A stretch of DNA of 64,000 nt from Arenibacter latericius DSM 15913 (lineage in GTDB: Bacteria > Bacteroidota > Bacteroidia > Flavobacteriales > Flavobacteriaceae): contig NZ_AUKX01000009.1 of NCBI RefSeq assembly GCF_000424985.1, positions 62,001 through 126,000 on the forward strand, in the 5' to 3' direction. This document shows positions 1 through 64,000 of the stretch, piece after piece; positions within the stretch are counted from its first letter, which is position 1; every line of letters begins with the position of its first letter. Below the pieces are notes generated by a model. The model saw nothing but the letters and a program-made list of their open reading frames with translations, searched no databases and was not told the DNA's origin. The translations under genes and the position numbers were made by a program.

Positions 1-1
1 A

Positions 2-334
2 GCCGATACGCAACAGTTTATATTTCCAATTATTTTACCCTTAATGCTAGCTATATATGTGGGGTTCTTCTCTGTTTTTAGTAATCCACACGGACCCATT
101 GCGGTAGGGTTTTCTTTATTTCCATTAACCTCTCCCATTGTGATGCTCATGCGACTTCCAGGAGGGATTGGGGAAGGGGGAGTACCTGTTTGGGAACTAT
201 TGGTCTCTATTGCTCTATTAATTATCACCTTTATTGGAATTGTATGGTTAGCAGCAAAAATTTATAGGGTGGGTATTCTTATGTACGGTAAAAAGCCATC
301 GTACAAGGATATGTTTAAATGGCTGAAATATTAA
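2..334 (+). CDS. ABC-2 type transporter permease, C-terminal part (5' end outside window)
   Basis: The reading frame is open from base 2, so the gene starts upstream of the window; the first internal ATG at 44 is not a credible start. The visible part has two hydrophobic segments: one around the SLFPLTSPIVMLMRLP stretch and one ending in IVWLAAKIYRVGILMYGKKP, followed by a short basic cytoplasmic tail. The P-L-T-S-P and R-x-P-G-G pattern followed by a last helix and K-I-Y-R-x-G-I-L-M-Y-G-K tail is typical of NatB/ABC-2 permeases that work with a separate ATPase. The ATPase would be expected upstream, outside the window. The next gene starts 31 bases downstream on the same strand. Confidence 0.8.
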   Translation, partial: ADTQQFIFPIILPLMLAIYVGFFSVFSNPHGPIAVGFSLFPLTSPIVMLMRLPGGIGEGGVPVWELLVSIALLIITFIGIVWLAAKIYRVGILMYGKKPSYKDMFKWLKY

Positions 335-365
335 TATTTATCAATTTAATAACGTTTTCAATCTC

Positions 366-1262
366 TTGTCAACAAAAACTACAATAAATTTAAAATTGCT
401 GAGATGGTGTACCTTCATGGCAATTATCGTGTTTGGTAACTGTGCATTCGCACAAACTCCGGATGTATTTAGGTTAGAATATATGTTAATGCCAAGGAAT
501 AGTGCCGAGGCCAAGCTTTCTAGAATAAAATTAGTAGGTAATCTTCCTATTAAAGTTGGGGATAATGATAATATTATATTGGGGGTAGAGTATAATAGGA
601 TGGACTTTAACCTAAGAAGGGATGAACCTTTTAATGATGTGGTAGATGAAACTTTTCACGTTGCAGATTTAAACATGGCATATATCTACCAACATAATCC
701 TGATTGGCGTTTTGTAGGGGTTCTTACTCCACGTATTTCTTCTACTTTAACTCAGCCTTTAGAAAAGGGAGATGTTTCTATTAACGCCACCGTGGGTGCT
801 ATAATGGATAGGCCGGCGGACGATAAGCCTACGCGACTAGTGTTGGGAATAGCCTATAACTCTACAGTAGCCTTAAGGATACCGCTTCCTATAGTGTATT
901 ATGAAAAACGGTTCCATCCCAATTGGACCTATGTGGTGGGAGCTCCTAAAAGTGGAATGAAATATCACTTTAATGATAAACATATGTTGCAGACAGAATT
1001 TATCTTGGACGGGTATTATGTAAACTTACAAAGCTCTGTAATCAGTTCAGATTCTGGTTTAGCCTCCTCTATATCCACTTCTGTAGCTTTAGCAACTTTG
1101 GGATACCAGTATACATTAGCGAAAAACATGTTCTTTTATGGATATGCCGGACATACGTTATTTCAGGATGGAGTGCTAAGAGATAAGGAAAGAAATGATA
1201 TTTTTACGTTGAATGATGAGCCTAGTTTTTATTTCAGGACAGGCTTTAGAATAGGAATTTAA
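366..1262 (+). CDS. DUF6268-type outer membrane protein
   Basis: The predicted 298-residue protein has an N-terminal signal peptide (basic start, hydrophobic core, cleavage after A-F-A) and then alternating amphipathic strands rich in Tyr, Phe and Asn, ending in an aromatic-rich R-T-G-F-R-I-G-I strand. This is typical of outer membrane beta-barrels. It resembles the DUF6268 family of Bacteroidota; the function is unknown. The start is a TTG: the first in-frame ATG (417) would leave a signal peptide without its basic N-region, so TTG at 366 is preferred. It lies between an ABC permease and a sigma-54 activator-like regulator (9-base gap), so all three may be co-transcribed. I infer an envelope role only. 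Confidence 0.7.
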   Translation: MSTKTTINLKLLRWCTFMAIIVFGNCAFAQTPDVFRLEYMLMPRNSAEAKLSRIKLVGNLPIKVGDNDNIILGVEYNRMDFNLRRDEPFNDVVDETFHVADLNMAYIYQHNPDWRFVGVLTPRISSTLTQPLEKGDVSINATVGAIMDRPADDKPTRLVLGIAYNSTVALRIPLPIVYYEKRFHPNWTYVVGAPKSGMKYHFNDKHMLQTEFILDGYYVNLQSSVISSDSGLASSISTSVALATLGYQYTLAKNMFFYGYAGHTLFQDGVLRDKERNDIFTLNDEPSFYFRTGFRIGI

Positions 1263-1271
1263 ATTAAAGTA

Positions 1272-2435
1272 ATGGCGAGAATTTTGGTTATTGAAGATGA
1301 ACCTTCAATTAGAAGAGTATTAGTAAAAATTCTATCTGAGGAAAATAGCAGCTATATTGTAGAGGAAGCTGAGGACGGACAAAAAGGGCTAGACGCTATA
1401 AAAAAGGACGATTTTGATCTAGTGCTCTGCGATATAAAAATGCCTAAGGTAGATGGAGTTGAGGTTTTGGAAACAGTTAGGAAAACAAAGCCCGAAATTC
1501 CGTTTATTATGATTTCTGGTCATGGTGATTTAGATACTGCTGTAAACACCATGCGATTAGGAGCATTTGATTATATCTCTAAACCGCCAGATTTAAATCG
1601 ACTTTTAACAACCGTACGTAATGCACTAGACCGAAAGGAGCTTGTTGTAGAAAATAAAATCCTGAAGAAGAAAGTTAGTAAAAATTACGAAATGATTGGG
1701 GAGAGTAAAGAGATCCAAATGGTGAAGGATATCATAGAAAAGGTTGCCCCTACAGATGCCAGAGTCCTTATCACTGGTTCTAACGGAACAGGAAAGGAAT
1801 TGGTTGCGCATTGGATTCATGAAAAAAGTGAGCGAAGTAGTTTTCCTATGATAGAGGTGAATTGTGCCGCTATTCCATCTGAACTTATTGAAAGTGAATT
1901 GTTTGGTCATGTTAAAGGAGCTTTCACCTCTGCGGTGAAAGATAGAGCTGGTAAGTTTGAAGCCGCCCAAAAAGGAACTATCTTTTTAGATGAAATAGGA
2001 GATATGAGTTTATCGGCTCAAGCAAAAGTGCTTAGAGCATTACAAGAAAATAAAATTTCTAGGGTTGGTTCCGATAAAGATATTAAAGTAGATGTTAGGG
2101 TAGTGGCCGCAACTAACAAAGACCTTAAAAAGGAAATTTCCGAAGGAAGGTTTAGGGAAGATCTTTACCATAGGTTGGCGGTAATTTTAGTTAAGGTTCC
2201 ATCCCTGAATGACAGACGGGAAGATATTCCTTTGCTTATAGATCACTTCGCAAAAAAGATTGCTGAAGAACAAGGAAGTTCTGCAAAAAAATTCTCCAAA
2301 AAGGCCATTGCGCTACTTCAGGGGTATGACTGGACCGGAAATATCCGGGAATTACGAAATGTAGTGGAGCGATTGATTATACTAGGGGGAAGTGAAGTAA
2401 CGGAAGATAATGTGAAAATGTTCGCTAGTAAATAA
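1272..2435 (+). CDS. Sigma-54-dependent response regulator (receiver + AAA+), no DNA-binding domain
   Basis: Residues 1-120 form a receiver domain with acidic pocket E8/D9, phosphoacceptor D54 in CDIKMP and K104 in S-K-P-P. Residues 140-370 form an NtrC-type AAA+ domain: Walker A GSNGTGKE (169-176), sigma-54 contact loop GAFTSA (216-221, instead of the canonical GAFTGA), Walker B GTIFLDEIGD (235-244), and arginines in G-R-F-R-E-D-L-Y-H-R-L. The protein stops at residue 387, shortly after the lid helices, so the usual Fis-type helix-turn-helix is missing. Activators of this form presumably act on RNA polymerase with sigma-54 without binding an enhancer. No histidine kinase is visible nearby. 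A terminator follows. Confidence 0.9.
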   Translation: MARILVIEDEPSIRRVLVKILSEENSSYIVEEAEDGQKGLDAIKKDDFDLVLCDIKMPKVDGVEVLETVRKTKPEIPFIMISGHGDLDTAVNTMRLGAFDYISKPPDLNRLLTTVRNALDRKELVVENKILKKKVSKNYEMIGESKEIQMVKDIIEKVAPTDARVLITGSNGTGKELVAHWIHEKSERSSFPMIEVNCAAIPSELIESELFGHVKGAFTSAVKDRAGKFEAAQKGTIFLDEIGDMSLSAQAKVLRALQENKISRVGSDKDIKVDVRVVAATNKDLKKEISEGRFREDLYHRLAVILVKVPSLNDRREDIPLLIDHFAKKIAEEQGSSAKKFSKKAIALLQGYDWTGNIRELRNVVERLIILGGSEVTEDNVKMFASK

Positions 2436-2466
2436 GCAACTTCCATTATTGAAAATAATTTAGATT

Positions 2467-2503
2467 AAGGGTGCATTACACGTATAAAGTATGTGCCCTT
2501 TTT
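2467..2503 (+). terminator. Rho-independent terminator after the sigma-54 regulator
   Basis: An eight-pair stem (GGGTGCAT with ATGTGCCC, two wobble pairs) closes a loop of about 14 bases and is followed by CTTTTT. It lies 32 bases past the regulator stop codon. Confidence 0.7.
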
Positions 2504-2575
2504 AATGCATCACAAAAGGAATAGAGGAAAACACCATCAAGTCTAATTTATAGTAGGATGTTACTAATGATGAGG

Positions 2576-3265
2576 TTAATCTTTGCAATCCCCAATTTCC
2601 TTTAATGCTAGGGAGGTAATCTCCTTTGTTCTTAGATTATAATATTTTTTCCCCTCGCTTAAATTTGGTTTTAAAAGCTGTTTGTCGCATAAATTATAAA
2701 CGTTCATAGCATAGTTATGAGCTACCTTACAATCTACGGATTTTACTACTAGATCTAAAGATTCTTTAAATTTTACTAGAGATAAGTCTATTTTTCTTTT
2801 TAATTCCTTATCATCAATTTTTCCTAAACTCTTTATATTTTCTATGGATTCTGTAGTGTTCAATGCCAATACGTCGTTACTAAAGTTAGAATTGTGGGAA
2901 TCGTGCTGCTCTATAGTATCTGCCGCCTCAATTATAAAGGTCAAGGCTTTTTCTAATAAGATTGTAGCACCATCTAGAGTAGTGGTCTTTGTAGCATTTT
3001 TTAAATGGTCCGTGCCTTCAGTAATAAAATTTATAGCTTCGTTACAACCGCATTCCTTTAAATTGGACTTAGATTTTTCTAATGCAGTAAGAGCCCTATA
3101 AGCGTAGAATTTTGCCATGTTTAGATCCTCGGCTGCAATTGCCTTTTCTGTTTGATTCTGTATATGCTCGATATTGGACCGAGCGTAAATACATTGTTTA
3201 TCGGAGGTATAAGAAGAAAATAGTAAGATTACCAATCCACATAAAAGGGAAGAAATAGTTTTCAT
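2576..3265 (-). CDS. Secreted helical hypothetical protein
   Basis: The 229-residue protein starts with a signal peptide (M-K-T-I-S-S-L-L-C-G-L-V-I-L-L-F-S-S). The rest is mostly amphipathic helix with scattered cysteines (near 25, a C-G-C around residues 77-79, and one each near 179, 193 and 224). A paired-helix, TPR-like character is suggested by segments such as EDLNMAKFYAYRALTALEK, but I see no clear repeat. I do not recognise a family. It is monocistronic and divergent from the PPK2 gene across a 415-base gap. An export-competent alpha-helical envelope protein is the safest description. Confidence 0.6.
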   Translation of the reverse strand: MKTISSLLCGLVILLFSSYTSDKQCIYARSNIEHIQNQTEKAIAAEDLNMAKFYAYRALTALEKSKSNLKECGCNEAINFITEGTDHLKNATKTTTLDGATILLEKALTFIIEAADTIEQHDSHNSNFSNDVLALNTTESIENIKSLGKIDDKELKRKIDLSLVKFKESLDLVVKSVDCKVAHNYAMNVYNLCDKQLLKPNLSEGKKYYNLRTKEITSLALKEIGDCKD

Positions 3266-3680
3266 AAGTTACGGCTTTATAAAACTTACTAGATTCTAGT
3301 TAAATAACATTATAACTATAAAGATACCTTAACCTTAAAAGACATCCTTATTTATTCGACAAATCGTACTTTTATGGTTTATGTTGCTTAAAATAGGGAG
3401 ATTGGTAGCGGTTATAAGAGAATATTAACTTGTTGAAGGTGCTAAAGCAGTGTTAGTTAAGGAGGATAGATACCCGTTGATTACCCACGGTATTAGAGAT
3501 TAACTTAACTTAAATAATATTCAGAGTGCTGTGCACTAGGATTTAATGATAGATGTATCTGTTAATCATCACTTTATGGAATCTTCTATTTCTTCTTATT
3601 AGGAAGTAAAATAGTATATTAAAATAATTCATATATCTTGTATTTCTAACCGCTCCGATTATGAGCAATAACTATACTTT
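3266..3680. other. Divergent intergenic region without a recognised gene
   Basis: This 415-base gap separates a minus-strand secreted protein gene from the plus-strand PPK2 gene. It has frequent stops in all frames. A small near-palindrome, ACTAGATTCTAGT, sits at 3289-3301, about 25 bases upstream of the minus-strand gene and could be an operator. A TATCTTTA sequence on the minus strand near 3328 is one base off a -7 box. No convincing promoter for PPK2 is visible. Confidence 0.4.
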
Positions 3681-4559
3681 ATGGAAAATATAACGTCAAC
3701 TACTTATCGAGTAACAGATAAAATCGAGCTAGATTCAATTGCTACCCATGAAGATTTTGATGTTTCTAATAAAAAATTAAAAAAGGGATTAAAAAAAGTA
3801 AGAAAAGAACTGGGCGAGTTTCAAGATACCCTTTACGCCCATTCTAAATACAGTGTGCTTATATGTATACAGGGAATGGATACCGCTGGGAAGGACAGTT
3901 TAATTCGTGAAGTCTTTAAGGATTTTAACGCACGTGGGGTTGTAGTACATAGTTTTAAGGTCCCAACCGATTTGGAATTAAAACACGATTATTTGTGGCG
4001 TCATTATATTGCCTTACCCGCTAAAGGGAAATTTGGTGTATTTAACCGTACCCATTATGAGAATGTATTGGTAACAAGAGTTCATCCAGAATATCTTTTA
4101 CGTGAAAATATTCCAGGGATACATGAGGTGGCAGACGTAGATCAAAAGCTTTGGGATAAACGGTTTGAGCAAATAAATAATTTTGAGCGCCATATAGCCG
4201 AAAATGGGACCATTATTTTTAAGTTTTTTCTTCACTTATCCAAAGAAGAACAGCGACATCGATTATTAAGACGATTGAGGCTAAAAAGGAAAAATTGGAA
4301 GTTCTCTCCAGGGGATTTGGATGAACGACTACTTTGGGATAATTATCAGGCTTGTTATGAGGAGGCAATCAATGAAACATCAAAAACTCATGCGCCTTGG
4401 TATGTGATTCCTGCAGATAATAAGAAATCTGCTCGGTTAATTGTAGCGTCCGTACTGTTAGAGGAACTGAAAAAATATAAAGATATAAAAGAACCAGAAC
4501 TCAGTCCAAAGATAAAGGCTAACTTAGAAAGCTATAAAAAACAATTGGAAAGCGAATGA
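3681..4559 (+). CDS. PPK2-family polyphosphate kinase / polyphosphate:nucleotide phosphotransferase
   Basis: PPK2 enzymes transfer phosphate between polyphosphate and nucleoside mono- or diphosphates in the cytoplasm. This 292-residue protein is of normal length for a one-domain PPK2. It shows the Walker A-like loop GMDTAGKDS (65-73), the following V-H-S-F-K-V-P-T segment, the second motif F-N-R-T-H-Y-E-N-V-L-V-T-R-V (121-134), and the basic lid and final block K-W-K-F-S-P-G-D-L-D ... HAPWYVIPADNKKSAR. Class and nucleotide preference cannot be read safely from sequence. The stop codon overlaps the start of the M28 peptidase (ATGA), so the two are translationally coupled although no metabolic link is obvious. 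Confidence 0.92.
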   Translation: MENITSTTYRVTDKIELDSIATHEDFDVSNKKLKKGLKKVRKELGEFQDTLYAHSKYSVLICIQGMDTAGKDSLIREVFKDFNARGVVVHSFKVPTDLELKHDYLWRHYIALPAKGKFGVFNRTHYENVLVTRVHPEYLLRENIPGIHEVADVDQKLWDKRFEQINNFERHIAENGTIIFKFFLHLSKEEQRHRLLRRLRLKRKNWKFSPGDLDERLLWDNYQACYEEAINETSKTHAPWYVIPADNKKSARLIVASVLLEELKKYKDIKEPELSPKIKANLESYKKQLESE

Positions 4560-5944
4560 AATATTTTTGGTTAGCAGTACTTTTAATCACCATCCCGATT
4601 AACGCACAACAACTAAATGACGAGAAACAGATAGGCGATATCTATAAAGAGGCCTTGTCTAATGGAAAGAGCTATGTATGGTTAAACTATCTTTCTAATC
4701 AAATTGGAGCACGATTATCTGGTTCTCTGCAAGCTGAAAAAGCAGTAGGCTATACTAAATCCATTATGGATTCTTTAGGGTTAGATAAAGTTTGGTTGCA
4801 AGCTGTAAAGGTTCCAAAATGGGTGAGGGGAATTCCCGAGTTTGCTTATTTAGAAAGCGGTGCTGGTTTCACCAATAATGTGCCTATACGTGCCTTGGGA
4901 GGGTCTGTAGCTACTCCAATGGGTGGTATTAAAGCTAATGTAATAGAGGTACAGGGTATTGAGGAGCTAGAAGCCTTGGGGAAGGCTAAAATTGAAGGGA
5001 AGATTGTTTTCTTTAATAAGCCCATGGATCCTACTATCATTAATACATTTGAAGCTTACGCAAAAGTTGCTAATCAAAGGTATTCTGGGGCAGCGGAGGC
5101 ATCAAAATATGGAGCTGTTGGAGTTATTGTAAGGTCGTTAAATTTAAGATTAGACGATTTTCCCCATACAGGAGCCATGAGCTATGGAAATGTTCCGCTA
5201 GAAAAAAGAATTCCTGCTGCAGCCATTAGTACCAATGGTGCAGAATTACTAAGTGCTTCCTTAAAACTGAACCCAAATATTAAATTCTTTTTTAGACAAA
5301 ATAGTAAGAACCTACCAAATGTAGATTCCTATAACGTAATTGGTGAGATTCGTGGTAGTACCTATCCCGATGAGGTTATCGTTGTAGGTGCAAATTTGGA
5401 TTCTTGGGACTTGGGCGATGGCTCCCATGACAATGGAGCAGGGGTTGTGCAAAGTATGGAAGTATTGCGTTTGTTGAATGAAACGGGGTATAAACCAAAA
5501 CGTACTATTAGAGTGGTGTTATTTATGAATGAGGAAAACGGACTTAGAGGAGCAACTTCCTATGCGTCTGAGGTTGCTAAAAAAGGAGAGAATCATATTT
5601 TTGCCCTAGAGAGTGATTCCGGTGGATTTTCTCCACGGGGATTTAGTTTTGATACCGATCAAAGTAATTTGGAGCAAGTCCTAGGTTGGAAGAAATTGTT
5701 TGAGCCTTATATGGTACATCTCTTTGAAAAAGGCTTTAGCGGTGCTGATATTAACCCCTTAAAAAAAGATAATATAGTTTTAGCAGGGTTGCGCCCAGAT
5801 TCACAACGATATTTTGATCACCACCATTCGGAGAACGATACCTTTGAGCATATTAACAAACGTGAGCTAGAACTTGGTGCCGCTGCTATGGCTAGTCTAG
5901 TTTATCTTTTTGACACCTATGGAATCATAACTTCAAATAATTAG
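4556..5944 (+). CDS. M28 family metallopeptidase with PA domain (carboxypeptidase Q-like), altered zinc site
   Basis: The 462-residue protein has a signal peptide (cleavage after I-N-A), a protease-associated domain inserted around residues 110-250, and the M28 catalytic domain. The carboxypeptidase Q-like block reads GANLDSWDLGDGSHDNGAG (278-296), with bridging Asp D292, catalytic/ligand pair E326-E327 in FMNEENG, ligand D354 in ESDSGG, and a C-terminal D-H-H-H-S-E-N-D-T-F-E motif (421-431). In related enzymes the first block begins G-H-L-D-S-W-D; here N280 replaces that His zinc ligand. It would act in the periplasm or outside the cell on short peptides. It overlaps the PPK2 stop by four bases. 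The fold is certain; activity is in doubt. Confidence 0.88.
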   Translation: MKYFWLAVLLITIPINAQQLNDEKQIGDIYKEALSNGKSYVWLNYLSNQIGARLSGSLQAEKAVGYTKSIMDSLGLDKVWLQAVKVPKWVRGIPEFAYLESGAGFTNNVPIRALGGSVATPMGGIKANVIEVQGIEELEALGKAKIEGKIVFFNKPMDPTIINTFEAYAKVANQRYSGAAEASKYGAVGVIVRSLNLRLDDFPHTGAMSYGNVPLEKRIPAAAISTNGAELLSASLKLNPNIKFFFRQNSKNLPNVDSYNVIGEIRGSTYPDEVIVVGANLDSWDLGDGSHDNGAGVVQSMEVLRLLNETGYKPKRTIRVVLFMNEENGLRGATSYASEVAKKGENHIFALESDSGGFSPRGFSFDTDQSNLEQVLGWKKLFEPYMVHLFEKGFSGADINPLKKDNIVLAGLRPDSQRYFDHHHSENDTFEHINKRELELGAAAMASLVYLFDTYGIITSNN

Positions 5945-5949
5945 GGGCA

Positions 5950-5982
5950 TTGTGCCTGTTTTCATCTTTTTAAGTAATTTTG
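5950..5982 (+). promoter_or_regulatory. Promoter of the M13 peptidase gene (TTG-N22-TAATTTTG)
   Basis: TTG at 5950-5952 and TAATTTTG at 5975-5982 match the Bacteroidota -33/-7 pattern with 22 bases between. The start codon at 6006 follows by 23 bases. Confidence 0.6.
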
Positions 5983-6005
5983 GATTTAGAATAAAAACAA
6001 TTTAA

Positions 6006-8054
6006 ATGAAGAACAAATTTGTAATGGCAGTATTGGGTATGGCGGTAATTAGCTCGTGTAAAGAGAGCCCAAGCAATACAGCTAAAGATGAGCCAAGGGG
6101 AATAATCTTGGCTAATATGGACACTACGGTAAGTCCTAAAACTAATTTTTACGATTATGTAAACGGAACATGGATGAAGGAAACCCAGATTCCCGATGAT
6201 CGTTCAAGTTGGGGAGGCTTTAGTGTTCTTAGAAAGTCTACGGATAAAAATGTCCTTAATATTATCGCTAGAGCAAAGGAAAGCAAAAAGTATGCAGCAG
6301 ATACAGATCAGGCAAAGGCACTTTTCTTGTTCGATTCTAAGATGGATACGACTAAGCGTAATAAAATGGGAATATCTCCTTTGCAACCTACCTTAGATGC
6401 TATAGCGAATGCTAATGGTTTAACGGAATTACAGACCCTATTGGCTAAGGATCCTGCAGCTACCTCTCCTTTTATTAACCTATATGCTTCTGCAGATCTT
6501 AATAATAGTGCAATGAATGCTACCTATATCTCAACAAGTAGATTAGGGTTACCAGATCGTGACTTTTATTTGGAGCAAGATTCCAAATCCAAAGAGATAA
6601 GAGAAGAATATGTAAATTATATTGTTAAAATGCTTCACTTTTTAGGTGATGATGAAACTACCGCTAGGGAAGCTGCAAGAAAGGTTTTAGCAATGGAAAC
6701 TTCATTGGCGGAGCCAAGATTGGATAAGGTAGAAAGTAGGGATGCAAGAAACTTTAACAACCCAAAAACAATTGCGGAAGCCCAAGCTTTAATTCCGGCT
6801 TTTGATATCAAGAAAATGATGTCAGATATGGGAATAAAACAGCAAGTGGATACCCTTATTGTAACGCAACCAAAATACATTAAGGAGTTGAACTCGTTTT
6901 TGAAAAACAATTCCTTAGAAGATATTAAAACATTGGTGCGATGGAGTACATTTAATAGTGCAGCATCAAAATTAAGTACGCCAATAGAAGATACTAGCTG
7001 GGGTTTTTATAGCCAGTACTTAAGGGGAGATAAGGAGCAAAGACCTGCAGATGAAAGAGCGCTTGCTATGGTAAATGGTTCTATTGGCGAGGCTTTGGGG
7101 CAATTATATGTAGATGAAATGTTTCCTCCAGAAGCTAAGGAGAAAGCAGAATCTATGATTGCCAATATTATTTCTGCTTTTCAGGCGAGAATAAAAAAAT
7201 TGGATTGGATGAGCGACTCTACCAAAGTTAAGGCCATAGAAAAGTTAGATAAGTTTACCGTTAAGATTGGGTATCCAGACGAGTGGGAAGACTATTCTAA
7301 TATGGAAGTAACTGCGGATAAAGGGTATTTTGAAAATGTAATTGCCGTGCAAAAATGGGGAATTGCAAAAAACATTTCTAAAATAGGAGAGCCTGTAGAC
7401 AAGACGGAATGGGGAATGTCTCCACAAACGGTTAATGCTTATTTTAATCCTTTGAATAATGAGATTGTTTTTCCTGCGGCAATTTTACAACCTCCATTCT
7501 ATGACTACCTGGCAGATGAAGCGGTAAATTATGGTGGAATAGGAGCTGTAATAGGGCATGAAATTTCACACGCCTTTGACGATAGCGGCTCTAGATTTGA
7601 CGCTAATGGGAATTTGGTAAACTGGTGGACCGAGGAGGACTTAGCCAGATTTACAGAACGCAGTACAGCTCTTGCAGATCAGTACGATAAAATAGAGGTG
7701 TTGGATAGCGTTTTTATAAATGGAAAATTCACCCTAGGAGAGAATATAGGAGACCTTGGAGGAGTATTGGGAGCCTATGATGGGTTACAACAGTATTTTG
7801 AGGAAAATGGAAGGCCAGAGAAGATCGATGGATTTACACCAGAACAGCGCTTTTTTATGTCTTGGGCAACCATATGGAGAACCCTTTCTAGAGATGAGGC
7901 GCTTCGTACACAGGTGAGAACAGATCCGCATTCCCCAGGGAGATACAGAGCAACTCAGCCTTTGTTGAATATAGATGCTTTTTATGAAGCTTTTGATATT
8001 CAGCCGGGAGACGCCATGTATTTGGAACCAGAAAAAAGGGTTAGAATTTGGTAA
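6006..8054 (+). CDS. M13 family metallopeptidase (neprilysin/PepO-like) lipoprotein
   Basis: This is a zinc endopeptidase of the neprilysin family, 682 residues, full length. The N-terminus is a lipoprotein signal ending in V-I-S-S-C (lipid-bearing Cys about 18), so it is anchored in the envelope. The helical M13 N-domain follows. The catalytic region has substrate motif N-A-Y-F-N-P (477-482), zinc motif HEISH (518-522) in VIGHEISHAFDD, and GENIGDLGG (578-586), which gives the third ligand E579 and D583. The C-terminus ends in R-V-R-I-W, matching the family's conserved final residues. It has its own promoter and terminator and probably digests peptides in the periplasm, alongside the adjacent M28 protein. 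Confidence 0.95.
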   Translation: MKNKFVMAVLGMAVISSCKESPSNTAKDEPRGIILANMDTTVSPKTNFYDYVNGTWMKETQIPDDRSSWGGFSVLRKSTDKNVLNIIARAKESKKYAADTDQAKALFLFDSKMDTTKRNKMGISPLQPTLDAIANANGLTELQTLLAKDPAATSPFINLYASADLNNSAMNATYISTSRLGLPDRDFYLEQDSKSKEIREEYVNYIVKMLHFLGDDETTAREAARKVLAMETSLAEPRLDKVESRDARNFNNPKTIAEAQALIPAFDIKKMMSDMGIKQQVDTLIVTQPKYIKELNSFLKNNSLEDIKTLVRWSTFNSAASKLSTPIEDTSWGFYSQYLRGDKEQRPADERALAMVNGSIGEALGQLYVDEMFPPEAKEKAESMIANIISAFQARIKKLDWMSDSTKVKAIEKLDKFTVKIGYPDEWEDYSNMEVTADKGYFENVIAVQKWGIAKNISKIGEPVDKTEWGMSPQTVNAYFNPLNNEIVFPAAILQPPFYDYLADEAVNYGGIGAVIGHEISHAFDDSGSRFDANGNLVNWWTEEDLARFTERSTALADQYDKIEVLDSVFINGKFTLGENIGDLGGVLGAYDGLQQYFEENGRPEKIDGFTPEQRFFMSWATIWRTLSRDEALRTQVRTDPHSPGRYRATQPLLNIDAFYEAFDIQPGDAMYLEPEKRVRIW

Positions 8055-8077
8055 TAATTCTGAAGATTAAAATGATT

Positions 8078-8107
8078 AAGGGAGCTTTTAAAGCTCCCTT
8101 TTTTTTT
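8078..8107 (+). terminator. Rho-independent terminator after the M13 peptidase gene
   Basis: A near-perfect palindrome AAGGGAGCTTT/AAAGCTCCCTT is followed by a run of T. It is a strong hairpin 24 bases after the stop codon. Confidence 0.85.
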
Positions 8108-8165
8108 GGCGATAGATTAGGAAGTTTTGAAAACAGGAACTGTTTTATACTACAAAACAAAATAC

Positions 8166-8173
8166 TACCTTTG
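8166..8173 (+). promoter_or_regulatory. -7 promoter box of the immunophilin gene (TACCTTTG)
   Basis: TACCTTTG matches TAnnTTTG and lies 22 bases before the start codon at 8196. No TTG is visible at the usual distance upstream. Confidence 0.5.
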
Positions 8174-8195
8174 TCCCTCATAAAAAAACAGTGAT

Positions 8196-9128
8196 ATGCA
8201 AGACGGAATATATGCAAAATTCAATACTTCGAAAGGAGAGATACTAGTTAAACTAACACATGATAAAACTCCAGGAACTGTAGGGAACTTCGTGGCTTTG
8301 GCAGAAGGTACCTTGGAAAATAGTGTTAGACCACAAGGAAAACCTTATTATGATGGGTTAAAATTCCATAGAGTTATTCCAGATTTCATGATTCAAGGTG
8401 GATGTCCATTGGGAACAGGAACCGGTGACGGTGGTTATAAGTTTGATGATGAGTTTCATCCAGAGCTTACCCATGATGGACCAGGGGTTCTTTCTATGGC
8501 CAATGCAGGACCTGGTACTAACGGTACACAATTCTTTATTACCCATGTAGCTACACCTTGGTTAGATAACAAGCATACCGTTTTTGGTCATGTTGTAGAA
8601 GGACAGGATATAGTTGATAGTATTGCACAAGGAGACAAAATAGAAACCTTAACCATAGAAAGAGTAGGAGCCGATGCTCAAAATTGGAATGCAGTAGAAG
8701 CTTTTAGAACCTTTGAAGGCTCTAGAGAAAAAAGATTGGCAGAAGAAAAAAAACGTATGGCTGCTGAATTGGATAAAGTGGCGGCTGGTTTTGACGAAAC
8801 TGAAAGTGGACTTAGGTATAAGATAATCCAAAAAGGTAACGGAGCAAAGCCAAAAACTGGTGAGAATGTATCCGTTCATTATGAGGGTGCGCTTTTAAGT
8901 GGACAGGTTTTTGATTCTTCCTATAAGAGAAAAGAACCTATTACCTTTCAATTAGGAGTGGGACAGGTAATCCCAGGATGGGATGAAGGTATTCAGCTTT
9001 TACAGGTTGGTGATAAAGCAAGATTTGTTATCCCATCTCACCTAGCTTATGGAAGTGCTGGTGCTGGAGGTGTTATTCCACCAAATGCAATCCTTGTTTT
9101 CGACGTAGAACTTATGGGGATTAGTTAA
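8196..9128 (+). CDS. Dual-family immunophilin: cyclophilin + FKBP peptidyl-prolyl isomerase
   Basis: One 310-residue polypeptide carries two unrelated prolyl isomerase folds. Residues 1-157 are a cyclophilin with FHRVIPDFMIQGG (57-69, catalytic Arg59) and NGTQFFIT (109-116). A charged helical linker spans about 170-200 (REKRLAEEKKRMAAELDK). Residues 203-310 are an FKBP with F-D (239-240), GVGQVIPGWDEG (254-265), A-Y-G (284-286) and V-F-D-V-E-L at the end. This arrangement matches the cyclophilin-FKBP proteins described from Flavobacterium. No signal peptide is present, so it should act in the cytoplasm as a folding helper. It has its own promoter and terminator. Confidence 0.95.
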   Translation: MQDGIYAKFNTSKGEILVKLTHDKTPGTVGNFVALAEGTLENSVRPQGKPYYDGLKFHRVIPDFMIQGGCPLGTGTGDGGYKFDDEFHPELTHDGPGVLSMANAGPGTNGTQFFITHVATPWLDNKHTVFGHVVEGQDIVDSIAQGDKIETLTIERVGADAQNWNAVEAFRTFEGSREKRLAEEKKRMAAELDKVAAGFDETESGLRYKIIQKGNGAKPKTGENVSVHYEGALLSGQVFDSSYKRKEPITFQLGVGQVIPGWDEGIQLLQVGDKARFVIPSHLAYGSAGAGGVIPPNAILVFDVELMGIS

Positions 9129-9207
9129 TCTAATAAGCTACTAGAATACTCATTTAGTTTTATTAGTGATTTAATTGCTAAATCCTCACTCGAAAAGAGT
9201 ATAATAT

Positions 9208-9242
9208 AAAAGGCCCTAGTTGATAGGGCCTTTTTATTTTTT
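9208..9242 (+). terminator. Rho-independent terminator after the immunophilin gene
   Basis: Arms AAAAGGCCCTA and TAGGGCCTTTTT close a short loop and are followed by TTTTTATTTTTT. It lies about 80 bases past the stop codon. Confidence 0.85.
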
Positions 9243-9338
9243 AAACTGACGTTAATTTTACTATAAGTCAGTGCAGCTTTGTAGAAATGCTAACCCAACT
9301 ATTTTAATAGATAAAGGATAGGACCATTCTGTTTCTAA

Positions 9339-9428
9339 TTATTGCTCTTTAGGCTTATTTAGGCTCAATAATAGCAATGCTATATTGATTACCAATAACG
9401 ATAATAAAATAGTGATAAAAGTAGTCAT
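9339..9428 (-). CDS. Candidate 29-residue single-span membrane protein
   Basis: This small open frame on the minus strand encodes 29 residues: a start M-T-T-F, about 20 consecutive hydrophobic residues (ITILLSLLVINIALLLLSL) and a polar tail N-K-P-K-E-Q. A single membrane helix with a positive tail is what many genuine bacterial small proteins look like. It lies alone in a 540-base gap between the immunophilin terminator and the cold shock gene terminator. No clear promoter box or strong ribosome site is visible, so it could also be chance. It would act in the inner membrane if real. Confidence 0.35.
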   Translation of the reverse strand: MTTFITILLSLLVINIALLLLSLNKPKEQ

Positions 9429-9610
9429 ATTAAAAACGTTTTAAGCGGGGGCTGTTACTATATTATGGTAGATGCAAATAAGATTAATAGGTTGCGTTAA
9501 AAAAGGAAGTATTACGTAAATAGGTGTATTTTCCTATAAAACAGCCATTCTTAGAGGGGAAGAAAAACAATTTGTGTACTAATTTTAATTATTATTGGAG
9601 AATGGATATA

Positions 9611-9638
9611 AAAAAACCCATCCTAGGGGACGGGTTCT
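9611..9638 (-). terminator. Rho-independent terminator of the cold shock gene
   Basis: On the minus strand the RNA forms ACCCGTCC/GGATGGGT followed by TTTTTT. One G-U pair exists only in the minus-strand RNA (A-C mismatch on the other strand), which fixes the orientation. It lies about 30 bases past the stop codon. Confidence 0.8.
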
Positions 9639-9667
9639 ATCTTTAAAAAAAAGTTGTATCGTAATTA

Positions 9668-9859
9668 TTAAATCACTTTCACGTTAACCGCGTTCAATCC
9701 TTTTTTACCTTGTTGTAGTTCAAATTCTACAACATCACCTTCACGAATTTCATCGATTAAACCAGAAATGTGTACAAAGTGATCTTCGCTTGATCCATCT
9801 TCAGTGATAAAACCATAACCTTTGGAATCGTTGAAGAATTTTACTGTTCCTTTATTCAT
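9668..9859 (-). CDS. Cold shock domain protein (CspA-like)
   Basis: The 63-residue protein is a single five-stranded cold shock domain. It has the nucleic-acid-binding motifs RNP1 (K-G-Y-G-F-I, residues 13-18) and RNP2 (H-F-V-H-I, about 27-31), preceded by G-T-V-K-F-F-N. Proteins of this kind bind single-stranded RNA or DNA and melt RNA secondary structure in the cytoplasm. The gene is monocistronic, with a -7 box at 9889-9896 and its own terminator. Its AT-rich leader is only about 25 bases, so the long structured leader of E. coli cspA is not present. Confidence 0.95.
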   Translation of the reverse strand: MNKGTVKFFNDSKGYGFITEDGSSEDHFVHISGLIDEIREGDVVEFELQQGKKGLNAVNVKVI

Positions 9860-9888
9860 TATAAAAAATTAAAAAAATTATATTGAGA

Positions 9889-9896
9889 CAAATATA
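9889..9896 (-). promoter_or_regulatory. -7 promoter box of the cold shock gene (TATATTTG)
   Basis: TATATTTG on the minus strand matches the Bacteroidota -7 consensus and lies 29 bases upstream of the start codon at 9859. Confidence 0.6.
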
Positions 9897-10215
9897 GGAT
9901 ATAATTTTTTAACACAGTGGTTTTTTGATAGTTATATTTATTTCTCCTCCTTATTTCTGTTAAAAATTATGATTTTACTCTATTAAAATCTATTTTTTTA
10001 AATCTGAAGTTTCGTTGTTATAAGCCCATTTAGATAGGTTTGTGGTAGTATTCAATAGTGAAATAGGTGTTTTTAAAGTAAATTTAAACGGCTACAATAT
10101 GTAGTTCAGAAATTACTTACAGCTTATAAATAATAATGAAAATAAAGGTCCAACTTCGGCTATACGAGTCGCTTATATAATATCATTATGGCCAACTTGT
10201 AAATGAAGTTCTTTT
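9897..10215. other. Intergenic stretch with no recognised feature
   Basis: AT-rich sequence between the cold shock promoter and the peroxiredoxin terminator. Stops are frequent in every frame and I see no RNA-like structure, repeat or small gene. Confidence 0.4.
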
Positions 10216-10256
10216 TTTAAAAAAGACAAAGCCTTCAGAAATCTAAAGGCTTTGTT
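10216..10256 (-). terminator. Rho-independent terminator of the peroxiredoxin gene
   Basis: On the minus strand the arms ACAAAGCCTTT and AAGGCTTTGT close a nine-base loop and are followed by CTTTTTT. It lies about 100 bases past the peroxiredoxin stop codon. Confidence 0.8.
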
Positions 10257-10356
10257 GTTAATATGTGCTAACCAAGACGTATAATTATTGATCTAAACGT
10301 CTGAGTATTTATAGATCATTTGATGTGTAAAACATCTAAATGATTAATAAACGATG

Positions 10357-10995
10357 TTATACATTTGGTTGTGGGGTAAGTCTTAAGTAAGGCTTAATTT
10401 CCTCAACTCCTTTTGGGAACATTTTTTTAGCATCCTCAGTGTTAATTGCCGGACTTACTACTACTTTTTCACCGTGCTTCCAGTCTGCTGGAGTAGCCAC
10501 TTTATGGTACTCAGTTAATTGAAGTGAATCTATTACTCTTAACAGTTCGTGGAAATTACGGCCTGTAGAAGCAGGGTAGGTAAGTGTTAATTTTACTGTT
10601 TTGTCTGGTGCAATAATATATACCGAACGAACAGTTAAATTGCTATCGGCATTAGGGTGAATCATATCATATAAAGTAGAGACTTTCTTATCCTCGTCTG
10701 CAATAATTGGAAAATTAACAGTAGTGTTTTGAGTCTCGTTAATATCTTTAATCCACTCTGCGTGTGAAGCTGCACTGTCTACACTAAGTGCAATCATTTT
10801 TACATTACGCTTGTCAAATTCATCCTTGAAATTTGCAGCTGCACCCAATTCCGTAGTACATACAGGGGTGAAATCGGCAGGATGAGAGAAAAGAATCCCC
10901 CATGAATCACCTAAATAGTCATATAAATTAATCATTCCAACGGAACTGTCCGCTGTAAAGTCAGGGGCTAAATCACCCAATCTTATTGTAGCCAT
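10357..10995 (-). CDS. 1-Cys-type (Prx6-class) peroxiredoxin
   Basis: Peroxiredoxins reduce hydrogen peroxide and organic hydroperoxides in the cytoplasm. The 212-residue length and long C-terminal extension fit the Prx6 class rather than AhpC. The active site is HPADFTPVCTTELG (38-51) with peroxidatic Cys46. The partner Arg lies in a conserved T-V-R-S-V-Y-I-I-A-P-D segment, and the C-domain contains the A-T-P-A-D-W-K-H-G-E motif typical of the class. No signal peptide is present. It is monocistronic; a TAATTTTA sequence upstream is one base off a -7 box. A thiol-fold protein on the same strand lies upstream at 11442. Confidence 0.93.
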   Translation of the reverse strand: MATIRLGDLAPDFTADSSVGMINLYDYLGDSWGILFSHPADFTPVCTTELGAAANFKDEFDKRNVKMIALSVDSAASHAEWIKDINETQNTTVNFPIIADEDKKVSTLYDMIHPNADSNLTVRSVYIIAPDKTVKLTLTYPASTGRNFHELLRVIDSLQLTEYHKVATPADWKHGEKVVVSPAINTEDAKKMFPKGVEEIKPYLRLTPQPNV

Positions 10996-11441
10996 TTTTA
11001 CTGGTTTTTTTGGTTAAAATTAATATCCTATAAAATTAGTAGATTATTATTGAATCCACTTTTTAAAAAGGTTAAAAAAGTATTAAAAATTAATCAGGCT
11101 CTGTGAAAAGTACGAGTAACTTAAGCTTGCTTTTAGCTATATTTCCTAGAATTTCTAATCCCTTTTAAAAACTGTATATTTCTATGTTTAAATTCCATTT
11201 CTCGCATTTTATGTTTTCCTATTTAGGATAACATTAATTGAAAGTATAGCTAAGGGGGTTTGTTAAGGGATTTTTCATATGCTTCATAAAATAAAGTATG
11301 AAACTAATTCTTATTAAGATTGAAAAGTAGACGAGACTTACACTTATATCAGGTCAAAATACTCCTTCTTGCTATAAAAATATAGATCCTGTACCATAAA
11401 AACATAGGTTAAATAAAAGGGATATGCCGAATTATGTTCTA
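10996..11441. other. Intergenic stretch with no recognised feature
   Basis: 446 AT-rich bases between the thioredoxin-like gene and the peroxiredoxin gene, both on the minus strand. I found no terminator for the upstream gene, no long open frame and no repeat. Confidence 0.4.
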
Positions 11442-12002
11442 TTAATTCTCTTTCCATTTAATGTTACATCCTAAACTAGGCTTTTGGATAGGATTAATTT
11501 TTGCTCCTTGGAGTAGGTTGTTCATAGCATCCTTTAAGTCTTCTCCAGTAACCGCTAATCCATTTCCAGGTCTAGAATTATCAAACTGTCCCCGATATAC
11601 CAGTTTTAAATCTGCATCAAATAAATAAAAATCAGGAGTGCAGGCAGCATCATAAGCTTTAGCTACCTCTTGTGTTTCGTCGTAAAGGTAAGGAAAGGTG
11701 TAATTTTGTTCCTTGCTTACCAACTTCATCAATTCTGGAGAATCTTTTGGATATTTTTCTACATCGTTACTAGAAATTGCAATAAAAGAAATCCCTAAGG
11801 GTTTAAATTCAATTGCCGTTTTAGAAAGTTCGGGGTTAATATGCTTAACAAACGGACAATGATTACAAATAAACATAATTACTGTTCCCTTTACTCCCTT
11901 ATAATCTTGTAGGGAACAATCTTTGTTTAGGGTGGGGTCTAATAATTTAAAATCTGGTGCAACAGTGCCTAAAGGCAGCATATTGCTAGGGGTATTTGCC
12001 AT
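11442..12002 (-). CDS. Thioredoxin-fold (AhpC/TSA-redoxin) family protein
   Basis: The 186-residue protein has a redoxin start (A-P-D-F-K-L-L-D) and a C-N-H-C motif at residues 46-49 within FICNHCPFVKHINPEL, followed by the I-S-S-N-D and C-T-P-D-F-Y-L-F-D segments. Small cytoplasmic redoxins with C-N-H-C-P-F are widespread and mostly uncharacterised; a peroxidase or disulfide reductase role is inferred from the fold. There is no signal peptide. The gene is separate from the peroxiredoxin (446 bases apart). Confidence 0.85.
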   Translation of the reverse strand: MANTPSNMLPLGTVAPDFKLLDPTLNKDCSLQDYKGVKGTVIMFICNHCPFVKHINPELSKTAIEFKPLGISFIAISSNDVEKYPKDSPELMKLVSKEQNYTFPYLYDETQEVAKAYDAACTPDFYLFDADLKLVYRGQFDNSRPGNGLAVTGEDLKDAMNNLLQGAKINPIQKPSLGCNIKWKEN

Positions 12003-12067
12003 GAATTGTATACTTTATTAAAAAATTAGGTAATACGATAAAAGTAATCAAATTTAATCGCATTTAA

Positions 12068-12337
12068 AAACGACTGCTTATAACACTAAAAGGTAAAGTA
12101 GTCAACAAGACTATTAAAACAGTGGCTTATTTTACTAGAGGTGAAAACTAATTCGATTGTAGAGAAGCCAATAAAAAGTTGATAGATGTGCCTGTGGAAA
12201 ATAATTTTAATTTGTATACTTATGATTCCTATAAAGTGGAACTTCTCTTGGTAATAAAATGGAAGGGTATAATAAATGAAAGAGGTATAAGTTACACTAT
12301 AACTAAGGTTGTGAATTTACAAAACATTAATAAATGA
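12068..12337 (+). pseudogene. Probable decayed gene remnant upstream of csaA
   Basis: One reading frame runs from 12068 to a stop at 12335-12337 with a single internal TAA at about 12149-12151. Both parts look coding: before the stop it reads ITLKGKVVNKTIKTVAYFTR, and after it LIDVPVENNFNLYTYDSYKV and VIKWKGIINERGISYTI, with beta-strand character. There is no ATG at the front and the frame is closed by TAA just upstream. The final stop overlaps the csaA start (ATGA). It may be the tail of a former beta-sandwich protein or a small TTG-started gene at 12179. I do not recognise a family. Confidence 0.35.
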
Positions 12338-12672
12338 ATGAAACTATAAATTGGGCAGATTTCACCAAAATAGAAATGAGGGTGGGGACTATTACAGAGA
12401 TTACAGATTTTCCGGAAGCTAAGAACCCATCATATAAAATTTGGGTCGATTTTGGTCCTGAGCTTGGTGTGAAGAAAACATCAGCGCAAATTACTTTAAG
12501 ATACACCCCGGAGCAATTAGTAGGGAAGCAAGTTGTTGCTGTGGTGAATTTTCCAAAGAAACAAATTGCTAATTTTATGAGTGAATGTCTTATATTGGGT
12601 GCTGTTGATGGGAGCGACGTGGTATTGTTGCAACCAGAATCCAAGGTCATTAACGGGCTTAAAATTTCCTAA
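12334..12672 (+). CDS. csaA: CsaA-like tRNA-binding protein
   Basis: The 112-residue protein is a single OB-fold tRNA-binding domain of the kind found at the C-terminus of bacterial methionyl-tRNA synthetase. Characteristic segments are F-T-K-I-E-M-R-V-G-T-I, the A-K-N-P-S-Y-K-I-W-V-D-F-G strand, V-A-V-V-N-F-P-K-K-Q-I-A and M-S-E-C-L-I-L-G-A. Free-standing copies such as CsaA form dimers and have been linked to tRNA binding or chaperone activity in the cytoplasm. The next gene begins three bases after the stop, so csaA leads a three-gene operon with a symporter and an acyltransferase. Confidence 0.93.
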   Translation: MNETINWADFTKIEMRVGTITEITDFPEAKNPSYKIWVDFGPELGVKKTSAQITLRYTPEQLVGKQVVAVVNFPKKQIANFMSECLILGAVDGSDVVLLQPESKVINGLKIS

Positions 12673-12675
12673 TAC

Positions 12676-13605
12676 TTGACAGTTAGCACAATAGATAGTT
12701 TACACATAGACTTTACCGAGCAATCGCTTTGGGTAATGAATATTGCATTGGGATTGGTAATGTTCGGAATAGCCCTAGATATTTCTGTAAACGATTTTAA
12801 ACGCCTGTGGCTCCAACCAAAACCTCTTCTTGTTGGAATGTTAAGTCAGTTTGTATTATTGCCGGCTGTTACTTTTCTTTTAGTGTTGTTAATTACTCCT
12901 ATTCCTAGTATTGCCCTAGGAATGTTTATGGTTGCTGCATGCCCAGGTGGCAATATTTCTAACTTTATTACTCATATCGCCAAAGGAAATTCGGCTTTGT
13001 CTGTAAGTTTAACAGCGGTAGCAACCCTATTGGCAGTGGTTATGACACCACTTAACCTTCAAGTTTGGGGCTCATTTTATGAGCCAACTTCAGTAATTTT
13101 AAAAGAGGTGGCCATTTCACCTTGGGAAATGGTGAAGTTGGTGGCCTTATTGCTTGGCTTACCCTTGGTTTTGGGAATGTCCTTAAACCATTTAAAACCC
13201 CAATTAGCATCTAAACTTGCCAAAATTCTAAAAATTGTCTCTATACTATTTTTTGTAATCTTAATATTTGTGGCCTTATACAATAACCGCGATATATTTA
13301 TGGATTATGTGGTTTATGTATTTTGGATTGTAGTTATCCATAATCTTTTGGCTTTTGTTACCGGTTATTCACTAGCTAACGTAATGGGGCTTTCTCAAAC
13401 TAATAAAAGAACCCTAGCCATAGAAACGGGAATACAAAACTCTGGTCTAGGGCTGCTATTGATCTTTACTTTTTTTGATGGAATGGGGGGGATGGCTCTT
13501 CTTGCCGCTTTTTGGGGAATATGGCATATAGTATCCGGATTGGTAGTAGCTAGTTTTTGGAGCTTTAAACCTTTAAAGAAGGTAGATACAGAAGAATTGG
13601 TATGA
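12676..13605 (+). CDS. Bile acid:sodium symporter (BASS) family transporter
   Basis: The 309-residue inner-membrane protein has nine or ten hydrophobic segments. It shows the family's A-C-P-G-G-N-I-S-N motif in the middle (VAACPGGNISNFITHIAKGN) and E-T-G-I-Q-N-S-G-L near the C-terminus, the two crossover regions that bind sodium in BASS transporters. The substrate cannot be read from sequence; organic acids or sterol-like acids are possible. The start is TTG at 12676, three bases after csaA. The first ATG (codon 21) would cut into the first helix, so TTG is preferred. It overlaps the next gene by four bases. Confidence 0.9.
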   Translation: MTVSTIDSLHIDFTEQSLWVMNIALGLVMFGIALDISVNDFKRLWLQPKPLLVGMLSQFVLLPAVTFLLVLLITPIPSIALGMFMVAACPGGNISNFITHIAKGNSALSVSLTAVATLLAVVMTPLNLQVWGSFYEPTSVILKEVAISPWEMVKLVALLLGLPLVLGMSLNHLKPQLASKLAKILKIVSILFFVILIFVALYNNRDIFMDYVVYVFWIVVIHNLLAFVTGYSLANVMGLSQTNKRTLAIETGIQNSGLGLLLIFTFFDGMGGMALLAAFWGIWHIVSGLVVASFWSFKPLKKVDTEELV

Positions 13606-14666
13606 GAAAGTTTGGGTATCTTCTTTTATGGGCATGGATAAAAATGTCACTATGGATGTACTTTTCCAAGATATCGATTAGGGGGATTGGGCAAGTTCCT
13701 AAAAATAAGCCACTTCTTTTTTTAGCAAATCATCAGAATGCACTTTTAGATGCCTTGTTGGTGGCCACCCATAGTCCAAAAAAGATTTATTTTCTTACTA
13801 GGTCTGATGTTTTTAGAAATCCTATTCTTAAAATGTTTTTTAATTATCTGCAGATGATTCCTATTTATAGGATACGAGACGGTAAGGAAGCTTTAAAATA
13901 TAATGAAGCGATTTTTCAACGTTGCAGCAAGTTATTGCAGAGGGGAGAGGCTATACTAATATTTCCGGAAGGCAACCATTCCTTAAAACGGAAAGTACGC
14001 CCCTTGAGTAAAGGGTTTACCCGATTTTTGTTTGCCGCTTTGGATGATAATCCCCAATTGGATGTTCGTTTGGTCCCAATAGGGATAAATTATAAGAAGG
14101 CGGCTGCCTTTCCAGATAAGGTGACGGTCTGCTACGGTACAGATATACAGCTGCTAAATTATTATGATAAAGATGCAATAATAGATTCTGTAAATAGCTT
14201 AAAAAGAGTGGTTCACCAAGAATTAACTACGCTTACCACGCATATAGATGATGAGAAGGAGTATGATGATATAGTCTCTTATTTAAAGGTAAATGGAATA
14301 GACTTTTTAGACCCTGAAGTTGCTAATAAGATGGTGTCCAGTTATGATTTAAACTCAAAGCCTGTTGACTTAGAGGGCAATAGGTGGTCTAAAGTTTATG
14401 GTGTTGGAAAGGTGTTATTCAATATAATTAACCTCCCAATTTTCTTAATTTGGACCAAGGTTATTAGGCCAAAGGTGGGGGAGCTGGAATTTTTGAGTAC
14501 GGTGAGGTTTATGGTGTTTCTCCTATTTTATCCCATTTTCTATCTTCTTCTAGCCTTAATCTTAACCTATGTTTTGAGTTATACCTGGGCTCTTTTCGTG
14601 CTAGTAGTTCATATGATGCTTAATCTGATTTGGGTGAAACTATTGGCTCCAGTATTTTCTAAATAA
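13602..14666 (+). CDS. Lysophospholipid acyltransferase (PlsC-like) with C-terminal membrane helices
   Basis: The 354-residue protein has an acyltransferase domain in the first 200 residues. Motif I is N-H-Q-N-A-L-L-D (His44, Asp50; the spacing is H-x5-D instead of H-x4-D, as often in Bacteroidota members) and motif III is FPEGNHS (121-127). Two hydrophobic segments lie at about 295-350. Such enzymes acylate lysophosphatidic acid or a related lysolipid at the inner membrane. The start overlaps the symporter stop (ATGA). The symporter may supply or export an amphipathic acid, but this is inference. Confidence 0.88.
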   Translation: MRKFGYLLLWAWIKMSLWMYFSKISIRGIGQVPKNKPLLFLANHQNALLDALLVATHSPKKIYFLTRSDVFRNPILKMFFNYLQMIPIYRIRDGKEALKYNEAIFQRCSKLLQRGEAILIFPEGNHSLKRKVRPLSKGFTRFLFAALDDNPQLDVRLVPIGINYKKAAAFPDKVTVCYGTDIQLLNYYDKDAIIDSVNSLKRVVHQELTTLTTHIDDEKEYDDIVSYLKVNGIDFLDPEVANKMVSSYDLNSKPVDLEGNRWSKVYGVGKVLFNIINLPIFLIWTKVIRPKVGELEFLSTVRFMVFLLFYPIFYLLLALILTYVLSYTWALFVLVVHMMLNLIWVKLLAPVFSK

Positions 14667-14706
14667 AAAGAGTCGCTCTTTATATTTCTTAATAAAAAAG
14701 CGACCC
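14665..14706 (-). terminator. Terminator of the M14 carboxypeptidase gene
   Basis: GGTCGCT and AGCGACT arms, with extra T-A pairs, flank a loop of about 20 bases; on the minus strand the hairpin is followed by CTTTTTATTT. It lies between two convergent genes. Confidence 0.65.
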
Positions 14707-14730
14707 TAATTATTCGGTTAACGATGCTTG

Positions 14731-17256
14731 TTACATCATCTTACTGAAAAAAATAGCATTCATTACTAATTTATTAGTTCCAAACCAGAAGGCTCTAAAA
14801 TTTGTATTATCCGTAAAAATAATAACTCGTCCCTTACCTGAACGTTGTACTTGAAAGGGCACGCTATTTTTTATTATTTTCAGGTTTTTATCAGAAATAT
14901 AACCGCTTAAAAGTGGGTCTTGTGTATATTGTATAGGGTTATTATAACTGTTTTCGTCTGGTTCTATATAAATATTGGTGTTTCTAAATAAAGGAATATG
15001 GTTGTTTTTATGTCCAAAATTTATTGGGTGACTACGGTCTAATTTTGCCTTAAAAATAGCTCCTCCCGTGACCTGCGCGCCTAGGAAGTCACTTTTTTGT
15101 TCGTAGGATATATTTTTAGCGACTAACGTATCCTTTTTAAAATTTAATTTCATGATTCCATTCTTCGAAAACCAATTGGCCATATTGCGATAACCGATAA
15201 GGGTCCCTCCATTATTTACCCATTGTTTTAATTTTTCTGTTCCTTTTTCGTCTAAGAAACGACCCCTACTCTTGTTGGGGATAACTATGGATGTGTAAAC
15301 AGATAGGTCTACGTTGTTAAAATAATCGGTGTCTATTTTGGTAAGGCTGAAATCGTACCGTTGATCTAACAAATGCCAAAATTCTCCTGCGTCATAGGAA
15401 GTAACTCCACTTCCTACTAAAAGTGCCACGCGCTGCTTTTCTAAGGGAATAAAATCACTGCTCCCCAAATCTATTCCAATAGCATGACCTGTGCCTACGG
15501 CAAACATGGGAACCTTACTCTCTTTAGCTACAGAATTAAGGAAGTTGAATAAATCAGCGGGATTTAGCTGTTGGTTTTGAACAGGAATCATAATTGCACC
15601 ATAGTCAAAACTTTTCCCTTCTACGGTGAATGGCGTTTTACCTACTTTAGCCCGAAGCCCTTTGTTTAGAATTTTGTTTAAAGCTTTAGGAGTGTAGTAT
15701 TCATTCCAATCAAATAAATAGGCATAGGAGCTTTGCTCATCTACTTTTGCAGATATAGGTGCGAGTTCTGTTACTAAATCTCCCGCTGCTGAGGTGGAGT
15801 TTATTTCGGCATAATCTAAATTAAATGCTAAAGGGAATGTCCATGCAGATACGTCATAGAAAATACTATCGTTAGAAGTGGTTCTCTTTTCAAACATGGC
15901 TTTAACAAGCCTTGCATTTTTTTGATCTGTAGGGATAAAATAACTGTAGCCTTTTTTAAAGGATTTTCCACTAACGGAAATATCCTTGGAAAGCTCATGG
16001 AACTTTATGTGATGTAAGTTCAATATTTCTGCCAAATGCCATGTTTTAGCAGCATCTTTACTGTCTCCAAAAACAATACCTTTTACTTTATTCTTGCTAT
16101 TTTCAGATTTAACTTCTTGGTAAAACTGGCGTTGATAGCCAAGAATTTTAGTCCGCATATTCCTAGCCGCTTTTATGGTAGATAGTGCGGTGGTAAACTG
16201 GTTTCGAATGGTAAAGGGAAAAGTGAGCAATCCATTGTCTGAGTCTTGTGCATGGCCACGTGAACTGGCTTGTTCAAACAAAATACCGATACTTCCATTA
16301 ATATCAGGGAAGGTAGATCCCTTGCCGTAGAAGTAATCATCAAAACGCTCTTCAGAATAGTAAAAGGAACCAATGTTATCCAACGCTTTGGCGTGGTAAG
16401 TAGCTATTTCAGTGGTTAATTCCTGATTTGTCTTTGGGGTTAGGGGGTGGACTCTACTTGGTACCCCAGGTTGAAAAAAGAAAGTGGAGTTTGTGCCCAT
16501 TTCATGATGATCGGTAAGAATGTTGGGCATCCACTTATGAAAACTTGCAATTCTAGCCCTACTTTCGGGTAATTGTACAGGCAGCCAATCCCGATTCATG
16601 TCAAACCAATAATGATTGGTACGCCCGCCAGGCCAAACCTCATGAAACTCTCTTTCGTTAACATCAGACACCAAATTTTTTCCCTTGTTGGTGTTAGCCC
16701 AATATGCAAAACGCTGCAAACCATCCGGATTATAAGAAGGATCCAATAAAACAATTGTATTGTTTAGAGTTTCCTCAATTTCGGGGCCATTGGCAGCAGC
16801 CAAATAGTAAGCATACGCTAACGCAGCATTGGAGCCACTAGGTTCATTCCCATGGATGGAGAATCCTTGGTAAACTACAATAGGCATGTCTTCTAAAATA
16901 AGAGCATCTGAGCCCGTTTCTGTTAACCGAATATGGTCTTTTCTTATTTGATCTATGTTACTGTGATTAACTGCAGAAGTTATAGTTAATAAGATTAGTG
17001 GCCTGCCTTCGTAGGTAGTACCTCTTTGCTCTAAAGAGATTCTATCACTAGCTTCCGCTAACGTCTGCATATAAAAAAGTAGCTTGTCATGGGTAACGTG
17101 CCATTCTCCAACTTCGTGACCAATAATATCTTTAGGCTTAGGGATGTTGGGGTTATAACTTACGTTTTGTGGTAGGTAATAATCTAGGGATGTAGTTTCT
17201 TGACTGTGTATGCTATGGGAGAACACCACTAATAATGCAAATAGAAAGATTCTCAT
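14731..17256 (-). CDS. M14 family zinc carboxypeptidase, secreted
   Basis: The 841-residue protein has a signal peptide (cleavage near S-I-H-S-Q) and an M14 catalytic domain in the first 380 residues. Zinc ligands are H135 and E138 in HGNEPSG and H250 in DHHEMG; substrate-binding Arg is in N-R-D-W (221-224). The remaining 450 residues form an extra region containing a glutamine-amidotransferase-like segment (AVGTGHAIGIDLG, VALLVGSGVTSYDAGEFWHL), as in other long Bacteroidota M14 peptidases. The function is exopeptidase digestion of peptides in the periplasm or outside. It is monocistronic with its own terminator, convergent with the acyltransferase gene. Confidence 0.92.
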   Translation of the reverse strand: MRIFLFALLVVFSHSIHSQETTSLDYYLPQNVSYNPNIPKPKDIIGHEVGEWHVTHDKLLFYMQTLAEASDRISLEQRGTTYEGRPLILLTITSAVNHSNIDQIRKDHIRLTETGSDALILEDMPIVVYQGFSIHGNEPSGSNAALAYAYYLAAANGPEIEETLNNTIVLLDPSYNPDGLQRFAYWANTNKGKNLVSDVNEREFHEVWPGGRTNHYWFDMNRDWLPVQLPESRARIASFHKWMPNILTDHHEMGTNSTFFFQPGVPSRVHPLTPKTNQELTTEIATYHAKALDNIGSFYYSEERFDDYFYGKGSTFPDINGSIGILFEQASSRGHAQDSDNGLLTFPFTIRNQFTTALSTIKAARNMRTKILGYQRQFYQEVKSENSKNKVKGIVFGDSKDAAKTWHLAEILNLHHIKFHELSKDISVSGKSFKKGYSYFIPTDQKNARLVKAMFEKRTTSNDSIFYDVSAWTFPLAFNLDYAEINSTSAAGDLVTELAPISAKVDEQSSYAYLFDWNEYYTPKALNKILNKGLRAKVGKTPFTVEGKSFDYGAIMIPVQNQQLNPADLFNFLNSVAKESKVPMFAVGTGHAIGIDLGSSDFIPLEKQRVALLVGSGVTSYDAGEFWHLLDQRYDFSLTKIDTDYFNNVDLSVYTSIVIPNKSRGRFLDEKGTEKLKQWVNNGGTLIGYRNMANWFSKNGIMKLNFKKDTLVAKNISYEQKSDFLGAQVTGGAIFKAKLDRSHPINFGHKNNHIPLFRNTNIYIEPDENSYNNPIQYTQDPLLSGYISDKNLKIIKNSVPFQVQRSGKGRVIIFTDNTNFRAFWFGTNKLVMNAIFFSKMM

Positions 17257-17285
17257 AGTTGGGATATATGGTTTTACGATGTTTT

Positions 17286-17320
17286 AAAAAGCAAAACGGC
17301 CCCAATATGTAGGAGCCGTT
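17286..17320 (-). terminator. Terminator of the PUR-domain gene
   Basis: On the minus strand AACGGC-C-CC pairs with GG-A-GCCGTT around an eight-base loop and is followed by TTTGCTTTTT. It lies about 25 bases past the stop codon. Confidence 0.7.
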
Positions 17321-17344
17321 ATATCTTATTCTGTAAATTAAAAA

Positions 17345-17713
17345 TTAAATATCATCAAAACTTACGTCAGTAAAGCTATCAGTAGAGGGGGTATTGTTGT
17401 CGTCAAATTCTTCCTTTTTATAGTCTCTCTGGTGACGCTCAGAAATTACTTCCTCTCCTTTAGCATCAATAATGTAAGTCATCATTTCGTCTAAATTATC
17501 CTTAAAGGCAGCAAAATCTTCTTTGTATAGGTAAATTTTATGTTTTTTATAATGGAAGGAACCATCATCGTGGGTAAACTTCTTACTTTCAGTAATGGTT
17601 AAGTAATAATCCCCTGCTTTGGTACTCCTAACATCGAAAAAGTAAGTCCTTCTTCCCGCCCGTAATACTTTCGAGTAAATCTCTTCTTGATCCATTAAAT
17701 CTTTTTCGCTCAT
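17345..17713 (-). CDS. DUF3276 / PUR-alpha-like DNA/RNA-binding protein
   Basis: The 122-residue protein has one PUR repeat in residues 8-95: a beta-rich start (R-A-G-R-R-T-Y-F-F-D-V-R-S-T), a central K-H-K-I-Y-L-Y-K-E-D-F strand and a helix with D-N-L-D-E-M-M-T-Y-I. An acidic tail ends in D-V-S-F-D-D-I. PUR repeats bind single-stranded DNA and RNA; the Bacteroidota members are conserved single-domain cytoplasmic proteins of unknown cellular role. It is transcribed alone, downstream of the ABC exporter on the same strand (78-base gap). Confidence 0.88.
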   Translation of the reverse strand: MSEKDLMDQEEIYSKVLRAGRRTYFFDVRSTKAGDYYLTITESKKFTHDDGSFHYKKHKIYLYKEDFAAFKDNLDEMMTYIIDAKGEEVISERHQRDYKKEEFDDNNTPSTDSFTDVSFDDI

Positions 17714-17791
17714 TTTCGTCTAATCTATAGTTGTTTTACATAAGTATATCTGTCAAAAGTGTGAAAAAAAACCTAATTGGACAACAATTTT

Positions 17792-19546
17792 CTATTTTTC
17801 TTTCTCAGAAAGTTGATTGGCATAGAGTTCTTTGTAGTACCCCTCCTTGGAATTCAATTCTTCATGGGTTCCTTCTTGTAGTAATTTCCCACTTTCTAGC
17901 ACTAAAATTCTGTCCGCATTTTTCGCTGAGGACACTCTATGACTTACAATTAGGGTGGTTTTATTTTCGGATTCTTTTTTAAGTTGATTTAGAATTTCCT
18001 CTTCGGTTTCGGTATCAACGGCCGACAGGCAATCGTCAAAAAGATAAATTTTAGGATCTTTTAATAGGGCTCTTGCAATGGAGACCCTTTGTTTTTGTCC
18101 CCCACTTAAGGTAATTCCCCTTTCGCCTAATACGGTTTCATATTGCTTATTAAAGCCCATTATATTTTCATGCACCACTGCCTTTTTAGCCACCGCTATA
18201 ATTTCCTCATCAGTAGACTCTTGTTTTCCAAATTTTATATTGTTCTTAATAGAATCTGAAAACAGAAAAGCATCTTGAGGTACGGCTCCTATAGCTTTTC
18301 GCAAACTATTTAAATTTAACTCCTTAATAGGTGTGTCGTCTATTAGGATTTCACCCGAATCAATATCATATAACCTAGCGATTAGGTCTAGGATGGTGGA
18401 CTTACCAGAACCTGTTTTTCCTAAGATGGCTACTGTTTCTCCTTTATTAATGGTAAAAGAAATATTTTTTAAGGCTACAATATTAGTGTCTTCATAAGTG
18501 AAGGTTACATTTTTGAATTCTATCTTTCCGTTGATTTCACTTTTCTCTTTAACGGTATTGACGATACTAGGTTTTTCTTGTAAAAACTGGTTAATTCTTT
18601 TTTGTGAGGCTTCTGCCCTTTGTACTATAGAAGTTACCCATCCTACAACAGCTACGGGCCACGTTAGCATATTTACATATAGGATAAATTCTGCAATTAT
18701 TCCGATTGACTCTATTTCTCCCTTGATATATTGTTGTCCTCCAATATAGATTACAAAGATGTTGCTGATACCGATTAAAAGAATCATTAAGGGAAAAAAC
18801 CAGGCATTTACTTTTGCCAATGCCATACTTTTATCTTTTCCTTCTAGAGCCAGAGCCTCCAATTCATTGTTTATCTTGGGCTCTAAAGCATAGGCCTTAA
18901 TGACAGATACTCCAGAAAAGGATTCTTGGGTAAAAGTGGATAAAGTAGAGAGAAATTCCTGCACTATAGTACTGCGCCTATGGATGATTTTACTGATCTG
19001 ATAAATTAGAACAGATAAAATAGGTAAAGGTAAAAGGGCGTACATGGCCAAAGTAGGTGCTTTTATAAACATAAGTGGTACCAGACATGCAAATAAAGTG
19101 AGGGTCTGAATTCCATACATAATTGCAGGACCACCATAAAGTCGCACTTGATTTACATCTTCACTTATCCTATTCATTAAATCCCCTGTCCTATGTTTTT
19201 TATAAAAATTGAGACTTAGTGATTGATAGTGATCAAATACCTCATTTTTTAAATCATACTCAATATATCTAGAAATATTTATTATGGTCTGCCGCATTAA
19301 AAAAGTGAAAAATCCGGATAGGAGTGCAGCACCCACTATAATAAGGATATATTCTAAAAGCAATTCTTTGGCTTCCGTAAGTATAATTTCATTTTTAAGA
19401 TAGTTTTCTGCCACTTCTATGGATTTATTTACATAGGAAGGCATTACTAATTGGAATACGCGTGCTATAATGGTGATGAAAATGCCAATGAGCAGTTTTA
19501 ATCCGTATTTCTTAAAATATTTATTTAGATGTTTTAGTTCTTTCAT
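17792..19546 (-). CDS. ABC exporter half-transporter (MsbA/LmrA-like) with Asp at the catalytic Glu position
   Basis: The 584-residue protein has six membrane segments in residues 15-310 followed by an ATPase domain: Walker A GKTGSGKST (376-384), Q-loop in V-P-Q-D-A-F-L-F-S, signature LSGGQ (480-484), Walker B Y-L-F-D-D (501-505) and H-loop S-H-R. Type-I exporters normally have Asp-Glu at the end of Walker B; here it is Asp-Asp, as in the degenerate-site subunit of heterodimeric exporters. No second half-transporter is adjacent. The substrate is unknown; lipid or drug export is typical for the family. Confidence 0.92.
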   Translation of the reverse strand: MKELKHLNKYFKKYGLKLLIGIFITIIARVFQLVMPSYVNKSIEVAENYLKNEIILTEAKELLLEYILIIVGAALLSGFFTFLMRQTIINISRYIEYDLKNEVFDHYQSLSLNFYKKHRTGDLMNRISEDVNQVRLYGGPAIMYGIQTLTLFACLVPLMFIKAPTLAMYALLPLPILSVLIYQISKIIHRRSTIVQEFLSTLSTFTQESFSGVSVIKAYALEPKINNELEALALEGKDKSMALAKVNAWFFPLMILLIGISNIFVIYIGGQQYIKGEIESIGIIAEFILYVNMLTWPVAVVGWVTSIVQRAEASQKRINQFLQEKPSIVNTVKEKSEINGKIEFKNVTFTYEDTNIVALKNISFTINKGETVAILGKTGSGKSTILDLIARLYDIDSGEILIDDTPIKELNLNSLRKAIGAVPQDAFLFSDSIKNNIKFGKQESTDEEIIAVAKKAVVHENIMGFNKQYETVLGERGITLSGGQKQRVSIARALLKDPKIYLFDDCLSAVDTETEEEILNQLKKESENKTTLIVSHRVSSAKNADRILVLESGKLLQEGTHEELNSKEGYYKELYANQLSEKEK

Positions 19547-19652
19547 CCGAGCCGAGACGGGAATATCTTGTTAAGTAATAGTAATTTGTCAAAGATAGTT
19601 TTTTGTATCTAAACCAAAAGTTATAATAAGCATAAGATAATACTTCAAAACG

Positions 19653-19685
19653 TTGTTATGGTTAAAAAATATAATACTACTTTTG
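19653..19685 (+). promoter_or_regulatory. nusB promoter (TTG-N22-TACTTTTG)
   Basis: TTG at 19653-19655 and TACTTTTG at 19678-19685 are spaced 22 bases apart, matching the Bacteroidota pattern. The nusB ATG follows 39 bases downstream of the -7 box. Confidence 0.65.
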
Positions 19686-19724
19686 TATCCGAAAATTTAA
19701 TTATTTCATTAAAGTTCTTTAAAA

Positions 19725-20672
19725 ATGCTCACAAGAAGGCACATTAGGGTTAAAGTTATGCAATGTATCTATGCGTTGACCCAATCAAAGGATGATTCCC
19801 TTGATAAACAAGAAAAATTTTTAAAAGCAAGCATAGATAATATGTATACGCTTTACCTTTTAATGTTAAGCTTGTTTATAGAATTACATGAAAGGGCCAA
19901 GGAACAAGAGCAGCTATCTTCAAAAAGATATCTAGCAAACGCTTCAGACAACTATCCTAACAAGGAAAAATTTATAAATAATAAGGTTCTTTTGCAAATC
20001 TCCAATAACGTTGCGTTACAGGACGAGTTAAATAGGCGAAAGTTAAATAATTGGTATTTAAATGAAGAGTACGTAAAAATCATCTATAAAGAGATGATGG
20101 AACGTGATCTTTATGCTAAATATATGACCAATCCACAGAGTTCTTATGAAGAGGATAAAAAACTAATCATAGGGATATTCCGAGATATTATTGCACCAAA
20201 CGAGAAGATTTACGATTATTTTGAAGATGATAAACTTACTTGGGTAGATGATATTCCTATTGTAAATACCTTTCTCTTAAAATTGATGAAAAAAGTTAAG
20301 GCAGACAGTGTTCCATCTTATTTCTTGCCAGAATTGTTAAAAGATGAGGAGGATATGCAGTATGCTAAGCGTCTATTGACCAAGACTCTTTTAAACAATG
20401 CCAAATGGGAAAAGGAGATTGAGGGAAAAACGCCTAATTGGGATAAAGACCGTATTGCTGATATTGATGCAATCTTATTAAAAATGGCAATATGTGAACT
20501 GCTAAACTTCCCTTCTATTCCCGAAAAGGTTACTATTAATGAGTTTTTGGAGATTGCCAAAGAATACTCTACCCCTAAGAGTAGTATTTTTATAAACGGG
20601 GTTTTAGATAAATTGGTAAGAGAATATAAAGAGGACGGAAAGCTAAATAAATTGGGTAGGGGCTTATTGTAA
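19725..20672 (+). CDS. nusB: Transcription antitermination factor NusB (long form)
   Basis: NusB binds the boxA RNA of ribosomal operons with S10 and promotes antitermination. The C-terminal third (about 205-300) is the all-helical NusB domain, with the D-I-D-A-I-L-L-K-M-A-I-C-E-L-L and T-I-N-E-F-L-E-I-A-K-E-Y-S motifs and the closing F-I-N-G-V-L-D-K-L. At 315 residues it is about twice as long as E. coli NusB because of an N-terminal helical extension, which is usual in Bacteroidota. It leads nusB-DUF1573-yajC. Confidence 0.93.
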   Translation: MLTRRHIRVKVMQCIYALTQSKDDSLDKQEKFLKASIDNMYTLYLLMLSLFIELHERAKEQEQLSSKRYLANASDNYPNKEKFINNKVLLQISNNVALQDELNRRKLNNWYLNEEYVKIIYKEMMERDLYAKYMTNPQSSYEEDKKLIIGIFRDIIAPNEKIYDYFEDDKLTWVDDIPIVNTFLLKLMKKVKADSVPSYFLPELLKDEEDMQYAKRLLTKTLLNNAKWEKEIEGKTPNWDKDRIADIDAILLKMAICELLNFPSIPEKVTINEFLEIAKEYSTPKSSIFINGVLDKLVREYKEDGKLNKLGRGLL

Positions 20673-20684
20673 AAAAATATTCCT

Positions 20685-20692
20685 TAATTTTG
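20685..20692 (+). promoter_or_regulatory. -7 promoter box before the DUF1573 gene (TAATTTTG)
   Basis: TAATTTTG fits TAnnTTTG and lies 22 bases before the DUF1573 start, after the nusB stop. A TTG at 20667-20669 is closer than usual (15 bases), so the call is tentative. Confidence 0.4.
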
Positions 20693-20713
20693 GCCAAATT
20701 AAAAATTTAGATC

Positions 20714-21187
20714 ATGAAAAGAATTTTCTTTACCCTTAGCTTTGTTTCTGTTCTTGCGTTGACTTCTTGTAAGGAAGCTGCATCGAGCAAAATCAACGTT
20801 GCAAATGTAGAAGTAGCTGCGGAAAGAGATGCTGCTGCTAAAAAAGTTCCAGTAATGGAATTCGATAAGGTAGAGCACGATTTTGGTACTATTGAACAAA
20901 ACGCCCCCCAAGAGACTATTTTTACCTTTAAAAATACTGGAGAGGGTCCATTAATCATTACCGATGCAACTAGTAGCTGCGGATGTACTGTACCTGAATA
21001 TCCTAAAAACACACCAATTTTACCTGGGGAAACTGGAGAGATGTTGGTGAAATTTAACGGTGCAGGGCAAAACCAGATTACCAAAACCATAAACGTGGTT
21101 ACCAATACTAGTAAGGGGAATGAGACTCTTAGAATTAAAGCATTTATAACTCCAAAAGGAGCTGGCCCAGTAGGTCCGGTTAAATAA
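20714..21187 (+). CDS. DUF1573 domain lipoprotein
   Basis: The 157-residue protein has a lipoprotein signal ending in A-L-T-S-C (Cys about 19), then a DUF1573 immunoglobulin-like domain with F-D-F-G-T-type strand (D-K-V-E-H-D-F-G-T-I), F-K-N-T-G-E-G-P-L and the conserved S-S-C-G-C-T-V-P-E motif. DUF1573 proteins are widespread in Bacteroidota envelopes; function is unknown. It sits between nusB and yajC, a common gene order in the phylum. Confidence 0.9.
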   Translation: MKRIFFTLSFVSVLALTSCKEAASSKINVANVEVAAERDAAAKKVPVMEFDKVEHDFGTIEQNAPQETIFTFKNTGEGPLIITDATSSCGCTVPEYPKNTPILPGETGEMLVKFNGAGQNQITKTINVVTNTSKGNETLRIKAFITPKGAGPVGPVK

Positions 21188-21201
21188 GTATAATTAAAAT
21201 T

Positions 21202-21489
21202 ATGTTAGAACAATATCCATTTCTTCCGCTTATCTTAATGTTTGTAGTGGTGTATTTTTTTATGATCGCCCCACAGAGAAAAAGAAATAAGCAAGAGAAG
21301 AAATTTGCTGCCGAATTAAAAAGAGGCGATAGAGTAGTTACTAAAAGTGGTATGCACGGTAAAATTGCCGATCTAAACGATAAGGATTTTTCCTGTGTAA
21401 TTGAAACCATGGCCGGAAAAATAAAATTTGATCGTTCTGCTATTTCCATGGAAATGAGTAAGAAATTGAACGAGCCAGAGAAGAAATAA
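21202..21489 (+). CDS. yajC: Preprotein translocase subunit YajC
   Basis: The 95-residue protein has one N-terminal membrane helix (about residues 6-22) followed by the YajC signature M-I-A-P-Q-R-K-R-N-K-Q-E-K-K and a small cytoplasmic domain with G-D-R-V-V-T-K-S-G-M-H-G-K-I. YajC associates with SecDF and the SecYEG holotranslocon at the inner membrane. It follows DUF1573 by 14 bases. A strong terminator follows, ending the operon. Confidence 0.95.
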   Translation: MLEQYPFLPLILMFVVVYFFMIAPQRKRNKQEKKFAAELKRGDRVVTKSGMHGKIADLNDKDFSCVIETMAGKIKFDRSAISMEMSKKLNEPEKK

Positions 21490-21510
21490 TTTTTCCTGCA
21501 ACTATACTTA

Positions 21511-21544
21511 CAAAAGCATCAGCCTAACAGTTGATGCTTTTTTT
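21511..21544 (+). terminator. Terminator of the nusB-DUF1573-yajC operon
   Basis: Arms AAAGCATCA and TTGATGCTTT close a short loop and are followed by TTTTTT. It lies where a longer reading of the next gene would start, arguing against that start. Confidence 0.85.
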
Positions 21545-21587
21545 GTGCCTATTTTGTATCTTCATGGTAACTAAATACCAACAGACT

Positions 21588-22907
21588 ATGATACATAATA
21601 GAAGAAAGTTCATTAAAAATAGTTCACTGATGGCTATGGGAGCCGGTGCTACCTTCCTTTTTCCTTTGGATTTGTTAGCGGCAATGAGGAAAAAAGTTAG
21701 CCCTAATGATCAAATTGGGGTAGGCTTAATAGGGTGTAAGGGGATGGGCTTTAGTGACCTGTCTTCTATGCTGAAAATTAGCGAGGTGCAGATAGTAGGT
21801 CTTTGTGATGTAGATGATGGAGTGCTGCAAAAGAGAACTGCTGATTTACAAAAAGCTGGTTTTAATAAGCCGATTCTTTATAAGGATTATAGGAAACTAT
21901 TAGAGAATAAAGATATTGATGTAGTCATTATTGGAACTCCAGATCATTGGCATTGCTTGCAACTGGCAGATTCTTTAAATGCAGGTAAAGATGTCTACTG
22001 TGAAAAACCCTTAGCTAATTCTATGGAGGAATGTAATTTAATGCTCCAAGCCTCTCAAACTAGTGATCGAATGGTGCAAATAGGGCAATGGCAAAGGAGT
22101 CAGCCACACTTTGTAGATGCCATAAATTTTGTGCACTCTGGAAAATTAGGTCAGATACGGCTGGCAAAAGCCTGGGCGTATCAAGGGTGGATGAAATCAA
22201 TTCCCGTTTTGCCAGATACGGAAGCGCCGGCCGGAGTAGATTATGATATGTGGTTGGGTCCGGCTCCAAAAAGACCCTTTAATGCTAATCGGTTTCATTT
22301 TAATTTTAGATGGTATTGGGATTATGCTGGGGGCTTAATGACAGATTGGGGTGTGCATCTAATGGATTATGCCTTATATGGAATGAAAGCCAATACCCCC
22401 AAATCTGTAATGGCTTTAGGAGGGAAATTTGCGTATCCAAACGATGCTGCTGAAACACCAGACACCCTCCAAACTGTATATGAATACGATGATTTTTCTA
22501 TTTTATGGGAACATGCTACAGGAATTGATGGCGGTAATTATGGTCGTAATCACGGTATATCTTTTATAGGGAATAATGGAACCCTAGTACTAGATAGAAA
22601 TGGTTGGGAGGTAATTGCGGAAAAAGATAGAATGGAAAGTGTGCCCTTGCAGCAAAATCAGGGGAGTGGTTTAGATAATCATACATTAAATTTTATTGAG
22701 TCAGTAAAATCAAGGGATGCTTCCCTATTAAAAGCCCCTTTACAAATCGGTTATGATGCAGCTATGGTTTGCCACATGGGAAATGTAGCTTTTAAAACTG
22801 GAAACCGAATATATTGGGATCAGAATTCGAACCTGTTTTCTAATAATGATGCAAATTCCTTGATAAAAGCGCACTATCATAATGGATGGGAATTGCCCAG
22901 AATTTGA
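21588..22907 (+). CDS. Gfo/Idh/MocA family oxidoreductase with Tat signal
   Basis: This NAD(P)-dependent sugar or polyol oxidoreductase family protein has an N-terminal Rossmann domain (G-V-G-L-I-G-C-K-G-M-G, then D-V-D-D, and the E-K-P-L-A catalytic-region motif) and a C-terminal substrate domain with DYAGGLMTDWGVHLMDY. The start is taken as ATG 21588, giving 439 residues beginning M-I-H-N-R-R-K-F-I-K-N-S, a twin-arginine signal (R-R-K-F-I-K). The frame stays open up to 21531, but that start lies in the yajC terminator. It should be exported folded with its cofactor. Secreted Gfo/Idh/MocA proteins are frequent in Bacteroidota; the substrate is unknown. Confidence 0.9.
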   Translation: MIHNRRKFIKNSSLMAMGAGATFLFPLDLLAAMRKKVSPNDQIGVGLIGCKGMGFSDLSSMLKISEVQIVGLCDVDDGVLQKRTADLQKAGFNKPILYKDYRKLLENKDIDVVIIGTPDHWHCLQLADSLNAGKDVYCEKPLANSMEECNLMLQASQTSDRMVQIGQWQRSQPHFVDAINFVHSGKLGQIRLAKAWAYQGWMKSIPVLPDTEAPAGVDYDMWLGPAPKRPFNANRFHFNFRWYWDYAGGLMTDWGVHLMDYALYGMKANTPKSVMALGGKFAYPNDAAETPDTLQTVYEYDDFSILWEHATGIDGGNYGRNHGISFIGNNGTLVLDRNGWEVIAEKDRMESVPLQQNQGSGLDNHTLNFIESVKSRDASLLKAPLQIGYDAAMVCHMGNVAFKTGNRIYWDQNSNLFSNNDANSLIKAHYHNGWELPRI

Positions 22908-23003
22908 ACCTGTAAGGATAAAGGTGTGCTTTGCTAATTCTTTAATTCAAGATTTTTAAGACAAGTGTTTATCGATAGGGGTTTGTGGCAATAACTTATA
23001 ATA

Positions 23004-23594
23004 CTAACGATACTTATCATGCAAGCCCATTTCTTTTAATATTAAAGGGATGCATTTTTCTAAACGGCTTTGCTTGGTTTTTTCTTGTTTAGCCTCTGCT
23101 ATGTACTCGCAATATTGTCTTTGTTTGTACGGGGCAAGCTTCTTGAAGCTATCCTTTAGCTTTGGGATGGTATCAAATGCTACTTGTAACTGATGAGGAA
23201 TTTTAAAGGTCTTCTTCTTTTCGGGGATGAGGACCTTTCCTTTTTTCTGGTTGCTAACAGCTTCTTCTAAGTAAGCAAGTATTGTGGCTTTATCTATATC
23301 CGTAACAGAAGTAAACTTCCAATGCCGCATGGCCTTGGTCTTTCCTTCTTGTACATTTTCTAAAACCTTTTTAGGATCGGATAGGAACGCCCCGTTAAAA
23401 AACCATATTCCAAAATAGCTTTTAAAAGCTAAAATGCCAATTACATTTTTGTTATCTATAGTATAAACGGGACAGCCCCATTTAAAATCCTCTATTAATT
23501 CGGTTTTTAGTGCTAGTTCCCTTAAAATAGAAACCCCAGGTTTAAAAGGCTGCTCTTTTTCGTAATAAGCTTCAATTTTTTCTGAGTTTTTCAT
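23004..23594 (-). CDS. DUF1801 / YdeI-OmdA-like protein
   Basis: The 196-residue protein has a DUF1801 domain in residues 15-110 (W-G-C-P-V-Y and F-K-S-Y-F-G-I-W-F-F-N-G-A-F-L) followed by a YdeI/OmdA C-terminal segment with bacteriocin-protection-type helices (F-K-K-L-A-P-Y-K-Q-R-Q-Y-C-E-Y-I-A-E-A-K and R-L-E-K-C-I). Proteins of this type are cytoplasmic and poorly understood. It lies 28 bases downstream of pepT on the same strand and may be co-transcribed. Confidence 0.8.
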   Translation of the reverse strand: MKNSEKIEAYYEKEQPFKPGVSILRELALKTELIEDFKWGCPVYTIDNKNVIGILAFKSYFGIWFFNGAFLSDPKKVLENVQEGKTKAMRHWKFTSVTDIDKATILAYLEEAVSNQKKGKVLIPEKKKTFKIPHQLQVAFDTIPKLKDSFKKLAPYKQRQYCEYIAEAKQEKTKQSRLEKCIPLILKEMGLHDKYR

Positions 23595-23622
23595 TTTAAG
23601 GGATTATGGCTATTAAATACGT

Positions 23623-24873
23623 TTAACTAATTTTGTTTTCGGCATCAAAGTTAAGATTTCCAGTAAGTTCACAAATTTTCACAATCACATCAACCGCTTT
23701 CTGCATGCTTTCTACAGGCACATATTCATATTTACCGTGAAAATTATGCCCTCCTGCAAATATATTAGGACATGGTAAGCCCATAAAGCTCAATTGAGAT
23801 CCATCTGTGCCTCCCCTAATAGGTTTAATAATTGGGGCGATGTTTAAGGACTTCATTGCTTTCTCAGCAATATCTACAATATGCATTACTGGTTCTATTT
23901 TTTCCCTCATATTAAAGTATTGGTCTTTAATTTCCAGGGTGACGTAAGGTCCGTAAGTCTCATTTAATTTATCAGTGATTTCCTGTAATAAGGCCTTGCG
24001 CTGATTGAATTTTTCTAGGTCGTGGTCTCTTACGATCAATTCTATCTCTGCATGTTCTATTTCTCCGCTCAGGTGATGTACATGAAAAAATCCTTCCCTG
24101 CCTGTGGTTTTTTGTGGCACTTCATCTTGGGGTAACATACTGATAAAGTCGTTAGCTATCAGTACTGCATTGACCATTTTTCCAATAGCATATCCTGGGT
24201 GTACGCTCTTTCCGCCAATACTTATCTTGGCTCCAGCAGCATTGAAATTCTCATATTCTAGTTCTCCAATTTGACTCCCGTCCATTGTATAAGCCCAATC
24301 AGCTCCAAAAGCAGCAACATCAAATTTATGAGCACCTCTTCCTATTTCTTCATCAGGGGTGAAACCAACTCTAATTTTTCCGTGCTTAATCTCTGGATGC
24401 TTTATTAAATGCTCCATAGCGGTTACAATCTCCGTTATTCCGGCCTTATCGTCAGCTCCTAATAAGGTGGTGCCATCCGTAGTGATTAAAGTGTTGCCTT
24501 TGTACTGTAATAAGTCTTCAAAATAACTTGGGGAAAGCACTATGTTTTCTTCTTTGTTTAAAGTAATATCGCCACCATCATAATTTTTAATGATTTGGGG
24601 ATTCACATTGTTACCAGAAAAATCTGGAGAGGTATCAAAATGGGCAATAAACCCTATAGTAGGTACTTCTTTGTCCATATTACTAGGAAGGGTAGCCATG
24701 ATGTAGGCATTCTCATCTATGACCACATCTTTCATCCCAATTTCTTTCAATTCCTCTACTAACTTATGCGCTAAATCCCATTGTTTCTCAGTACTTGGAG
24801 TGGAATCGGAGTTAGGGTCACTTTGAGTATCGATAGTGATATAGCTTATAAATCGGTCAATAATATGTTGCAT
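23623..24873 (-). CDS. pepT: Peptidase T (tripeptide aminopeptidase)
   Basis: PepT is a cytoplasmic M20 zinc peptidase that removes the N-terminal residue of tripeptides. Metal ligands are visible: H78 and D80 in [10 protein letters not shown], bridging D141 in GADDKAGI, E175-E176 in [10 protein letters not shown], and D198 in YTMDGS. The dimerisation domain follows and the closing segment has [12 protein letters not shown]. Length from ATG 24873 is 416 residues, normal for PepT. An in-frame TTG at 24891 extends the frame by six codons, but it lies within a -7 promoter box (24889-24896), so ATG 24873 is chosen. Confidence 0.95.
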
Positions 24874-24888
24874 AATGATATTTTTTTT

Positions 24889-24896
24889 CAAAAGTA
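24889..24896 (-). promoter_or_regulatory. -7 promoter box of pepT (TACTTTTG)
   Basis: The minus strand reads TACTTTTG, a match to TAnnTTTG, 15 bases before the pepT ATG. Transcription would begin about 10 bases before the start codon. Confidence 0.55.
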
Positions 24897-25113
24897 CGGT
24901 TTATTTGGATTTATGGGAATACCATTTTTTAGGTGTTATAGTTTAAATGGGCCAATACGTTGGGATGGTATGCTCATATAGAATGATTATACTTTATTCA
25001 TTGAGCGGTAAGAAAATTGGTCTTTTGGTTTAAAAATTTAAAAATGCAAGCCAGGGTATAATTTTAAGGCATAATTTCTGTTGTATATTCACAGTACTTA
25101 AAAGTTATTAATA

Positions 25114-25530
25114 ATGTTTAGAAATATATTTTTTTCGTTCCTAGCAGGACTTGGGTTTTTGTGTTCTGTAAATGCGCAACAAAATTGTAGTTTGGGTATT
25201 GGGATTACCAATACAGATACCGTAATTCAAGTGTTTCAGTTAAATGCGGAGCAGAAGACTAAATTGGAAGAATTTCAGTCGGCAGTGAATGTAGAGATGA
25301 AACTCTTGGATGAAGAAAGAGAGAAGTTATTTGAAAGTCACCCACAAAATACACCAGAAGAGTTAAAGGTCTTGGGGGTTAAGCACCAACTTATAGAGGA
25401 GAAAATAAAAGCACTTTTTAATAAATACGACCGTAAGTTACTCGCTTTATTTAATGAAAAACAATATGAAAGATACCTTTCTCTTTGCAGAGAAGTAGCT
25501 AGGCAGCCAATAGAGAAACCTATAAATTAA
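25114..25530 (+). CDS. Secreted Spy/CpxP-like helical protein
   Basis: The 138-residue protein has a signal peptide (cleavage after V-N-A) and then an all-helical body rich in Glu and Lys, with a motif like L-N-A-E-Q-K-T-K-L-E-E-F-Q near the start and F-N-E-K-Q-Y-E-R-Y-L near the end. These resemble the LTxxQ repeats of periplasmic Spy/CpxP chaperones, but the resemblance is weak. A coiled-coil periplasmic protein is the safe reading. It is alone between pepT and pyrD. Confidence 0.6.
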   Translation: MFRNIFFSFLAGLGFLCSVNAQQNCSLGIGITNTDTVIQVFQLNAEQKTKLEEFQSAVNVEMKLLDEEREKLFESHPQNTPEELKVLGVKHQLIEEKIKALFNKYDRKLLALFNEKQYERYLSLCREVARQPIEKPIN

Positions 25531-25591
25531 TTATCCAATGGGCCTGTTAATAATTTAAGGGTAAATACGGGTTTTTACTTGAGGTAGTTTG

Positions 25592-25599
25592 TATTTTTG
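25592..25599 (+). promoter_or_regulatory. -7 promoter box of pyrD (TATTTTTG)
   Basis: TATTTTTG matches TAnnTTTG and ends 15 bases before ATG 25615. The in-frame TTG at 25597 is part of the box and cannot be the start codon if this promoter is used. Confidence 0.55.
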
Positions 25600-25614
25600 C
25601 GCAAATTCGTTTGT

Positions 25615-26658
25615 ATGTATAAAAATATCATTAGGCCTCTTTTATTTCAATTAGATCCAGAAAAAGTACACCATCTTACCTTTAATATGGTTCGTTTTTG
25701 TTCCAAAATTGGTCTCTCCGGTTTATTTAGAGGTATCTATACTATTAACGATTCTAGGCTAGAGCGTAACTTATTTGGGTTAACCTTTAAAAACCCAATT
25801 GGTCTAGCTGCTGGTTTTGATAAGAATGCCCAACTATATAACGAATTGTCCGATTTTGGATTTGGGTTTGTAGAAATAGGTACCCTCACTCCAAAACCAC
25901 AGGAAGGCAACCCTAAAAAAAGACTATTCCGTTTAAAAGATGATCAGGCGATCATCAATAGAATGGGGTTTAATAATTTAGGGGTAGAAGAAGCGGTTAA
26001 GAATTTGCGAAAATCACATCGTGTTTTGATTGGTGGGAATATCGGTAAAAATAAATTGACTCCTAATAATCTGGCTGTAAAGGATTACCTAATCTGTTTA
26101 GAGGCATTGTTTAATGATGTGGATTATTTTGTGGTGAATGTAAGTTCTCCAAATACTCCTGGATTACGGGAATTGCAGGATAAAGAGCCTTTAACGGCCC
26201 TTCTAAAGGCACTAAAAACGGAGAATGAAACGTTAGCCAAGAACAGGAAAACCAAAGAGCGACCTATCTTATTAAAAATTGCTCCAGACTTAACCGATGC
26301 TCAGTTATTAGACATTATTGATATAGTTGAAGTAACTGCTATTGATGGGGTAATAGCTACAAATACTACTATTTCTAGGGATAATCTAAAATCGGCACCA
26401 AGCGTTGTTAAAGAAAATGGTGGGGTTAGTGGAAAACCTTTAACAAAGCGGAGTACGGAAGTAATTCGGTTTTTATCAGAAAAAAGTAACAAGGCATTCC
26501 CTATTATAGGGGTTGGGGGAATTCATTCTCCGGAAGATGCCTTGGAAAAGTTAGAAGCCGGTGCAGACCTAATTCAATTATGGACAGGTTTTGTTTATGA
26601 AGGACCTAGTTTAATAAAACGAATAAATAAGGCTATACTTAAAAAGTACAATCAATAG
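25615..26658 (+). CDS. pyrD: Dihydroorotate dehydrogenase (quinone), class 2
   Basis: PyrD oxidises dihydroorotate to orotate in pyrimidine synthesis and passes electrons to the quinone pool at the inner membrane. From ATG 25615 the protein has 347 residues. It begins with the membrane-associating helices of class 2 enzymes ([10 protein letters not shown]), followed by the FMN barrel: [12 protein letters not shown] (62-73), NRMGFNN, the active-site segment [11 protein letters not shown] (catalytic Ser178) and [11 protein letters not shown] near the C-terminus. It is monocistronic. Confidence 0.96.
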
Positions 26659-26685
26659 GGAAAACTTTAACTGGTTCCCTTTTTC
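26657..26685 (+). terminator. Possible terminator of pyrD
   Basis: AGGGAA and TTCCCT arms flank a loop of about 12 bases and are followed by TTTTT. The stem overlaps the pyrD stop codon. The short stem makes it a moderate call. Confidence 0.5.
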
Positions 26686-26701
26686 TAATGAGTATATCAT
26701 A

Positions 26702-27124
26702 TTATTTTGCCCAATAATCAACTACTACCACATCGTCTAGGTGAGGGGTTATAATGGCGCCAAAGGCTTTATGGTCTGGGTGTGGTAAATATATGTCCCG
26801 ATCTTCCTCGCTGCTGAAAGTAAGGAAGAAGCAATGCGTAAGGCCTTTGTTGAGTCCTTCTGGACTGTTGTTAAGTCCCCATTCGTAACCCTTAATCTGA
26901 GGGATTTTATTAGGTAATTCTGAAAAAGCGACTTCTACCTTTGCAATGTCTTCTGGGGAAGTTTCTTCCTTAAATTTAAACAATACTACATGTCTTAATA
27001 GGCTGTCTTGTTTTTCTATGCTCATTATTTCTTTTGCTTCTGCGTTGTTTGATGTTGTGGGATGGGAAAAACTCATCAATAATATTGAGATTAGGAAACT
27101 ACTAAGGGTTATAATTGTTTTCAT
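26702..27124 (-). CDS. Dabb (stress-responsive alpha/beta barrel) family protein, exported
   Basis: The 140-residue protein has an N-terminal signal peptide (hydrophobic S-S-F-L-I-S-I-L-L-M-S-F) and a single Dabb domain: L-L-R-H-V-V-L-F-K-F-K, the K-G-Y-E-W-G-L-N-N-S segment and P-D-H-K-A-F-G. Dabb domains form dimeric alpha/beta barrels; biochemical roles are varied and mostly unknown. The signal peptide is less usual for the family but is common in Bacteroidota. It is convergent with pyrD. Confidence 0.82.
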   Translation of the reverse strand: MKTIITLSSFLISILLMSFSHPTTSNNAEAKEIMSIEKQDSLLRHVVLFKFKEETSPEDIAKVEVAFSELPNKIPQIKGYEWGLNNSPEGLNKGLTHCFFLTFSSEEDRDIYLPHPDHKAFGAIITPHLDDVVVVDYWAK

Positions 27125-27237
27125 TTAATTTCAGTTTTAAAGGATCTGTGTTATTTTTGGAGTGTTAAACTTAGGAAGTTTTATCCTACTAATATACAAA
27201 AACCATTCAGTTTTAAAATGATTAAACCGGAAGTGAC

Positions 27238-27867
27238 TTGAACTACGAAATACTAGTAGCATTTATGTTTTCTACTGCGGCATTGGCAATTTCTCCAGGT
27301 CCCGATAATATTTTTGTATTGGTGCAGAGCCTTACCAATGGGAAGAAATACGGTATTGCTACCGTAGCTGGATTAATGACAGGGTGTTTAGTACATGCTA
27401 CCTTATTGGCTTTTGGAGTTTCTGCTATAATTAAACAGCACGAGTATCTATTCTTTGCAATAAAACTATTTGGGGCTTCCTATATGTTTTATCTTGCATA
27501 TATGGTTTTTAGAGGTCCGGATGAATTGGTGGTATCAGGGGAATCAGAAAAAAATAAGAAGTCGCTGGGAGCTTTGTTTAGGCAGGGCTTTATTATGAAT
27601 GTGCTGAATCCAAAAGTTGGTATATTTTTCTTGGCTTTTTTTCCTGGATTTTTATTTAGTGACACCATAGATACGGTGGTGCAGTTTTATGTACTTGCAT
27701 TTATCTTTATGGGGGTTTCCTTTGTAATATTTAGTGCTATTGCCATACTATCAGGCTCTATTTCAGATTATATTACACAAAATAAGAATTTAGGTAAGAT
27801 TTTAAAATGGCTACAAATAATCGTTTTTGTAGGCATTGGTATATATCTATTGATATCGGATAATTAA
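27238..27867 (+). CDS. LysE family amino-acid exporter
   Basis: The 209-residue inner-membrane protein has six hydrophobic segments. The LysE/RhtB signature P-G-P-D-N-I-F-V-L-V is at residues 22-31 and G-F-I-M-N-V-L-N-P-K near 117-126. Members export amino acids or related small compounds; the substrate is not readable. The start is TTG at 27238, because family members begin just this far before the P-G-P-D motif and the first ATG would remove half of helix 1. It precedes the HMG-CoA lyase gene by 31 bases. Confidence 0.92.
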   Translation: MNYEILVAFMFSTAALAISPGPDNIFVLVQSLTNGKKYGIATVAGLMTGCLVHATLLAFGVSAIIKQHEYLFFAIKLFGASYMFYLAYMVFRGPDELVVSGESEKNKKSLGALFRQGFIMNVLNPKVGIFFLAFFPGFLFSDTIDTVVQFYVLAFIFMGVSFVIFSAIAILSGSISDYITQNKNLGKILKWLQIIVFVGIGIYLLISDN

Positions 27868-27898
27868 TAGTAAATTTGAAGTAGCTATCTTATTTAGA

Positions 27899-28768
27899 AT
27901 GTCAAACACCGCCATTAAAATAATTGAATGTCCAAGGGATGCCATGCAAGGCATCAAACCATTTATACCTACACAGAGAAAGGTTAAGTATATACAAGTC
28001 TTGTTGAATTGCGGTTTTGATACCATCGATTTTGGAAGTTTTGTGTCTCCTAAAGCTATTCCACAAATGCAAGATACCGCTGAGGTGTTGCAGCAATTAG
28101 ACCTCTCTCGTACCCAATCTAAGCTTTTGGCAATTGTAGCAAACGTAAGAGGAGCAGAAGATGCTGCCTTACATGAAAATATTACCTATTTGGGGTATCC
28201 ATTTTCTATCTCTGAGAATTTTCAAATGCGGAATACCCATAAGACTATTGCCGAATCGGTTGTGACTTTACAAGAGATATTAAATATCGCGGATCGCAAT
28301 GGAAAAGAGGTGGTTACCTATATCTCTATGGGTTTTGGTAATCCTTATGGAGATCCTTGGAGTGTAGAGGTTGTTGGCGAGTGGACGGAGAAATTGTCTG
28401 GAATGGGGGTTAAGATACTATCACTTTCCGATACCGTAGGTAATTCTACTCCCGATGCTATTGAATACCTGTTTTCGCATCTAATTCCTCAATTCCCGGA
28501 AATTGAATTCGGGGCACATTTGCATACTACTCCTACTAAATGGCATGAAAAGGTTGATGCCGCATTTAAGGCTGGTTGCAGAAGGTTTGACGGTGCTGTG
28601 CAGGGATTTGGGGGTTGCCCCATGGCCAAGGATGAGCTTACCGGCAATATGCCAACAGAAAAACTACTTTCCTATTTTACCGGCGCTAAGATGGACACCA
28701 ATGTAAATTGGATGGCTTTTGAAGCAGCTTTTAATAAAGCATCCGATCTTTTCGGTGAATATCATTAG
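27899..28768 (+). CDS. Hydroxymethylglutaryl-CoA lyase
   Basis: The enzyme splits HMG-CoA into acetyl-CoA and acetoacetate in leucine breakdown. The 289-residue protein is a TIM barrel of the DRE family. It shows E-C-P-R-D-A-M-Q-G at the start (the catalytic Arg-Asp pair), D-F-G-S-F-V-S-P, S-L-S-D-T-V-G-N-S, and H-L-H-T-T-P metal-ligand motif, then GAVQGFGGCPMAKDELTGN with the catalytic Cys in G-G-C-P. It is probably co-transcribed with the LysE-family gene. Other leucine-degradation genes are not in the window. Confidence 0.93.
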   Translation: MSNTAIKIIECPRDAMQGIKPFIPTQRKVKYIQVLLNCGFDTIDFGSFVSPKAIPQMQDTAEVLQQLDLSRTQSKLLAIVANVRGAEDAALHENITYLGYPFSISENFQMRNTHKTIAESVVTLQEILNIADRNGKEVVTYISMGFGNPYGDPWSVEVVGEWTEKLSGMGVKILSLSDTVGNSTPDAIEYLFSHLIPQFPEIEFGAHLHTTPTKWHEKVDAAFKAGCRRFDGAVQGFGGCPMAKDELTGNMPTEKLLSYFTGAKMDTNVNWMAFEAAFNKASDLFGEYH

Positions 28769-28836
28769 TGTACCCCTTCATAGACGCTGTAAATGTTAAA
28801 TTTTTAAAATTTATTTAGATTTATTTTAAATAATGC

Positions 28837-28866
28837 TTGTGGGAATTTAATCTGAGATTATTTTTG
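28837..28866 (+). promoter_or_regulatory. Promoter of the porin gene (TTG-N19-TATTTTTG)
   Basis: TTG at 28837-28839 and TATTTTTG at 28859-28866, separated by 19 bases, are one of the best matches to the Bacteroidota promoter in the window. The porin ATG follows 52 bases after the box. Confidence 0.7.
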
Positions 28867-28918
28867 CACCTGTTTTTAATTTACTAATTATAATCAGTCT
28901 AAATAAGCATAAGCTTTT

Positions 28919-30097
28919 ATGAAATCGTCCATTTATTTTCTAGCATTGATGTTTAGCCTTACTATGATGGGGCAAACAGAGAGTAAATCAAATGCTCAAA
29001 CTCCAACTAACAATAAAGCTGGAGAACCTCGTATACAATCCAATACAGGGGACTCGCCATTAACAATCGGAGGTTATGGTGAAATTTTATATAACCAACC
29101 AGAGGGTGATAATGGTGAATTAGATATTCAGCGATTGGTCCTTATGTTAGGGTATCGTTTTAATGATAAAACCCAGTTTTTTACAGAAATTGAATTTGAG
29201 CATGTGGAAGAAGTGTATGTAGAGCAAGCTTTTGTAAACTATAACGTGGGGAGTAATGTTAACTTAAGAGGAGGTTTAATGTTGGTTCCTATGGGAATTA
29301 TTAATGAGTACCATGAGCCTACTACTTTTAATGGGGTAGAGCGTCCTGCACTAGATAATGTTATTGTTCCTACTACTTGGAGGGAAATCGGTATAGGTGT
29401 TAGTGGTAAGCTAAATAACCTATCATTAGGATACCAAGCTTATGTTTTTAACGGATTTAAATCTACTGCCTTAGATGGGGAAGGTGGTGTTTCTGGGTTT
29501 TTAAAAGGGTCTAATGGTTTGCGCGGTGGAAGACAAAAAGGAATAAAGTCTACTGTGGATAGCCCTACATTTTCTACTAAGATAGATTACTATGGCATAC
29601 TTGGGTTAAAACTTGGGTTCTCTACCTATTTCGGAAAGACTCAAGCTGCAGACAATGTTGAAAATTTGGATGGTGCTAACATCGGGATAGCTATGTACGG
29701 CTTAGATGCTCGCTATACTTATGATCGTTTTACGGCAAGGGGACAGTTTATCCATGCTTCTCTTTCCGATACAGATAAGTACAATACATTAACAAATAGG
29801 GATTTAGGAAGTGCCTTGCAAGGATATTATATAGAAGGAGCCTATAATTTATTACCTGCTAACAAGGAGCAGAAATTATACGTCTTCACTAGATATGAAA
29901 ATTATAACACCCATGCGGATACTGCAGGTGGATTAGTTAAAAATAAAGCCTATGATAGAACGGATGTTACTGCCGGACTAAGTTATCATATTGCACCAGG
30001 GGTAGTTTTAAAAGGAGACTATCAAATTAGAGATAATGCACTTTCGGGGGATGAGGTAAAAAACAGATTAAACTTTGGGATAGGAGTTTGGTTCTAA
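28919..30097 (+). CDS. Outer membrane porin (OprO/OprP-like beta-barrel)
   Basis: The 392-residue protein has a signal peptide, a short Asn/Thr/Gln-rich linker and then a barrel of alternating aromatic strands (I-G-G-Y-G-E-I-L-Y-N near the start, ending N-F-G-I-G-V-W-F with a terminal Phe as in outer membrane proteins). The L-D-I-Q-R-L-V-L-M-L-G-Y-R-F strand and the G-G-L-M-L-V-P-M-G-I segment fit the phosphate-selective porin superfamily. The solute is unknown. It has its own promoter and terminator, so it is probably transcribed apart from the FMN-binding gene downstream. Confidence 0.87.
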   Translation: MKSSIYFLALMFSLTMMGQTESKSNAQTPTNNKAGEPRIQSNTGDSPLTIGGYGEILYNQPEGDNGELDIQRLVLMLGYRFNDKTQFFTEIEFEHVEEVYVEQAFVNYNVGSNVNLRGGLMLVPMGIINEYHEPTTFNGVERPALDNVIVPTTWREIGIGVSGKLNNLSLGYQAYVFNGFKSTALDGEGGVSGFLKGSNGLRGGRQKGIKSTVDSPTFSTKIDYYGILGLKLGFSTYFGKTQAADNVENLDGANIGIAMYGLDARYTYDRFTARGQFIHASLSDTDKYNTLTNRDLGSALQGYYIEGAYNLLPANKEQKLYVFTRYENYNTHADTAGGLVKNKAYDRTDVTAGLSYHIAPGVVLKGDYQIRDNALSGDEVKNRLNFGIGVWF

Positions 30098-30143
30098 ATC
30101 AAGAAGTATGCAGTGATGTTTACTATCTGCATCAATAGAATAA

Positions 30144-30190
30144 AAATTCCGATAGGGTCTCTTTATTTAGGCTGTTATCGGAATTTTTTA
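30144..30190 (+). terminator. Terminator of the porin gene
   Basis: Eleven-base arms AAATTCCGATA and TATCGGAATTT flank a loop of about 21 bases and are followed by TTTTTA. Confidence 0.8.
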
Positions 30191-30381
30191 TGTTCGTTTA
30201 AAAAGAAAGTGATTGTCAGCACTGGGTGTTAGTAAATTACCTCAGATTAGGCTGGAGAGTAATTAAAGAAAGATATCGATTATAAACTTATATAAGCTTT
30301 GTCGTAATTCGATTTCAATTAGAATAGAATATTTTCTTATGCTCAGAGGTCAGTTTATTATTAAAAATGATTCTAAATTAG

Positions 30382-30389
30382 TACTTTTG
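30382..30389 (+). promoter_or_regulatory. -7 promoter box of the FMN-binding gene (TACTTTTG)
   Basis: TACTTTTG ends only four bases before the ATG at 30394, so transcription would start at or next to the start codon and the mRNA would be practically leaderless. Confidence 0.5.
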
Positions 30390-30393
30390 CCTC

Positions 30394-30930
30394 ATGATAA
30401 ACCGAATTAAAATAACGGGTCTATTCCTACTTATGGGAATACTCTTAATGGGAAGTGGTCTTCCCAAGCAGTTACAGAAAAGGGTAGAGAAGGAGATAGA
30501 GAAAGTTTTTGAAGTTGAAAACATAGAGATAAAGTCTTATCCTGTATCTAGTGAAATCAATGCATCCCTACCTACAAAAATTACGGCTGACAATTTCTTT
30601 AAACTAGAGAAAGGCTCAAGGCTTATCGGTTATTTTTATGTGGGAAATGCACCTAGTAAAACAGCAATCTTTGATTATCTAGTAGTATTTGATGCTAATG
30701 TAAAGGTGGTTCATTCTAAAGTATTGGTGTATAGGGAAGAATATGGAGGGGAAATTGGTAGTAAAAGGTGGTTGAAGCAGTTTGTAGGGAAATCTGGGAA
30801 GGATAGGGTAGATCATACTACTAATATAGATGGTATTTCTGGAGCTACTATTTCTGTACGCTCCATGACAAACGCTATTGATAGTTTGTTACAAACAATA
30901 GGAATCCTTCAAAATAAAAAACTGCTTTAA
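30394..30930 (+). CDS. FMN-binding domain protein (covalently flavinylated type)
   Basis: The 178-residue protein has an N-terminal signal or anchor helix (about 8-24) and one FMN-binding domain of the RnfG/NqrC type. The flavinylation motif is S-G-A-T-I-S (149-154) with acceptor Thr152, which in studied members is linked to FMN by the transferase ApbE. It should face the periplasm and carry electrons. No apbE or Rnf/Nqr genes are in the window. The next gene overlaps by one base (TAATG), so the two are coupled and probably work together. Confidence 0.87.
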   Translation: MINRIKITGLFLLMGILLMGSGLPKQLQKRVEKEIEKVFEVENIEIKSYPVSSEINASLPTKITADNFFKLEKGSRLIGYFYVGNAPSKTAIFDYLVVFDANVKVVHSKVLVYREEYGGEIGSKRWLKQFVGKSGKDRVDHTTNIDGISGATISVRSMTNAIDSLLQTIGILQNKKLL

Positions 30931-31433
30931 TGAATTATAACGGCTTGCTAATAAATTTGCCACCTGGCATAAAGTGGTTTGTAGGTTCTTTTGTACTAGT
31001 ACTCAGTATCGGTTTTTATACCGGATTGCTGTTTGTTTCCAATACCACCTCTACTTCAAGTAGTGGATTAGTTGAGAATTATTTAGGAAATGAGGAGAAT
31101 GAGGAGGCAGAAATCATGAAATTTAAAAAAGGGGATAGGGAGATGTTGACAATCATTCATACTCATGTACTATCCATGTCGTTTATATTTTTTCTTCTTG
31201 GCGGATTGGTATGGATTGCTAAACTGCCTTATAAATTAAAGATGTTCCTTACTATTGAACCTTTAATTTCCGTATTGCTAACTTTTGGAGGTATATATCT
31301 TATGTGGTCCGGATGGTTATGGATGAAATATGTGGTCATGTTTTCGGGTTTTTTAATGACTCTTACCTATAGCGCATCGGCAATTTTAGTGGTTTATCAA
31401 TTGTTTTTAAAACCTTCTACTGTCATTAAATGA
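30930..31433 (+). CDS. Small membrane protein partner of the FMN-binding protein
   Basis: The 167-residue protein has four hydrophobic segments (about 17-37, 78-97, 105-126 and 133-160). An acidic, hydrophilic loop of about 40 residues lies between the first two. Helix 2 begins with I-H-T-H (His77 and His79), and helix 3-4 have Trp-rich turns (W-S-G-W-L-W). I do not recognise a family. Paired His residues at the membrane surface would fit heme or quinone contact. Start-stop overlap with the FMN-binding gene argues for a joint function in membrane electron transfer; this is inference. Confidence 0.65.
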   Translation: MNYNGLLINLPPGIKWFVGSFVLVLSIGFYTGLLFVSNTTSTSSSGLVENYLGNEENEEAEIMKFKKGDREMLTIIHTHVLSMSFIFFLLGGLVWIAKLPYKLKMFLTIEPLISVLLTFGGIYLMWSGWLWMKYVVMFSGFLMTLTYSASAILVVYQLFLKPSTVIK

Positions 31434-31464
31434 AATAAGTCATTAATTTTATTTCATAATGTAG

Positions 31465-31472
31465 TATATTTG
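31465..31472 (+). promoter_or_regulatory. -7 promoter box of guaB (TATATTTG)
   Basis: TATATTTG matches TAnnTTTG and lies 23 bases before the guaB ATG. A clear TTG upstream is not seen. Confidence 0.55.
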
Positions 31473-31495
31473 CACGCAATTAATCCCTAATTGCT

Positions 31496-32968
31496 ATGAA
31501 AGCTCACCTAGATAAAATTGTTGGCGAAGGTCTAACTTACGATGATGTACTACTAGTACCAGCGTTTTCAGAGGTTCTTCCTCGAGAAGTCAACATTCAA
31601 ACAAAATTTACAAAAAACATTACTATTAATGTTCCAATTGTATCCGCAGCTATGGATACAGTAACGGAATCTCGTATGGCAATTGCTATGGCGCGTGAAG
31701 GCGGAATAGGAGTGTTGCATAAGAATATGTCTATTAAAGATCAGGCTGAAAAGGTGCGTCGTGTTAAGCGTGCAGAAAGCGGTATGATCTTAGATCCTAT
31801 AACACTTCCTTTAAGTTCTACGGTACGCGATGCCAAGGCCTATATGAAAGACTATAGCATTGGGGGTATACCTATTGTAGATGGAGAAGGAAAATTGATT
31901 GGAATTGTTACCAATAGGGATCTACGTTTCGAAAAAGATAATAGTCGTCCCATCTCGGAGGTCATGACGCATAAAAACTTAGTTACTGTTGCTGAAGGGA
32001 CTTCTTTAGAGCAGGCTGAGGATATTTTACAGAGACATAAGATTGAGAAGCTTCCCGTTGTCAATAAAGACGATGTGTTGGTAGGACTTATTACGTTCAG
32101 AGATATTACCAAATTAACCCAAAAGCCCATTGCTAATAAAGACCAGTACGGAAGATTACGCGTAGCTGCCGCCTTGGGAGTTACTTCTGATGCTCTAGAG
32201 AGAGCAGAAGCCTTAGTAAATGCAGGGGTAGATGCTGTAATTATTGATACTGCTCACGGACATACTAAAGGGGTGGTGCAAGTATTAAATTTGGTTAAGA
32301 GTAAGTTTCCAGATCTAGAAGTTATTGTAGGGAATATTGCTACTGCTGAAGCGGCTAAATATTTAGTAGATGCTGGGGCAGATGCCGTTAAAGTAGGTAT
32401 AGGTCCAGGATCTATTTGTACTACTAGAGTAGTTGCAGGTGTTGGTTTTCCACAGTTTTCTGCGGTAATGGAAGTTGCAGCTGCTATTAAAGGTAGTGGA
32501 GTTCCTGTTATAGCTGATGGTGGAATTCGATATACTGGAGATATCCCTAAAGCAATTGCAGCAGGTGCTGATTCGGTTATGTTAGGATCCTTATTAGCAG
32601 GAACAAAAGAATCTCCCGGTGAAACCGTTATTTATGAGGGTCGTAAGTATAAGACCTATAGAGGAATGGGCTCAGTTGAGGCGATGAAAAAAGGAAGTAA
32701 AGATCGTTATTTCCAAGATGTAGAAGATGATATTAAGAAATTGGTGCCAGAAGGTATCGTAGGACGTGTTCCTTATAAAGGTGATTTATACGAAAGTATC
32801 CATCAATTTATTGGAGGCTTGCGTGCCGGAATGGGGTATTGTGGAGCAAAGGATGTGGCTACCTTACAAGAGACTGGAAGGTTTGTTAAGATTACCTCTA
32901 GTGGTATTAATGAGAGTCACCCGCATGATGTAACCATTACTAAGGAATCTCCAAACTACAGTAGATAA
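31496..32968 (+). CDS. guaB: Inosine-5'-monophosphate dehydrogenase
   Basis: GuaB oxidises IMP to XMP with NAD+, the first step toward GMP. The 490-residue length is normal. The barrel is interrupted by two CBS domains at about residues 95-205. The active-site loop is G-P-G-S-I-C-T-T-R with catalytic Cys308, followed by [10 protein letters not shown] and the mobile flap with Y-R-G-M-G-S. The closing motif [14 protein letters not shown] is present. It is monocistronic between a promoter box and a strong terminator. Confidence 0.97.
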
Positions 32969-33000
32969 GTAATCGCGTAAATGAATAAAGTATATAATTA

Positions 33001-33029
33001 AAAAAGACCCTATTTTTAGGGTCTTTTTT
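33001..33029 (+). terminator. Terminator of guaB
   Basis: AAAAAGACCCTA and TAGGGTCTTTTT arms form a perfect hairpin with a T run. It could also serve the convergent gene on the other strand, since both flanks are A/T runs. Confidence 0.9.
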
Positions 33030-33053
33030 AGTTTGTGTTTGTAAGTAACGTGG

Positions 33054-33581
33054 TTATTTGCTTTCGCTACTATACGCTTGCCAATCTTTTTCTTTATGGA
33101 TATCCTCCCCAAAATACTTGGCAATTTTTAAAAACGGTTCTGGTTTTTGGTAGCCAGGAACGGGAGACAGCATATTTATGTTCTCATCTAAAAATACCGT
33201 AGTGGGGTAGCTTAGATTGCCTTGCAGTAGCGCAGCAGCAAACTCATGGTAGCCATTCTTTCCGGAAGGGACAAATTTAAAAGTTTGACCTTTATATTCT
33301 ATGGGATCTTTTTGTTCCCCATCTAGTTTTACCATATAGAATTTCTGGGACATATAAGCTGCAACTTCAGCATTCTGAAAAGTGTCCTTGTCCATTTTTT
33401 TGCACCATCCACACCAATCAGTGTAAACGTCCACAAAAATTTTCTTAGGATTTTTATCAGTCTCTGATCGTTTCACGGCCTCTTCCCAACTCATCCATTC
33501 TACAGTTTGTGCCGTACCGCTAAATGGGATTAAGGCAAGAGCGAATAAAGTGATAAGGGTGTAAACAGATTTTTTTATCAT
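33054..33581 (-). CDS. Periplasmic thioredoxin-fold protein
   Basis: The 175-residue protein has a signal peptide (cleavage after T-A-Q or nearby) and a thioredoxin domain with D-W-C-G-W-C (Cys57 and Cys60), F-V-D-V-Y-T before it and the cis-Pro segment S-Y-P-T-T-V-F-L-D after it. The C-G-W-C motif and preceding E-W-M-S-W-E-E-A fit exported DUF255/thioredoxin-like reductases of Bacteroidota. The start is ATG 33581; a TTG two codons upstream is less likely. It is downstream of lysA on the same strand, 64 bases away. Confidence 0.85.
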   Translation of the reverse strand: MIKKSVYTLITLFALALIPFSGTAQTVEWMSWEEAVKRSETDKNPKKIFVDVYTDWCGWCKKMDKDTFQNAEVAAYMSQKFYMVKLDGEQKDPIEYKGQTFKFVPSGKNGYHEFAAALLQGNLSYPTTVFLDENINMLSPVPGYQKPEPFLKIAKYFGEDIHKEKDWQAYSSESK

Positions 33582-33645
33582 GGTCAAACTTATTTTATGT
33601 GCTTCGTCGCGTTAGTGCTGACTTCCTAACGTGAAAAACCGAGAA

Positions 33646-34902
33646 TTATTTTGCAGTTGCTTTTTCTGTTACTGCTTTTTCTCCTACAGGGGCAAACAGA
33701 TCTTTAACGTCTACCTGGTTCTTTATTAGGTCTTCAAAAGTTTCACGTTCCCTTATCAATATGGCTTCACCATTATGCCATAACACCTCTGCAGGTCTAT
33801 ACCTAGAGTTGTAATTACTAGCCATGGTAAAGCAATAGGCGCCAGCATTTCTAAAGCAAAGAATATCACCTTCTTTAATCTCTTTAATTCTCTTATTGCT
33901 GGCAAAAGTATCGGTCTCACATATATAACCTACTACGGAGTAATAACGTTCACGTCCTTTTGGATTGGAGATGTTTTCTATAGAATGTGTAGCTCCATAT
34001 AACATGGGGCGGATTAAATGGTTAAATCCAGTATCTACACTTGCGAACACCGTAGAAGTAGTTTGCTTAACTACATTTACTTTGGCTAAGAAGAATCCGG
34101 CTTCACTCACCAAAAACTTTCCTGGTTCAAAAGCTAAAGTAAGTTCTCTTCCGTATTCCTTACAGAAATCATTGAACCGTTGAGTTAATTTGCTGCCTAA
34201 TTCTTCTACATTGGTTTCAATATCCCCCTCTTTATATGGCACTTTAAAACCACTACCAAAATCAATAAATTCTAAATCTTCAAAATTCTTAGCGGTTTCA
34301 AACAATATTTCTGAAGCGTATAAGAATACATCTATATCTAAAATATCACTTCCAGTATGCATATGTATCCCGTTAACGTTCATATTGGTCAACTTTACAA
34401 TACGGAGCAAATGTGGAATTTGATGGATGCTGATTCCAAATTTAGAATCTATATGTCCCACGGATATGTTGGAGTTGCCACCTGCCATAACATGTGGATT
34501 AATCCTGATACAAACAGGAACATTGGGGTGCTTACTTCCAAACTGTTCTAAAATGGATAGGTTGTCAATATTGATACGAACTCCTAATGCAGAGGCCTCT
34601 TCTATCTCTTCTAAAGATACCCCATTAGGTGTATAAATGATATCGTTAGGTTTAAACCCAGCCAATAATCCTAGTCGGACCTCCTGAATAGAAACGGTGT
34701 CTAAGCCACTTCCTAAGCTATTCATTAACCTTAAAACACTAATATTAGAAAGTGCTTTGGCAGCATAGTTTAATTGTAATTTTTTAACACCTTTAAATGC
34801 ATTGGTCAATCGGTGGAATTGAGAAATAATTTTTTCCGAATTATAAACATATACCGGATCACCGTAAGTTTTTGCTATCTTTAATAGGTCAGTTCGTTCC
34901 AT
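33646..34902 (-). CDS. lysA: Diaminopimelate decarboxylase
   Basis: LysA makes lysine from meso-diaminopimelate, a PLP enzyme of alanine racemase fold. The PLP Lys is K49 in L-N-Y-A-A-K-A. Other motifs visible are the R-I-N-P-H-V segment, G-S-G-F-K-V-P-Y, the phosphate-binding E-P-G-K-F, C-E-T-D (active-site Cys from the partner subunit) and A-G-A-Y-C-F-T-M-A-S-N-Y-N. Length 418 is typical. dapD lies elsewhere in the same window, at about 60.3 kb. Confidence 0.95.
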   Translation of the reverse strand: MERTDLLKIAKTYGDPVYVYNSEKIISQFHRLTNAFKGVKKLQLNYAAKALSNISVLRLMNSLGSGLDTVSIQEVRLGLLAGFKPNDIIYTPNGVSLEEIEEASALGVRINIDNLSILEQFGSKHPNVPVCIRINPHVMAGGNSNISVGHIDSKFGISIHQIPHLLRIVKLTNMNVNGIHMHTGSDILDIDVFLYASEILFETAKNFEDLEFIDFGSGFKVPYKEGDIETNVEELGSKLTQRFNDFCKEYGRELTLAFEPGKFLVSEAGFFLAKVNVVKQTTSTVFASVDTGFNHLIRPMLYGATHSIENISNPKGRERYYSVVGYICETDTFASNKRIKEIKEGDILCFRNAGAYCFTMASNYNSRYRPAEVLWHNGEAILIRERETFEDLIKNQVDVKDLFAPVGEKAVTEKATAK

Positions 34903-34919
34903 TTTATCTGAATTTTAAA

Positions 34920-34951
34920 CAAATCTAGACTACTTAAAGATAGATTACAAA
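34920..34951 (-). promoter_or_regulatory. lysA promoter (TTG-N20-TAGATTTG)
   Basis: On the minus strand TTTG precedes TAGATTTG (34920-34927) with 20 bases between them, and lysA starts 17 bases beyond the box. Confidence 0.65.
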
Positions 34952-35060
34952 ATTATTATAGTATTTTAGAACAATGTAACAAAATGTTATATTTAAAACA
35001 ATTTTGATTATATGTTTCTGTAGCTCTATAGTTTAAACCAGGTAATTAAATAGATTAATC

Positions 35061-35699
35061 ATGTGGTTACCTATGTTTCCTTTAGAGTCGATTTTTTTTC
35101 CTGGTGAACTAGTTCACTTACATATTTTTGAAGATCGTTATAAAGAATTGATCAGGGATGTGAAGGAAGAGGATGGGGTGTTTGGTATTCCTGTTTATAT
35201 ATCAGGAGCCATTGCGCTTGGCACTGAAATGAAGTTAGAAGACATAGTTGCTACCTATGAGGACGGAAAGCTAGATGTGATTTGTAGCGCTTTAAGAGTG
35301 TTTATAATTAATTCTTTTCAAAATAAATGGGGATCTAAGAAGTATGCTGGAGGAGAAGTATCACATTTGCCTTTTTATGAGGATGGTTCCGCTGAAGATA
35401 GGAGAGAAGTGGTGCAATTAGTGAGTAGGTTGTATCAGTTAATGGGGGCTGATGTTTTGGTAAATGAAACTGAAAATCTCGATTTACATATATGGGTGCA
35501 CAAAATTGGCTTGTCTTTAAATCAGGAATACCGCTTGTTACAAATGACCTATGAGAGTGATCGTCTTCGGTTTCTTCGGAAGCATTTACGGAATATGATC
35601 ATGGTCCTAATGCAAGTTGATAGTGCAAAGGAAATGATCGGAATGAATGGTCATTTTAAGCGTTTTGATCCGCTAGATTTTAAGAATTTTAAATTTTAA
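35061..35699 (+). CDS. LON peptidase substrate-binding (N-) domain protein
   Basis: The 212-residue protein consists of the Lon N-terminal domain alone: M-F-P-L-E-S-I-F-F-P-G-E-L-V-H-L-H-I-F-E-D-R-Y near the start, then a beta-rich domain and a helical bundle. No ATPase or protease domain follows. Free-standing LON-domain proteins are common; a role in substrate recognition or adaptor function is inferred only. It is monocistronic between lysA and sucC. Confidence 0.85.
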   Translation: MWLPMFPLESIFFPGELVHLHIFEDRYKELIRDVKEEDGVFGIPVYISGAIALGTEMKLEDIVATYEDGKLDVICSALRVFIINSFQNKWGSKKYAGGEVSHLPFYEDGSAEDRREVVQLVSRLYQLMGADVLVNETENLDLHIWVHKIGLSLNQEYRLLQMTYESDRLRFLRKHLRNMIMVLMQVDSAKEMIGMNGHFKRFDPLDFKNFKF

Positions 35700-35839
35700 T
35701 GAAATAAGTGAGTAATTATATAGGGTGTTAACTTGCTTAAAATGAGTTGGTTTAATTGTATTTCTGCACCTTATTTTAAATAAACTATAACGTTATTGTT
35801 TTCTAAATTATTTAATTAGGGTAAATCCGTTGTGTTTGC

Positions 35840-35847
35840 TATTTTTG
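35840..35847 (+). promoter_or_regulatory. -7 promoter box of sucC (TATTTTTG)
   Basis: TATTTTTG matches TAnnTTTG and ends 28 bases before the sucC start. No TTG at the ideal distance is visible. Confidence 0.5.
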
Positions 35848-35875
35848 CAAAGTAACAAATAGATACCTATAATTT

Positions 35876-37069
35876 ATGAACCTTCACGAATATCAGGGAA
35901 AAGAGATTTTAGCAAGTTTTGGAGTGCGTATTCAACGCGGAGTTGTTGCACATAATGCAAAGGAAGCTGTAGAAGCTGCCAAACAATTAACGCAGGAGAC
36001 CGGTACCGGCTGGCATGTAATAAAGGCTCAGGTCCATGCTGGAGGGCGTGGTAAAGGTGGCGGGGTAAAACTAGCCAAGAACCTTCGGGAGGTTGAGGAG
36101 ATCGCAGGAAACATTATTGGAATGAACCTAGTGACCCCACAAACTTCAGCGGAAGGAAAAAAGGTGCATAAGGTTTTAATAGCAGAAGATGTTTATTATC
36201 CTGGAGATAGCGAGACTAGTGAATTTTACATGTCCGTATTATTAAATAGAGCTACTGGACGGAATATGATTATGTATTCTACAGAAGGTGGAATGGATAT
36301 AGAGGAAGTGGCAGAAAATACTCCACACCTTATTTTTACAGAGGAAATAGATCCTGCAACAGGAATTCTTCCTTTTCAAGCTAGAAAGATTGCCTTTAAC
36401 TTAGGGCTTTCTGGTACTGCATTTAAAGAAATGACCAAGTTTGTGTCTAGCCTATACAAAGCGTATATGGAAAGTGATGCAAGTATGTTCGAAATAAACC
36501 CTGTGCTTAAGACTTCAGATGATAAGATTATGGCAGTAGATGCTAAAGTATCTATTGATGATAATGCCTTATACAGAAGAAAGCAATATGCGGAAATGAG
36601 AGATCTTAGAGAAGAGAATCCTATTGAAGTAGAAGCAAGGGCTGTAGGTCTTAACTATGTAGACTTAGATGGAAATGTTGGATGTATGGTAAACGGAGCC
36701 GGATTGGCAATGGCTACCATGGATTTAATTAAAATGGCTGGTGGAGAACCTGCAAACTTCTTAGATGTAGGGGGTACTGCAGATGCCAAGAGAGTAGAAG
36801 AAGCTTTTAGAATTATTTTAAAAGATTCTAATGTAAAATGTATCCTTATCAATATTTTTGGTGGAATTGTACGTTGTGATAGAGTAGCGCAAGGAGTAGT
36901 AGATGCCTATAAGAATATGGGTGATGCTATTAAGGTGCCTATCATTGTTAGATTGCAAGGAACTAATGCTGAGTTAGCAAAGGAAATCTTGGATAACTCT
37001 GGATTAGCTGTTCATTCAGCTGTTCTTTTCCAAGAAGCTGCTGATAAGGTAAAGGAGGTTTTAGCATAA
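35876..37069 (+). CDS. sucC: Succinyl-CoA synthetase (ADP-forming) beta subunit
   Basis: SucC with SucD interconverts succinyl-CoA and succinate with nucleotide phosphorylation in the TCA cycle. The 397-residue protein has an ATP-grasp domain (M-N-L-H-E-Y-Q-G-K-E start, H-A-G-G-R-G-K-G-G-G-V-K) and a C-terminal CoA-ligase domain (GGTADAKRVEEAFRII, FGGIVRCDRVAQGVV, VRLQGTNAELAKEIL). It stands alone: sucD is not next to it and a terminator follows at once. Confidence 0.96.
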   Translation: MNLHEYQGKEILASFGVRIQRGVVAHNAKEAVEAAKQLTQETGTGWHVIKAQVHAGGRGKGGGVKLAKNLREVEEIAGNIIGMNLVTPQTSAEGKKVHKVLIAEDVYYPGDSETSEFYMSVLLNRATGRNMIMYSTEGGMDIEEVAENTPHLIFTEEIDPATGILPFQARKIAFNLGLSGTAFKEMTKFVSSLYKAYMESDASMFEINPVLKTSDDKIMAVDAKVSIDDNALYRRKQYAEMRDLREENPIEVEARAVGLNYVDLDGNVGCMVNGAGLAMATMDLIKMAGGEPANFLDVGGTADAKRVEEAFRIILKDSNVKCILINIFGGIVRCDRVAQGVVDAYKNMGDAIKVPIIVRLQGTNAELAKEILDNSGLAVHSAVLFQEAADKVKEVLA

Positions 37070-37092
37070 GAATTTTTAATTCATCATATATT

Positions 37093-37123
37093 AAAGCAGC
37101 TTCCCTTGGGAGCTGCTTTTTTT
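37093..37123 (+). terminator. Terminator of sucC
   Basis: AAAGCAGCT-T-CCC pairs with GGG-AGCTGCTTT, followed by TTTTT. It lies 24 bases past the stop codon. Confidence 0.85.
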
Positions 37124-37255
37124 GTGCACGCTTGTGATATGTTAAATTGATGTTAAAGAAAAGAATGGGCGTAACAATTTTTTAGAGTCATCGTCTCTTA
37201 TGTGTATCTAATCAATACGTTAAGTGAATAATTCATCAATTTAAAAACAATCATC

Positions 37256-37594
37256 ATGAGAAAATTTAATGTAATTCTAGTAGCTGTAATGTTGCTTTCT
37301 TTCGGTAGTCTTTCTGCAAATAGTGGTTTAGATAATGATCCTGCTAAAACCTTGTCTCAGCAAATTAACGAGCTGTTATCTAATAATGCACTGCAAGTGC
37401 CATTAGGCGAAGACATGAGTGCCGTAGTGTATTTTACTCTAAATGTTGAAAAGGAAATAGTGGTGCTTTCTGTGCTGACTAATGAAGAGGTTTTAAAATC
37501 CTATGTAAAGAGTAAACTTAATTACATTAAGGTAGACTGCTCCGATTACGAGGTGGGAATTACTTATAAGATTCCCGTTAGGATTAAGAGTTAA
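37256..37594 (+). CDS. Small exported protein, possibly TonB C-terminal-like
   Basis: The 112-residue protein has a signal peptide (M-R-K-F-N-V-I-L-V-A-V-M-L-L-S-F-G-S-L-S-A) and a short domain with V-V-Y-F-T-L-N-V-E-K-E-I-V-V-L-S-V and a closing Y-K-I-P-V-R-I-K. The strand order and spacing recall the C-terminal domain of energy-transducing TonB-like proteins, but the match is loose. It would be periplasmic. It converges with the DUF1456 gene and shares its terminator. Confidence 0.6.
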   Translation: MRKFNVILVAVMLLSFGSLSANSGLDNDPAKTLSQQINELLSNNALQVPLGEDMSAVVYFTLNVEKEIVVLSVLTNEEVLKSYVKSKLNYIKVDCSDYEVGITYKIPVRIKS

Positions 37595-37610
37595 GCAAAG
37601 ACTGTTGTTA

Positions 37611-37644
37611 AAGAAAGTCCTGAAGTAATTCAGGACTTTTTTTT
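37611..37644. terminator. Bidirectional terminator between convergent genes
   Basis: AAAGTCCTGAA and TTCAGGACTTT flank GTAA, with T runs outside both arms. The stop codon of the minus-strand DUF1456 gene (37630-37632) lies inside the stem, so the hairpin also encodes the end of that protein. Confidence 0.85.
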
Positions 37645-38007
37645 GTTCTTATATTTAACTGGGGTAATATCTTGATCTTGCTTTTTCTTTGGTTTGTTTT
37701 TAAAGGAAGGTTTTGTGGCAGCTTTATCTACTTGTGGTTTTGCCGATTTTGCTGGTTTTGGTAGGCTAGTCGTTGTATCCTTTGGATTTTCTTTGGTGCC
37801 TCTGTAGTGAATGACCAATCCATTTAGGAAATTCCTTAAAATCTGATCTCCACACTCCATGTAGTTGGGGTGGTCTTCCTTTCTAAAAAAGGCACCTAAT
37901 TCGCTCTTGGTTATTTTAAAGTCTACTAGAGCTAAAATATCCACTATCTCATCATTTCGAAGCTTTAGAGCTACTCGTAATTTTTTTAGAATATCGTTAT
38001 TGGTCAT
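37630..38007 (-). CDS. DUF1456 family protein with basic tail
   Basis: From ATG 38007 the protein has 125 residues. Residues 1-65 are a single DUF1456 repeat: N-N-D-I-L-K-K-L-R-V-A-L-K-L-R, F-F-R-K-E-D-H-P-N-Y and the L-R-N-F-L-N-G-L-V motif. The E. coli relative YehS has two such repeats; here the second is replaced by a low-complexity Lys/Pro-rich tail (P-K-P-A-K-S-A-K-P-Q and K-N-K-P-K-K-K-Q). A start further upstream (38055) would add an unrelated leader and is not used. Function is unknown; the basic tail suggests nucleic acid contact. Confidence 0.85.
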   Translation of the reverse strand: MTNNDILKKLRVALKLRNDEIVDILALVDFKITKSELGAFFRKEDHPNYMECGDQILRNFLNGLVIHYRGTKENPKDTTTSLPKPAKSAKPQVDKAATKPSFKNKPKKKQDQDITPVKYKNKKKS

Positions 38008-38130
38008 ACTGTATTTTTTTGGCAAGATATTACAAAAATTAAACTCAACAGGCATCTGATTCTTATTTTACAACGGTGTTAGCCGTTTATACTAAAATAT
38101 TTAATGTAATTTAGAATAAAACATTCCTCT

Positions 38131-38532
38131 ATGAATACGCATAAAGAGAAATTAAGCCTCTTAACGGAAATGATTTCATTTGCCAAAGCAGATCGAGCTA
38201 TTAAAGATTCTGAATACTCGTTTTTAGTGCAGGTAGCAAATCACCTAGGGGTAGATAAAGAAACCTTTGATGCGTTATTTCATAAAAAGGTGGAACAAGT
38301 GGTGCCTCGCTCGGAAAGTGGGCGTATACTGCAGTTTCACCGCCTGGTGTTATTGATGAATATAGATCAAGAACAAACTGTATCAGAAATTGAAAGACTC
38401 CACAATATAGGGCTCCGATTTGGATTGCCGCAAACCGCTATTGATCAAGTTCTAAAAGTAATGCACGATTATCCTAATAAGGTGGTCCCACCCCATGTAT
38501 TGATAGATATTTTTAAAGCGCATTACAACTAA
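38131..38532 (+). CDS. TerB-like helical protein
   Basis: The 133-residue protein is all-helical with the TerB-type pattern: L-T-E-M-I-S-F-A-K-A-D-R-A-I-K-D-S-E-Y-S-F (metal or acidic patch region), then paired helices ending G-L-R-F-G-L-P. TerB-fold proteins are linked to tellurite resistance or stress complexes, but stand-alone Bacteroidota members have no known role. It is cytoplasmic and monocistronic. Confidence 0.65.
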   Translation: MNTHKEKLSLLTEMISFAKADRAIKDSEYSFLVQVANHLGVDKETFDALFHKKVEQVVPRSESGRILQFHRLVLLMNIDQEQTVSEIERLHNIGLRFGLPQTAIDQVLKVMHDYPNKVVPPHVLIDIFKAHYN

Positions 38533-38694
38533 AGCTTAGTTATTACTACTTCAATTCTTACACTTCAAGGTGACATTGTGTCGCGAAACCTTACTTTAAA
38601 GCCGACATATAGTCATGATTCTTGCACTGGTATAGGTTTTGCAATTATCCTCATGAACAAACGAAATAATAGGTTTAATTAAAAAATAAAGATC

Positions 38695-39120
38695 ATGAGT
38701 ATAGTAAAAAGAAATAACGTTGTTTTTCCATCATTAATGAATGAAATTCTAAGGCCAGATTGGTTTGGAGGTATGGATAGCTTTAATCATAATATACCTG
38801 CTGTAAACGTAAAGGAAAACGAAACTGAGTTTGAGCTAGAAATGGCTATTCCGGGAAGAAAAAAAGAAGATTTAAAAGTAGAAATCGATAATGATGTGCT
38901 TACTGTTTCTTCTGAAGTAGAAAGTGAGGATACTAAGAATGAAGATAATTATACAAGAAGAGAGTTCTCTTTCAGTTCCTTTAAACGAGTATTTACTTTA
39001 CCCGAAACAGTAGATTTAGATAAAATCGATGCTTCTTATGTAGATGGAATCTTAAAATTTGTAATGCCTAAGAAGGAAGAGGCTTTGCCTAAACCTAAAA
39101 GAGCAATTACAGTAGCATAA
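38695..39120 (+). CDS. Small heat shock protein (Hsp20 / alpha-crystallin)
   Basis: The 141-residue protein is an ATP-independent holdase. It has a short N-terminal arm, an alpha-crystallin domain at about residues 35-128 (A-I-P-G-R-K-K-E-D-L-K-V-E-I, R-R-E-F-S-F-S-S-F-K-R, V-D-G-I-L-K-F-V-M-P-K) and a short C-terminal tail with I-T-V, the I-x-I/V anchor used in oligomer assembly. It is followed by a strong terminator. A regulator or CIRCE-type site is not visible upstream. Confidence 0.95.
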   Translation: MSIVKRNNVVFPSLMNEILRPDWFGGMDSFNHNIPAVNVKENETEFELEMAIPGRKKEDLKVEIDNDVLTVSSEVESEDTKNEDNYTRREFSFSSFKRVFTLPETVDLDKIDASYVDGILKFVMPKKEEALPKPKRAITVA

Positions 39121-39180
39121 GTTTAGATTGAATTTCCCTGTTTTAAGGGAAGATTTTCATAGTTTGGTTGGTTAGTTGGG

Positions 39181-39219
39181 GAAGGCGCTTTAAGCAATTA
39201 AAGCGCCTTCCTTTTTTTT
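39181..39219 (+). terminator. Terminator after the Hsp20 gene
   Basis: GAAGGCGCTTTAA pairs with TTAAAGCGCCTTC around GCAA, followed by CTTTTTTTT. A second small hairpin (TTCCCT/AGGGAA) sits at 39133-39151. Confidence 0.9.
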
Positions 39220-39317
39220 GATGCTAGTTGTCCTAAAAAAAAGACCTATTTTAGTTAGTAATAAATGGAAAGCAGAGGAAATATTCTTCGATTTTTTAAA
39301 TCATTAATATAGAAGTT

Positions 39318-39475
39318 ATGGGTGTTAAAACAGAGAAAAAGAATTGGGCAACACAATTAATCTTTTTTATTTAGTGATGCTGGCGCTCATGATTAATGAT
39401 GCAATGGGTCATCCAGAAGACTTACTTGGCGGGTATAACGCTACAATTTATAAAATCAAAAATTTTATAGAATAA
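39318..39475 (+). pseudogene. Small membrane protein gene interrupted by a frameshift in a T6 run
   Basis: Frame 1 starts at ATG 39318 with M-G-V-K-T-E-K-K-N-W-A-T-Q-L-I-F-F and stops at TAG 39372-39374. The -1 frame continues with no gap from the T run at 39363-39368: Y-L-V-M-L-A-L-M-I-N-D-A-M-G-H and P-E-D-L-L-G-G-Y-N, ending at TAA 39473-39475. Joined, it makes a 52-residue protein with a basic N-terminus, one membrane helix and a polar tail. One missing T or -1 slippage in TTTTTT would account for the break. Real mutation, programmed frameshift or assembly error in a homopolymer are all possible. Confidence 0.45.
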
Positions 39476-39622
39476 TAGGGGATTGATTATTTCGAGCGGA
39501 AATTTTACTTTAAACAGTGATGCCTGAATTCGTTGTTAGCGTTCTCTGGATTTCCCTTCAACAGTTAAATATGGAAACTTCCACAACCAAAATTCATACA
39601 CGTCAATTTAAAAACAGATTAA

Positions 39623-40036
39623 ATGGCCAAAATTATAATAGAGCGTAAGTCGGAATGGAATAATAAAGCAAGAGACTTCGAAATTTATCTTGATGGTGAA
39701 AAAGTTGGGTCAATTAGAGATGGTAATACTTTGGAAATTGAGGTTGAGCCAGGAAGACACCAATTGATAGCGAAAATAGATTGGTGTAGAAGTAATGTCC
39801 TCGAGATTGAATTGAACGAAAATACATCGAAAGTCATTGCGCTTTCTGGATTTAAGTATGGTGCTATTATTATGCCTGTACTTTTGGGCATTATACTTGC
39901 CTATCTTATTTCTAAATATGCCTTTAATGTGGAATTGAACTTTCTTCTCATATTAACTTCTATCGGATTTTTATACCCTTTGTACTTTATTACTTTCGGA
40001 AAAAATAATTACCTAGTTATAAACGAAAGCTCATAA
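39623..40036 (+). CDS. Membrane protein with N-terminal PEGA-like beta domain
   Basis: The 137-residue protein has a soluble beta-rich N-terminal part (residues 1-75) with F-E-I-Y-L-D-G-E-K-V-G-S-I, which resembles a PEGA-type strand-turn pattern, and E-V-E-P-G-R-H-Q-L. Two hydrophobic helices follow (about 82-100 and 108-126). I do not recognise a named family. It is monocistronic and lies in a stretch with other hypothetical genes. Confidence 0.55.
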   Translation: MAKIIIERKSEWNNKARDFEIYLDGEKVGSIRDGNTLEIEVEPGRHQLIAKIDWCRSNVLEIELNENTSKVIALSGFKYGAIIMPVLLGIILAYLISKYAFNVELNFLLILTSIGFLYPLYFITFGKNNYLVINESS

Positions 40037-40238
40037 AAAGGGATACTACTCCGTAGACCATTGCGCAATCCTACTTAAGCAAGAAAAATCACTAAACTCC
40101 TGTCTACTAGGGGAAAGAAGCCTATCAAAGGTGATGTTTAGAATTTCCTATCTTAGTGGGCGGTTGTATAGATGGTATTTTCTTAGAGCTATCCTTTTCA
40201 ACCATTTATAAAAGCCAGAACCTTAATATAGATAACTT

Positions 40239-42065
40239 ATGAATCAAAAAATCTCTAAATCACTAATCGCTTTTTGTGCTATTGCTTTATTTATTTCTTG
40301 TAAGGAGGAAAGAGCAAAAATAGTTACGGAAAAGGAAATTGCTGAAGAATCTAAGAAAGTGAACGACTTCCTACAGAAAAGTTTTGATGATAGGGTAGAT
40401 AGGTATCCAGAGTTTCAAACAAGACTTGGCATTAAAAAGGACTACGGAAAATTGAATGATAATTCTCCTGCTTTAGAAGAAGAAATTCTAAAAATTAATA
40501 AGCAGCATCTAAATTGGTTAACAGACTCGGTTAATGTAGAGGCACTTTCAAAGGACGTATTGTTAAGTTATAATCTTTATAAGCAAAATGTAGAAAACCA
40601 TATTGCGGATTATAAGTACAGATGGCATAACTACCCAGTAAATCAGATGTTTGGAGCGCAAGCAGATAAGCCGGCATTTTTGATAAATATGCATCGCATA
40701 GATGATGTTAAAGATGCAGAAGCCTATATATCTAGGTTAAATGGTTTTAAAAAGTTTTTCTTTCAATTGGTAGCGAATTTAAAAGAACGTGAAGCCATTG
40801 GGGTAGTTCCGCCAAAATTTGTGTTCGATAAGGTGATTCTGGATTCAGAAAATATTTTGGTAGGTCAGCCATTTGATGATGCAATTGAACCAAGTGCTTT
40901 GCTAAAAGATTTCTTAAAAAAAATAGACCAATTAGATATAGATGCTGAGACTAGATCCAAATTAGAAACTGAAGCAAAACAAACCCTATTAAATTCGGTA
41001 GAACCAGCTTATACTTCTTTGATTACTTTTATGCAAGAACAAAAGGAAAGAGCTAATTCCGATCATGGAGCTTGGAAATTTCCCGATGGAGAGGCATTTT
41101 ATAACAATGCACTTAAAAGAACTACAACGACCGATTTAACGGCGGACGAAATTCACGAAATAGGATTGAGTGAGGTGGCTAGAATTCACGGAGAAATAGA
41201 GGTTATAAAAAATAAGGTTGGTTTTGAAGGATCGTTGCAAGACTTTTTTCAGTTTATGAGAACAGATGAGCAGTTCTATTATAGTGAGGATAAGGCAGGG
41301 AAGGAAGCGTATATAAAAGAAGCTGTTCGATTAATAGACAGTATGAAAACGCGATTAGATGAAATATTTATTACCAAGCCAAAAGCAGATATTATGGTTA
41401 AAGCAGTAGAACCATTTAGAGAAAAATCGGCTGGTAAAGCATTCTATAGTCGCCCTGCAGCAGATGGATCCAGACCGGGAATTTATTATGCTAACTTATA
41501 TGATATGGAGTCTATGCCGTCTTATCAAATGGAGGCCTTGGCTTACCATGAGGGTATTCCAGGGCATCATATGCAATTGGCAATTCAGCAAGAATTAGAA
41601 GAGGTACCCATGTTTAGGAAATTTGGTGGTTATATCGCATATACGGAAGGCTGGGGACTGTATTCGGAATTAATCCCTAAAGAAATGGGCTTCTATGCCG
41701 ATCCTTATTCAGATTTTGGGCGTTTAGCTATGGAATTATGGAGAGCATGTAGATTGGTAGTAGATACAGGAATTCACAGTAAAAAATGGACGCGGGAAGA
41801 AGGGATTAAATATTATACGGAGAACACACCAAATGCAGAGTTAGATGCCATTAAAATGGTAGAAAGGCATATAGTAATGCCAGGACAAGCAACAGCATAT
41901 AAGATTGGGATGCTAAAGATTGTGGAGCTGCGCGAAAAAGCAAAAGAAGCTCTAGGGGATAAATTTGATATTAGAGAATTCCATGAAGTAGTACTTTCCC
42001 AAGGTGCTATCCCACTAAATGTGCTGGAAGACTTTGTGGTTGAGTATATCGCTTCTAAAAATTAA
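40239..42065 (+). CDS. DUF885 family putative metallopeptidase, lipoprotein
   Basis: The 608-residue protein has a lipoprotein signal (Cys21 in A-L-F-I-S-C-K-E-E) and the all-helical DUF885 fold. The conserved HEGIPGHH motif (437-444) with a downstream Y-T-E-G-W-G-L-Y-S-E block matches the zinc-peptidase-like active site of the family; the final P-G-Q-A-T-A-Y-K-I-G motif is also present. DUF885 proteins are thought to be peptidases, but the substrate is unknown. It would sit in the periplasm or outer membrane with the M13 and M28 enzymes. Confidence 0.9.
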   Translation: MNQKISKSLIAFCAIALFISCKEERAKIVTEKEIAEESKKVNDFLQKSFDDRVDRYPEFQTRLGIKKDYGKLNDNSPALEEEILKINKQHLNWLTDSVNVEALSKDVLLSYNLYKQNVENHIADYKYRWHNYPVNQMFGAQADKPAFLINMHRIDDVKDAEAYISRLNGFKKFFFQLVANLKEREAIGVVPPKFVFDKVILDSENILVGQPFDDAIEPSALLKDFLKKIDQLDIDAETRSKLETEAKQTLLNSVEPAYTSLITFMQEQKERANSDHGAWKFPDGEAFYNNALKRTTTTDLTADEIHEIGLSEVARIHGEIEVIKNKVGFEGSLQDFFQFMRTDEQFYYSEDKAGKEAYIKEAVRLIDSMKTRLDEIFITKPKADIMVKAVEPFREKSAGKAFYSRPAADGSRPGIYYANLYDMESMPSYQMEALAYHEGIPGHHMQLAIQQELEEVPMFRKFGGYIAYTEGWGLYSELIPKEMGFYADPYSDFGRLAMELWRACRLVVDTGIHSKKWTREEGIKYYTENTPNAELDAIKMVERHIVMPGQATAYKIGMLKIVELREKAKEALGDKFDIREFHEVVLSQGAIPLNVLEDFVVEYIASKN

Positions 42066-42076
42066 AATATAATACT

Positions 42077-42619
42077 ATGGATAAAGCGCTACAAACCATG
42101 ATTGATAATATGCCTGAGAAAACAGGTAAATCTTTAGGGGAATGGAAAAAGATCTTAAAAGAAAAATCATTTACAAAACATTCAGAAGGGGTTAAGTATT
42201 TAAAAACGGAGCATCAGGTTACCCACGGTTTTGCCAATACAATTGTAACACTTTCCAAAGAAGAAAATAGTACTTCGGAAGACCTTGTGGAAAGTCAATA
42301 CAAAGGCAAGGAGCACTTATTTCCCATTTATGAAAAGCTCCTAGCCTATATAAAAACATTGGGCACTGATGTAACGATTACACCCAAAAAGGGAAGTGTT
42401 AGCATTATAAGGAAGCGGCAATTTGTGTTGATTAAGCCAGCAACGAAAACGAGGATCGATCTAGGGTTTAAGCTCAAAGATAAGCCTACTACGGAAAGGC
42501 TAGAGAATTCTGGTCCTTTTGGTACTATGTGCACCCATAGAGTGCAGCTATTTGGCTTGGAAGATGTTGATGCAGAACTAAAAAGTTGGATTAAAGAAGC
42601 ATACTCTAAATCGGTGTAA
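42077..42619 (+). CDS. DUF4287 / DUF5655 domain protein
   Basis: The 180-residue protein has an N-terminal DUF4287 helical domain (L-Q-T-M-I-D-N-M-P-E-K-T-G-K-S-L-G-E-W) and a C-terminal DUF5655 domain with V-T-I-T-P-K-K-G-S-V-S-I-I-R-K-R-Q-F and T-R-I-D-L-G-F. No signal peptide is present. Function is unknown; the family is common in soil and marine bacteria. It follows DUF885 by 11 bases and may be co-transcribed. Confidence 0.82.
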   Translation: MDKALQTMIDNMPEKTGKSLGEWKKILKEKSFTKHSEGVKYLKTEHQVTHGFANTIVTLSKEENSTSEDLVESQYKGKEHLFPIYEKLLAYIKTLGTDVTITPKKGSVSIIRKRQFVLIKPATKTRIDLGFKLKDKPTTERLENSGPFGTMCTHRVQLFGLEDVDAELKSWIKEAYSKSV

Positions 42620-42645
42620 GAGCACTTATCGCTATCTTCACAACA

Positions 42646-43182
42646 ATGAAAATTACTAAACTTATTTACATACCTCTAATAGGCATTATGATGATGGGAC
42701 TTTTCTCTTGTGCTACTATACCCAAAGGGGCAGTAGCGGTGAAACCTTTTGATAAAGAAAGATATTTAGGCCAATGGTATGAGATTGCTAGGCTGGATTT
42801 TAAGTATGAAAGGAATCTGAACAATACCACCGCAACCTATACTTTAAATGACGATGGTACCATTAAGGTGGATAACCAAGGGTATAATACCAAGAAGAAA
42901 GAATGGACTCAAGCAATTGGGAAAGCCAAATTTATTGGAGAAGATACTATTGCCAAACTTAAAGTATCCTTTTTTGGACCATTTTATTCTGGATACAATG
43001 TAATTGCACTTGATAAGGAGTATAAATATGCACTAGTCGCTGGGAAAAGCCTTAAATACCTATGGATTTTATCTCGGAAAACCGAATTACCAGAGGATGT
43101 AAAAAATAACTATCTAAAGATTGCTGAGGGTATTGGATATAATACTTCGGACTTGCTATGGGTGGAGCACAATAAGCAGTAG
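42646..43182 (+). CDS. Bacterial lipocalin (Blc-like) lipoprotein
   Basis: The 178-residue protein has a lipobox (L-F-S-C, Cys22) and a lipocalin barrel with the G-x-W motif Y-L-G-Q-W-Y-E-I-A-R (40-49), F-K-Y-E-R-N-L, the Y-N-V-I-A-L-D strand and W-I-L-S-R near the end. Blc-type lipocalins are outer membrane lipoproteins that bind fatty acids or lysophospholipids. It follows the DUF5655 gene by 26 bases. Confidence 0.93.
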   Translation: MKITKLIYIPLIGIMMMGLFSCATIPKGAVAVKPFDKERYLGQWYEIARLDFKYERNLNNTTATYTLNDDGTIKVDNQGYNTKKKEWTQAIGKAKFIGEDTIAKLKVSFFGPFYSGYNVIALDKEYKYALVAGKSLKYLWILSRKTELPEDVKNNYLKIAEGIGYNTSDLLWVEHNKQ

Positions 43183-43400
43183 TAAAGTTTCTTCATTACA
43201 GTAATTTAGACAAGCATATTACAGTTTCTAAGTATCCTTCGCCACCTTGTAAGCTTAACGTTTATTATGCTGTGAAACATATCTCAATCATGCTACTCAA
43301 AAGAGGTTGCTAGAATTTAAAGGATGGTTTAATCATAGGATTTATCTTGGTGTAGGAAATAGAGACTCTAGAAAACTAAATCTGATATACATAAAAGAAT

Positions 43401-43991
43401 ATGACACCAAGACAAATTGAAAGGATTAAATCTAAAATAAGAAGTATTAGGGCTACTCTAGTTGCCGAGAAAAGAAAATATGGTGGGTTTGACGATAGCC
43501 GTGGTTTAAGGTATATGCCCCCTGAACTCTTTATAAGAATTCAGGATTATAAAGGAGGGTTGACATATTTGAAATGGTTTGAAAAGAATTTCAATGACGA
43601 TGTAGGAATGCCTCATTTTTTATTTGAATGGCTTATAATTCTTTTTAAGACAAATAACTTAAAACAAGCAGAAGAGAAAGCTTATCAAGTATATTTTTCC
43701 AATACCTATTTGTTTGATAAATATTTTGGTAGAAAGATAGTTCCCATTGAAAAATGGGAGTTTTCTAATTGGGCTATTCCAGAATTTGCAGCGCATTTAA
43801 ATTATAGTTCAGACCAAAAGGAACTCTCAGATTTCACTGATTGGCTTAAAACATTCGAAAGTTCAGAACCCTTTCTTAGAAGGAAGCATAATTTTATCAT
43901 GACATCTAAAAAGCTAAAGAACGTTAGTGATATAGAGACTAGAAGACAATTGTTGGCTGAGCTAAGCCAGATAGAGTCGGATTTAAATTGA
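43401..43991 (+). CDS. Hypothetical helical protein
   Basis: The 196-residue protein is mainly helical, with a basic N-terminus (T-P-R-Q-I-E-R-I-K-S-K-I-R-S-I-R). A middle segment recalls a TPR-like pair: H-F-L-F-E-W-L-I-I-L-F-K-T-N-N-L-K-Q-A-E-E-K-A. No signal peptide or membrane helix is visible. I do not recognise a family. It is monocistronic within the more variable stretch of the window. Confidence 0.55.
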   Translation: MTPRQIERIKSKIRSIRATLVAEKRKYGGFDDSRGLRYMPPELFIRIQDYKGGLTYLKWFEKNFNDDVGMPHFLFEWLIILFKTNNLKQAEEKAYQVYFSNTYLFDKYFGRKIVPIEKWEFSNWAIPEFAAHLNYSSDQKELSDFTDWLKTFESSEPFLRRKHNFIMTSKKLKNVSDIETRRQLLAELSQIESDLN

Positions 43992-44358
43992 AAAAATAAA
44001 GCGGATTTACATTCTTGTAAGTCTATAACGAAAGTAAAGTACATCTTTGCTTATATTGATACTCATATGGTATATAAGGAGGGTGAACGTGACTTTTGAT
44101 TTGGCACATAATAAAAGCCTACTCTAAATTACAAAATCAGCACTATACGGTATGGCTAATGTTTAAATGATTAGCTCTGTGTACGACAATAAATTCTTAT
44201 TAAAAAATCAATATACCTTGTATTGGTTGTGTCAAATATTATCAATAATAAACGTTGGTTAAGCAATATTGTTGTAAATATCACTATTTAAGAATAAAAT
44301 CACTATTTTTAATACTGTGGTATTTTCTTACTAGTAAAATGGACTTGTAAGAAGACCT
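43992..44358. other. Intergenic stretch with no recognised feature
   Basis: 367 AT-rich bases between two hypothetical genes. Frames are closed by frequent stops. I see no terminator or match to the -7 box. Confidence 0.4.
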
Positions 44359-44388
44359 ATGATTACAACCAAACCAAAATTTAGAACC

Positions 44389-45045
44389 ATGAAGAGTATA
44401 ATTGTGCTTATGTTATTTTTGTTGAGTAATAAGCAGTTGGTTAGTCAAAATAAAATTGACTTAAGAAGCGATAAGGCGTTTACTAAAGTTTTTAAAGAAA
44501 TTGAAATAAAAGGTCTAAAAGCGATGGTTAAGTATGTGGATCAGATGGTTTTGGACTATGGACACTCAACCGATATCAATAAAGCCTATCATTATTATTT
44601 TGAAGAAATTAAACAAACGCCAAATAAGATTCCATTTAGAGAAGAGGCAAAATATGAATTTTTAAAAAGTCTAGACTCCCTTCAATTCTCCACTGTATGG
44701 CGATTTGAAAAAGATATTGTCATGATAAGAATTAAGGACACCGTTCACCGGAATCTTAAAAATTTCCCACAATTGTACATCAAACCATTTAGTAAATACA
44801 TGGTATACCTTAGTGAAATTGGAAAAGTGGATCCTTACTACGATGGAATCCGTAGGAATTTTGAAAATGCAGGAGGGTTTTCAACTTGCGATGCTAATTG
44901 GCTTGCCAGGAATCATTCGCGTTTTGATTTCAATGTTCCTAAGAACAGAATATGGGCAGCAATTAATCTTTTGAGTCGAGAAGAAACTACTGAAATGAAA
45001 TTTGATCGATATTTAAAGAATCAAAAAATGCAAGTCGCTAAATAG
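44389..45045 (+). CDS. Exported hypothetical protein
   Basis: From ATG 44389 the protein has 218 residues and begins with a signal peptide (M-K-S-I-I-V-L-M-L-F-L-L-S). The ATG ten codons upstream (44359) gives a leader that precedes the signal and is less likely. The body is mixed helical and beta with N-W-L-A-R-N-H near the C-terminus and no recognised motif. A membrane protein gene follows after 38 bases and may be its partner. Confidence 0.55.
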   Translation: MKSIIVLMLFLLSNKQLVSQNKIDLRSDKAFTKVFKEIEIKGLKAMVKYVDQMVLDYGHSTDINKAYHYYFEEIKQTPNKIPFREEAKYEFLKSLDSLQFSTVWRFEKDIVMIRIKDTVHRNLKNFPQLYIKPFSKYMVYLSEIGKVDPYYDGIRRNFENAGGFSTCDANWLARNHSRFDFNVPKNRIWAAINLLSREETTEMKFDRYLKNQKMQVAK

Positions 45046-45083
45046 CATTCATTAACAACTCAAATATTAAAACCGACCCAATC

Positions 45084-45479
45084 ATGCTTATGGAAATTGC
45101 AAAATGGGTGGTTGTATTGTTCGGGGCTTTTATAATATTAGTTGGTTTCATAATGCTCTTTAATCCACGAAAAGCGAGAGTGTTTTTAAGAAAAGCCGGC
45201 AGTAACAATTTTATTAACTATACGGAAATTACCCTTCGGCTGATTCCTGCAATAGCCCTTACAGTAACCTCTGACTTCTCTAAATATCCAATTGCATTTA
45301 AACTTTTGGGTTGGATTATGGTTATTACCTCACTGATACTTTATGTAGTTCCAAGAAAAAACCATCATCAGTTTGCAATGAAAAGTGCAGATATTCTTAA
45401 GCCAATTTATCTCCAAGTTATTTCCTTTTTTGCATTCCTGTTTGGGGGTTTGATAATTTATAATATGCTTTATTTTTAA
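45084..45479 (+). CDS. Small four-helix membrane protein
   Basis: The 131-residue protein has four hydrophobic segments (about 5-25, 48-60, 67-87 and 107-129), with basic loops (N-P-R-K-A-R-V-F-L-R-K-A and P-R-K-N-H-H). No family is recognised. It follows the exported hypothetical gene on the same strand. Confidence 0.6.
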   Translation: MLMEIAKWVVVLFGAFIILVGFIMLFNPRKARVFLRKAGSNNFINYTEITLRLIPAIALTVTSDFSKYPIAFKLLGWIMVITSLILYVVPRKNHHQFAMKSADILKPIYLQVISFFAFLFGGLIIYNMLYF

Positions 45480-45669
45480 GATTGAGGTCGTTAGGCAGCA
45501 TTTAACCTTATAAAAATCAGTCTAAACAGTTTATTCTCTTAGAACTATTCTATTATACAAACAGCGCTAAACGCCTGTAGTTAGGTCTAGAACTGCCTTG
45601 GGTTGTTATTTGGTGGTTTATATTTAAACTACCTGCAGCAAACAATAACGGATTACGCTAGCTGCCTGT

Positions 45670-47658
45670 TTACTCCTGTTCTTGTAAAGCTTTGATCTCG
45701 TCCCGTAATTTGGCTGCTTCCATAAAATCCAGCTCTTTAGCCGCTTTTTCCATAGCCTTCCGCTTTTCTTTGATTATCTTTTCCTTTTGTTCTTGGGTTA
45801 GATATAGCATATCGGGTTCAGCGGCTCTTATTTCCGCCTTCTCAAAATGATAGGTGGAAACCGAATTTTTTGCAAGTACACTATCTAAACTTTTATTTAA
45901 AGCAGTAGGAGTAATGTTATGCTTCTTATTGTAATTGGTCTGCTTTTCCCTGCGGTAGTTGGTCTCGTCTATAGTCTGTTGCATGCTTTTGGTAATCTTA
46001 TCTGCATACATTATAGCTTTACCCTCTAAGTGTCTTGCCGCCCTTCCTACCGTTTGTGTAAGCGATCTAGCGCTTCTTAAAAAGCCTTCCTTATCCGCAT
46101 CCAAAATAGCTACCAGAGATACCTCCGGCAGATCCAAACCTTCTCTTAAAAGGTTTACCCCAATAAGGACATCAAAGATACCTTTACGAAGGTCTTGCAT
46201 TATTTCTACTCGCTCCAAGGTATCCACATCACTATGGATATACCTACACCTAACATTTATTCTAGTGAGGTATTTTGCCAGTTCTTCTGCCATACGCTTG
46301 GTTAGAGTGGTGACTAAGGTCCGCTGGTCCTTTTCTACTCGCACCTGAATCTCTTCAATAAGATCGTCAATTTGATTTTGACTAGGGCGGACTTCAATTA
46401 TAGGGTCTAACAATCCTGTGGGGCGTATTACTTGCTCTACATATACTCCCTGACTCAGTTCTAATTCATAATCTGCTGGGGTAGCACTTACATAGATTAC
46501 CTGATTTTGGAGGGATTCAAACTCTTCAAATTTCAAGGGTCGGTTATCCATAGCTGCCGGTAGTCTAAAACCATAATCCACTAAATTTTCTTTTCTAGAC
46601 CTATCACCACCGTACATGGCATGGACTTGTGGAATGGTAACGTGACTCTCATCTACCACCATTAAATAATCATCAGGGAAATAATCTAACAGACAGAATG
46701 GACGGGTACCAGGTAACCTACCATCCAAGTATCTAGAATAGTTTTCTATCCCAGAACAGTAGCCTAATTCCCGAATCATTTCCAAGTCAAAATTGGTGCG
46801 CTCTTCCAAGCGCTTTGCTTCCAAATGCTTGCCTATTTCCTTGAAGTAGGCTACCTGCTTCACCATATCTTCCTGAATCTGGTGAATGGCGTTTTGTAGC
46901 ACATCTGGAGAGGTCACAAACATATTAGCAGGATACAGTGTAAGCTGATCATACTTTTCAAGGACCTTATTATTCAACGGGTCAAACGCCTCTATTTCTT
47001 CAATCTCATCCCCAAAAAAATGAATTCTAAAAGCATGGTCGGCATAACTGGGGAATACATCTACAACATCGCCCTTAACCCTAAAATTACCGTTTTTAAA
47101 CTCGGCAGTAGTCCTAGAATAAAGACTTTGCACAAGTTGATGTAGGAGTTTTGTCCTAGAAATTACCTGATCTTGATGTATGCTGATTACATTCTTTTTA
47201 AATTCCACCGGATTCCCAATCCCATATAAACAAGATACGGAAGCTACCACTAACACATCTCTTCTTCCAGAGAGTAGGGAGGAGGTGGTACTCAGGCGTA
47301 ACTTTTCAATATCCTCGTTTATAGAGAGGTCTTTTTCTATATAAGTTCCGCTAGTAGGGATATAAGCTTCTGGCTGATAATAATCGTAGTAGGAGACAAA
47401 ATACTCCACGGCATTCTCTGGAAAAAACTGCTTAAACTCCGAATATAGCTGGGCCGCTAGCGTTTTATTATGAGCGAGTACTAAAGTGGGGCGTTGCACC
47501 TCTTCTACAACATTGGCTACGGTAAAGGTCTTCCCAGATCCGGTAACACCCAATAGGGTTTGGTAGCGGACATCGGACGCTATGCCTTCCCGTAATTGTT
47601 TAATCGCCGATGGCTGATCGCCAGTGGGTTTAAAATCCGAAACAACTTTAAATTTCAT
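45670..47658 (-). CDS. uvrB: UvrABC excinuclease subunit B
   Basis: UvrB is the damage-verifying helicase of nucleotide excision repair. The 662-residue protein is complete: Walker A GVTGSGKT (37-44), the beta-hairpin region V-S-Y-Y-D-Y-Y-Q-P-E-A-Y-I-P, D-E-S-H (helicase motif II), V-S-A-T-P, helicase motifs V-VI (G-V-N-L-L-R-E-G-L-D-L-P and Q-T-V-G-R-A-A-R) and a C-terminal UVR motif (L-D-F-M-E-A-A-K-L-R-D-E-I) that binds UvrC. It is monocistronic. Confidence 0.98.
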   Translation of the reverse strand: MKFKVVSDFKPTGDQPSAIKQLREGIASDVRYQTLLGVTGSGKTFTVANVVEEVQRPTLVLAHNKTLAAQLYSEFKQFFPENAVEYFVSYYDYYQPEAYIPTSGTYIEKDLSINEDIEKLRLSTTSSLLSGRRDVLVVASVSCLYGIGNPVEFKKNVISIHQDQVISRTKLLHQLVQSLYSRTTAEFKNGNFRVKGDVVDVFPSYADHAFRIHFFGDEIEEIEAFDPLNNKVLEKYDQLTLYPANMFVTSPDVLQNAIHQIQEDMVKQVAYFKEIGKHLEAKRLEERTNFDLEMIRELGYCSGIENYSRYLDGRLPGTRPFCLLDYFPDDYLMVVDESHVTIPQVHAMYGGDRSRKENLVDYGFRLPAAMDNRPLKFEEFESLQNQVIYVSATPADYELELSQGVYVEQVIRPTGLLDPIIEVRPSQNQIDDLIEEIQVRVEKDQRTLVTTLTKRMAEELAKYLTRINVRCRYIHSDVDTLERVEIMQDLRKGIFDVLIGVNLLREGLDLPEVSLVAILDADKEGFLRSARSLTQTVGRAARHLEGKAIMYADKITKSMQQTIDETNYRREKQTNYNKKHNITPTALNKSLDSVLAKNSVSTYHFEKAEIRAAEPDMLYLTQEQKEKIIKEKRKAMEKAAKELDFMEAAKLRDEIKALQEQE

Positions 47659-47817
47659 TTTTTAAAAATACTAAAACCTACCCAATAGCCTTTGCGCTTT
47701 AGCTAGAATTTAAGACTGTATTGATTAAGACGTTATTTGCCGAAGTATAAAGAATGATTTTAATAGACCCAAATTTTAACAGGATGGATCAAGAGTCTAA
47801 TTACAAGTTGATTTCTC

Positions 47818-48651
47818 TTATAAATCCCGACGCTTCAATAACGCATAAGACAGGTAAATAAAAATTGCCGTCCAGCATAGCACGATTAGAATTTCATAAA
47901 AATGGATGTTGTAGTCCTTGTTAAATGTTTCTCCCATTTGTGCTACCACACTTTGCACCGCATTAAATCGGGATACAGGTTCTTTGATGAGGTTAGACAT
48001 GGATTCTAGAGGAAGGTACTTCATAAAAGTGGAGGAGGCCTCGCTTCCTGCAAACCACCATACCAAAAATCGAAGGGCTAAATTCTCTATAGCATACCAA
48101 ACAATTAAGAACCCTAAAGCAAAGGCCGATCGTTTTACCAAAATGCCCAAGAAAAGACAGAAGGAAAAGAATCCCAATAGTTTTACAAAATAGGCTAATA
48201 GGTATTCTAAATCTGAAAAAATTATGGAAAGCTCCGTATAATCAGAATAGAACAGCCCTAAAACTAAGGAGACCAGAAATACAAATAAGGTAGAAATTAG
48301 AGAGAATGTAAAAACGGTAAGGAATTTCGAGGCAATAAACTCCTTCTTGCTTAAGCCATCGATTAAATTTTGTTTTATAGTCTTGTTACTATATTCGTTG
48401 GCCATCATAGATACGATTACAATGGCAAAGAATAGTTTTAATCCGCCAGCAATCCAAGTGTTCAGATGCCATATATAGGGAAAGTTAAACACGCCCTGAT
48501 CGGCAATATGAAACTTAACAGGGCCTATATCAAACTTTATAGCTGCTAATAACGCCATGCAGACTAGTAAGGTGAAATAGGAGATAATTAGGATTTTACT
48601 AGCCCTATTGTTCCATAATTTTATAAACTCTATTTGTAATAATCGCAACAT
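47818..48651 (-). CDS. ABC-2 type transporter permease
   Basis: The 277-residue protein has six hydrophobic segments in the ABC-2 permease pattern, with a long extracytoplasmic loop between helices 1 and 2 and the conserved E-Y-S-N-K-T-I-K-Q-N-L-I-D-G-L-S-K coupling-helix region (near residue 90) that contacts the ATPase. It lies 19 bases after the ATPase gene, so the pair makes one exporter. The substrate is unknown. Confidence 0.9.
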   Translation of the reverse strand: MLRLLQIEFIKLWNNRASKILIISYFTLLVCMALLAAIKFDIGPVKFHIADQGVFNFPYIWHLNTWIAGGLKLFFAIVIVSMMANEYSNKTIKQNLIDGLSKKEFIASKFLTVFTFSLISTLFVFLVSLVLGLFYSDYTELSIIFSDLEYLLAYFVKLLGFFSFCLFLGILVKRSAFALGFLIVWYAIENLALRFLVWWFAGSEASSTFMKYLPLESMSNLIKEPVSRFNAVQSVVAQMGETFNKDYNIHFYEILIVLCWTAIFIYLSYALLKRRDL

Positions 48652-48670
48652 AGTCTAGTGGTTAGTCGGT

Positions 48671-49579
48671 TTAAGCATGTTTTTGGGTGTTACTAGTAAG
48701 GGTAAGGAATTGTTCTTCCAAGCTTTCTTTACGTTTTACCAGATGAGAAAGAACGATCCCTTTTTCAAACAAATGCTGATTTAAGGTCTTTGCGTCCATT
48801 TCTTCTTTTAGAATAACCTTTATCACTCCATTTTCTTGCTTTATTGTGCCAAAACTGGCGTGTTTTTCTAGAAAGTCGATCAAGGCATCGGTTTGCTCCG
48901 ATTTTAACTCGAAAAACCCATAACTAGCAAGCATATCGTCTACGCGTCCTGAGTATAATTTTTCCCCTTTCCTAAGAATAATTACGTGACTGCATACTTT
49001 TTCAACTTCGTCTAATAAATGGGAGGCAAGTAAAATGGTAGTGCCTTGTGAAGCGATTGTTTTTATAATTTCCCTAATCTGATGAATGCCTTGAGGATCT
49101 AACCCGTTGGTGGGTTCGTCTAGGATTAAGATTACAGGATCGTTAAGAAGGGCAGAGGCGATCGCTAATCGTTGTTTCATCCCTAGGGAATAAGTGCTGA
49201 ACTTACTGTTTTTACGATCTAACAGTCCTACTAATTCCAACTTCTCTTCTATCTTATCATGGGGTACCTCCTTGATTTTACAAACTAATTTTAAATTTTG
49301 AACGGCAGTCATATAGGGATAGAAGTTGGGGCGCTCAATAATTGCTCCCACCTTTTTTAAAGCCTGATGAGTAGTAAGGTTTCCATTAAACCAAGAGAAG
49401 CTTCCGTTGCTAGGGTTTACTACATTTAATACAATGCCGAGGGTGGTAGACTTCCCACTACCATTGGGGCCTAGTATGCCGTACACATTTCCTTTTTCTA
49501 TTGTAAAGGAGAGGTCATTTACAGCGGTGAGGAAACCAAATTTTTTAGTGAGGTTGGTAACAGTTAATATCGATTCCAA
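48671..49579 (-). CDS. ABC transporter ATP-binding protein
   Basis: The 302-residue ATPase has Walker A G-P-N-G-S-G-K-S-T (about 37-45), Q-loop region, signature Y-S-L-G-M-K-Q-R, Walker B L-I-L-D-E-P-T-N-G-L-D-P and H-loop A-S-H-L-L-D-E-V. A C-terminal extension of about 80 residues is typical of drug/bacitracin-type ABC-2 exporters. The start codon is TTG, because no ATG precedes the first strand (S-I-L-T-V-T-N-L-T-K). It is the first gene of a two-gene operon. Confidence 0.93.
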   Translation of the reverse strand: MESILTVTNLTKKFGFLTAVNDLSFTIEKGNVYGILGPNGSGKSTTLGIVLNVVNPSNGSFSWFNGNLTTHQALKKVGAIIERPNFYPYMTAVQNLKLVCKIKEVPHDKIEEKLELVGLLDRKNSKFSTYSLGMKQRLAIASALLNDPVILILDEPTNGLDPQGIHQIREIIKTIASQGTTILLASHLLDEVEKVCSHVIILRKGEKLYSGRVDDMLASYGFFELKSEQTDALIDFLEKHASFGTIKQENGVIKVILKEEMDAKTLNQHLFEKGIVLSHLVKRKESLEEQFLTLTSNTQKHA

Positions 49580-49665
49580 ATTAGGTAGGTTTTCTGTGGT
49601 TTGTAGTTACTTGACGAACAACTATTGGTTTTGTTACAATGTAAAGAAAATAATGTGATTTCCAA

Positions 49666-49896
49666 TTAAGGTTTCTCCCTATAGTTGGCGTAGAATTTTT
49701 TAGCCTCATGTTCAGTCAGAAATTCAATATGGTTGCGGATGATCCGCATGTGGTTCTTGTCAGCCCAGTCAATTGCTTAATAAATAGCCATAACATTCCC
49801 ACTTAGTTTAAAGATGACAGATAATGAAGGTTTGTCAAAAATTGGATAGCTAAAGGAAAAGTCAAGAAACAGAAAAAAGTGTTTTTTAAACAACAT
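49666..49896 (-). pseudogene. Probable small decayed gene, one in-frame stop
   Basis: On the minus strand a frame runs from ATG 49896 to TAA at 49666-49668 with one internal TAA at 49777-49779. Before the stop the frame reads M-L-F-K-K-H-F-F-L-F-L-D-F-S and S-V-I-F-K-L-S-G-N-V-M; after it, IDWADKNHMRIIRNHIEFL and TEHEAKKFYANYREKP. The second part is clearly protein-like, with an acidic-basic amphipathic helix, and its codons (CGG, ATC, CGC, CTG) are less AT-rich than those of the neighbours. I do not recognise a family. It could be the tail of a lost gene. Confidence 0.35.
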
Positions 49897-50269
49897 TTTA
49901 CAAATTTTTAAAGCCTTTGGACATCAGTTATTCCTAATCAAATAAAGATTAAAAATAGGTGGTATAATAAGAAATGTTGTGAAGGGCACGGTTTATGTAG
50001 TATATAGGTTTATGGTTCTTTGCAGTACCTAGTAGAGATTGAATTAGCGCCCTAAGTGAGGTCAGGCTCTACCAATGCATGGGTTGATTTGAGATTAGCG
50101 TTAAAAATGCTATTTTATAATGCAGGAAAAATCATAAAATTCGCTGTTGGATATCCCGTTTTTATCATTTTTAAATTTTAAATGAAGGATAGGTTATGTA
50201 TATTGGATGTTATCATGCTAATATGCACAACAGCGGCAACTTTAAAATACGATAAATTAAAATAACACC
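49897..50269. other. Intergenic stretch with no recognised feature
   Basis: About 370 AT-rich bases between the decayed minus-strand fragment and the kinase-like gene. I found no promoter box, repeat or small gene here. Confidence 0.35.
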
Positions 50270-51349
50270 ATGTCAGAAAAACTAATGTCCAAGAAAAAGC
50301 CGGCATTCCCAGTCAGCAAAAGGTTGGACGCCTACTTAGCCCACTATAGTCGGAAAACAGAAATTCCGATTTTTTATGATGACCTTCTTAGGTTCTCTGG
50401 CTCTGTAGCGGTGTACGATGCTGATGATAATGATACCCTTTGGGTGAGGGTCTATTACAGTGAGTATGATAGGATGGAAATTGATAGTAGTCTAAAGAAA
50501 GTATACTCCATTTTACATTCCGATGGGAGTGATAGTATTTTTCCCTTTTTAAATGTGGATGCGGTAGATTTTTGCACCTTTGGTAACTCTAAACCGTTTA
50601 GGATTAGGGTTAGAAATGTCCTGAATGACAACTTCACTTATTTTTATGTAAAAAAGACAGATGCCTCTAGAATTTACGGGCTAGAGCTAGAACATATGTT
50701 GTCTCCATATAACCTAAACTTTTTGGTATATAAGGATACCTTAATAGAAGAACATATTTCCGGAATTCCAGGAGATGTTTTTATTAAGGAGTTTTTGCCA
50801 AAGTGTACGGAATCAGAAAAATCACAGTTGGCAAAGGAATTTGTAAAATTTAACGAGCGTTGTATGATCCGACTCTTGGGAGATATGCGTTCCTATAATT
50901 ACGTGATTGTACCTACTCACGATTTTGATCATGTGGTGTATCGAATTCGGGCAATAGATTTTGATCAACAATGCTATGAGGGGAAACTTAAAGTTTACCG
51001 ACCGCAGTTCTTTAAGGAGAACTATTTAATGGTGATGTTGGTAAAGGAAAAACTACAACGCAATTCTGTAGATCAATATAAGATTGAGGAACGTTCTATA
51101 GTAGCAAAACGGATATTGAGTTCTGGGAATAGGATTAAAAGATTGATTTCAATTAGTAAGTCAGATAAGATTTCTATCCCTGAAAACATAGAAGCGCTGT
51201 CTCAGCATATACACGATCTAACGGGAGATATTGCATTTAAGGACTGTAAATCAATGGGAGAGGTGCTATCCTTAGCATTAGATTTTGTGAAACGTAATTA
51301 TGAGGACGTTAGTATGAAACAAATTTTAGAAAATAAGATAAAAATTTAA
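50270..51349 (+). CDS. Conserved hypothetical protein with kinase-like (choline kinase/APH-type) motifs
   Basis: The 359-residue cytoplasmic protein has no name I recognise. Its central part follows the order of the choline kinase/aminoglycoside phosphotransferase fold: strand with Y-V-K-K (126-129, candidate nucleotide Lys), E139/E141 in a following helix, I-E-E-H-I-S-G-I-P-G-D (159-169) hinge, G-D-M-R-S-Y-N-Y-V-I (204-213) in place of the H-G-D-x-x-x-x-N catalytic loop, and A-I-D-F-D-Q (228-233) as the metal-binding Asp. The usual His before G-D is Leu. The C-terminal 100 residues are helical. Kinase-fold assignment is inference. Confidence 0.6.
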   Translation: MSEKLMSKKKPAFPVSKRLDAYLAHYSRKTEIPIFYDDLLRFSGSVAVYDADDNDTLWVRVYYSEYDRMEIDSSLKKVYSILHSDGSDSIFPFLNVDAVDFCTFGNSKPFRIRVRNVLNDNFTYFYVKKTDASRIYGLELEHMLSPYNLNFLVYKDTLIEEHISGIPGDVFIKEFLPKCTESEKSQLAKEFVKFNERCMIRLLGDMRSYNYVIVPTHDFDHVVYRIRAIDFDQQCYEGKLKVYRPQFFKENYLMVMLVKEKLQRNSVDQYKIEERSIVAKRILSSGNRIKRLISISKSDKISIPENIEALSQHIHDLTGDIAFKDCKSMGEVLSLALDFVKRNYEDVSMKQILENKIKI

Positions 51350-51384
51350 GAGTCTTATCAGGAGATTTCTTTGGACTGGTTAAA

Positions 51385-51417
51385 TAAAAAAGGGAAGTTT
51401 TAAAACCTCCCTTTTTT
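51385..51417. terminator. Bidirectional terminator between convergent genes
   Basis: AAAAAAGGGAaGTTTT pairs with AAAACcTCCCTTTTTT; both flanks give T runs on one strand or the other. It would serve the kinase-like gene and the nucleoid-associated protein gene. Confidence 0.8.
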
Positions 51418-51427
51418 ATTGCCAATA

Positions 51428-52486
51428 TTAGCTCTTTTGTTCCTTATTGAAATAAACAAGATAGTAATACATCTGTCGCTCTTCGTCCCAACCTTTTTCT
51501 ACAAACTTTTCAGCAGATTCCGGATTAATGAAATCCAATTTTATTTGAATATTAGTGTCTAGGTTTATTACGTTTTTTATCTTTTTACGTGCATCGGACA
51601 CTGCTTTATTGGCAATATCAAAAGAAGCAACATCCTCAATACTATATTTAGGGCCTTTTTCTTCTTTATAGTGCTTAAATTCTGGAATAAGTTCTGGATT
51701 TTCCATCACTTCGTTCAAGAAATTGGTCTCTTCAAACGAATCATTTTTAGCAAAATGGTTCACAGCTCTATTCATAAAAAGGACTTCTTGCTGCTTGTCT
51801 TCTGCTGGTAGAACCACGTCTTTAGCAAAACTCTGACAAAGTTTTAAATAGTTTTTAGTTTTAAAGTTATCATCAGATAATGGCTCTACATCCAAGAAGT
51901 TCTCTAGCCAATACTTGGCATCGTAACGGTTGCTATCTACAGATAGTACTTTGTAACCCGATTCTTTTTCAGTGTTAAAAACCAAGCATCCTTTATCTAA
52001 TTTATTGATGTTAATCCCTTGTTGAACCAAAATATCTAAGTTAGCGCCATTTTCTTGGAATTGAAGGAAATCGTGCTTTAACTCACTTTTAAATATCCCA
52101 ACAGCATTTACCTTCTGGTTGTCTAACATTACATCGGTAAGGTAAGTAACATATAGCTCACCGCTTTTTATGTGTGGGTGATTTGATTGATCGAACAAGT
52201 GGGTTGCTACCTTCTTAGAATTTTCGTGTAGGGAATTTGGATCCTTAAAAATATTGTCTACAATCTTGTAGATTTCGTTGAATTCAAAATCTACCTCGTT
52301 GTAAAAATGAAAGTAGTTTTCTTCTTTTTCCCTGAATGGTTTAAAGAAGTATTCTTTTAAAAGCCCGGTAGTTTCATCGTTAAGGGCGAAGGGCTCTTCG
52401 GATAAAAAAATGCCTTCACTTTTATTCTTGTTTCCCACACGGTGTATGGAAATGGTTTCAATCTGGGTAGTATATAAATTGATCAT
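51428..52486 (-). CDS. Nucleoid-associated protein (NdpA/YejK-like)
   Basis: The 352-residue protein has the pattern of the NdpA family: an N-terminal domain with I-S-I-H-R-V-G-N and F-F-K-P-F-R, a central G-E-L-Y-V-T-Y-L-T-D segment followed by V-G-I-F-K-S-E and a C-terminal domain ending in an amphipathic K-F-V-E-K-G-W-D-E-E-R-Q-M-Y-Y-Y-L-V-Y-F. In E. coli the homologue is found on the nucleoid. Some phage-related relatives exist, but no phage genes are nearby. Confidence 0.85.
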   Translation of the reverse strand: MINLYTTQIETISIHRVGNKNKSEGIFLSEEPFALNDETTGLLKEYFFKPFREKEENYFHFYNEVDFEFNEIYKIVDNIFKDPNSLHENSKKVATHLFDQSNHPHIKSGELYVTYLTDVMLDNQKVNAVGIFKSELKHDFLQFQENGANLDILVQQGININKLDKGCLVFNTEKESGYKVLSVDSNRYDAKYWLENFLDVEPLSDDNFKTKNYLKLCQSFAKDVVLPAEDKQQEVLFMNRAVNHFAKNDSFEETNFLNEVMENPELIPEFKHYKEEKGPKYSIEDVASFDIANKAVSDARKKIKNVINLDTNIQIKLDFINPESAEKFVEKGWDEERQMYYYLVYFNKEQKS

Positions 52487-52598
52487 ATAACTATTGTTGA
52501 GGGTTAAGTATTAGCGTACTCTAGTAATGACCGGAATTAAATCCCGTATCCATTTCTAGGGCAAATAGCATGTTTAATTAAAAGGATTAACCGGAAAA

Positions 52599-53096
52599 TT
52601 AATTCCAATTTTCATCAAAATCTAGGTCTTCGTAGTTGTCCAAAGTATTGTCAAAATCGAATTCACTTTCGTCGGCTTCAAATTTCTTTTCTGGTGGAGA
52701 GTCTGGAATTTCACCAAAACTAAATAGAATATTTGGATAAATTTGTCCGTCTGTTCTTTCCGTAATATCGGCTAATTCCACAAAAAAGGTCCACATACTT
52801 AAGAAATCGTAGACATAGATAAGTTTCGGGGAAGCTTCCGTTACTACATCACTCAAAAGTACCTCACTCATTAATCGTACATCAGTACCACTTTCGCTCA
52901 TATCAAACAAGGCAATCTCCTCATCTTGTTGCCATTCATCATTACAAGTGTAGAATGATGCCATTTCATTACCCAAGAAACCAAAGGCTTGGGTAAGGGC
53001 ATTATGAAACTCTTCTAAGGTAGTAGCTCCTTCTATTTCAATATCTCTAAAGATATCCTCCTCTGCATCTAAAATTACCCTTATTTTATATATCAT
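52599..53096 (-). CDS. IS1096 TnpR-type / pRiA4b ORF-3-like protein
   Basis: The 165-residue protein has the PRiA4b ORF-3 fold: I-Y-K-I-R-V-I-L-D, then F-R-D-I-E-I-E-G-A-T-T-L-E-E-F-H-N-A-L-T-Q-A-F-G-F (N-terminal strand-helix) and a Y-V-Y-D-F-L-S-M-W-T-F-F-V-E-L strand set, followed by an acidic tail rich in Asp and Glu. The family name comes from an old plasmid and IS passenger; here it is a chromosomal stand-alone gene and no transposase is present. Function is unknown. It has its own -7 box. Confidence 0.82.
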   Translation of the reverse strand: MIYKIRVILDAEEDIFRDIEIEGATTLEEFHNALTQAFGFLGNEMASFYTCNDEWQQDEEIALFDMSESGTDVRLMSEVLLSDVVTEASPKLIYVYDFLSMWTFFVELADITERTDGQIYPNILFSFGEIPDSPPEKKFEADESEFDFDNTLDNYEDLDFDENWN

Positions 53097-53118
53097 CTCG
53101 TCCTTAATTTTGTGGAGG

Positions 53119-53126
53119 CAAAGTTA
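53119..53126 (-). promoter_or_regulatory. -7 promoter box of the pRiA4b-like gene (TAACTTTG)
   Basis: TAACTTTG on the minus strand matches TAnnTTTG, 22 bases upstream of the start. It overlaps the stop codon of the heme A synthase gene. Confidence 0.45.
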
Positions 53127-54158
53127 CGAAGTTTTCCTCGTTTTAAAAGCATTTATAACCTCCAAAGCTAAATAGGATTGAAATCCGAAAAGGAGGGAGG
53201 CTACTACTAGGTGTAAAGCTTGTGTGGAAAAAGGAAAGTCTAAAAAATACATGGCTAAGCCAGTAATCACTTCAATAAGGAGCATAAACAATACCCAATA
53301 GATTTTAGAATATCCTAAATTATAACGTGTTATTCTATAGGCAAGATATAGGTTTATAAGTACTACGATAATGGAAAAAGACCGGTGTATGTAGAAATAA
53401 AAATCGGGGTTGTTTAACCATAATTCAGGGGCATTGTCCCCATAGATCATAATCTGTTCGTCTACAAACTGTCTTACTTGGGTTCCAAAAACTACTTGTA
53501 ATAAGGTGGCAAATAAAGTGATGAAAATTAAATTTCTAGCCAATTTATCTGCTTTGTTGGCTTTTACCCTATCATTTGCTAAGTGAATGATATAAAGAAT
53601 TAATGCCACAATTACTAATGCCATTACCATGTGAATGGTAATCTTGGCCGGGGCAAGTACAGAGTAAACTACAGTGGCGCCAAGCCATGCTTGAAAGCCC
53701 ATGGCAAATACCACTACCCAAGATAGGATGGTAATCTTTTTTTTCTTTTTCCAATATCGGAAGGAAGCTATCGCCATTACTAGGGTCCCTAGTCCAGCCA
53801 GGGCTCCAAAAAGCCTATTGATAAATTCTACCCAGGTATGTGTTGGGTTAAAGACGGCGTAGTTGTGCTTGGTATACAAAGACCAATTGTCCTCCTGAAA
53901 AGTGTCTGCTGTGGTGAAATTTGAATTGGCTACTTGTAAGGTTTCATCAACAATAATCACCTGACCTTTTTTAAACTCCCTTTGTGGTCGCCATTCCAAT
54001 TCGGAGATGTCGGTAGGAGGAATGTAATATCCGAAACACTTAGGCCAATCTGGGCATCCCATTCCACTACCTGTCATCCTTACCACAGCTCCGGCAATAA
54101 TGACCAAATAAACCAGTACCAAAGAAATCTTGGCAATTTTTATAAAATTATTCTGCAT
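53124..54158 (-). CDS. ctaA: Heme A synthase (COX15/CtaA family)
   Basis: The enzyme oxidises the methyl group of heme O to make heme A for cytochrome oxidase. The 344-residue inner-membrane protein has eight predicted helices. Conserved features are the N-terminal V-R-M-T-G-S-G-M-G-C-P-D-W-P-K-C-F-G block (Cys residues on the outer side), T-H-T-W-V-E-F-I-N-R-L (heme His), I-H-M-V and I-H-R-S in later helices. No other oxidase genes are in the window. The gap to the next gene on the strand (27 bases) is short. Confidence 0.95.
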   Translation of the reverse strand: MQNNFIKIAKISLVLVYLVIIAGAVVRMTGSGMGCPDWPKCFGYYIPPTDISELEWRPQREFKKGQVIIVDETLQVANSNFTTADTFQEDNWSLYTKHNYAVFNPTHTWVEFINRLFGALAGLGTLVMAIASFRYWKKKKKITILSWVVVFAMGFQAWLGATVVYSVLAPAKITIHMVMALVIVALILYIIHLANDRVKANKADKLARNLIFITLFATLLQVVFGTQVRQFVDEQIMIYGDNAPELWLNNPDFYFYIHRSFSIIVVLINLYLAYRITRYNLGYSKIYWVLFMLLIEVITGLAMYFLDFPFSTQALHLVVASLLFGFQSYLALEVINAFKTRKTS

Positions 54159-54256
54159 CTGATAGATTGAAAGCGTTCTTCAATATTACTATTTATTTAT
54201 CTACTCTTTATAACTATTAAGAGATGGTAATTTTCAAAAGAATTTTCCTTTACTGA

Positions 54257-55681
54257 TTACTGAGCGGTTAATCCCATTTCTTCTCCCTTTTTTAGCATAA
54301 GAGCATAGGCGTCATCATAATTATTGGGGATCTCCCCTTCTAAGATGGCCTCTTTTATCACTTCTTTTATTATTCCGATCTCTTTTGAAGGTTTTAGATT
54401 AAAAGCGGCCATGATTTCTTCTCCGCTCACTGGCGGTTGAAAGTTTCTAACGTGATCACGAGCTTCTACTTCTTCAATTTTTTGACGAACAATTTTAAAA
54501 TTATTTTTGTATCTCCTTTGTTTCTTAGGGTTTTTGGTGGTGATGTCCGCCTCACATAAGGTCATAAGATCTTCTACATGTTCACCAGCATCAAAAATGA
54601 GTCGCCTTACAGCTGAGTCAGTTACAAAATCCTCGGAAAGGACAATTGGCCTAGAGCTCATAAGGACCATTTTTTGAACGAATTTCATTTTTTCATTCAA
54701 TGGCATTCTTAATCGCTTAAATAGTTTATAGACCATTTTAGAGCCCACAAACTCGTGTGCGTGAAAAGTCCAGCCTATTTTTTTATCAAATTTCTTGGTG
54801 GGTGCCTTGCCTATATCGTGCAGTAAGGCCGCCCAGCGCAACCATAAATTATCAGTATTTTTAGCAATATTATCTACTACCTCCAGGGTGTGCCAAAAGT
54901 TGTCCTTATGGCGTTGCCCCTCTACCTCTTCTATACCTTCTAACGCTTTTAGTTCGGGTAAAATATATTCAAGAAGACCCGATTTATGTAAAATGGAAAA
55001 CCCTATGGAAGGTTTCTGGCTAGCAAGGATTTTATGTAGCTCCTCCACAATACGCTCATTGGATATAATTTTAATTCTACTCTTGTTATCGGTAATCGCC
55101 TTTAGGGACTCTGGATGGATAGTAAAGTTAAGTTGAGTGGCAAATCTAATAGCTCTCATCATTCGTAAAGGATCATCCGAATAGGTGATATTGGGATCCA
55201 AAGGAGTTCTAATCAGCTTTCTTTTTAAATCTGCTACACCATCAAATGGATCTAAAAGATTTCCATAGTCATCTGGATTTAAGGAGATAGCCAAGGCATT
55301 AATAGTGAAATCTCTCCGTTTCTGATCGTCCTCCAAAGAGCCATCTTCTACTACTGGTTTTCTACTATCACGGTGGTAGCTTTCTTTTCTAGCCCCCACA
55401 AACTCAATCTCAATATCCTGATGTTTTACCATGGCAGTACCAAAATTCTTAAATACTGAAACATCGGTACTTCCAGGTAATTTTGAAGCTACTTTATGGG
55501 CAAGTTCTATACCGCTACCTATCGCAACAATATCGATATCTTTTGGAGTTCCCCTTTTTAATAGGTAATCTCTAACAAAACCTCCAATAACATAGGCGTC
55601 TATAGAAAGTTCCTTAGCCGCACTGGAAATGGTGGAAAATATAGGATTGTTTAAAGCTGCTTCTTGGTTTGTCTTCGTCAT
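54257..55681 (-). CDS. CCA tRNA nucleotidyltransferase with HD domain
   Basis: The enzyme adds or repairs the 3' CCA end of tRNA. The 474-residue protein begins with a class II nucleotidyltransferase head: G-G-F-V-R-D (about 33-38), K-D-I-D-I-V (catalytic Asp pair near 49-51), then R-R-D-F-T-I-N-A-L-A and the E-R-I-V-E-E-L-H motif. An HD domain follows (L-L-H-D-I-G-K). The HD domain may hydrolyse cyclic phosphates on tRNA ends. It lies two bases after the tsaC/sua5 gene in a polycistron. Confidence 0.95.
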   Translation of the reverse strand: MTKTNQEAALNNPIFSTISSAAKELSIDAYVIGGFVRDYLLKRGTPKDIDIVAIGSGIELAHKVASKLPGSTDVSVFKNFGTAMVKHQDIEIEFVGARKESYHRDSRKPVVEDGSLEDDQKRRDFTINALAISLNPDDYGNLLDPFDGVADLKRKLIRTPLDPNITYSDDPLRMMRAIRFATQLNFTIHPESLKAITDNKSRIKIISNERIVEELHKILASQKPSIGFSILHKSGLLEYILPELKALEGIEEVEGQRHKDNFWHTLEVVDNIAKNTDNLWLRWAALLHDIGKAPTKKFDKKIGWTFHAHEFVGSKMVYKLFKRLRMPLNEKMKFVQKMVLMSSRPIVLSEDFVTDSAVRRLIFDAGEHVEDLMTLCEADITTKNPKKQRRYKNNFKIVRQKIEEVEARDHVRNFQPPVSGEEIMAAFNLKPSKEIGIIKEVIKEAILEGEIPNNYDDAYALMLKKGEEMGLTAQ

Positions 55682-55683
55682 TA

Positions 55684-56253
55684 TTATTCTCTGATCACTT
55701 TAACCGTACCATCATTTCCAAGGAGGATTATAGAAGATGGATTAGTCTTTATTTTATTGCGCTCCAAATTTACTATATAGTCCACACCTTTTAAAATCTC
55801 ATCTGTGATTTCTTCAAAACAACTAGGAGTAGCTTCCCCTGAAATATTGGCTGAAGTAGAAACTATTGGCTTTTTAAACCTCTTTATAAGGTTTTGGCAG
55901 AAGGTGTCAGTGGCAACCCTAACCCCTAAGGTATTGTCTTGTGCCACTAAATTCTTCGCAACTCCCTTTGGGCCTTCATAGATTATAGTAGTAGGTTTAG
56001 TTGACATGTCGATAATATCATAAGCTAAATCCGGAACCTTAGTAATATGTTGTTCTAGCATAAAATCGTTTCCTACCAAACAGATCATACTTTTGGTGTT
56101 AACCCTCTTTTTTAAAGCGTATACTTTAGCTACAGCAGCCTCATTTGTTGCGTCACAGCCAATACCCCATATAGTATCGGTAGGGTAAAGGATTAAACCA
56201 CCATTGGATAATACCTCTAAACATTGATTGATTTCGTTGCGAATGTCGTCCAT
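55684..56253 (-). CDS. L-threonylcarbamoyladenylate synthase (Sua5/YciO/TsaC family)
   Basis: This enzyme makes threonylcarbamoyl-AMP from threonine, bicarbonate and ATP for the t6A modification of ANN-decoding tRNAs. The 189-residue protein is a single YrdC domain with the Y-P-T-D-T-I-W-G-I-G motif (about 22-31), K-K-R-V substrate-binding segment, and the S-T-S-A-N-I-S-G loop. It lacks the C-terminal Sua5 domain, so it is of the short TsaC type. It lies between a GT gene (7 bases) and the CCA enzyme (2 bases), so it is in their operon. Confidence 0.93.
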   Translation of the reverse strand: MDDIRNEINQCLEVLSNGGLILYPTDTIWGIGCDATNEAAVAKVYALKKRVNTKSMICLVGNDFMLEQHITKVPDLAYDIIDMSTKPTTIIYEGPKGVAKNLVAQDNTLGVRVATDTFCQNLIKRFKKPIVSTSANISGEATPSCFEEITDEILKGVDYIVNLERNKIKTNPSSIILLGNDGTVKVIRE

Positions 56254-56260
56254 AATCGTA

Positions 56261-58081
56261 CTATAAATTATTTTTTCTAAGTTTTTTTAATTCTTTATAC
56301 CTAGCATATACGCCTAAGGCATTTAGGTAGCAAATTATAATTCCCTTCTTCCCGTCTAGGATACCCAATCTTATGATATAATGGTTGAAAAATTTATAAA
56401 AGGGACGAAATATAAAATGATAGATATTGGGGTCGTAATTTTTTTGCAATTCCTCCACCGCCTTCATCTTGCCGTATTTTATCATTTTACCCTTATAATC
56501 CTCATAATTCTTATAGGAGTAATGGATCAATTTATTTTGAAGGACATCAGACTTTCCATCTACCACTAGAGTTTCATGGACTATTCTTTCTTGGGTGAAG
56601 TGAACCTTACTCTTTCTAAACAGTCTATAGTTTTTATCACTTTGCCAACCACTAAACTTTAACTCCTCATCCACAAACATAAAAGTTCTGTAAAAATAAT
56701 AGGCCTCTGCCGTAGGATGTTTTGCGTTTACCGTTTGTAATATTTCGTTTCTAAGCTCGTCTGTCAACCGTTCATCCGCATCTAAAAAAAGTACCCAATC
56801 ATGGGTAGCTTGTTCCATAGCAAAACTCTTCTGATCAGTATAGTTAACAAAGGGACGTATAATTAATTTTACATGAGAATGCCTCTTAATTTTTTCAATA
56901 GTCCCATCTGTACTGTTAGAGTCTACTACAATAATCTCGTCTGCAAATTTTAAATTCTCCAAAACGCCATTAATATGGATGTCTTCATTGTAGGTGATTA
57001 AGACAGCGGAAATTTTATTTGTTTTTTTACCGGTGTATATGTCCTTCACAGGCTTTCCAAATTTAGCATTCATTTTCAACCTCTTGGAGAGTGATAAATT
57101 GCGTTTCTCGGGAACTCCATGGGTTTCAATGTATTCTTGTGCGGCATCTACCATTCTTTGTGCTGACTCTCCGTCTTTATACGGATGGATTTTCATGTTA
57201 ATATAGCTTCTTTCAGAGGCGTAGGGATCCTCATGTAGATTCTTAAATACCTTTTGGGTTAGTTGTGTGTAACTGTAGGAGTTGTCCCAGAGTACTTTTC
57301 CGTTATTATACCTATACGTAATTACTGGTTTGTCCATGAGTATAAACTCGTAAATATGAGGGGAGTTGTCGCTAATAAGGATATCAGCCTGAATGAGACA
57401 TTTTACCATGTTCTTCTCCGTACGTATTAGGATATTGGGGGTCTTTTGAGCTAGCTTTTCATAGTCCTGAACCCAAATAGGATCCATTTTCTCCTGCAGC
57501 CCTACATAAATTACAAAACCTGTGGTTTTTGCTAAGCTTTCTATTTCTCGTATTAAATGGGGTGCCGAACTAGGTTTAGTGGAGGTTGGAGCGTATAATA
57601 CAATTTTGTCTGTTTGGTGTTGTTGCAGAATCGCAGTTTTTTCAAAATCATACTTCACTTTCTCCTTGCTATATATGTCTAGTTTTGACCAGCCTGTTTC
57701 AAGGACTTCGAAATTTTGGTGCTTTTTCTTTAATAGATTGAACTTTTCAGTGAAATATGGGCCTTGAGTTAAGTAAAGGTCGAAGTATGGTCCGGTTTCA
57801 TGATAATCCCACCTTTTTCCTTGTAAATTATTGAATACTCGGACTTTCACCCCTCTTAGATAGTGAGGTACTTCCTTACCCGGAACAAAAATAACATCGC
57901 TTTTAAAGATCTGTAGGTCTAAAATACTAACCGTAAAATCTTCGTCCTTAAAGGGGAAGTCATCCAATAAGTTATTTGAAATATACCAGAGATATTGGTG
58001 ATTCTTTTCTTGAAGAACTGTTCTAATGGGGGCTAAAACTCCATAAGCATCGTCATTTTCACAAAATAGAATTATCCTCAT
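56261..58081 (-). CDS. Fusion of a TagF/CDP-glycerol glycerophosphotransferase-like domain with a GT2 glycosyltransferase
   Basis: The 606-residue protein has two parts. Residues 1-325 look like the TagF/TagB family, with A-P-T-S-T-K-P-S-S-A-P (164-174) and L-I-S-D-N-S-P-H-I-Y-E-F-I-L-M-D-K-P (235-252). Residues 355-590 are a GT2 of the WaaE/LPS-core type: SAVLITYNED (358-367), VVDSNSTDGT (385-394) and the D-x-D box FLDADE (432-437). Both domains lack a membrane span, although a hydrophobic segment near residue 575 may associate with the membrane. It leads the GT-tsaC-cca operon. Confidence 0.88.
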   Translation of the reverse strand: MRIILFCENDDAYGVLAPIRTVLQEKNHQYLWYISNNLLDDFPFKDEDFTVSILDLQIFKSDVIFVPGKEVPHYLRGVKVRVFNNLQGKRWDYHETGPYFDLYLTQGPYFTEKFNLLKKKHQNFEVLETGWSKLDIYSKEKVKYDFEKTAILQQHQTDKIVLYAPTSTKPSSAPHLIREIESLAKTTGFVIYVGLQEKMDPIWVQDYEKLAQKTPNILIRTEKNMVKCLIQADILISDNSPHIYEFILMDKPVITYRYNNGKVLWDNSYSYTQLTQKVFKNLHEDPYASERSYINMKIHPYKDGESAQRMVDAAQEYIETHGVPEKRNLSLSKRLKMNAKFGKPVKDIYTGKKTNKISAVLITYNEDIHINGVLENLKFADEIIVVDSNSTDGTIEKIKRHSHVKLIIRPFVNYTDQKSFAMEQATHDWVLFLDADERLTDELRNEILQTVNAKHPTAEAYYFYRTFMFVDEELKFSGWQSDKNYRLFRKSKVHFTQERIVHETLVVDGKSDVLQNKLIHYSYKNYEDYKGKMIKYGKMKAVEELQKNYDPNIYHFIFRPFYKFFNHYIIRLGILDGKKGIIICYLNALGVYARYKELKKLRKNNL

Positions 58082-58300
58082 TGTTGTAATGGCTTAGAGA
58101 TTTTCCTGAAATTATCCTTAAAATCTGCTTTCATACATCTGGATGTAAAGAATCTATTTCGGTTGCGTTTAATTGGTCCTTGAAGGAGAATTTTTAAAAT
58201 TCTTCCCAAGGTAATCTTTGTTCCAATTTTTCCCCATCACTTTTGTATTAATATACTTATGTCTAGCTGCAATAAAATTGATATCCAGTAACTTGCTAGG
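58078..58300 (-). pseudogene. Probable frameshifted C-terminal remnant upstream of the fusion glycosyltransferase
   Basis: On the minus strand two coding-like frames meet. The first (58300 down to 58169) reads L-L-D-I-N-F-I-A-A-R-H-K-Y-I-N-T-K-V and M-G-K-N-W-N-K. The second (58236 down to 58078) reads I-T-L-G-R-I-L-K-I-L-L-Q-G-P-I-K-R-N, then R-N-R-F-F-T-S-R-C-M and A-D-F-K-D-N-F-R-K-I-S-K, ending in a TGA that overlaps the ATG of the glycosyltransferase gene (ATGA). Deleting one base near 58215 joins them. An in-frame TAA closes the first frame upstream. It looks like the tail of a gene of the same glycan operon, now broken; family unknown. Confidence 0.4.
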
Positions 58301-58563
58301 TTAGGAGTCTATATTGCTGACAAGAATAACACTCACCATACTGCTGCTTATAGTTTGCTAAATAGGTAGCGTAAAATAGCTTTTATTTAGCTGCATTAAC
58401 TTCAATAAGGAAGAACTCGATTTGCGTGGCAAAGTTAATTTTAATTCGCTGATATATGAAATTGTAGGCCACTTTACATTTTATTAAACAGTTTGTGTTA
58501 ATGTGCGTTAAATAGAAGTCTTTGCGTTTACTTATATTTATATGAAAATTACCCTGCTTATTT

Positions 58564-59226
58564 ATGAAGATTATTTTAGCTATTATCGCTTTAGGCTTTT
58601 TCGGGTTTTTATTAGGGAAGTTAATAAAGCATAAATCCTTATATCCATTTATGCCATTTCGGTACGATTTTAGAAAGCGTAGGGATTCTTTTAGGAAAAC
58701 TATGGAACTGTTAGATAAGATTTCGGCAAAAACAATTATAGAAACTGGTACGTCTAGGGAAGGGTTGCGGGGAGCTAAGAGTAATGGGGCTGCTACAATC
58801 GTTTTTGGGAAATGGGCGAAACAAAATAACGCATTTCTGCATTCTGTGGATATCAGTGAAAAATCTGTTGCCAAGTGCCAAGAGGAAATTAATAATCAAA
58901 ATTTAAATGAAGTGGTGAAAGTTCACCTTTCCGATTCTGTAGCTTTTTTGGATAATTTTGAGGAGAAGGTAGATTTTATATATCTGGATAGCTATGATTA
59001 TGATGATGATCCCGCAGTCCAAATTAAAAGTCAGAAACACCATTTAAAAGAGTTTATTGCTATTGAAGATAACTTGCACAGTGATTCTATTGTTTTAATA
59101 GATGACTGTGATCTGCCCAATGGTGGAAAAGGAAAATTGGTGGTAGATTATATGCTTAAAAAAGATTGGAAAATTCTCATTAACGAGTATCAAATACTGT
59201 TAGTGCGTAAAAATTTCAGCTTCTAG
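58564..59226 (+). CDS. Membrane-anchored class I methyltransferase-like protein
   Basis: The 220-residue protein starts with one membrane helix (I-I-L-A-I-I-A-L-G-F-F-G-F-L-L-G) and a basic stop. The remainder has a Rossmann-like methyltransferase pattern: I-I-E-T-G-T-S-R-E-G in motif I, S-V-D-I-S in motif II, D-F-I-Y-L-D-S-Y-D-Y-D-D-D in the acidic loop and I-V-L-I-D-D-C-D. The substrate is unknown; placement among glycan genes suggests sugar or surface-polymer methylation, which is inference. Its 3' end overlaps the convergent GT9 gene by 27 bases. Confidence 0.7.
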   Translation: MKIILAIIALGFFGFLLGKLIKHKSLYPFMPFRYDFRKRRDSFRKTMELLDKISAKTIIETGTSREGLRGAKSNGAATIVFGKWAKQNNAFLHSVDISEKSVAKCQEEINNQNLNEVVKVHLSDSVAFLDNFEEKVDFIYLDSYDYDDDPAVQIKSQKHHLKEFIAIEDNLHSDSIVLIDDCDLPNGGKGKLVVDYMLKKDWKILINEYQILLVRKNFSF

Positions 59227-60273
59227 GAATTGCTTTAGCTGATCTGTAAATAGGGTAGGCTCAAAGTAAGAATATAAGTTTTCTGCTTCTTTTTTGCGTT
59301 GTTTTTTAGGTTTGCCTTCTAAGTGATGTGGAAGAAAATCTTCTAAGTGTACCGCTTTATTAGCTGTATTATTGGGGAAGGTCTCCCAAGCGACTTTTGT
59401 TATCCATGGAGAAAATATACTAAAGGCTGGAATTTCTAATGCTTTAGCCATATTTACAGCTCCTCCTTCATTCCCAACCAAAGCATTGCAATGAAATAGT
59501 AGTCCTAAAAAAGTACGTAGAGATGGGGCAAAAACATCCAATAAAATCATGGACTTTGTCTTTGGAGAACAAAGTTCATACACCCTTTTTACTTCCTCTA
59601 TTTGAGAAGGGATATAATTAAATAAAATGTTAACCTCTCCTTGTTGGGCAATGTTATCTAGCAGTTGCGCCATAAACGGTAGAGGGTAGGTTTTATTGGG
59701 GCTGCTGCCTAAAACGTTTATCATTAAAATCGGTATGGAAAAATTCACCGATTTTTTTTCTAAAAATACTTTTGCTTCGTCTTTTTCTGACTGAGTAAGA
59801 TAAATTTTTGGAGGCGGTATATCAAAACTAACCTCTGGGAAGATGGGTTTTAATAGGGAAAGCCTATTTTCAATTGCTAAACCAATCTTGGTCTCGCCAG
59901 ATCTAACGTATTTATGGGTATGGGTATAAATGAATTTAGAATACCATTTCTCGTAGGATATTTTGGTGTCTGCACCAGAGAATAAAGTAACTAGGTTGCT
60001 TTCTAATTTACTGTATACATCTACCACCACATCATAATGTTCTTTTGAAATAGATTTCAAGAACTTATAAAAGGCAAGCTTACTTTCCCTGTATTCAGGT
60101 GTAAATAACACAACCTGATCAATATAGGGGTTGTTGGTCACCACTGGCACCGTATTAGTATTGATCAAATAGTGAACCTGGCTGTTGGGGATGTTCTTCT
60201 TTATATATTCACACAATAAAGTGCTAGTAAGAACATCCCCGATCATTTTTTGTTGTACAACCAGTATTTTCAT
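59200..60273 (-). CDS. GT9 family glycosyltransferase (ADP-heptose:LPS heptosyltransferase-like)
   Basis: The 357-residue protein has the GT-B fold of heptosyltransferases: G-D-V-L-T-S-T-L-L-C-E at the start, N-P-Y-I-D, a central S-P-N-K-T-Y-P segment, and C-N-A-L-V-G-N-E-G-G-A-V-N-M-A-K-A-L (the conserved nucleotide-sugar site, about 263-280) then P-A-F-S-I-F-S-P-W-I. It probably adds a heptose or other sugar to the LPS core at the inner membrane. It follows dapD by 15 bases. Its stop overlaps the methyltransferase-like gene on the other strand. Confidence 0.88.
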   Translation of the reverse strand: MKILVVQQKMIGDVLTSTLLCEYIKKNIPNSQVHYLINTNTVPVVTNNPYIDQVVLFTPEYRESKLAFYKFLKSISKEHYDVVVDVYSKLESNLVTLFSGADTKISYEKWYSKFIYTHTHKYVRSGETKIGLAIENRLSLLKPIFPEVSFDIPPPKIYLTQSEKDEAKVFLEKKSVNFSIPILMINVLGSSPNKTYPLPFMAQLLDNIAQQGEVNILFNYIPSQIEEVKRVYELCSPKTKSMILLDVFAPSLRTFLGLLFHCNALVGNEGGAVNMAKALEIPAFSIFSPWITKVAWETFPNNTANKAVHLEDFLPHHLEGKPKKQRKKEAENLYSYFEPTLFTDQLKQFLEAEIFTH

Positions 60274-60288
60274 GATGCAAAGTTAGCA

Positions 60289-61104
60289 TTATACGGCAAC
60301 ATCGTATTCACGCAATGCATCATTTAGAGAAGTTTTTTTATCTGTACTCTCTTTTCTTGTTCCAATGATCAGAGCACAAGGAACTTGAAAATCGCCAGCT
60401 GGGAAAGATTTTGTATAGCTTCCTGGTATAACTACAGATCTGGCAGGAACCAGTCCTTTTCGTTCTACTGGAGTTTCTCCAGTTACATCAATAATTTTTG
60501 TAGAGGCAGTAAGTACTACATTGGCACCCAAGACAGCTTCTTTCTCTACACGTACTCCTTCCACAACAATACATCTAGATCCTATAAAGGCATTATCCTC
60601 TATAATCACTGGAGCAGCTTGCAAGGGTTCCAAAACACCTCCAATACCTACACCACCACTAAGGTGTACATTTTTTCCAATTTGAGCGCAACTACCAACG
60701 GTGGCCCAGGTATCTACCATGGTACCTTCATCAACATAAGCACCAATATTAACATAGCTAGGCATTAAAATAGTACCTGCAGAAATATATGCTCCATGTC
60801 TTGCAACCGCATTAGGAACTACTCTAATTCCTTTTTCGGCATAGCCTCTTTTTAAAGGCATTTTATCATGGTACTCAAAGATTCCCGCTTCTAAGGTTTC
60901 CATTTTTTGAATTGGGAAATAAAGAACCACTCCTTTTTTTACCCATTCATTTATTTGCCAACCTTCATTGGTGGGCTCTGCACATCGCAATTCTCCTTTA
61001 TCTAATAGGTCTATAACTTTTCTAATAGCATCTTGTGTGGCGGCCTCCTTTAAAAGTTCACGATTATCCCACGCATTTTCTATTACTTTTCTTAATTCTG
61101 TCAT
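60289..61104 (-). CDS. dapD: 2,3,4,5-Tetrahydropyridine-2,6-dicarboxylate N-succinyltransferase
   Basis: DapD succinylates tetrahydrodipicolinate in the succinylase branch of lysine and diaminopimelate synthesis. From ATG 61104 the protein has 271 residues, the normal length. It has an N-terminal helical part (L-R-K-V-I-E-N-A-W) and a left-handed beta-helix of hexapeptide repeats (I-S-A-G-T-I-L-M-P, V-D-E-G-T-M-V-D-T-W, I-G-K-N-V-H-L-S-G-G-V-G-I-G-G-V). An upstream ATG (61140) is excluded because the -7 box at 61126-61133 lies between it and 61104. The lysA gene elsewhere in the window completes the pathway's end. Confidence 0.96.
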   Translation of the reverse strand: MTELRKVIENAWDNRELLKEAATQDAIRKVIDLLDKGELRCAEPTNEGWQINEWVKKGVVLYFPIQKMETLEAGIFEYHDKMPLKRGYAEKGIRVVPNAVARHGAYISAGTILMPSYVNIGAYVDEGTMVDTWATVGSCAQIGKNVHLSGGVGIGGVLEPLQAAPVIIEDNAFIGSRCIVVEGVRVEKEAVLGANVVLTASTKIIDVTGETPVERKGLVPARSVVIPGSYTKSFPAGDFQVPCALIIGTRKESTDKKTSLNDALREYDVAV

Positions 61105-61125
61105 TGTCGTATTTTGAAATTTAGA

Positions 61126-61133
61126 CAAATATA
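61126..61133 (-). promoter_or_regulatory. -7 promoter box of dapD (TATATTTG)
   Basis: TATATTTG on the minus strand lies 21 bases before the dapD ATG 61104 and downstream of the alternative start at 61140, which fixes the start. Confidence 0.55.
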
Positions 61134-61186
61134 GGTGCAACTTTGTAATTAACCCTTTGTTTTTACACTTATAACAATTTATGGTT

Positions 61187-61194
61187 TATTTTTG
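61187..61194 (+). promoter_or_regulatory. -7 promoter box of ruvX (TATTTTTG)
   Basis: TATTTTTG is inside the open frame that begins at ATG 61181. The in-frame TTG at 61208 lies 13 bases downstream and is the likelier start. The region is a divergent promoter pair with dapD. Confidence 0.5.
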
Positions 61195-61207
61195 CGAAAA
61201 AATTAGT

Positions 61208-61618
61208 TTGGGAAGAATAGTAGCCTTAGATTTTGGGAAAGTGAGGACAGGAATTGCCGTAACGGATGAATTACAACTAATTGCCTCTGGCCTTACTACC
61301 GTTAATACCAAGGAACTTCTAAACTTTCTAAGGTCTTATGTGGAACAGGAAAATGTGGAGTTATTTGTGGTAGGTGAGCCTAAGCAAATGAATAACGAGC
61401 CCTCCGAATCGGAAGAGTTAATTAAACCTTTTTTGAGAACTTTAGAAGGGGTTTTTCCTAAAATTCCGGTAGTTCGGCAAGATGAACGGTTTACATCAAA
61501 AATGGCTGTACAATCTATGATCGATGGCGGGTTGGGGAAACAGAAAAGAAAAAATAAGGCTTTGATAGATGAAATTAGTGCAACCCTAATTCTTCAAGCA
61601 TATTTAAATAGAAAATAG
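61208..61618 (+). CDS. ruvX: RuvX/YqgF family pre-16S rRNA nuclease / putative Holliday junction resolvase
   Basis: The family removes 5' extra bases of 16S rRNA and resembles Holliday junction resolvases (RNase H fold). From TTG 61208 the protein has 136 residues and begins M-G-R-I-V-A-L-D-F-G-K-V-R-T-G-I-A-V-T-D, the exact form of the family start; the catalytic Asp is in A-L-D-F-G. Other motifs are V-V-G-E-P, Q-D-E-R-F-T-S and K-A-L-I-D-E-I-S-A-T-L-I-L. An ATG at 61181 would give a nine-residue addition with the promoter box inside, so it is rejected. def follows after four bases. Confidence 0.93.
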   Translation: MGRIVALDFGKVRTGIAVTDELQLIASGLTTVNTKELLNFLRSYVEQENVELFVVGEPKQMNNEPSESEELIKPFLRTLEGVFPKIPVVRQDERFTSKMAVQSMIDGGLGKQKRKNKALIDEISATLILQAYLNRK

Positions 61619-61622
61619 TAGC

Positions 61623-62213
61623 ATGATATTACCAATAGTAGCTTACGGAGATCCCGTTTTAAGAAAAGTGGCAAATGACATTGATAAAGATTATCCCAAT
61701 TTGGATCAGTTGGTCAACAATATGTGGGATACAATGTACAATGCCTATGGAGTTGGACTTGCAGCACCTCAAGTGGGACTTCCGATTAGACTTTTTGTTA
61801 TAGATACCACTCCCTTTTCTGAAGATGAAGACATGTCTGAAGAAGAACAAAAAGCATTAAATGGCTTTAAGAAAGTATTTATAAATGCACAAATTGTAGA
61901 GGAAACTGGAGAAGAATGGGCTTTTAATGAAGGTTGTTTAAGTATTCCTGAGATTAGGGAAGATGTATCAAGAAAGGATACGCTTACTATTACCTATTTG
62001 GACGCCGATTTTAAATCTCATACAGAAACCTATGAAGGCCTTCTAGCAAGGGTTATCCAGCATGAATATGATCATATTGAAGGGGTTTTGTTTACTGATA
62101 AATTATCTACTCTGAAGAAAAGATTATTGAAAAGTAGACTTAGCAATATATCAAAAGGAAAAGTAAAGGTGGATTATAGGATGCGTTTCCCACTTCAAAA
62201 AAAAGCACGTTAA
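61623..62213 (+). CDS. def: Peptide deformylase
   Basis: Def removes the N-formyl group from nascent proteins. The 196-residue protein has all three active-site motifs: G-V-G-L-A-A-P-Q-V-G-L (motif 1), E-G-C-L-S-I-P (motif 2, metal Cys) and H-E-Y-D-H-I-E-G (motif 3, H-E-x-x-H). A short acidic insert, E-D-E-D-M-S-E-E-E-Q-K, sits between motifs 1 and 2, as is common in Bacteroidota. It lies four bases after ruvX. Confidence 0.97.
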   Translation: MILPIVAYGDPVLRKVANDIDKDYPNLDQLVNNMWDTMYNAYGVGLAAPQVGLPIRLFVIDTTPFSEDEDMSEEEQKALNGFKKVFINAQIVEETGEEWAFNEGCLSIPEIREDVSRKDTLTITYLDADFKSHTETYEGLLARVIQHEYDHIEGVLFTDKLSTLKKRLLKSRLSNISKGKVKVDYRMRFPLQKKAR

Positions 62214-62271
62214 AACAATTTCTTATATAAACAAAAAGTGTAATATTTGCGCTTGAAATTTAAAATATCAG

Positions 62272-62700
62272 ATGAGTTTAAATAAAATACTATCCATATC
62301 CGGAAAACCAGGACTTTATAAGTTATTGACCCAGACTCGTGCTGGATTTGTAGCAGAATCCTTATTAGATGGGAAGAAAATAACCGTTAGTTTTAAGAAC
62401 AATGTGAGTGTTCTATCCGAAATCGCAATCTATACCTTGGAGGAAGAAGTGCCTTTAAAGGATATTTTTGAGAAGATTAAAGAAAAGGAAGAAGGCGGAA
62501 AAACTTCTATTAGTCATAAGGACGATAAGATTAAATTGGAGGAATACTTTTTTGAAGTATTGCCTAATTATGATGAAGATCGTGTTTATGCAAGCGATAT
62601 CAAAAAAGTTATCCAATGGTATAACTTGTTACACGATCATGGCATAACTGATTTTGCCACTGAAGAAGAGGAAGAAGTAGCCTCTGAAGAAAAAGAATAA
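62272..62700 (+). CDS. DUF5606 domain protein
   Basis: The 142-residue protein begins with the DUF5606 pattern L-N-K-I-L-S-I-S-G-K-P-G-L-Y-K-L and has a helical C-terminal half with V-Y-A-S-D-I-K-K-V-I-Q-W-Y-N-L-L, ending in an acidic Glu-rich tail. The family is restricted mainly to Bacteroidota and its role is unknown. It follows def by 58 bases on the same strand, the usual placement, and is closed by a terminator. Confidence 0.9.
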   Translation: MSLNKILSISGKPGLYKLLTQTRAGFVAESLLDGKKITVSFKNNVSVLSEIAIYTLEEEVPLKDIFEKIKEKEEGGKTSISHKDDKIKLEEYFFEVLPNYDEDRVYASDIKKVIQWYNLLHDHGITDFATEEEEEVASEEKE

Positions 62701-62817
62701 ATCTTGCTCGATAATGGAGATTTGAATGCTGCGAGGCTTGCCTAAAAATCAATACGTTTTTTTTATTTAACGTTTTGTGGACTTGCCCCTAAGTAGTTTA
62801 ACTACCCATAATAATTT

Positions 62818-62846
62818 AAAAAGCCTTCGTTTTCGAAGGCTTTTTT
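62818..62846 (+). terminator. Terminator after the DUF5606 gene
   Basis: Perfect arms AAAAAGCCTTCG and CGAAGGCTTTTTT around TTTT. The A and T flanks allow it to act for the minus-strand GH20 gene as well. Confidence 0.9.
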
Positions 62847-62913
62847 ATGCTTTAAATTATGGTGATTTTAAATCTGATATTAACATCAAGATACCTTTAT
62901 GGAATAAAGGTTA

Positions 62914-64000
62914 CTAATCCTTAAGCCTTGGTTTAATAGGAAGTGTTTGTTTCTTCCATTCTATTAACTCAGAAGGATAGTACTTCACATTCATTCTATC
63001 CAAAAATGGTGTTTGATTCCCTAACCTAACCTTGTAATTTTCCCAATCTCTATTTTCTTCGGTACTCCATCCAATTTCTGCATGCCCAATAACTCTAGGG
63101 AAGGCTAAATATTCTAATTCTTCCATATTGGTAATAGTCTCCGACCAAAGTGGTGCTTCTACACCCAATATATTTTCTTTGTTAACGCCTTTGATATAGT
63201 ATTCTGGAGACCAAATGTAAGCGGTGTCTACAGGAATATAGCCGGCCCAATGTAACCCGTATTTAGAAACCGTATCGTACTTCATGTCCAAATACGCCTT
63301 TTTACCGGGAGATAAGATGACTTTCATTCCTTTTTCCACGGCAATTTTGGCATTTTCTTCATTGCTCCAGAATTGAGCTATTGCTGTAGTGTCAATATCA
63401 GCATGAACAATCTCATCCCAGCCGATCATTCGCTTGTCATATTTTTTAACAATCTTATCTACTCTAGAAATAAAGTAATTAAAATCATCTTTCTTGGTAA
63501 CCAAGCTTTCGTCTCCGCCAGCGTGGAAATAAGGTCCCGGAGTCATTTCAGAAATCTCCCTTACTACATCATCTATAAACGCATAAACCGTATCCTTTCT
63601 AGTATCAAAGGTGCTAAAGCCTACGTCTATTCCTGTATAAGGTTCTACTTTCTTACCATTTCCATTAAGAAAAGGGTAGGCTAAAGATGCAGCGTTGGTA
63701 TGTCCGGGCATATCTACCTCTGGAATAATAGTAATGTATTGACTAGCGGCATAAGCAACTAGTTCCTTATAGTCCTCCTGAGTATAGAAACCGCCAGGAC
63801 CACCACCTACTTCTGTGCTTCCACCTACTTCGGTAAGTTTTGGCCATGATTTTATTTCAATTCGCCATCCCTGATCGTCTGTTAAGTGTAAGTGTAGGCT
63901 GTTTATCTTATAATAGGCCAATAGGTCAATATACTTTTTAACATCTTTTACACTAAAAAAGTGTCGTGCTACATCCAACATAGCTCCTCTGTATTCAAAA
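62914..64000 (-). CDS. GH20 beta-N-acetylhexosaminidase, C-terminal part (5' end outside window)
   Basis: The frame is open to the right edge (F-E-Y-R-G-A-M-L-D-V-A-R-H-F-F), so the start lies beyond 64000 and the ATG at 63981 is internal. The visible part is the catalytic barrel: D-V-A-R-H-F-F, H-L-H-L-T-D-D-Q-G-W-R, P-E-V-D-M-P-G-H and the catalytic Asp-Glu pair in F-H-A-G-G-D-E-S, followed by the W-x-E-N and W-S-E-T motifs near the C-terminus. GH20 enzymes release GlcNAc or GalNAc from chitin oligosaccharides or glycans; the cell location depends on the missing N-terminus. Confidence 0.93.
   Translation of the reverse strand, partial: FEYRGAMLDVARHFFSVKDVKKYIDLLAYYKINSLHLHLTDDQGWRIEIKSWPKLTEVGGSTEVGGGPGGFYTQEDYKELVAYAASQYITIIPEVDMPGHTNAASLAYPFLNGNGKKVEPYTGIDVGFSTFDTRKDTVYAFIDDVVREISEMTPGPYFHAGGDESLVTKKDDFNYFISRVDKIVKKYDKRMIGWDEIVHADIDTTAIAQFWSNEENAKIAVEKGMKVILSPGKKAYLDMKYDTVSKYGLHWAGYIPVDTAYIWSPEYYIKGVNKENILGVEAPLWSETITNMEELEYLAFPRVIGHAEIGWSTEENRDWENYKVRLGNQTPFLDRMNVKYYPSELIEWKKQTLPIKPRLKD

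Follow-up and report, generated by a model that had tools for sequence, protein, structure and literature searches.

The locus in Arenibacter latericius

The window examined here is a stretch of 64,000 nucleotides from Arenibacter latericius DSM 15913, and the gene cassette of interest lies on its plus strand. The first gene (positions 28919–30097) encodes a predicted outer-membrane porin of 392 residues with an OprP/OprO fold. It is followed by a gene for an FMN-binding (FMN_bind) protein of 178 residues (30394–30930), in which an N-terminal hydrophobic helix, a putative export signal, is recognizable by eye. The third gene encodes a four-helix membrane protein of 167 residues (30930–31433), termed the HxH protein after its histidines at positions 77 and 79. 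The last two reading frames share a single base within TAATG, an overlap that an initial annotation of this DNA had reported and that is seen in the coordinates of the frames. Among the loci of the genome collection, the nearest named one is that of Arenibacter certesii DSM 19833, whose membrane protein is 96% identical.

Both transcription units of the cassette are preceded by Fur-type boxes. These were scored against the Fur box of the related flavobacterium Riemerella, ATTTAGAATTATTCTAAAT, which was predicted and is backed by gel shift (PMC5609570). The box in the porin promoter (28813–28831) has two mismatches and ends 87 bp before the ATG, and a second, weaker box (28886–28904) has four mismatches. 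The box in the FMN_bind promoter (30360–30378) has three mismatches and the ATG is 15 bp downstream. Between the porin and FMN_bind genes is a terminator-like hairpin on the plus strand (30142–30188), with a T run at the 3′ end and an RNA folding energy of −18.6 kcal/mol. It is not listed by the promoter and terminator consensus scans, which near the cassette gave matches no more often than in shuffled sequences.

The FMN-binding protein

The window protein matches the FMN_bind domain (PF04205) at E 1.7e-8, with 35.4 bits against a curated cut-off of 22. Thr152 sits in the stretch ISGATIS, a flavinylation motif of the [S/T]GA[S/T] type that the initial annotation had picked out, and does not vary among the 33 aligned sequences, that of the window included. 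Further invariant positions of this alignment are Y113, R114, E115, G118, Q129, G150, A151, and S154. The host genome holds three ApbE genes above the cut-off, so the earlier proposal, which depended on an apbE somewhere in the genome, is not refuted on this point. With a domain above cut-off, a conserved motif, and ApbE in the genome, the protein is predicted to be of the ApbE-flavinylated type. One further FMN_bind gene above cut-off lies near an apbE on host contig C24 and, from its neighbors by eye, is taken for NqrC. The closest solved relative of the cassette protein is RnfG (9eri, E 2e-9), but unlike RnfG/NqrC systems the cassette is without other Rnf or Nqr subunits.

The HxH membrane protein

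The paired histidines of the membrane partner, which had also been pointed out before, are present and strictly conserved: His77 and His79 are invariant in 25 of 25 and, in a larger alignment, 33 of 33 membrane proteins, counting that of the window. Gly53, Phe87, Glu110, Pro111, and Phe119 are likewise invariant among the 33. The predicted model (m642ede6cb457, pTM 0.72) has four helices, at residues 12–40, 69–95, 101–126, and 132–158. Applied to this model by our own reading, the positive-inside rule places the HxH face, along with the loop that precedes it, toward the periplasm, the compartment in which the flavoprotein is expected.

The suggestion that the histidine pair is suited to heme finds no support in the alignment. 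Over the 33 sequences there is no conserved histidine besides His77 and His79, which share one helix, so a single subunit has no conserved pair of histidines on different helices between which a heme could be held. The protein therefore lacks the conserved bis-His arrangement that marks a b-type cytochrome. Heme binding by the HxH motif of a single subunit was rejected on these grounds; a heme held by a dimer is considered below.

The window protein has no Pfam family at E up to 1, a sequence search of solved structures was equally empty at that limit, and Foldseek with its model found nothing at an E of 0.001 or less. The 11 Pfam families matched by 25 aligned homologs include none of the classes associated with flavinylation (NapH-, MsrQ-, PepSY-, DsbD-, and NQR/RNF-like, and DUF4405). 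Fold matches to helical bundles reach Z 11.6 at best, below the value (about 13) given by the tool for bundles, and the match to chain 8q4h_C of an RDH complex has a Z of only 7.5; nothing is concluded from either. Pfam, profile, and structure comparisons thus detect no homology to known electron carriers. A search of plasmids with the membrane protein as query gave no match.

The porin

The predicted porin model (m1ade160b58bf, pTM 0.82) is a barrel with, by our count, 16 long strands. Its best fold match is to the OprP/OprO phosphate porins; superposition on OprP (2o4v) gives Z 26.1 and an rmsd of 3.4 over 308 aligned residues, so that the comparison of models indicates an OprP-type barrel. 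The Porin_O_P family (PF07396) does not match the window porin and matches 6 of 18 aligned porins, at best with 1.2e-9. The cassette porin differs from OprP/OprO in a conserved E-x-E-x-E-H stretch, common to other porin relatives, in which Glu90, Glu92, and Glu94 are invariant across 31 aligned porins. An iron filter formed by this acidic motif was considered and set aside, the motif not being specific: a similar stretch occurs in porins outside the cassette, including those of Manganitrophus and Pseudoalteromonas.

Two plasmids carry relatives of the porin in other surroundings. In Candidatus Manganitrophus (L065:4914–6077) a 33% identical porin has no annotated FMN-binding gene beside it. 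On a plasmid of Pseudoalteromonas donghaensis (L068, 3866–8102) a relative precedes genes for imelysin and a di-haem oxidoreductase, a neighborhood that is possibly another iron link of this porin family.

Conservation of the cassette

Loci were collected by means of the membrane protein. Among 196 genomes sampled from the order it occurs in 14, and a profile search of 296 genomes sampled from the phylum found it in 28, the host genome being included in both counts; two weak partial matches in the latter (G064 and G448, E about 5e-4) were discarded, as was locus L021, which has two stops and an E of 5.5e-4. The species collection added 14 loci, which were assigned to family f1 according to their titles. 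Of 57 loci, nine (L009–L013, L015–L018) are shorter copies of L091–L099, leaving 48 distinct loci besides that of the window. They are not fully independent, L070 and L071 being 97% identical over 5.3 kb and L080 and L081 95% identical.

In 47 of the 48 loci an FMN_bind gene is directly upstream of the membrane-protein gene on the same strand, and in 46 a porin gene is on that strand as well; given the way of collection, these counts describe how constant the partners of the membrane protein are and do not give the frequency with which FMN_bind proteins are paired with such a membrane protein. The missing FMN_bind gene is that of L020, a contig of 1.9 kb that was kept in the count as a miss. 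The porin is missing there and in L069, where a DUF6607 gene replaces it. An apbE gene shares the strand of the cassette in 11 loci (L070, L071, L072, L074, L075, L077, L078, L080, L081, L088, L090), a count from which a distant apbE would escape in L014, L019, and L020, with flanks of about 1.5 kb or less. It directly follows the membrane protein in six of the 11, is one gene further in L088, and precedes the porin in four. A gene for IMP dehydrogenase is found downstream of family-f1 loci and is absent beside the other loci examined. Its restriction to f1, together with the conserved partners, defines the unit as porin, FMN_bind protein, and HxH protein, with or without ApbE.

These results reshape the picture given by the initial annotation. 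It had named the conservation of the gene pair in other genomes as a check, and the pair holds together in 47 of 48 loci. The motif, apbE, and this linkage give good support to an extracytoplasmic redox unit in which a flavinylated subunit is paired with a membrane partner, but the two-gene form and the heme at the HxH motif fall away: the porin is a third conserved gene, and apbE is a fourth in some loci. The link to the porin had been called weak, on the grounds of a separate promoter and terminator. The hairpin is real, but both transcription units carry the same type of box, and the constancy of the porin (46 of 48) contradicts a weak link.

Proteobacterial counterparts

Plasmids of Ideonella dechloratans, Bradyrhizobium, Methylocystis heyeri, and Sphingomonas encode a barrel, an FMN_bind protein, ApbE, and a small membrane protein, and a Novosphingobium plasmid is a fifth with the same core by our own reading of its frames. 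The profile of the cassette porin detects the porins of Ideonella, Bradyrhizobium, and Methylocystis (E 9e-76 to 5e-51); in Sphingomonas the barrel is DUF6662. The small membrane protein of these plasmids has four invariant histidines in four aligned members, and two members have weak Pfam matches that fall short of the cut-offs, one to DUF4405 (E 0.0067, Ideonella) and one to cytochrome b561 (E 4e-4). Common ancestry with the HxH protein was rejected, hhalign giving probabilities of 0.4% and 0.2%; the two share a comparable place and size only. The arrangement is read as one slot with two kinds of membrane partner, differing between the phyla, and both kinds may be electron donors.

The Ideonella plasmid (L066, 1749–7877) has genes for a histidine kinase, a response regulator, and a CCP_MauG di-heme protein directly upstream of its porin, FMN_bind, ApbE, and membrane-protein genes. 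On the Methylocystis heyeri plasmid (L101, 6747–8428), multicopper oxidase and ferritin-like genes follow the cassette.

Two alternatives are touched by this comparison. In the first, the HxH protein would itself be a b-type cytochrome, with heme held by the HxH motifs across a homodimer as modeled for FezC (PMC11334425). This arrangement is compatible with iron reduction, and both the FezC precedent and a cluster position comparable to that of the four-His protein speak for it. The absence of a second conserved ligand and the 0.2% probability in the profile comparison with the four-His family make it rather improbable. In the second, the FMN_bind protein would dock in the porin and pass electrons out to extracellular iron or flavin. 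Such a conduit would be in keeping with the constant linkage of porin and flavoprotein in Bacteroidota and on the three proteobacterial plasmids with a related porin, but the porin model is that of an ordinary OprP/OprO-type barrel, a single FMN on a small domain makes a short bridge, and no recurring extracellular partner was seen among the neighbors read. We regard it as very improbable.

Fur-type boxes

The palindrome before the porin was first noticed by reading the sequence and was then matched to the Riemerella box. Within the whole window there are five strand matches with three or fewer mismatches to this consensus, versus 0.29 expected. They fall in three places: before the porin (28813), before FMN_bind (30360), and inside another gene (36805). 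In the whole genome, the same threshold gives 17 places, with 22 strand matches versus 15 for a reversed control and hence not clearly above it. Most of the 17 are not before a gene recognized as iron-related. For both reasons, the evidence from the single genome is modest.

Comparison across loci provides strong evidence for a predicted box at the cassette. In a test of 44 loci that considered the porin start only, the best match of the locus is at this position strictly in 34 and tied in 5. With the reversed box the count is 9, plus 12 ties, and 300 palindromic permutations average 2.4; one of the permutations is the reverse complement of the box and gives the top value of 34, the next value being 22. 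A second test considered the start of the operon in 45 loci of 11 families and placed the best match at the cluster start in 40, tied in 5, and elsewhere in none, with the first gene set by hand after viewing the matches for L069, L072, L075, L077, L080, L081, and L090. The porin-only test is free of such hand-set starts.

Where the porin is not first, the box precedes the leading gene, which is fur in L072, apbE in L075, L077, L080, and L081, and DUF6607 in L069. The match is weak, with five mismatches, in L075, L080, L081, and L090. As in the window, a box is also found before FMN_bind in several relatives (L022–L026, L029, L032, L034, L099), and several have a second match near the cluster start too.

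The host genome has four FUR-family matches, one FeoB, and three PepSY_TM matches, of which one contains stops. Its feoA-feoB genes have a five-mismatch match only, directly before feoA. On host contig C22 (L129:1548–9714), a box with two mismatches is 19 bases before a TonB-receptor gene. This gene is followed on the same strand by genes for a 449-residue protein (no Pfam), a 501-residue ankyrin-repeat protein, DUF2271, and a PepSY_TM-flavodoxin-NAD reductase. DUF2271 together with PepSY_TM has been described as a flavinylated system with a link to iron (PMC8238504), and genes of this kind are listed as iron-responsive in Caulobacter (PMC3751524). The ankyrin protein is an odd member of such a cluster. 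With a predicted Fur box in its promoter, one of the features by which a Fur regulon is recognized, the cassette is very probably a member of the iron regulon. The initial annotation had proposed no function; the promoter boxes and some of the neighbors point to iron.

Neighboring genes

Searches by tblastn with Fur, FeoA, FeoB, and ferritin as queries found relatives in 6 of 45 loci. The other 39 have none beyond a partial match of 58 residues in L083. FeoB follows the cassette in L029, L032, and L034. L072 has Fur, FeoA, FeoB, porin, FMN_bind, HxH, and ApbE genes on a single strand, and in L090 Fur is two genes upstream. In L069 a ferritin gene faces the cassette. The identities of these neighbors are those given by Pfam. 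The DUF6607 gene in the place of the porin (L069:7044–7970, minus strand) has a Fur-type box in front of it and the ferritin facing it, a context that hints at an iron role for DUF6607.

The iron-type regulation would also suit a HxH protein that is a permease or other handler of a metal such as Fe(II), with the flavin recharged by another system. The HxH motif and the intramembrane glutamate are the only invariant polar side chains of the protein, which is without a bis-His pair. FeoB beside some cassettes would then be redundant, however, and the four invariant histidines of the cytochrome-like proteobacterial protein suggest electron transfer in that slot. A metal-handling role is thus improbable.

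Other neighbors bear on a role outside iron uptake. In L079, L084, and L085, all of one family, the cassette is preceded on its own strand by a gene with a SelR domain (methionine sulfoxide reductase), and several loci of that family have rhodanese and SufE genes beyond the cassette, Pfam-checked in L076. The flavin protein and a heme-free partner could replace iron-containing periplasmic carriers in supplying electrons to another enzyme, for example a methionine sulfoxide reductase or a peroxidase, while the porin serves another nutrient. A cassette that shows no iron cofactor yet carries a Fur-type box would fit such iron sparing. The SelR genes suit a general periplasmic electron supply, and on their account we gave this explanation slightly more weight; the CCP_MauG protein directly upstream of the Ideonella porin agrees with it too. 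Among the loci read, however, SelR is confined to one family, where the promoter box separates it from the cassette; the porin accompanies the redox pair in 46 of the 48 loci; and 6 of 45 clusters have FeoB, Fur, or ferritin next to them. Iron sparing is accordingly judged unlikely.

Comparison with known systems

A tie between flavinylation and iron has been described before (PMC8238504; PMC11334425). The PepSY-like iron systems, composed of DUF2271, ApbE, and PepSY_TM, resemble the cassette in having a flavinylated periplasmic protein, an inner-membrane partner, and a link to iron (PMC8238504). In the cassette, FMN_bind takes the place of DUF2271, the HxH protein without heme ligands that of PepSY_TM, and a porin that of the TonB receptor. 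The DUF4405/FezC cytochromes are likewise small membrane partners of a flavinylated protein (PMC11334425), but the HxH protein of Bacteroidota has no DUF4405 match and lacks their histidine ligands. A precedent for its proposed function is PceB, the small membrane subunit of PceA2B2, which is described as showing no evidence of cofactors and as having menaquinone bound at the interface with its redox partner (PMC10624902). PceB has three helices and no demonstrated sequence relation to the HxH protein and serves as precedent only.

No description of the cassette was found in the open-licence literature, and the word porin is absent from the main text of PMC8238504 and of PMC11334425; a mention in the supplementary tables of the former is possible. 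The parts of the cassette are of known kinds and the arrangement is new, and the membrane classes given in the two papers miss the HxH protein by Pfam.

Proposed mechanism

We propose that the cassette serves Fur-controlled reduction of iron in the periplasm, and thus reductive iron uptake, by a porin, a flavinylated reductase, and a membrane partner; the probability of this reading is roughly 55%. When iron is plentiful, Fur would repress both transcription units. Under iron starvation the porin would admit iron, free or weakly chelated, to the periplasm. ApbE supplied by the host genome would attach FMN covalently to Thr152, and the flavinylated protein would reduce Fe(III) to Fe(II). The HxH protein of the inner membrane would recharge the flavin, most likely from menaquinol and without heme, and FeoB would then import Fe(II).

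The conserved triplet of genes, the motif for flavinylation, the invariant HxH histidines and glutamate of the membrane protein, the porin fold predicted by the model, the Fur-type boxes, and, in some genomes, adjacent FeoB, Fur, or ferritin genes are features of the sequences themselves; we infer which way electrons flow, that quinol is the donor and iron the substrate, and that heme is absent. Counted in favor of iron uptake were the linkage of the triplet, the boxes, the iron neighbors, the C22 cluster, the genomic Fur, FeoB, and ApbE, and the PceB precedent. Counted against it were the genome-wide box matches near the control, the five-mismatch match at feoA, the 39 of 45 loci without iron genes, SelR in three loci, a membrane protein without known relatives, the unspecific porin motif, and DUF6607 in L069. 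The weakest step is the feeding of the flavin by the HxH protein from menaquinol without heme. It is proposed because there is no second histidine ligand, because the protein has a constant place beside the flavoprotein, and because PceB provides a precedent (PMC10624902).

A broader form of the proposal is tentative, and we think it doubtful that all of it will hold. The cassette would be a complete ferric reduction system free of iron cofactors, extending from the outer-membrane porin to the inner membrane and made in starvation only. The HxH protein would represent a new heme-free class of quinol-oxidizing proteins that feed a covalent flavin. The system would stand in for a periplasmic reductase of inorganic Fe(III) in many Bacteroidota, and in Proteobacteria a heme protein would take the slot of the HxH protein beside the same core of porin and flavin protein.

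Significance

In Bradyrhizobium, the periplasmic reductase of inorganic Fe(III) that acts before uptake by FeoB is stated to be unknown (PMC10760861). The set of three to four genes described here, found in 11 families of Bacteroidota together with a promoter element and a porin partner, is a candidate for Fe(III) reduction. The analysis also brings to light an unclassified family of membrane proteins with two invariant histidines. The porin and the flavoprotein appear to form a conserved module in which the inner-membrane slot differs by phylum, being filled by the HxH protein in one and by a four-His protein in the other.
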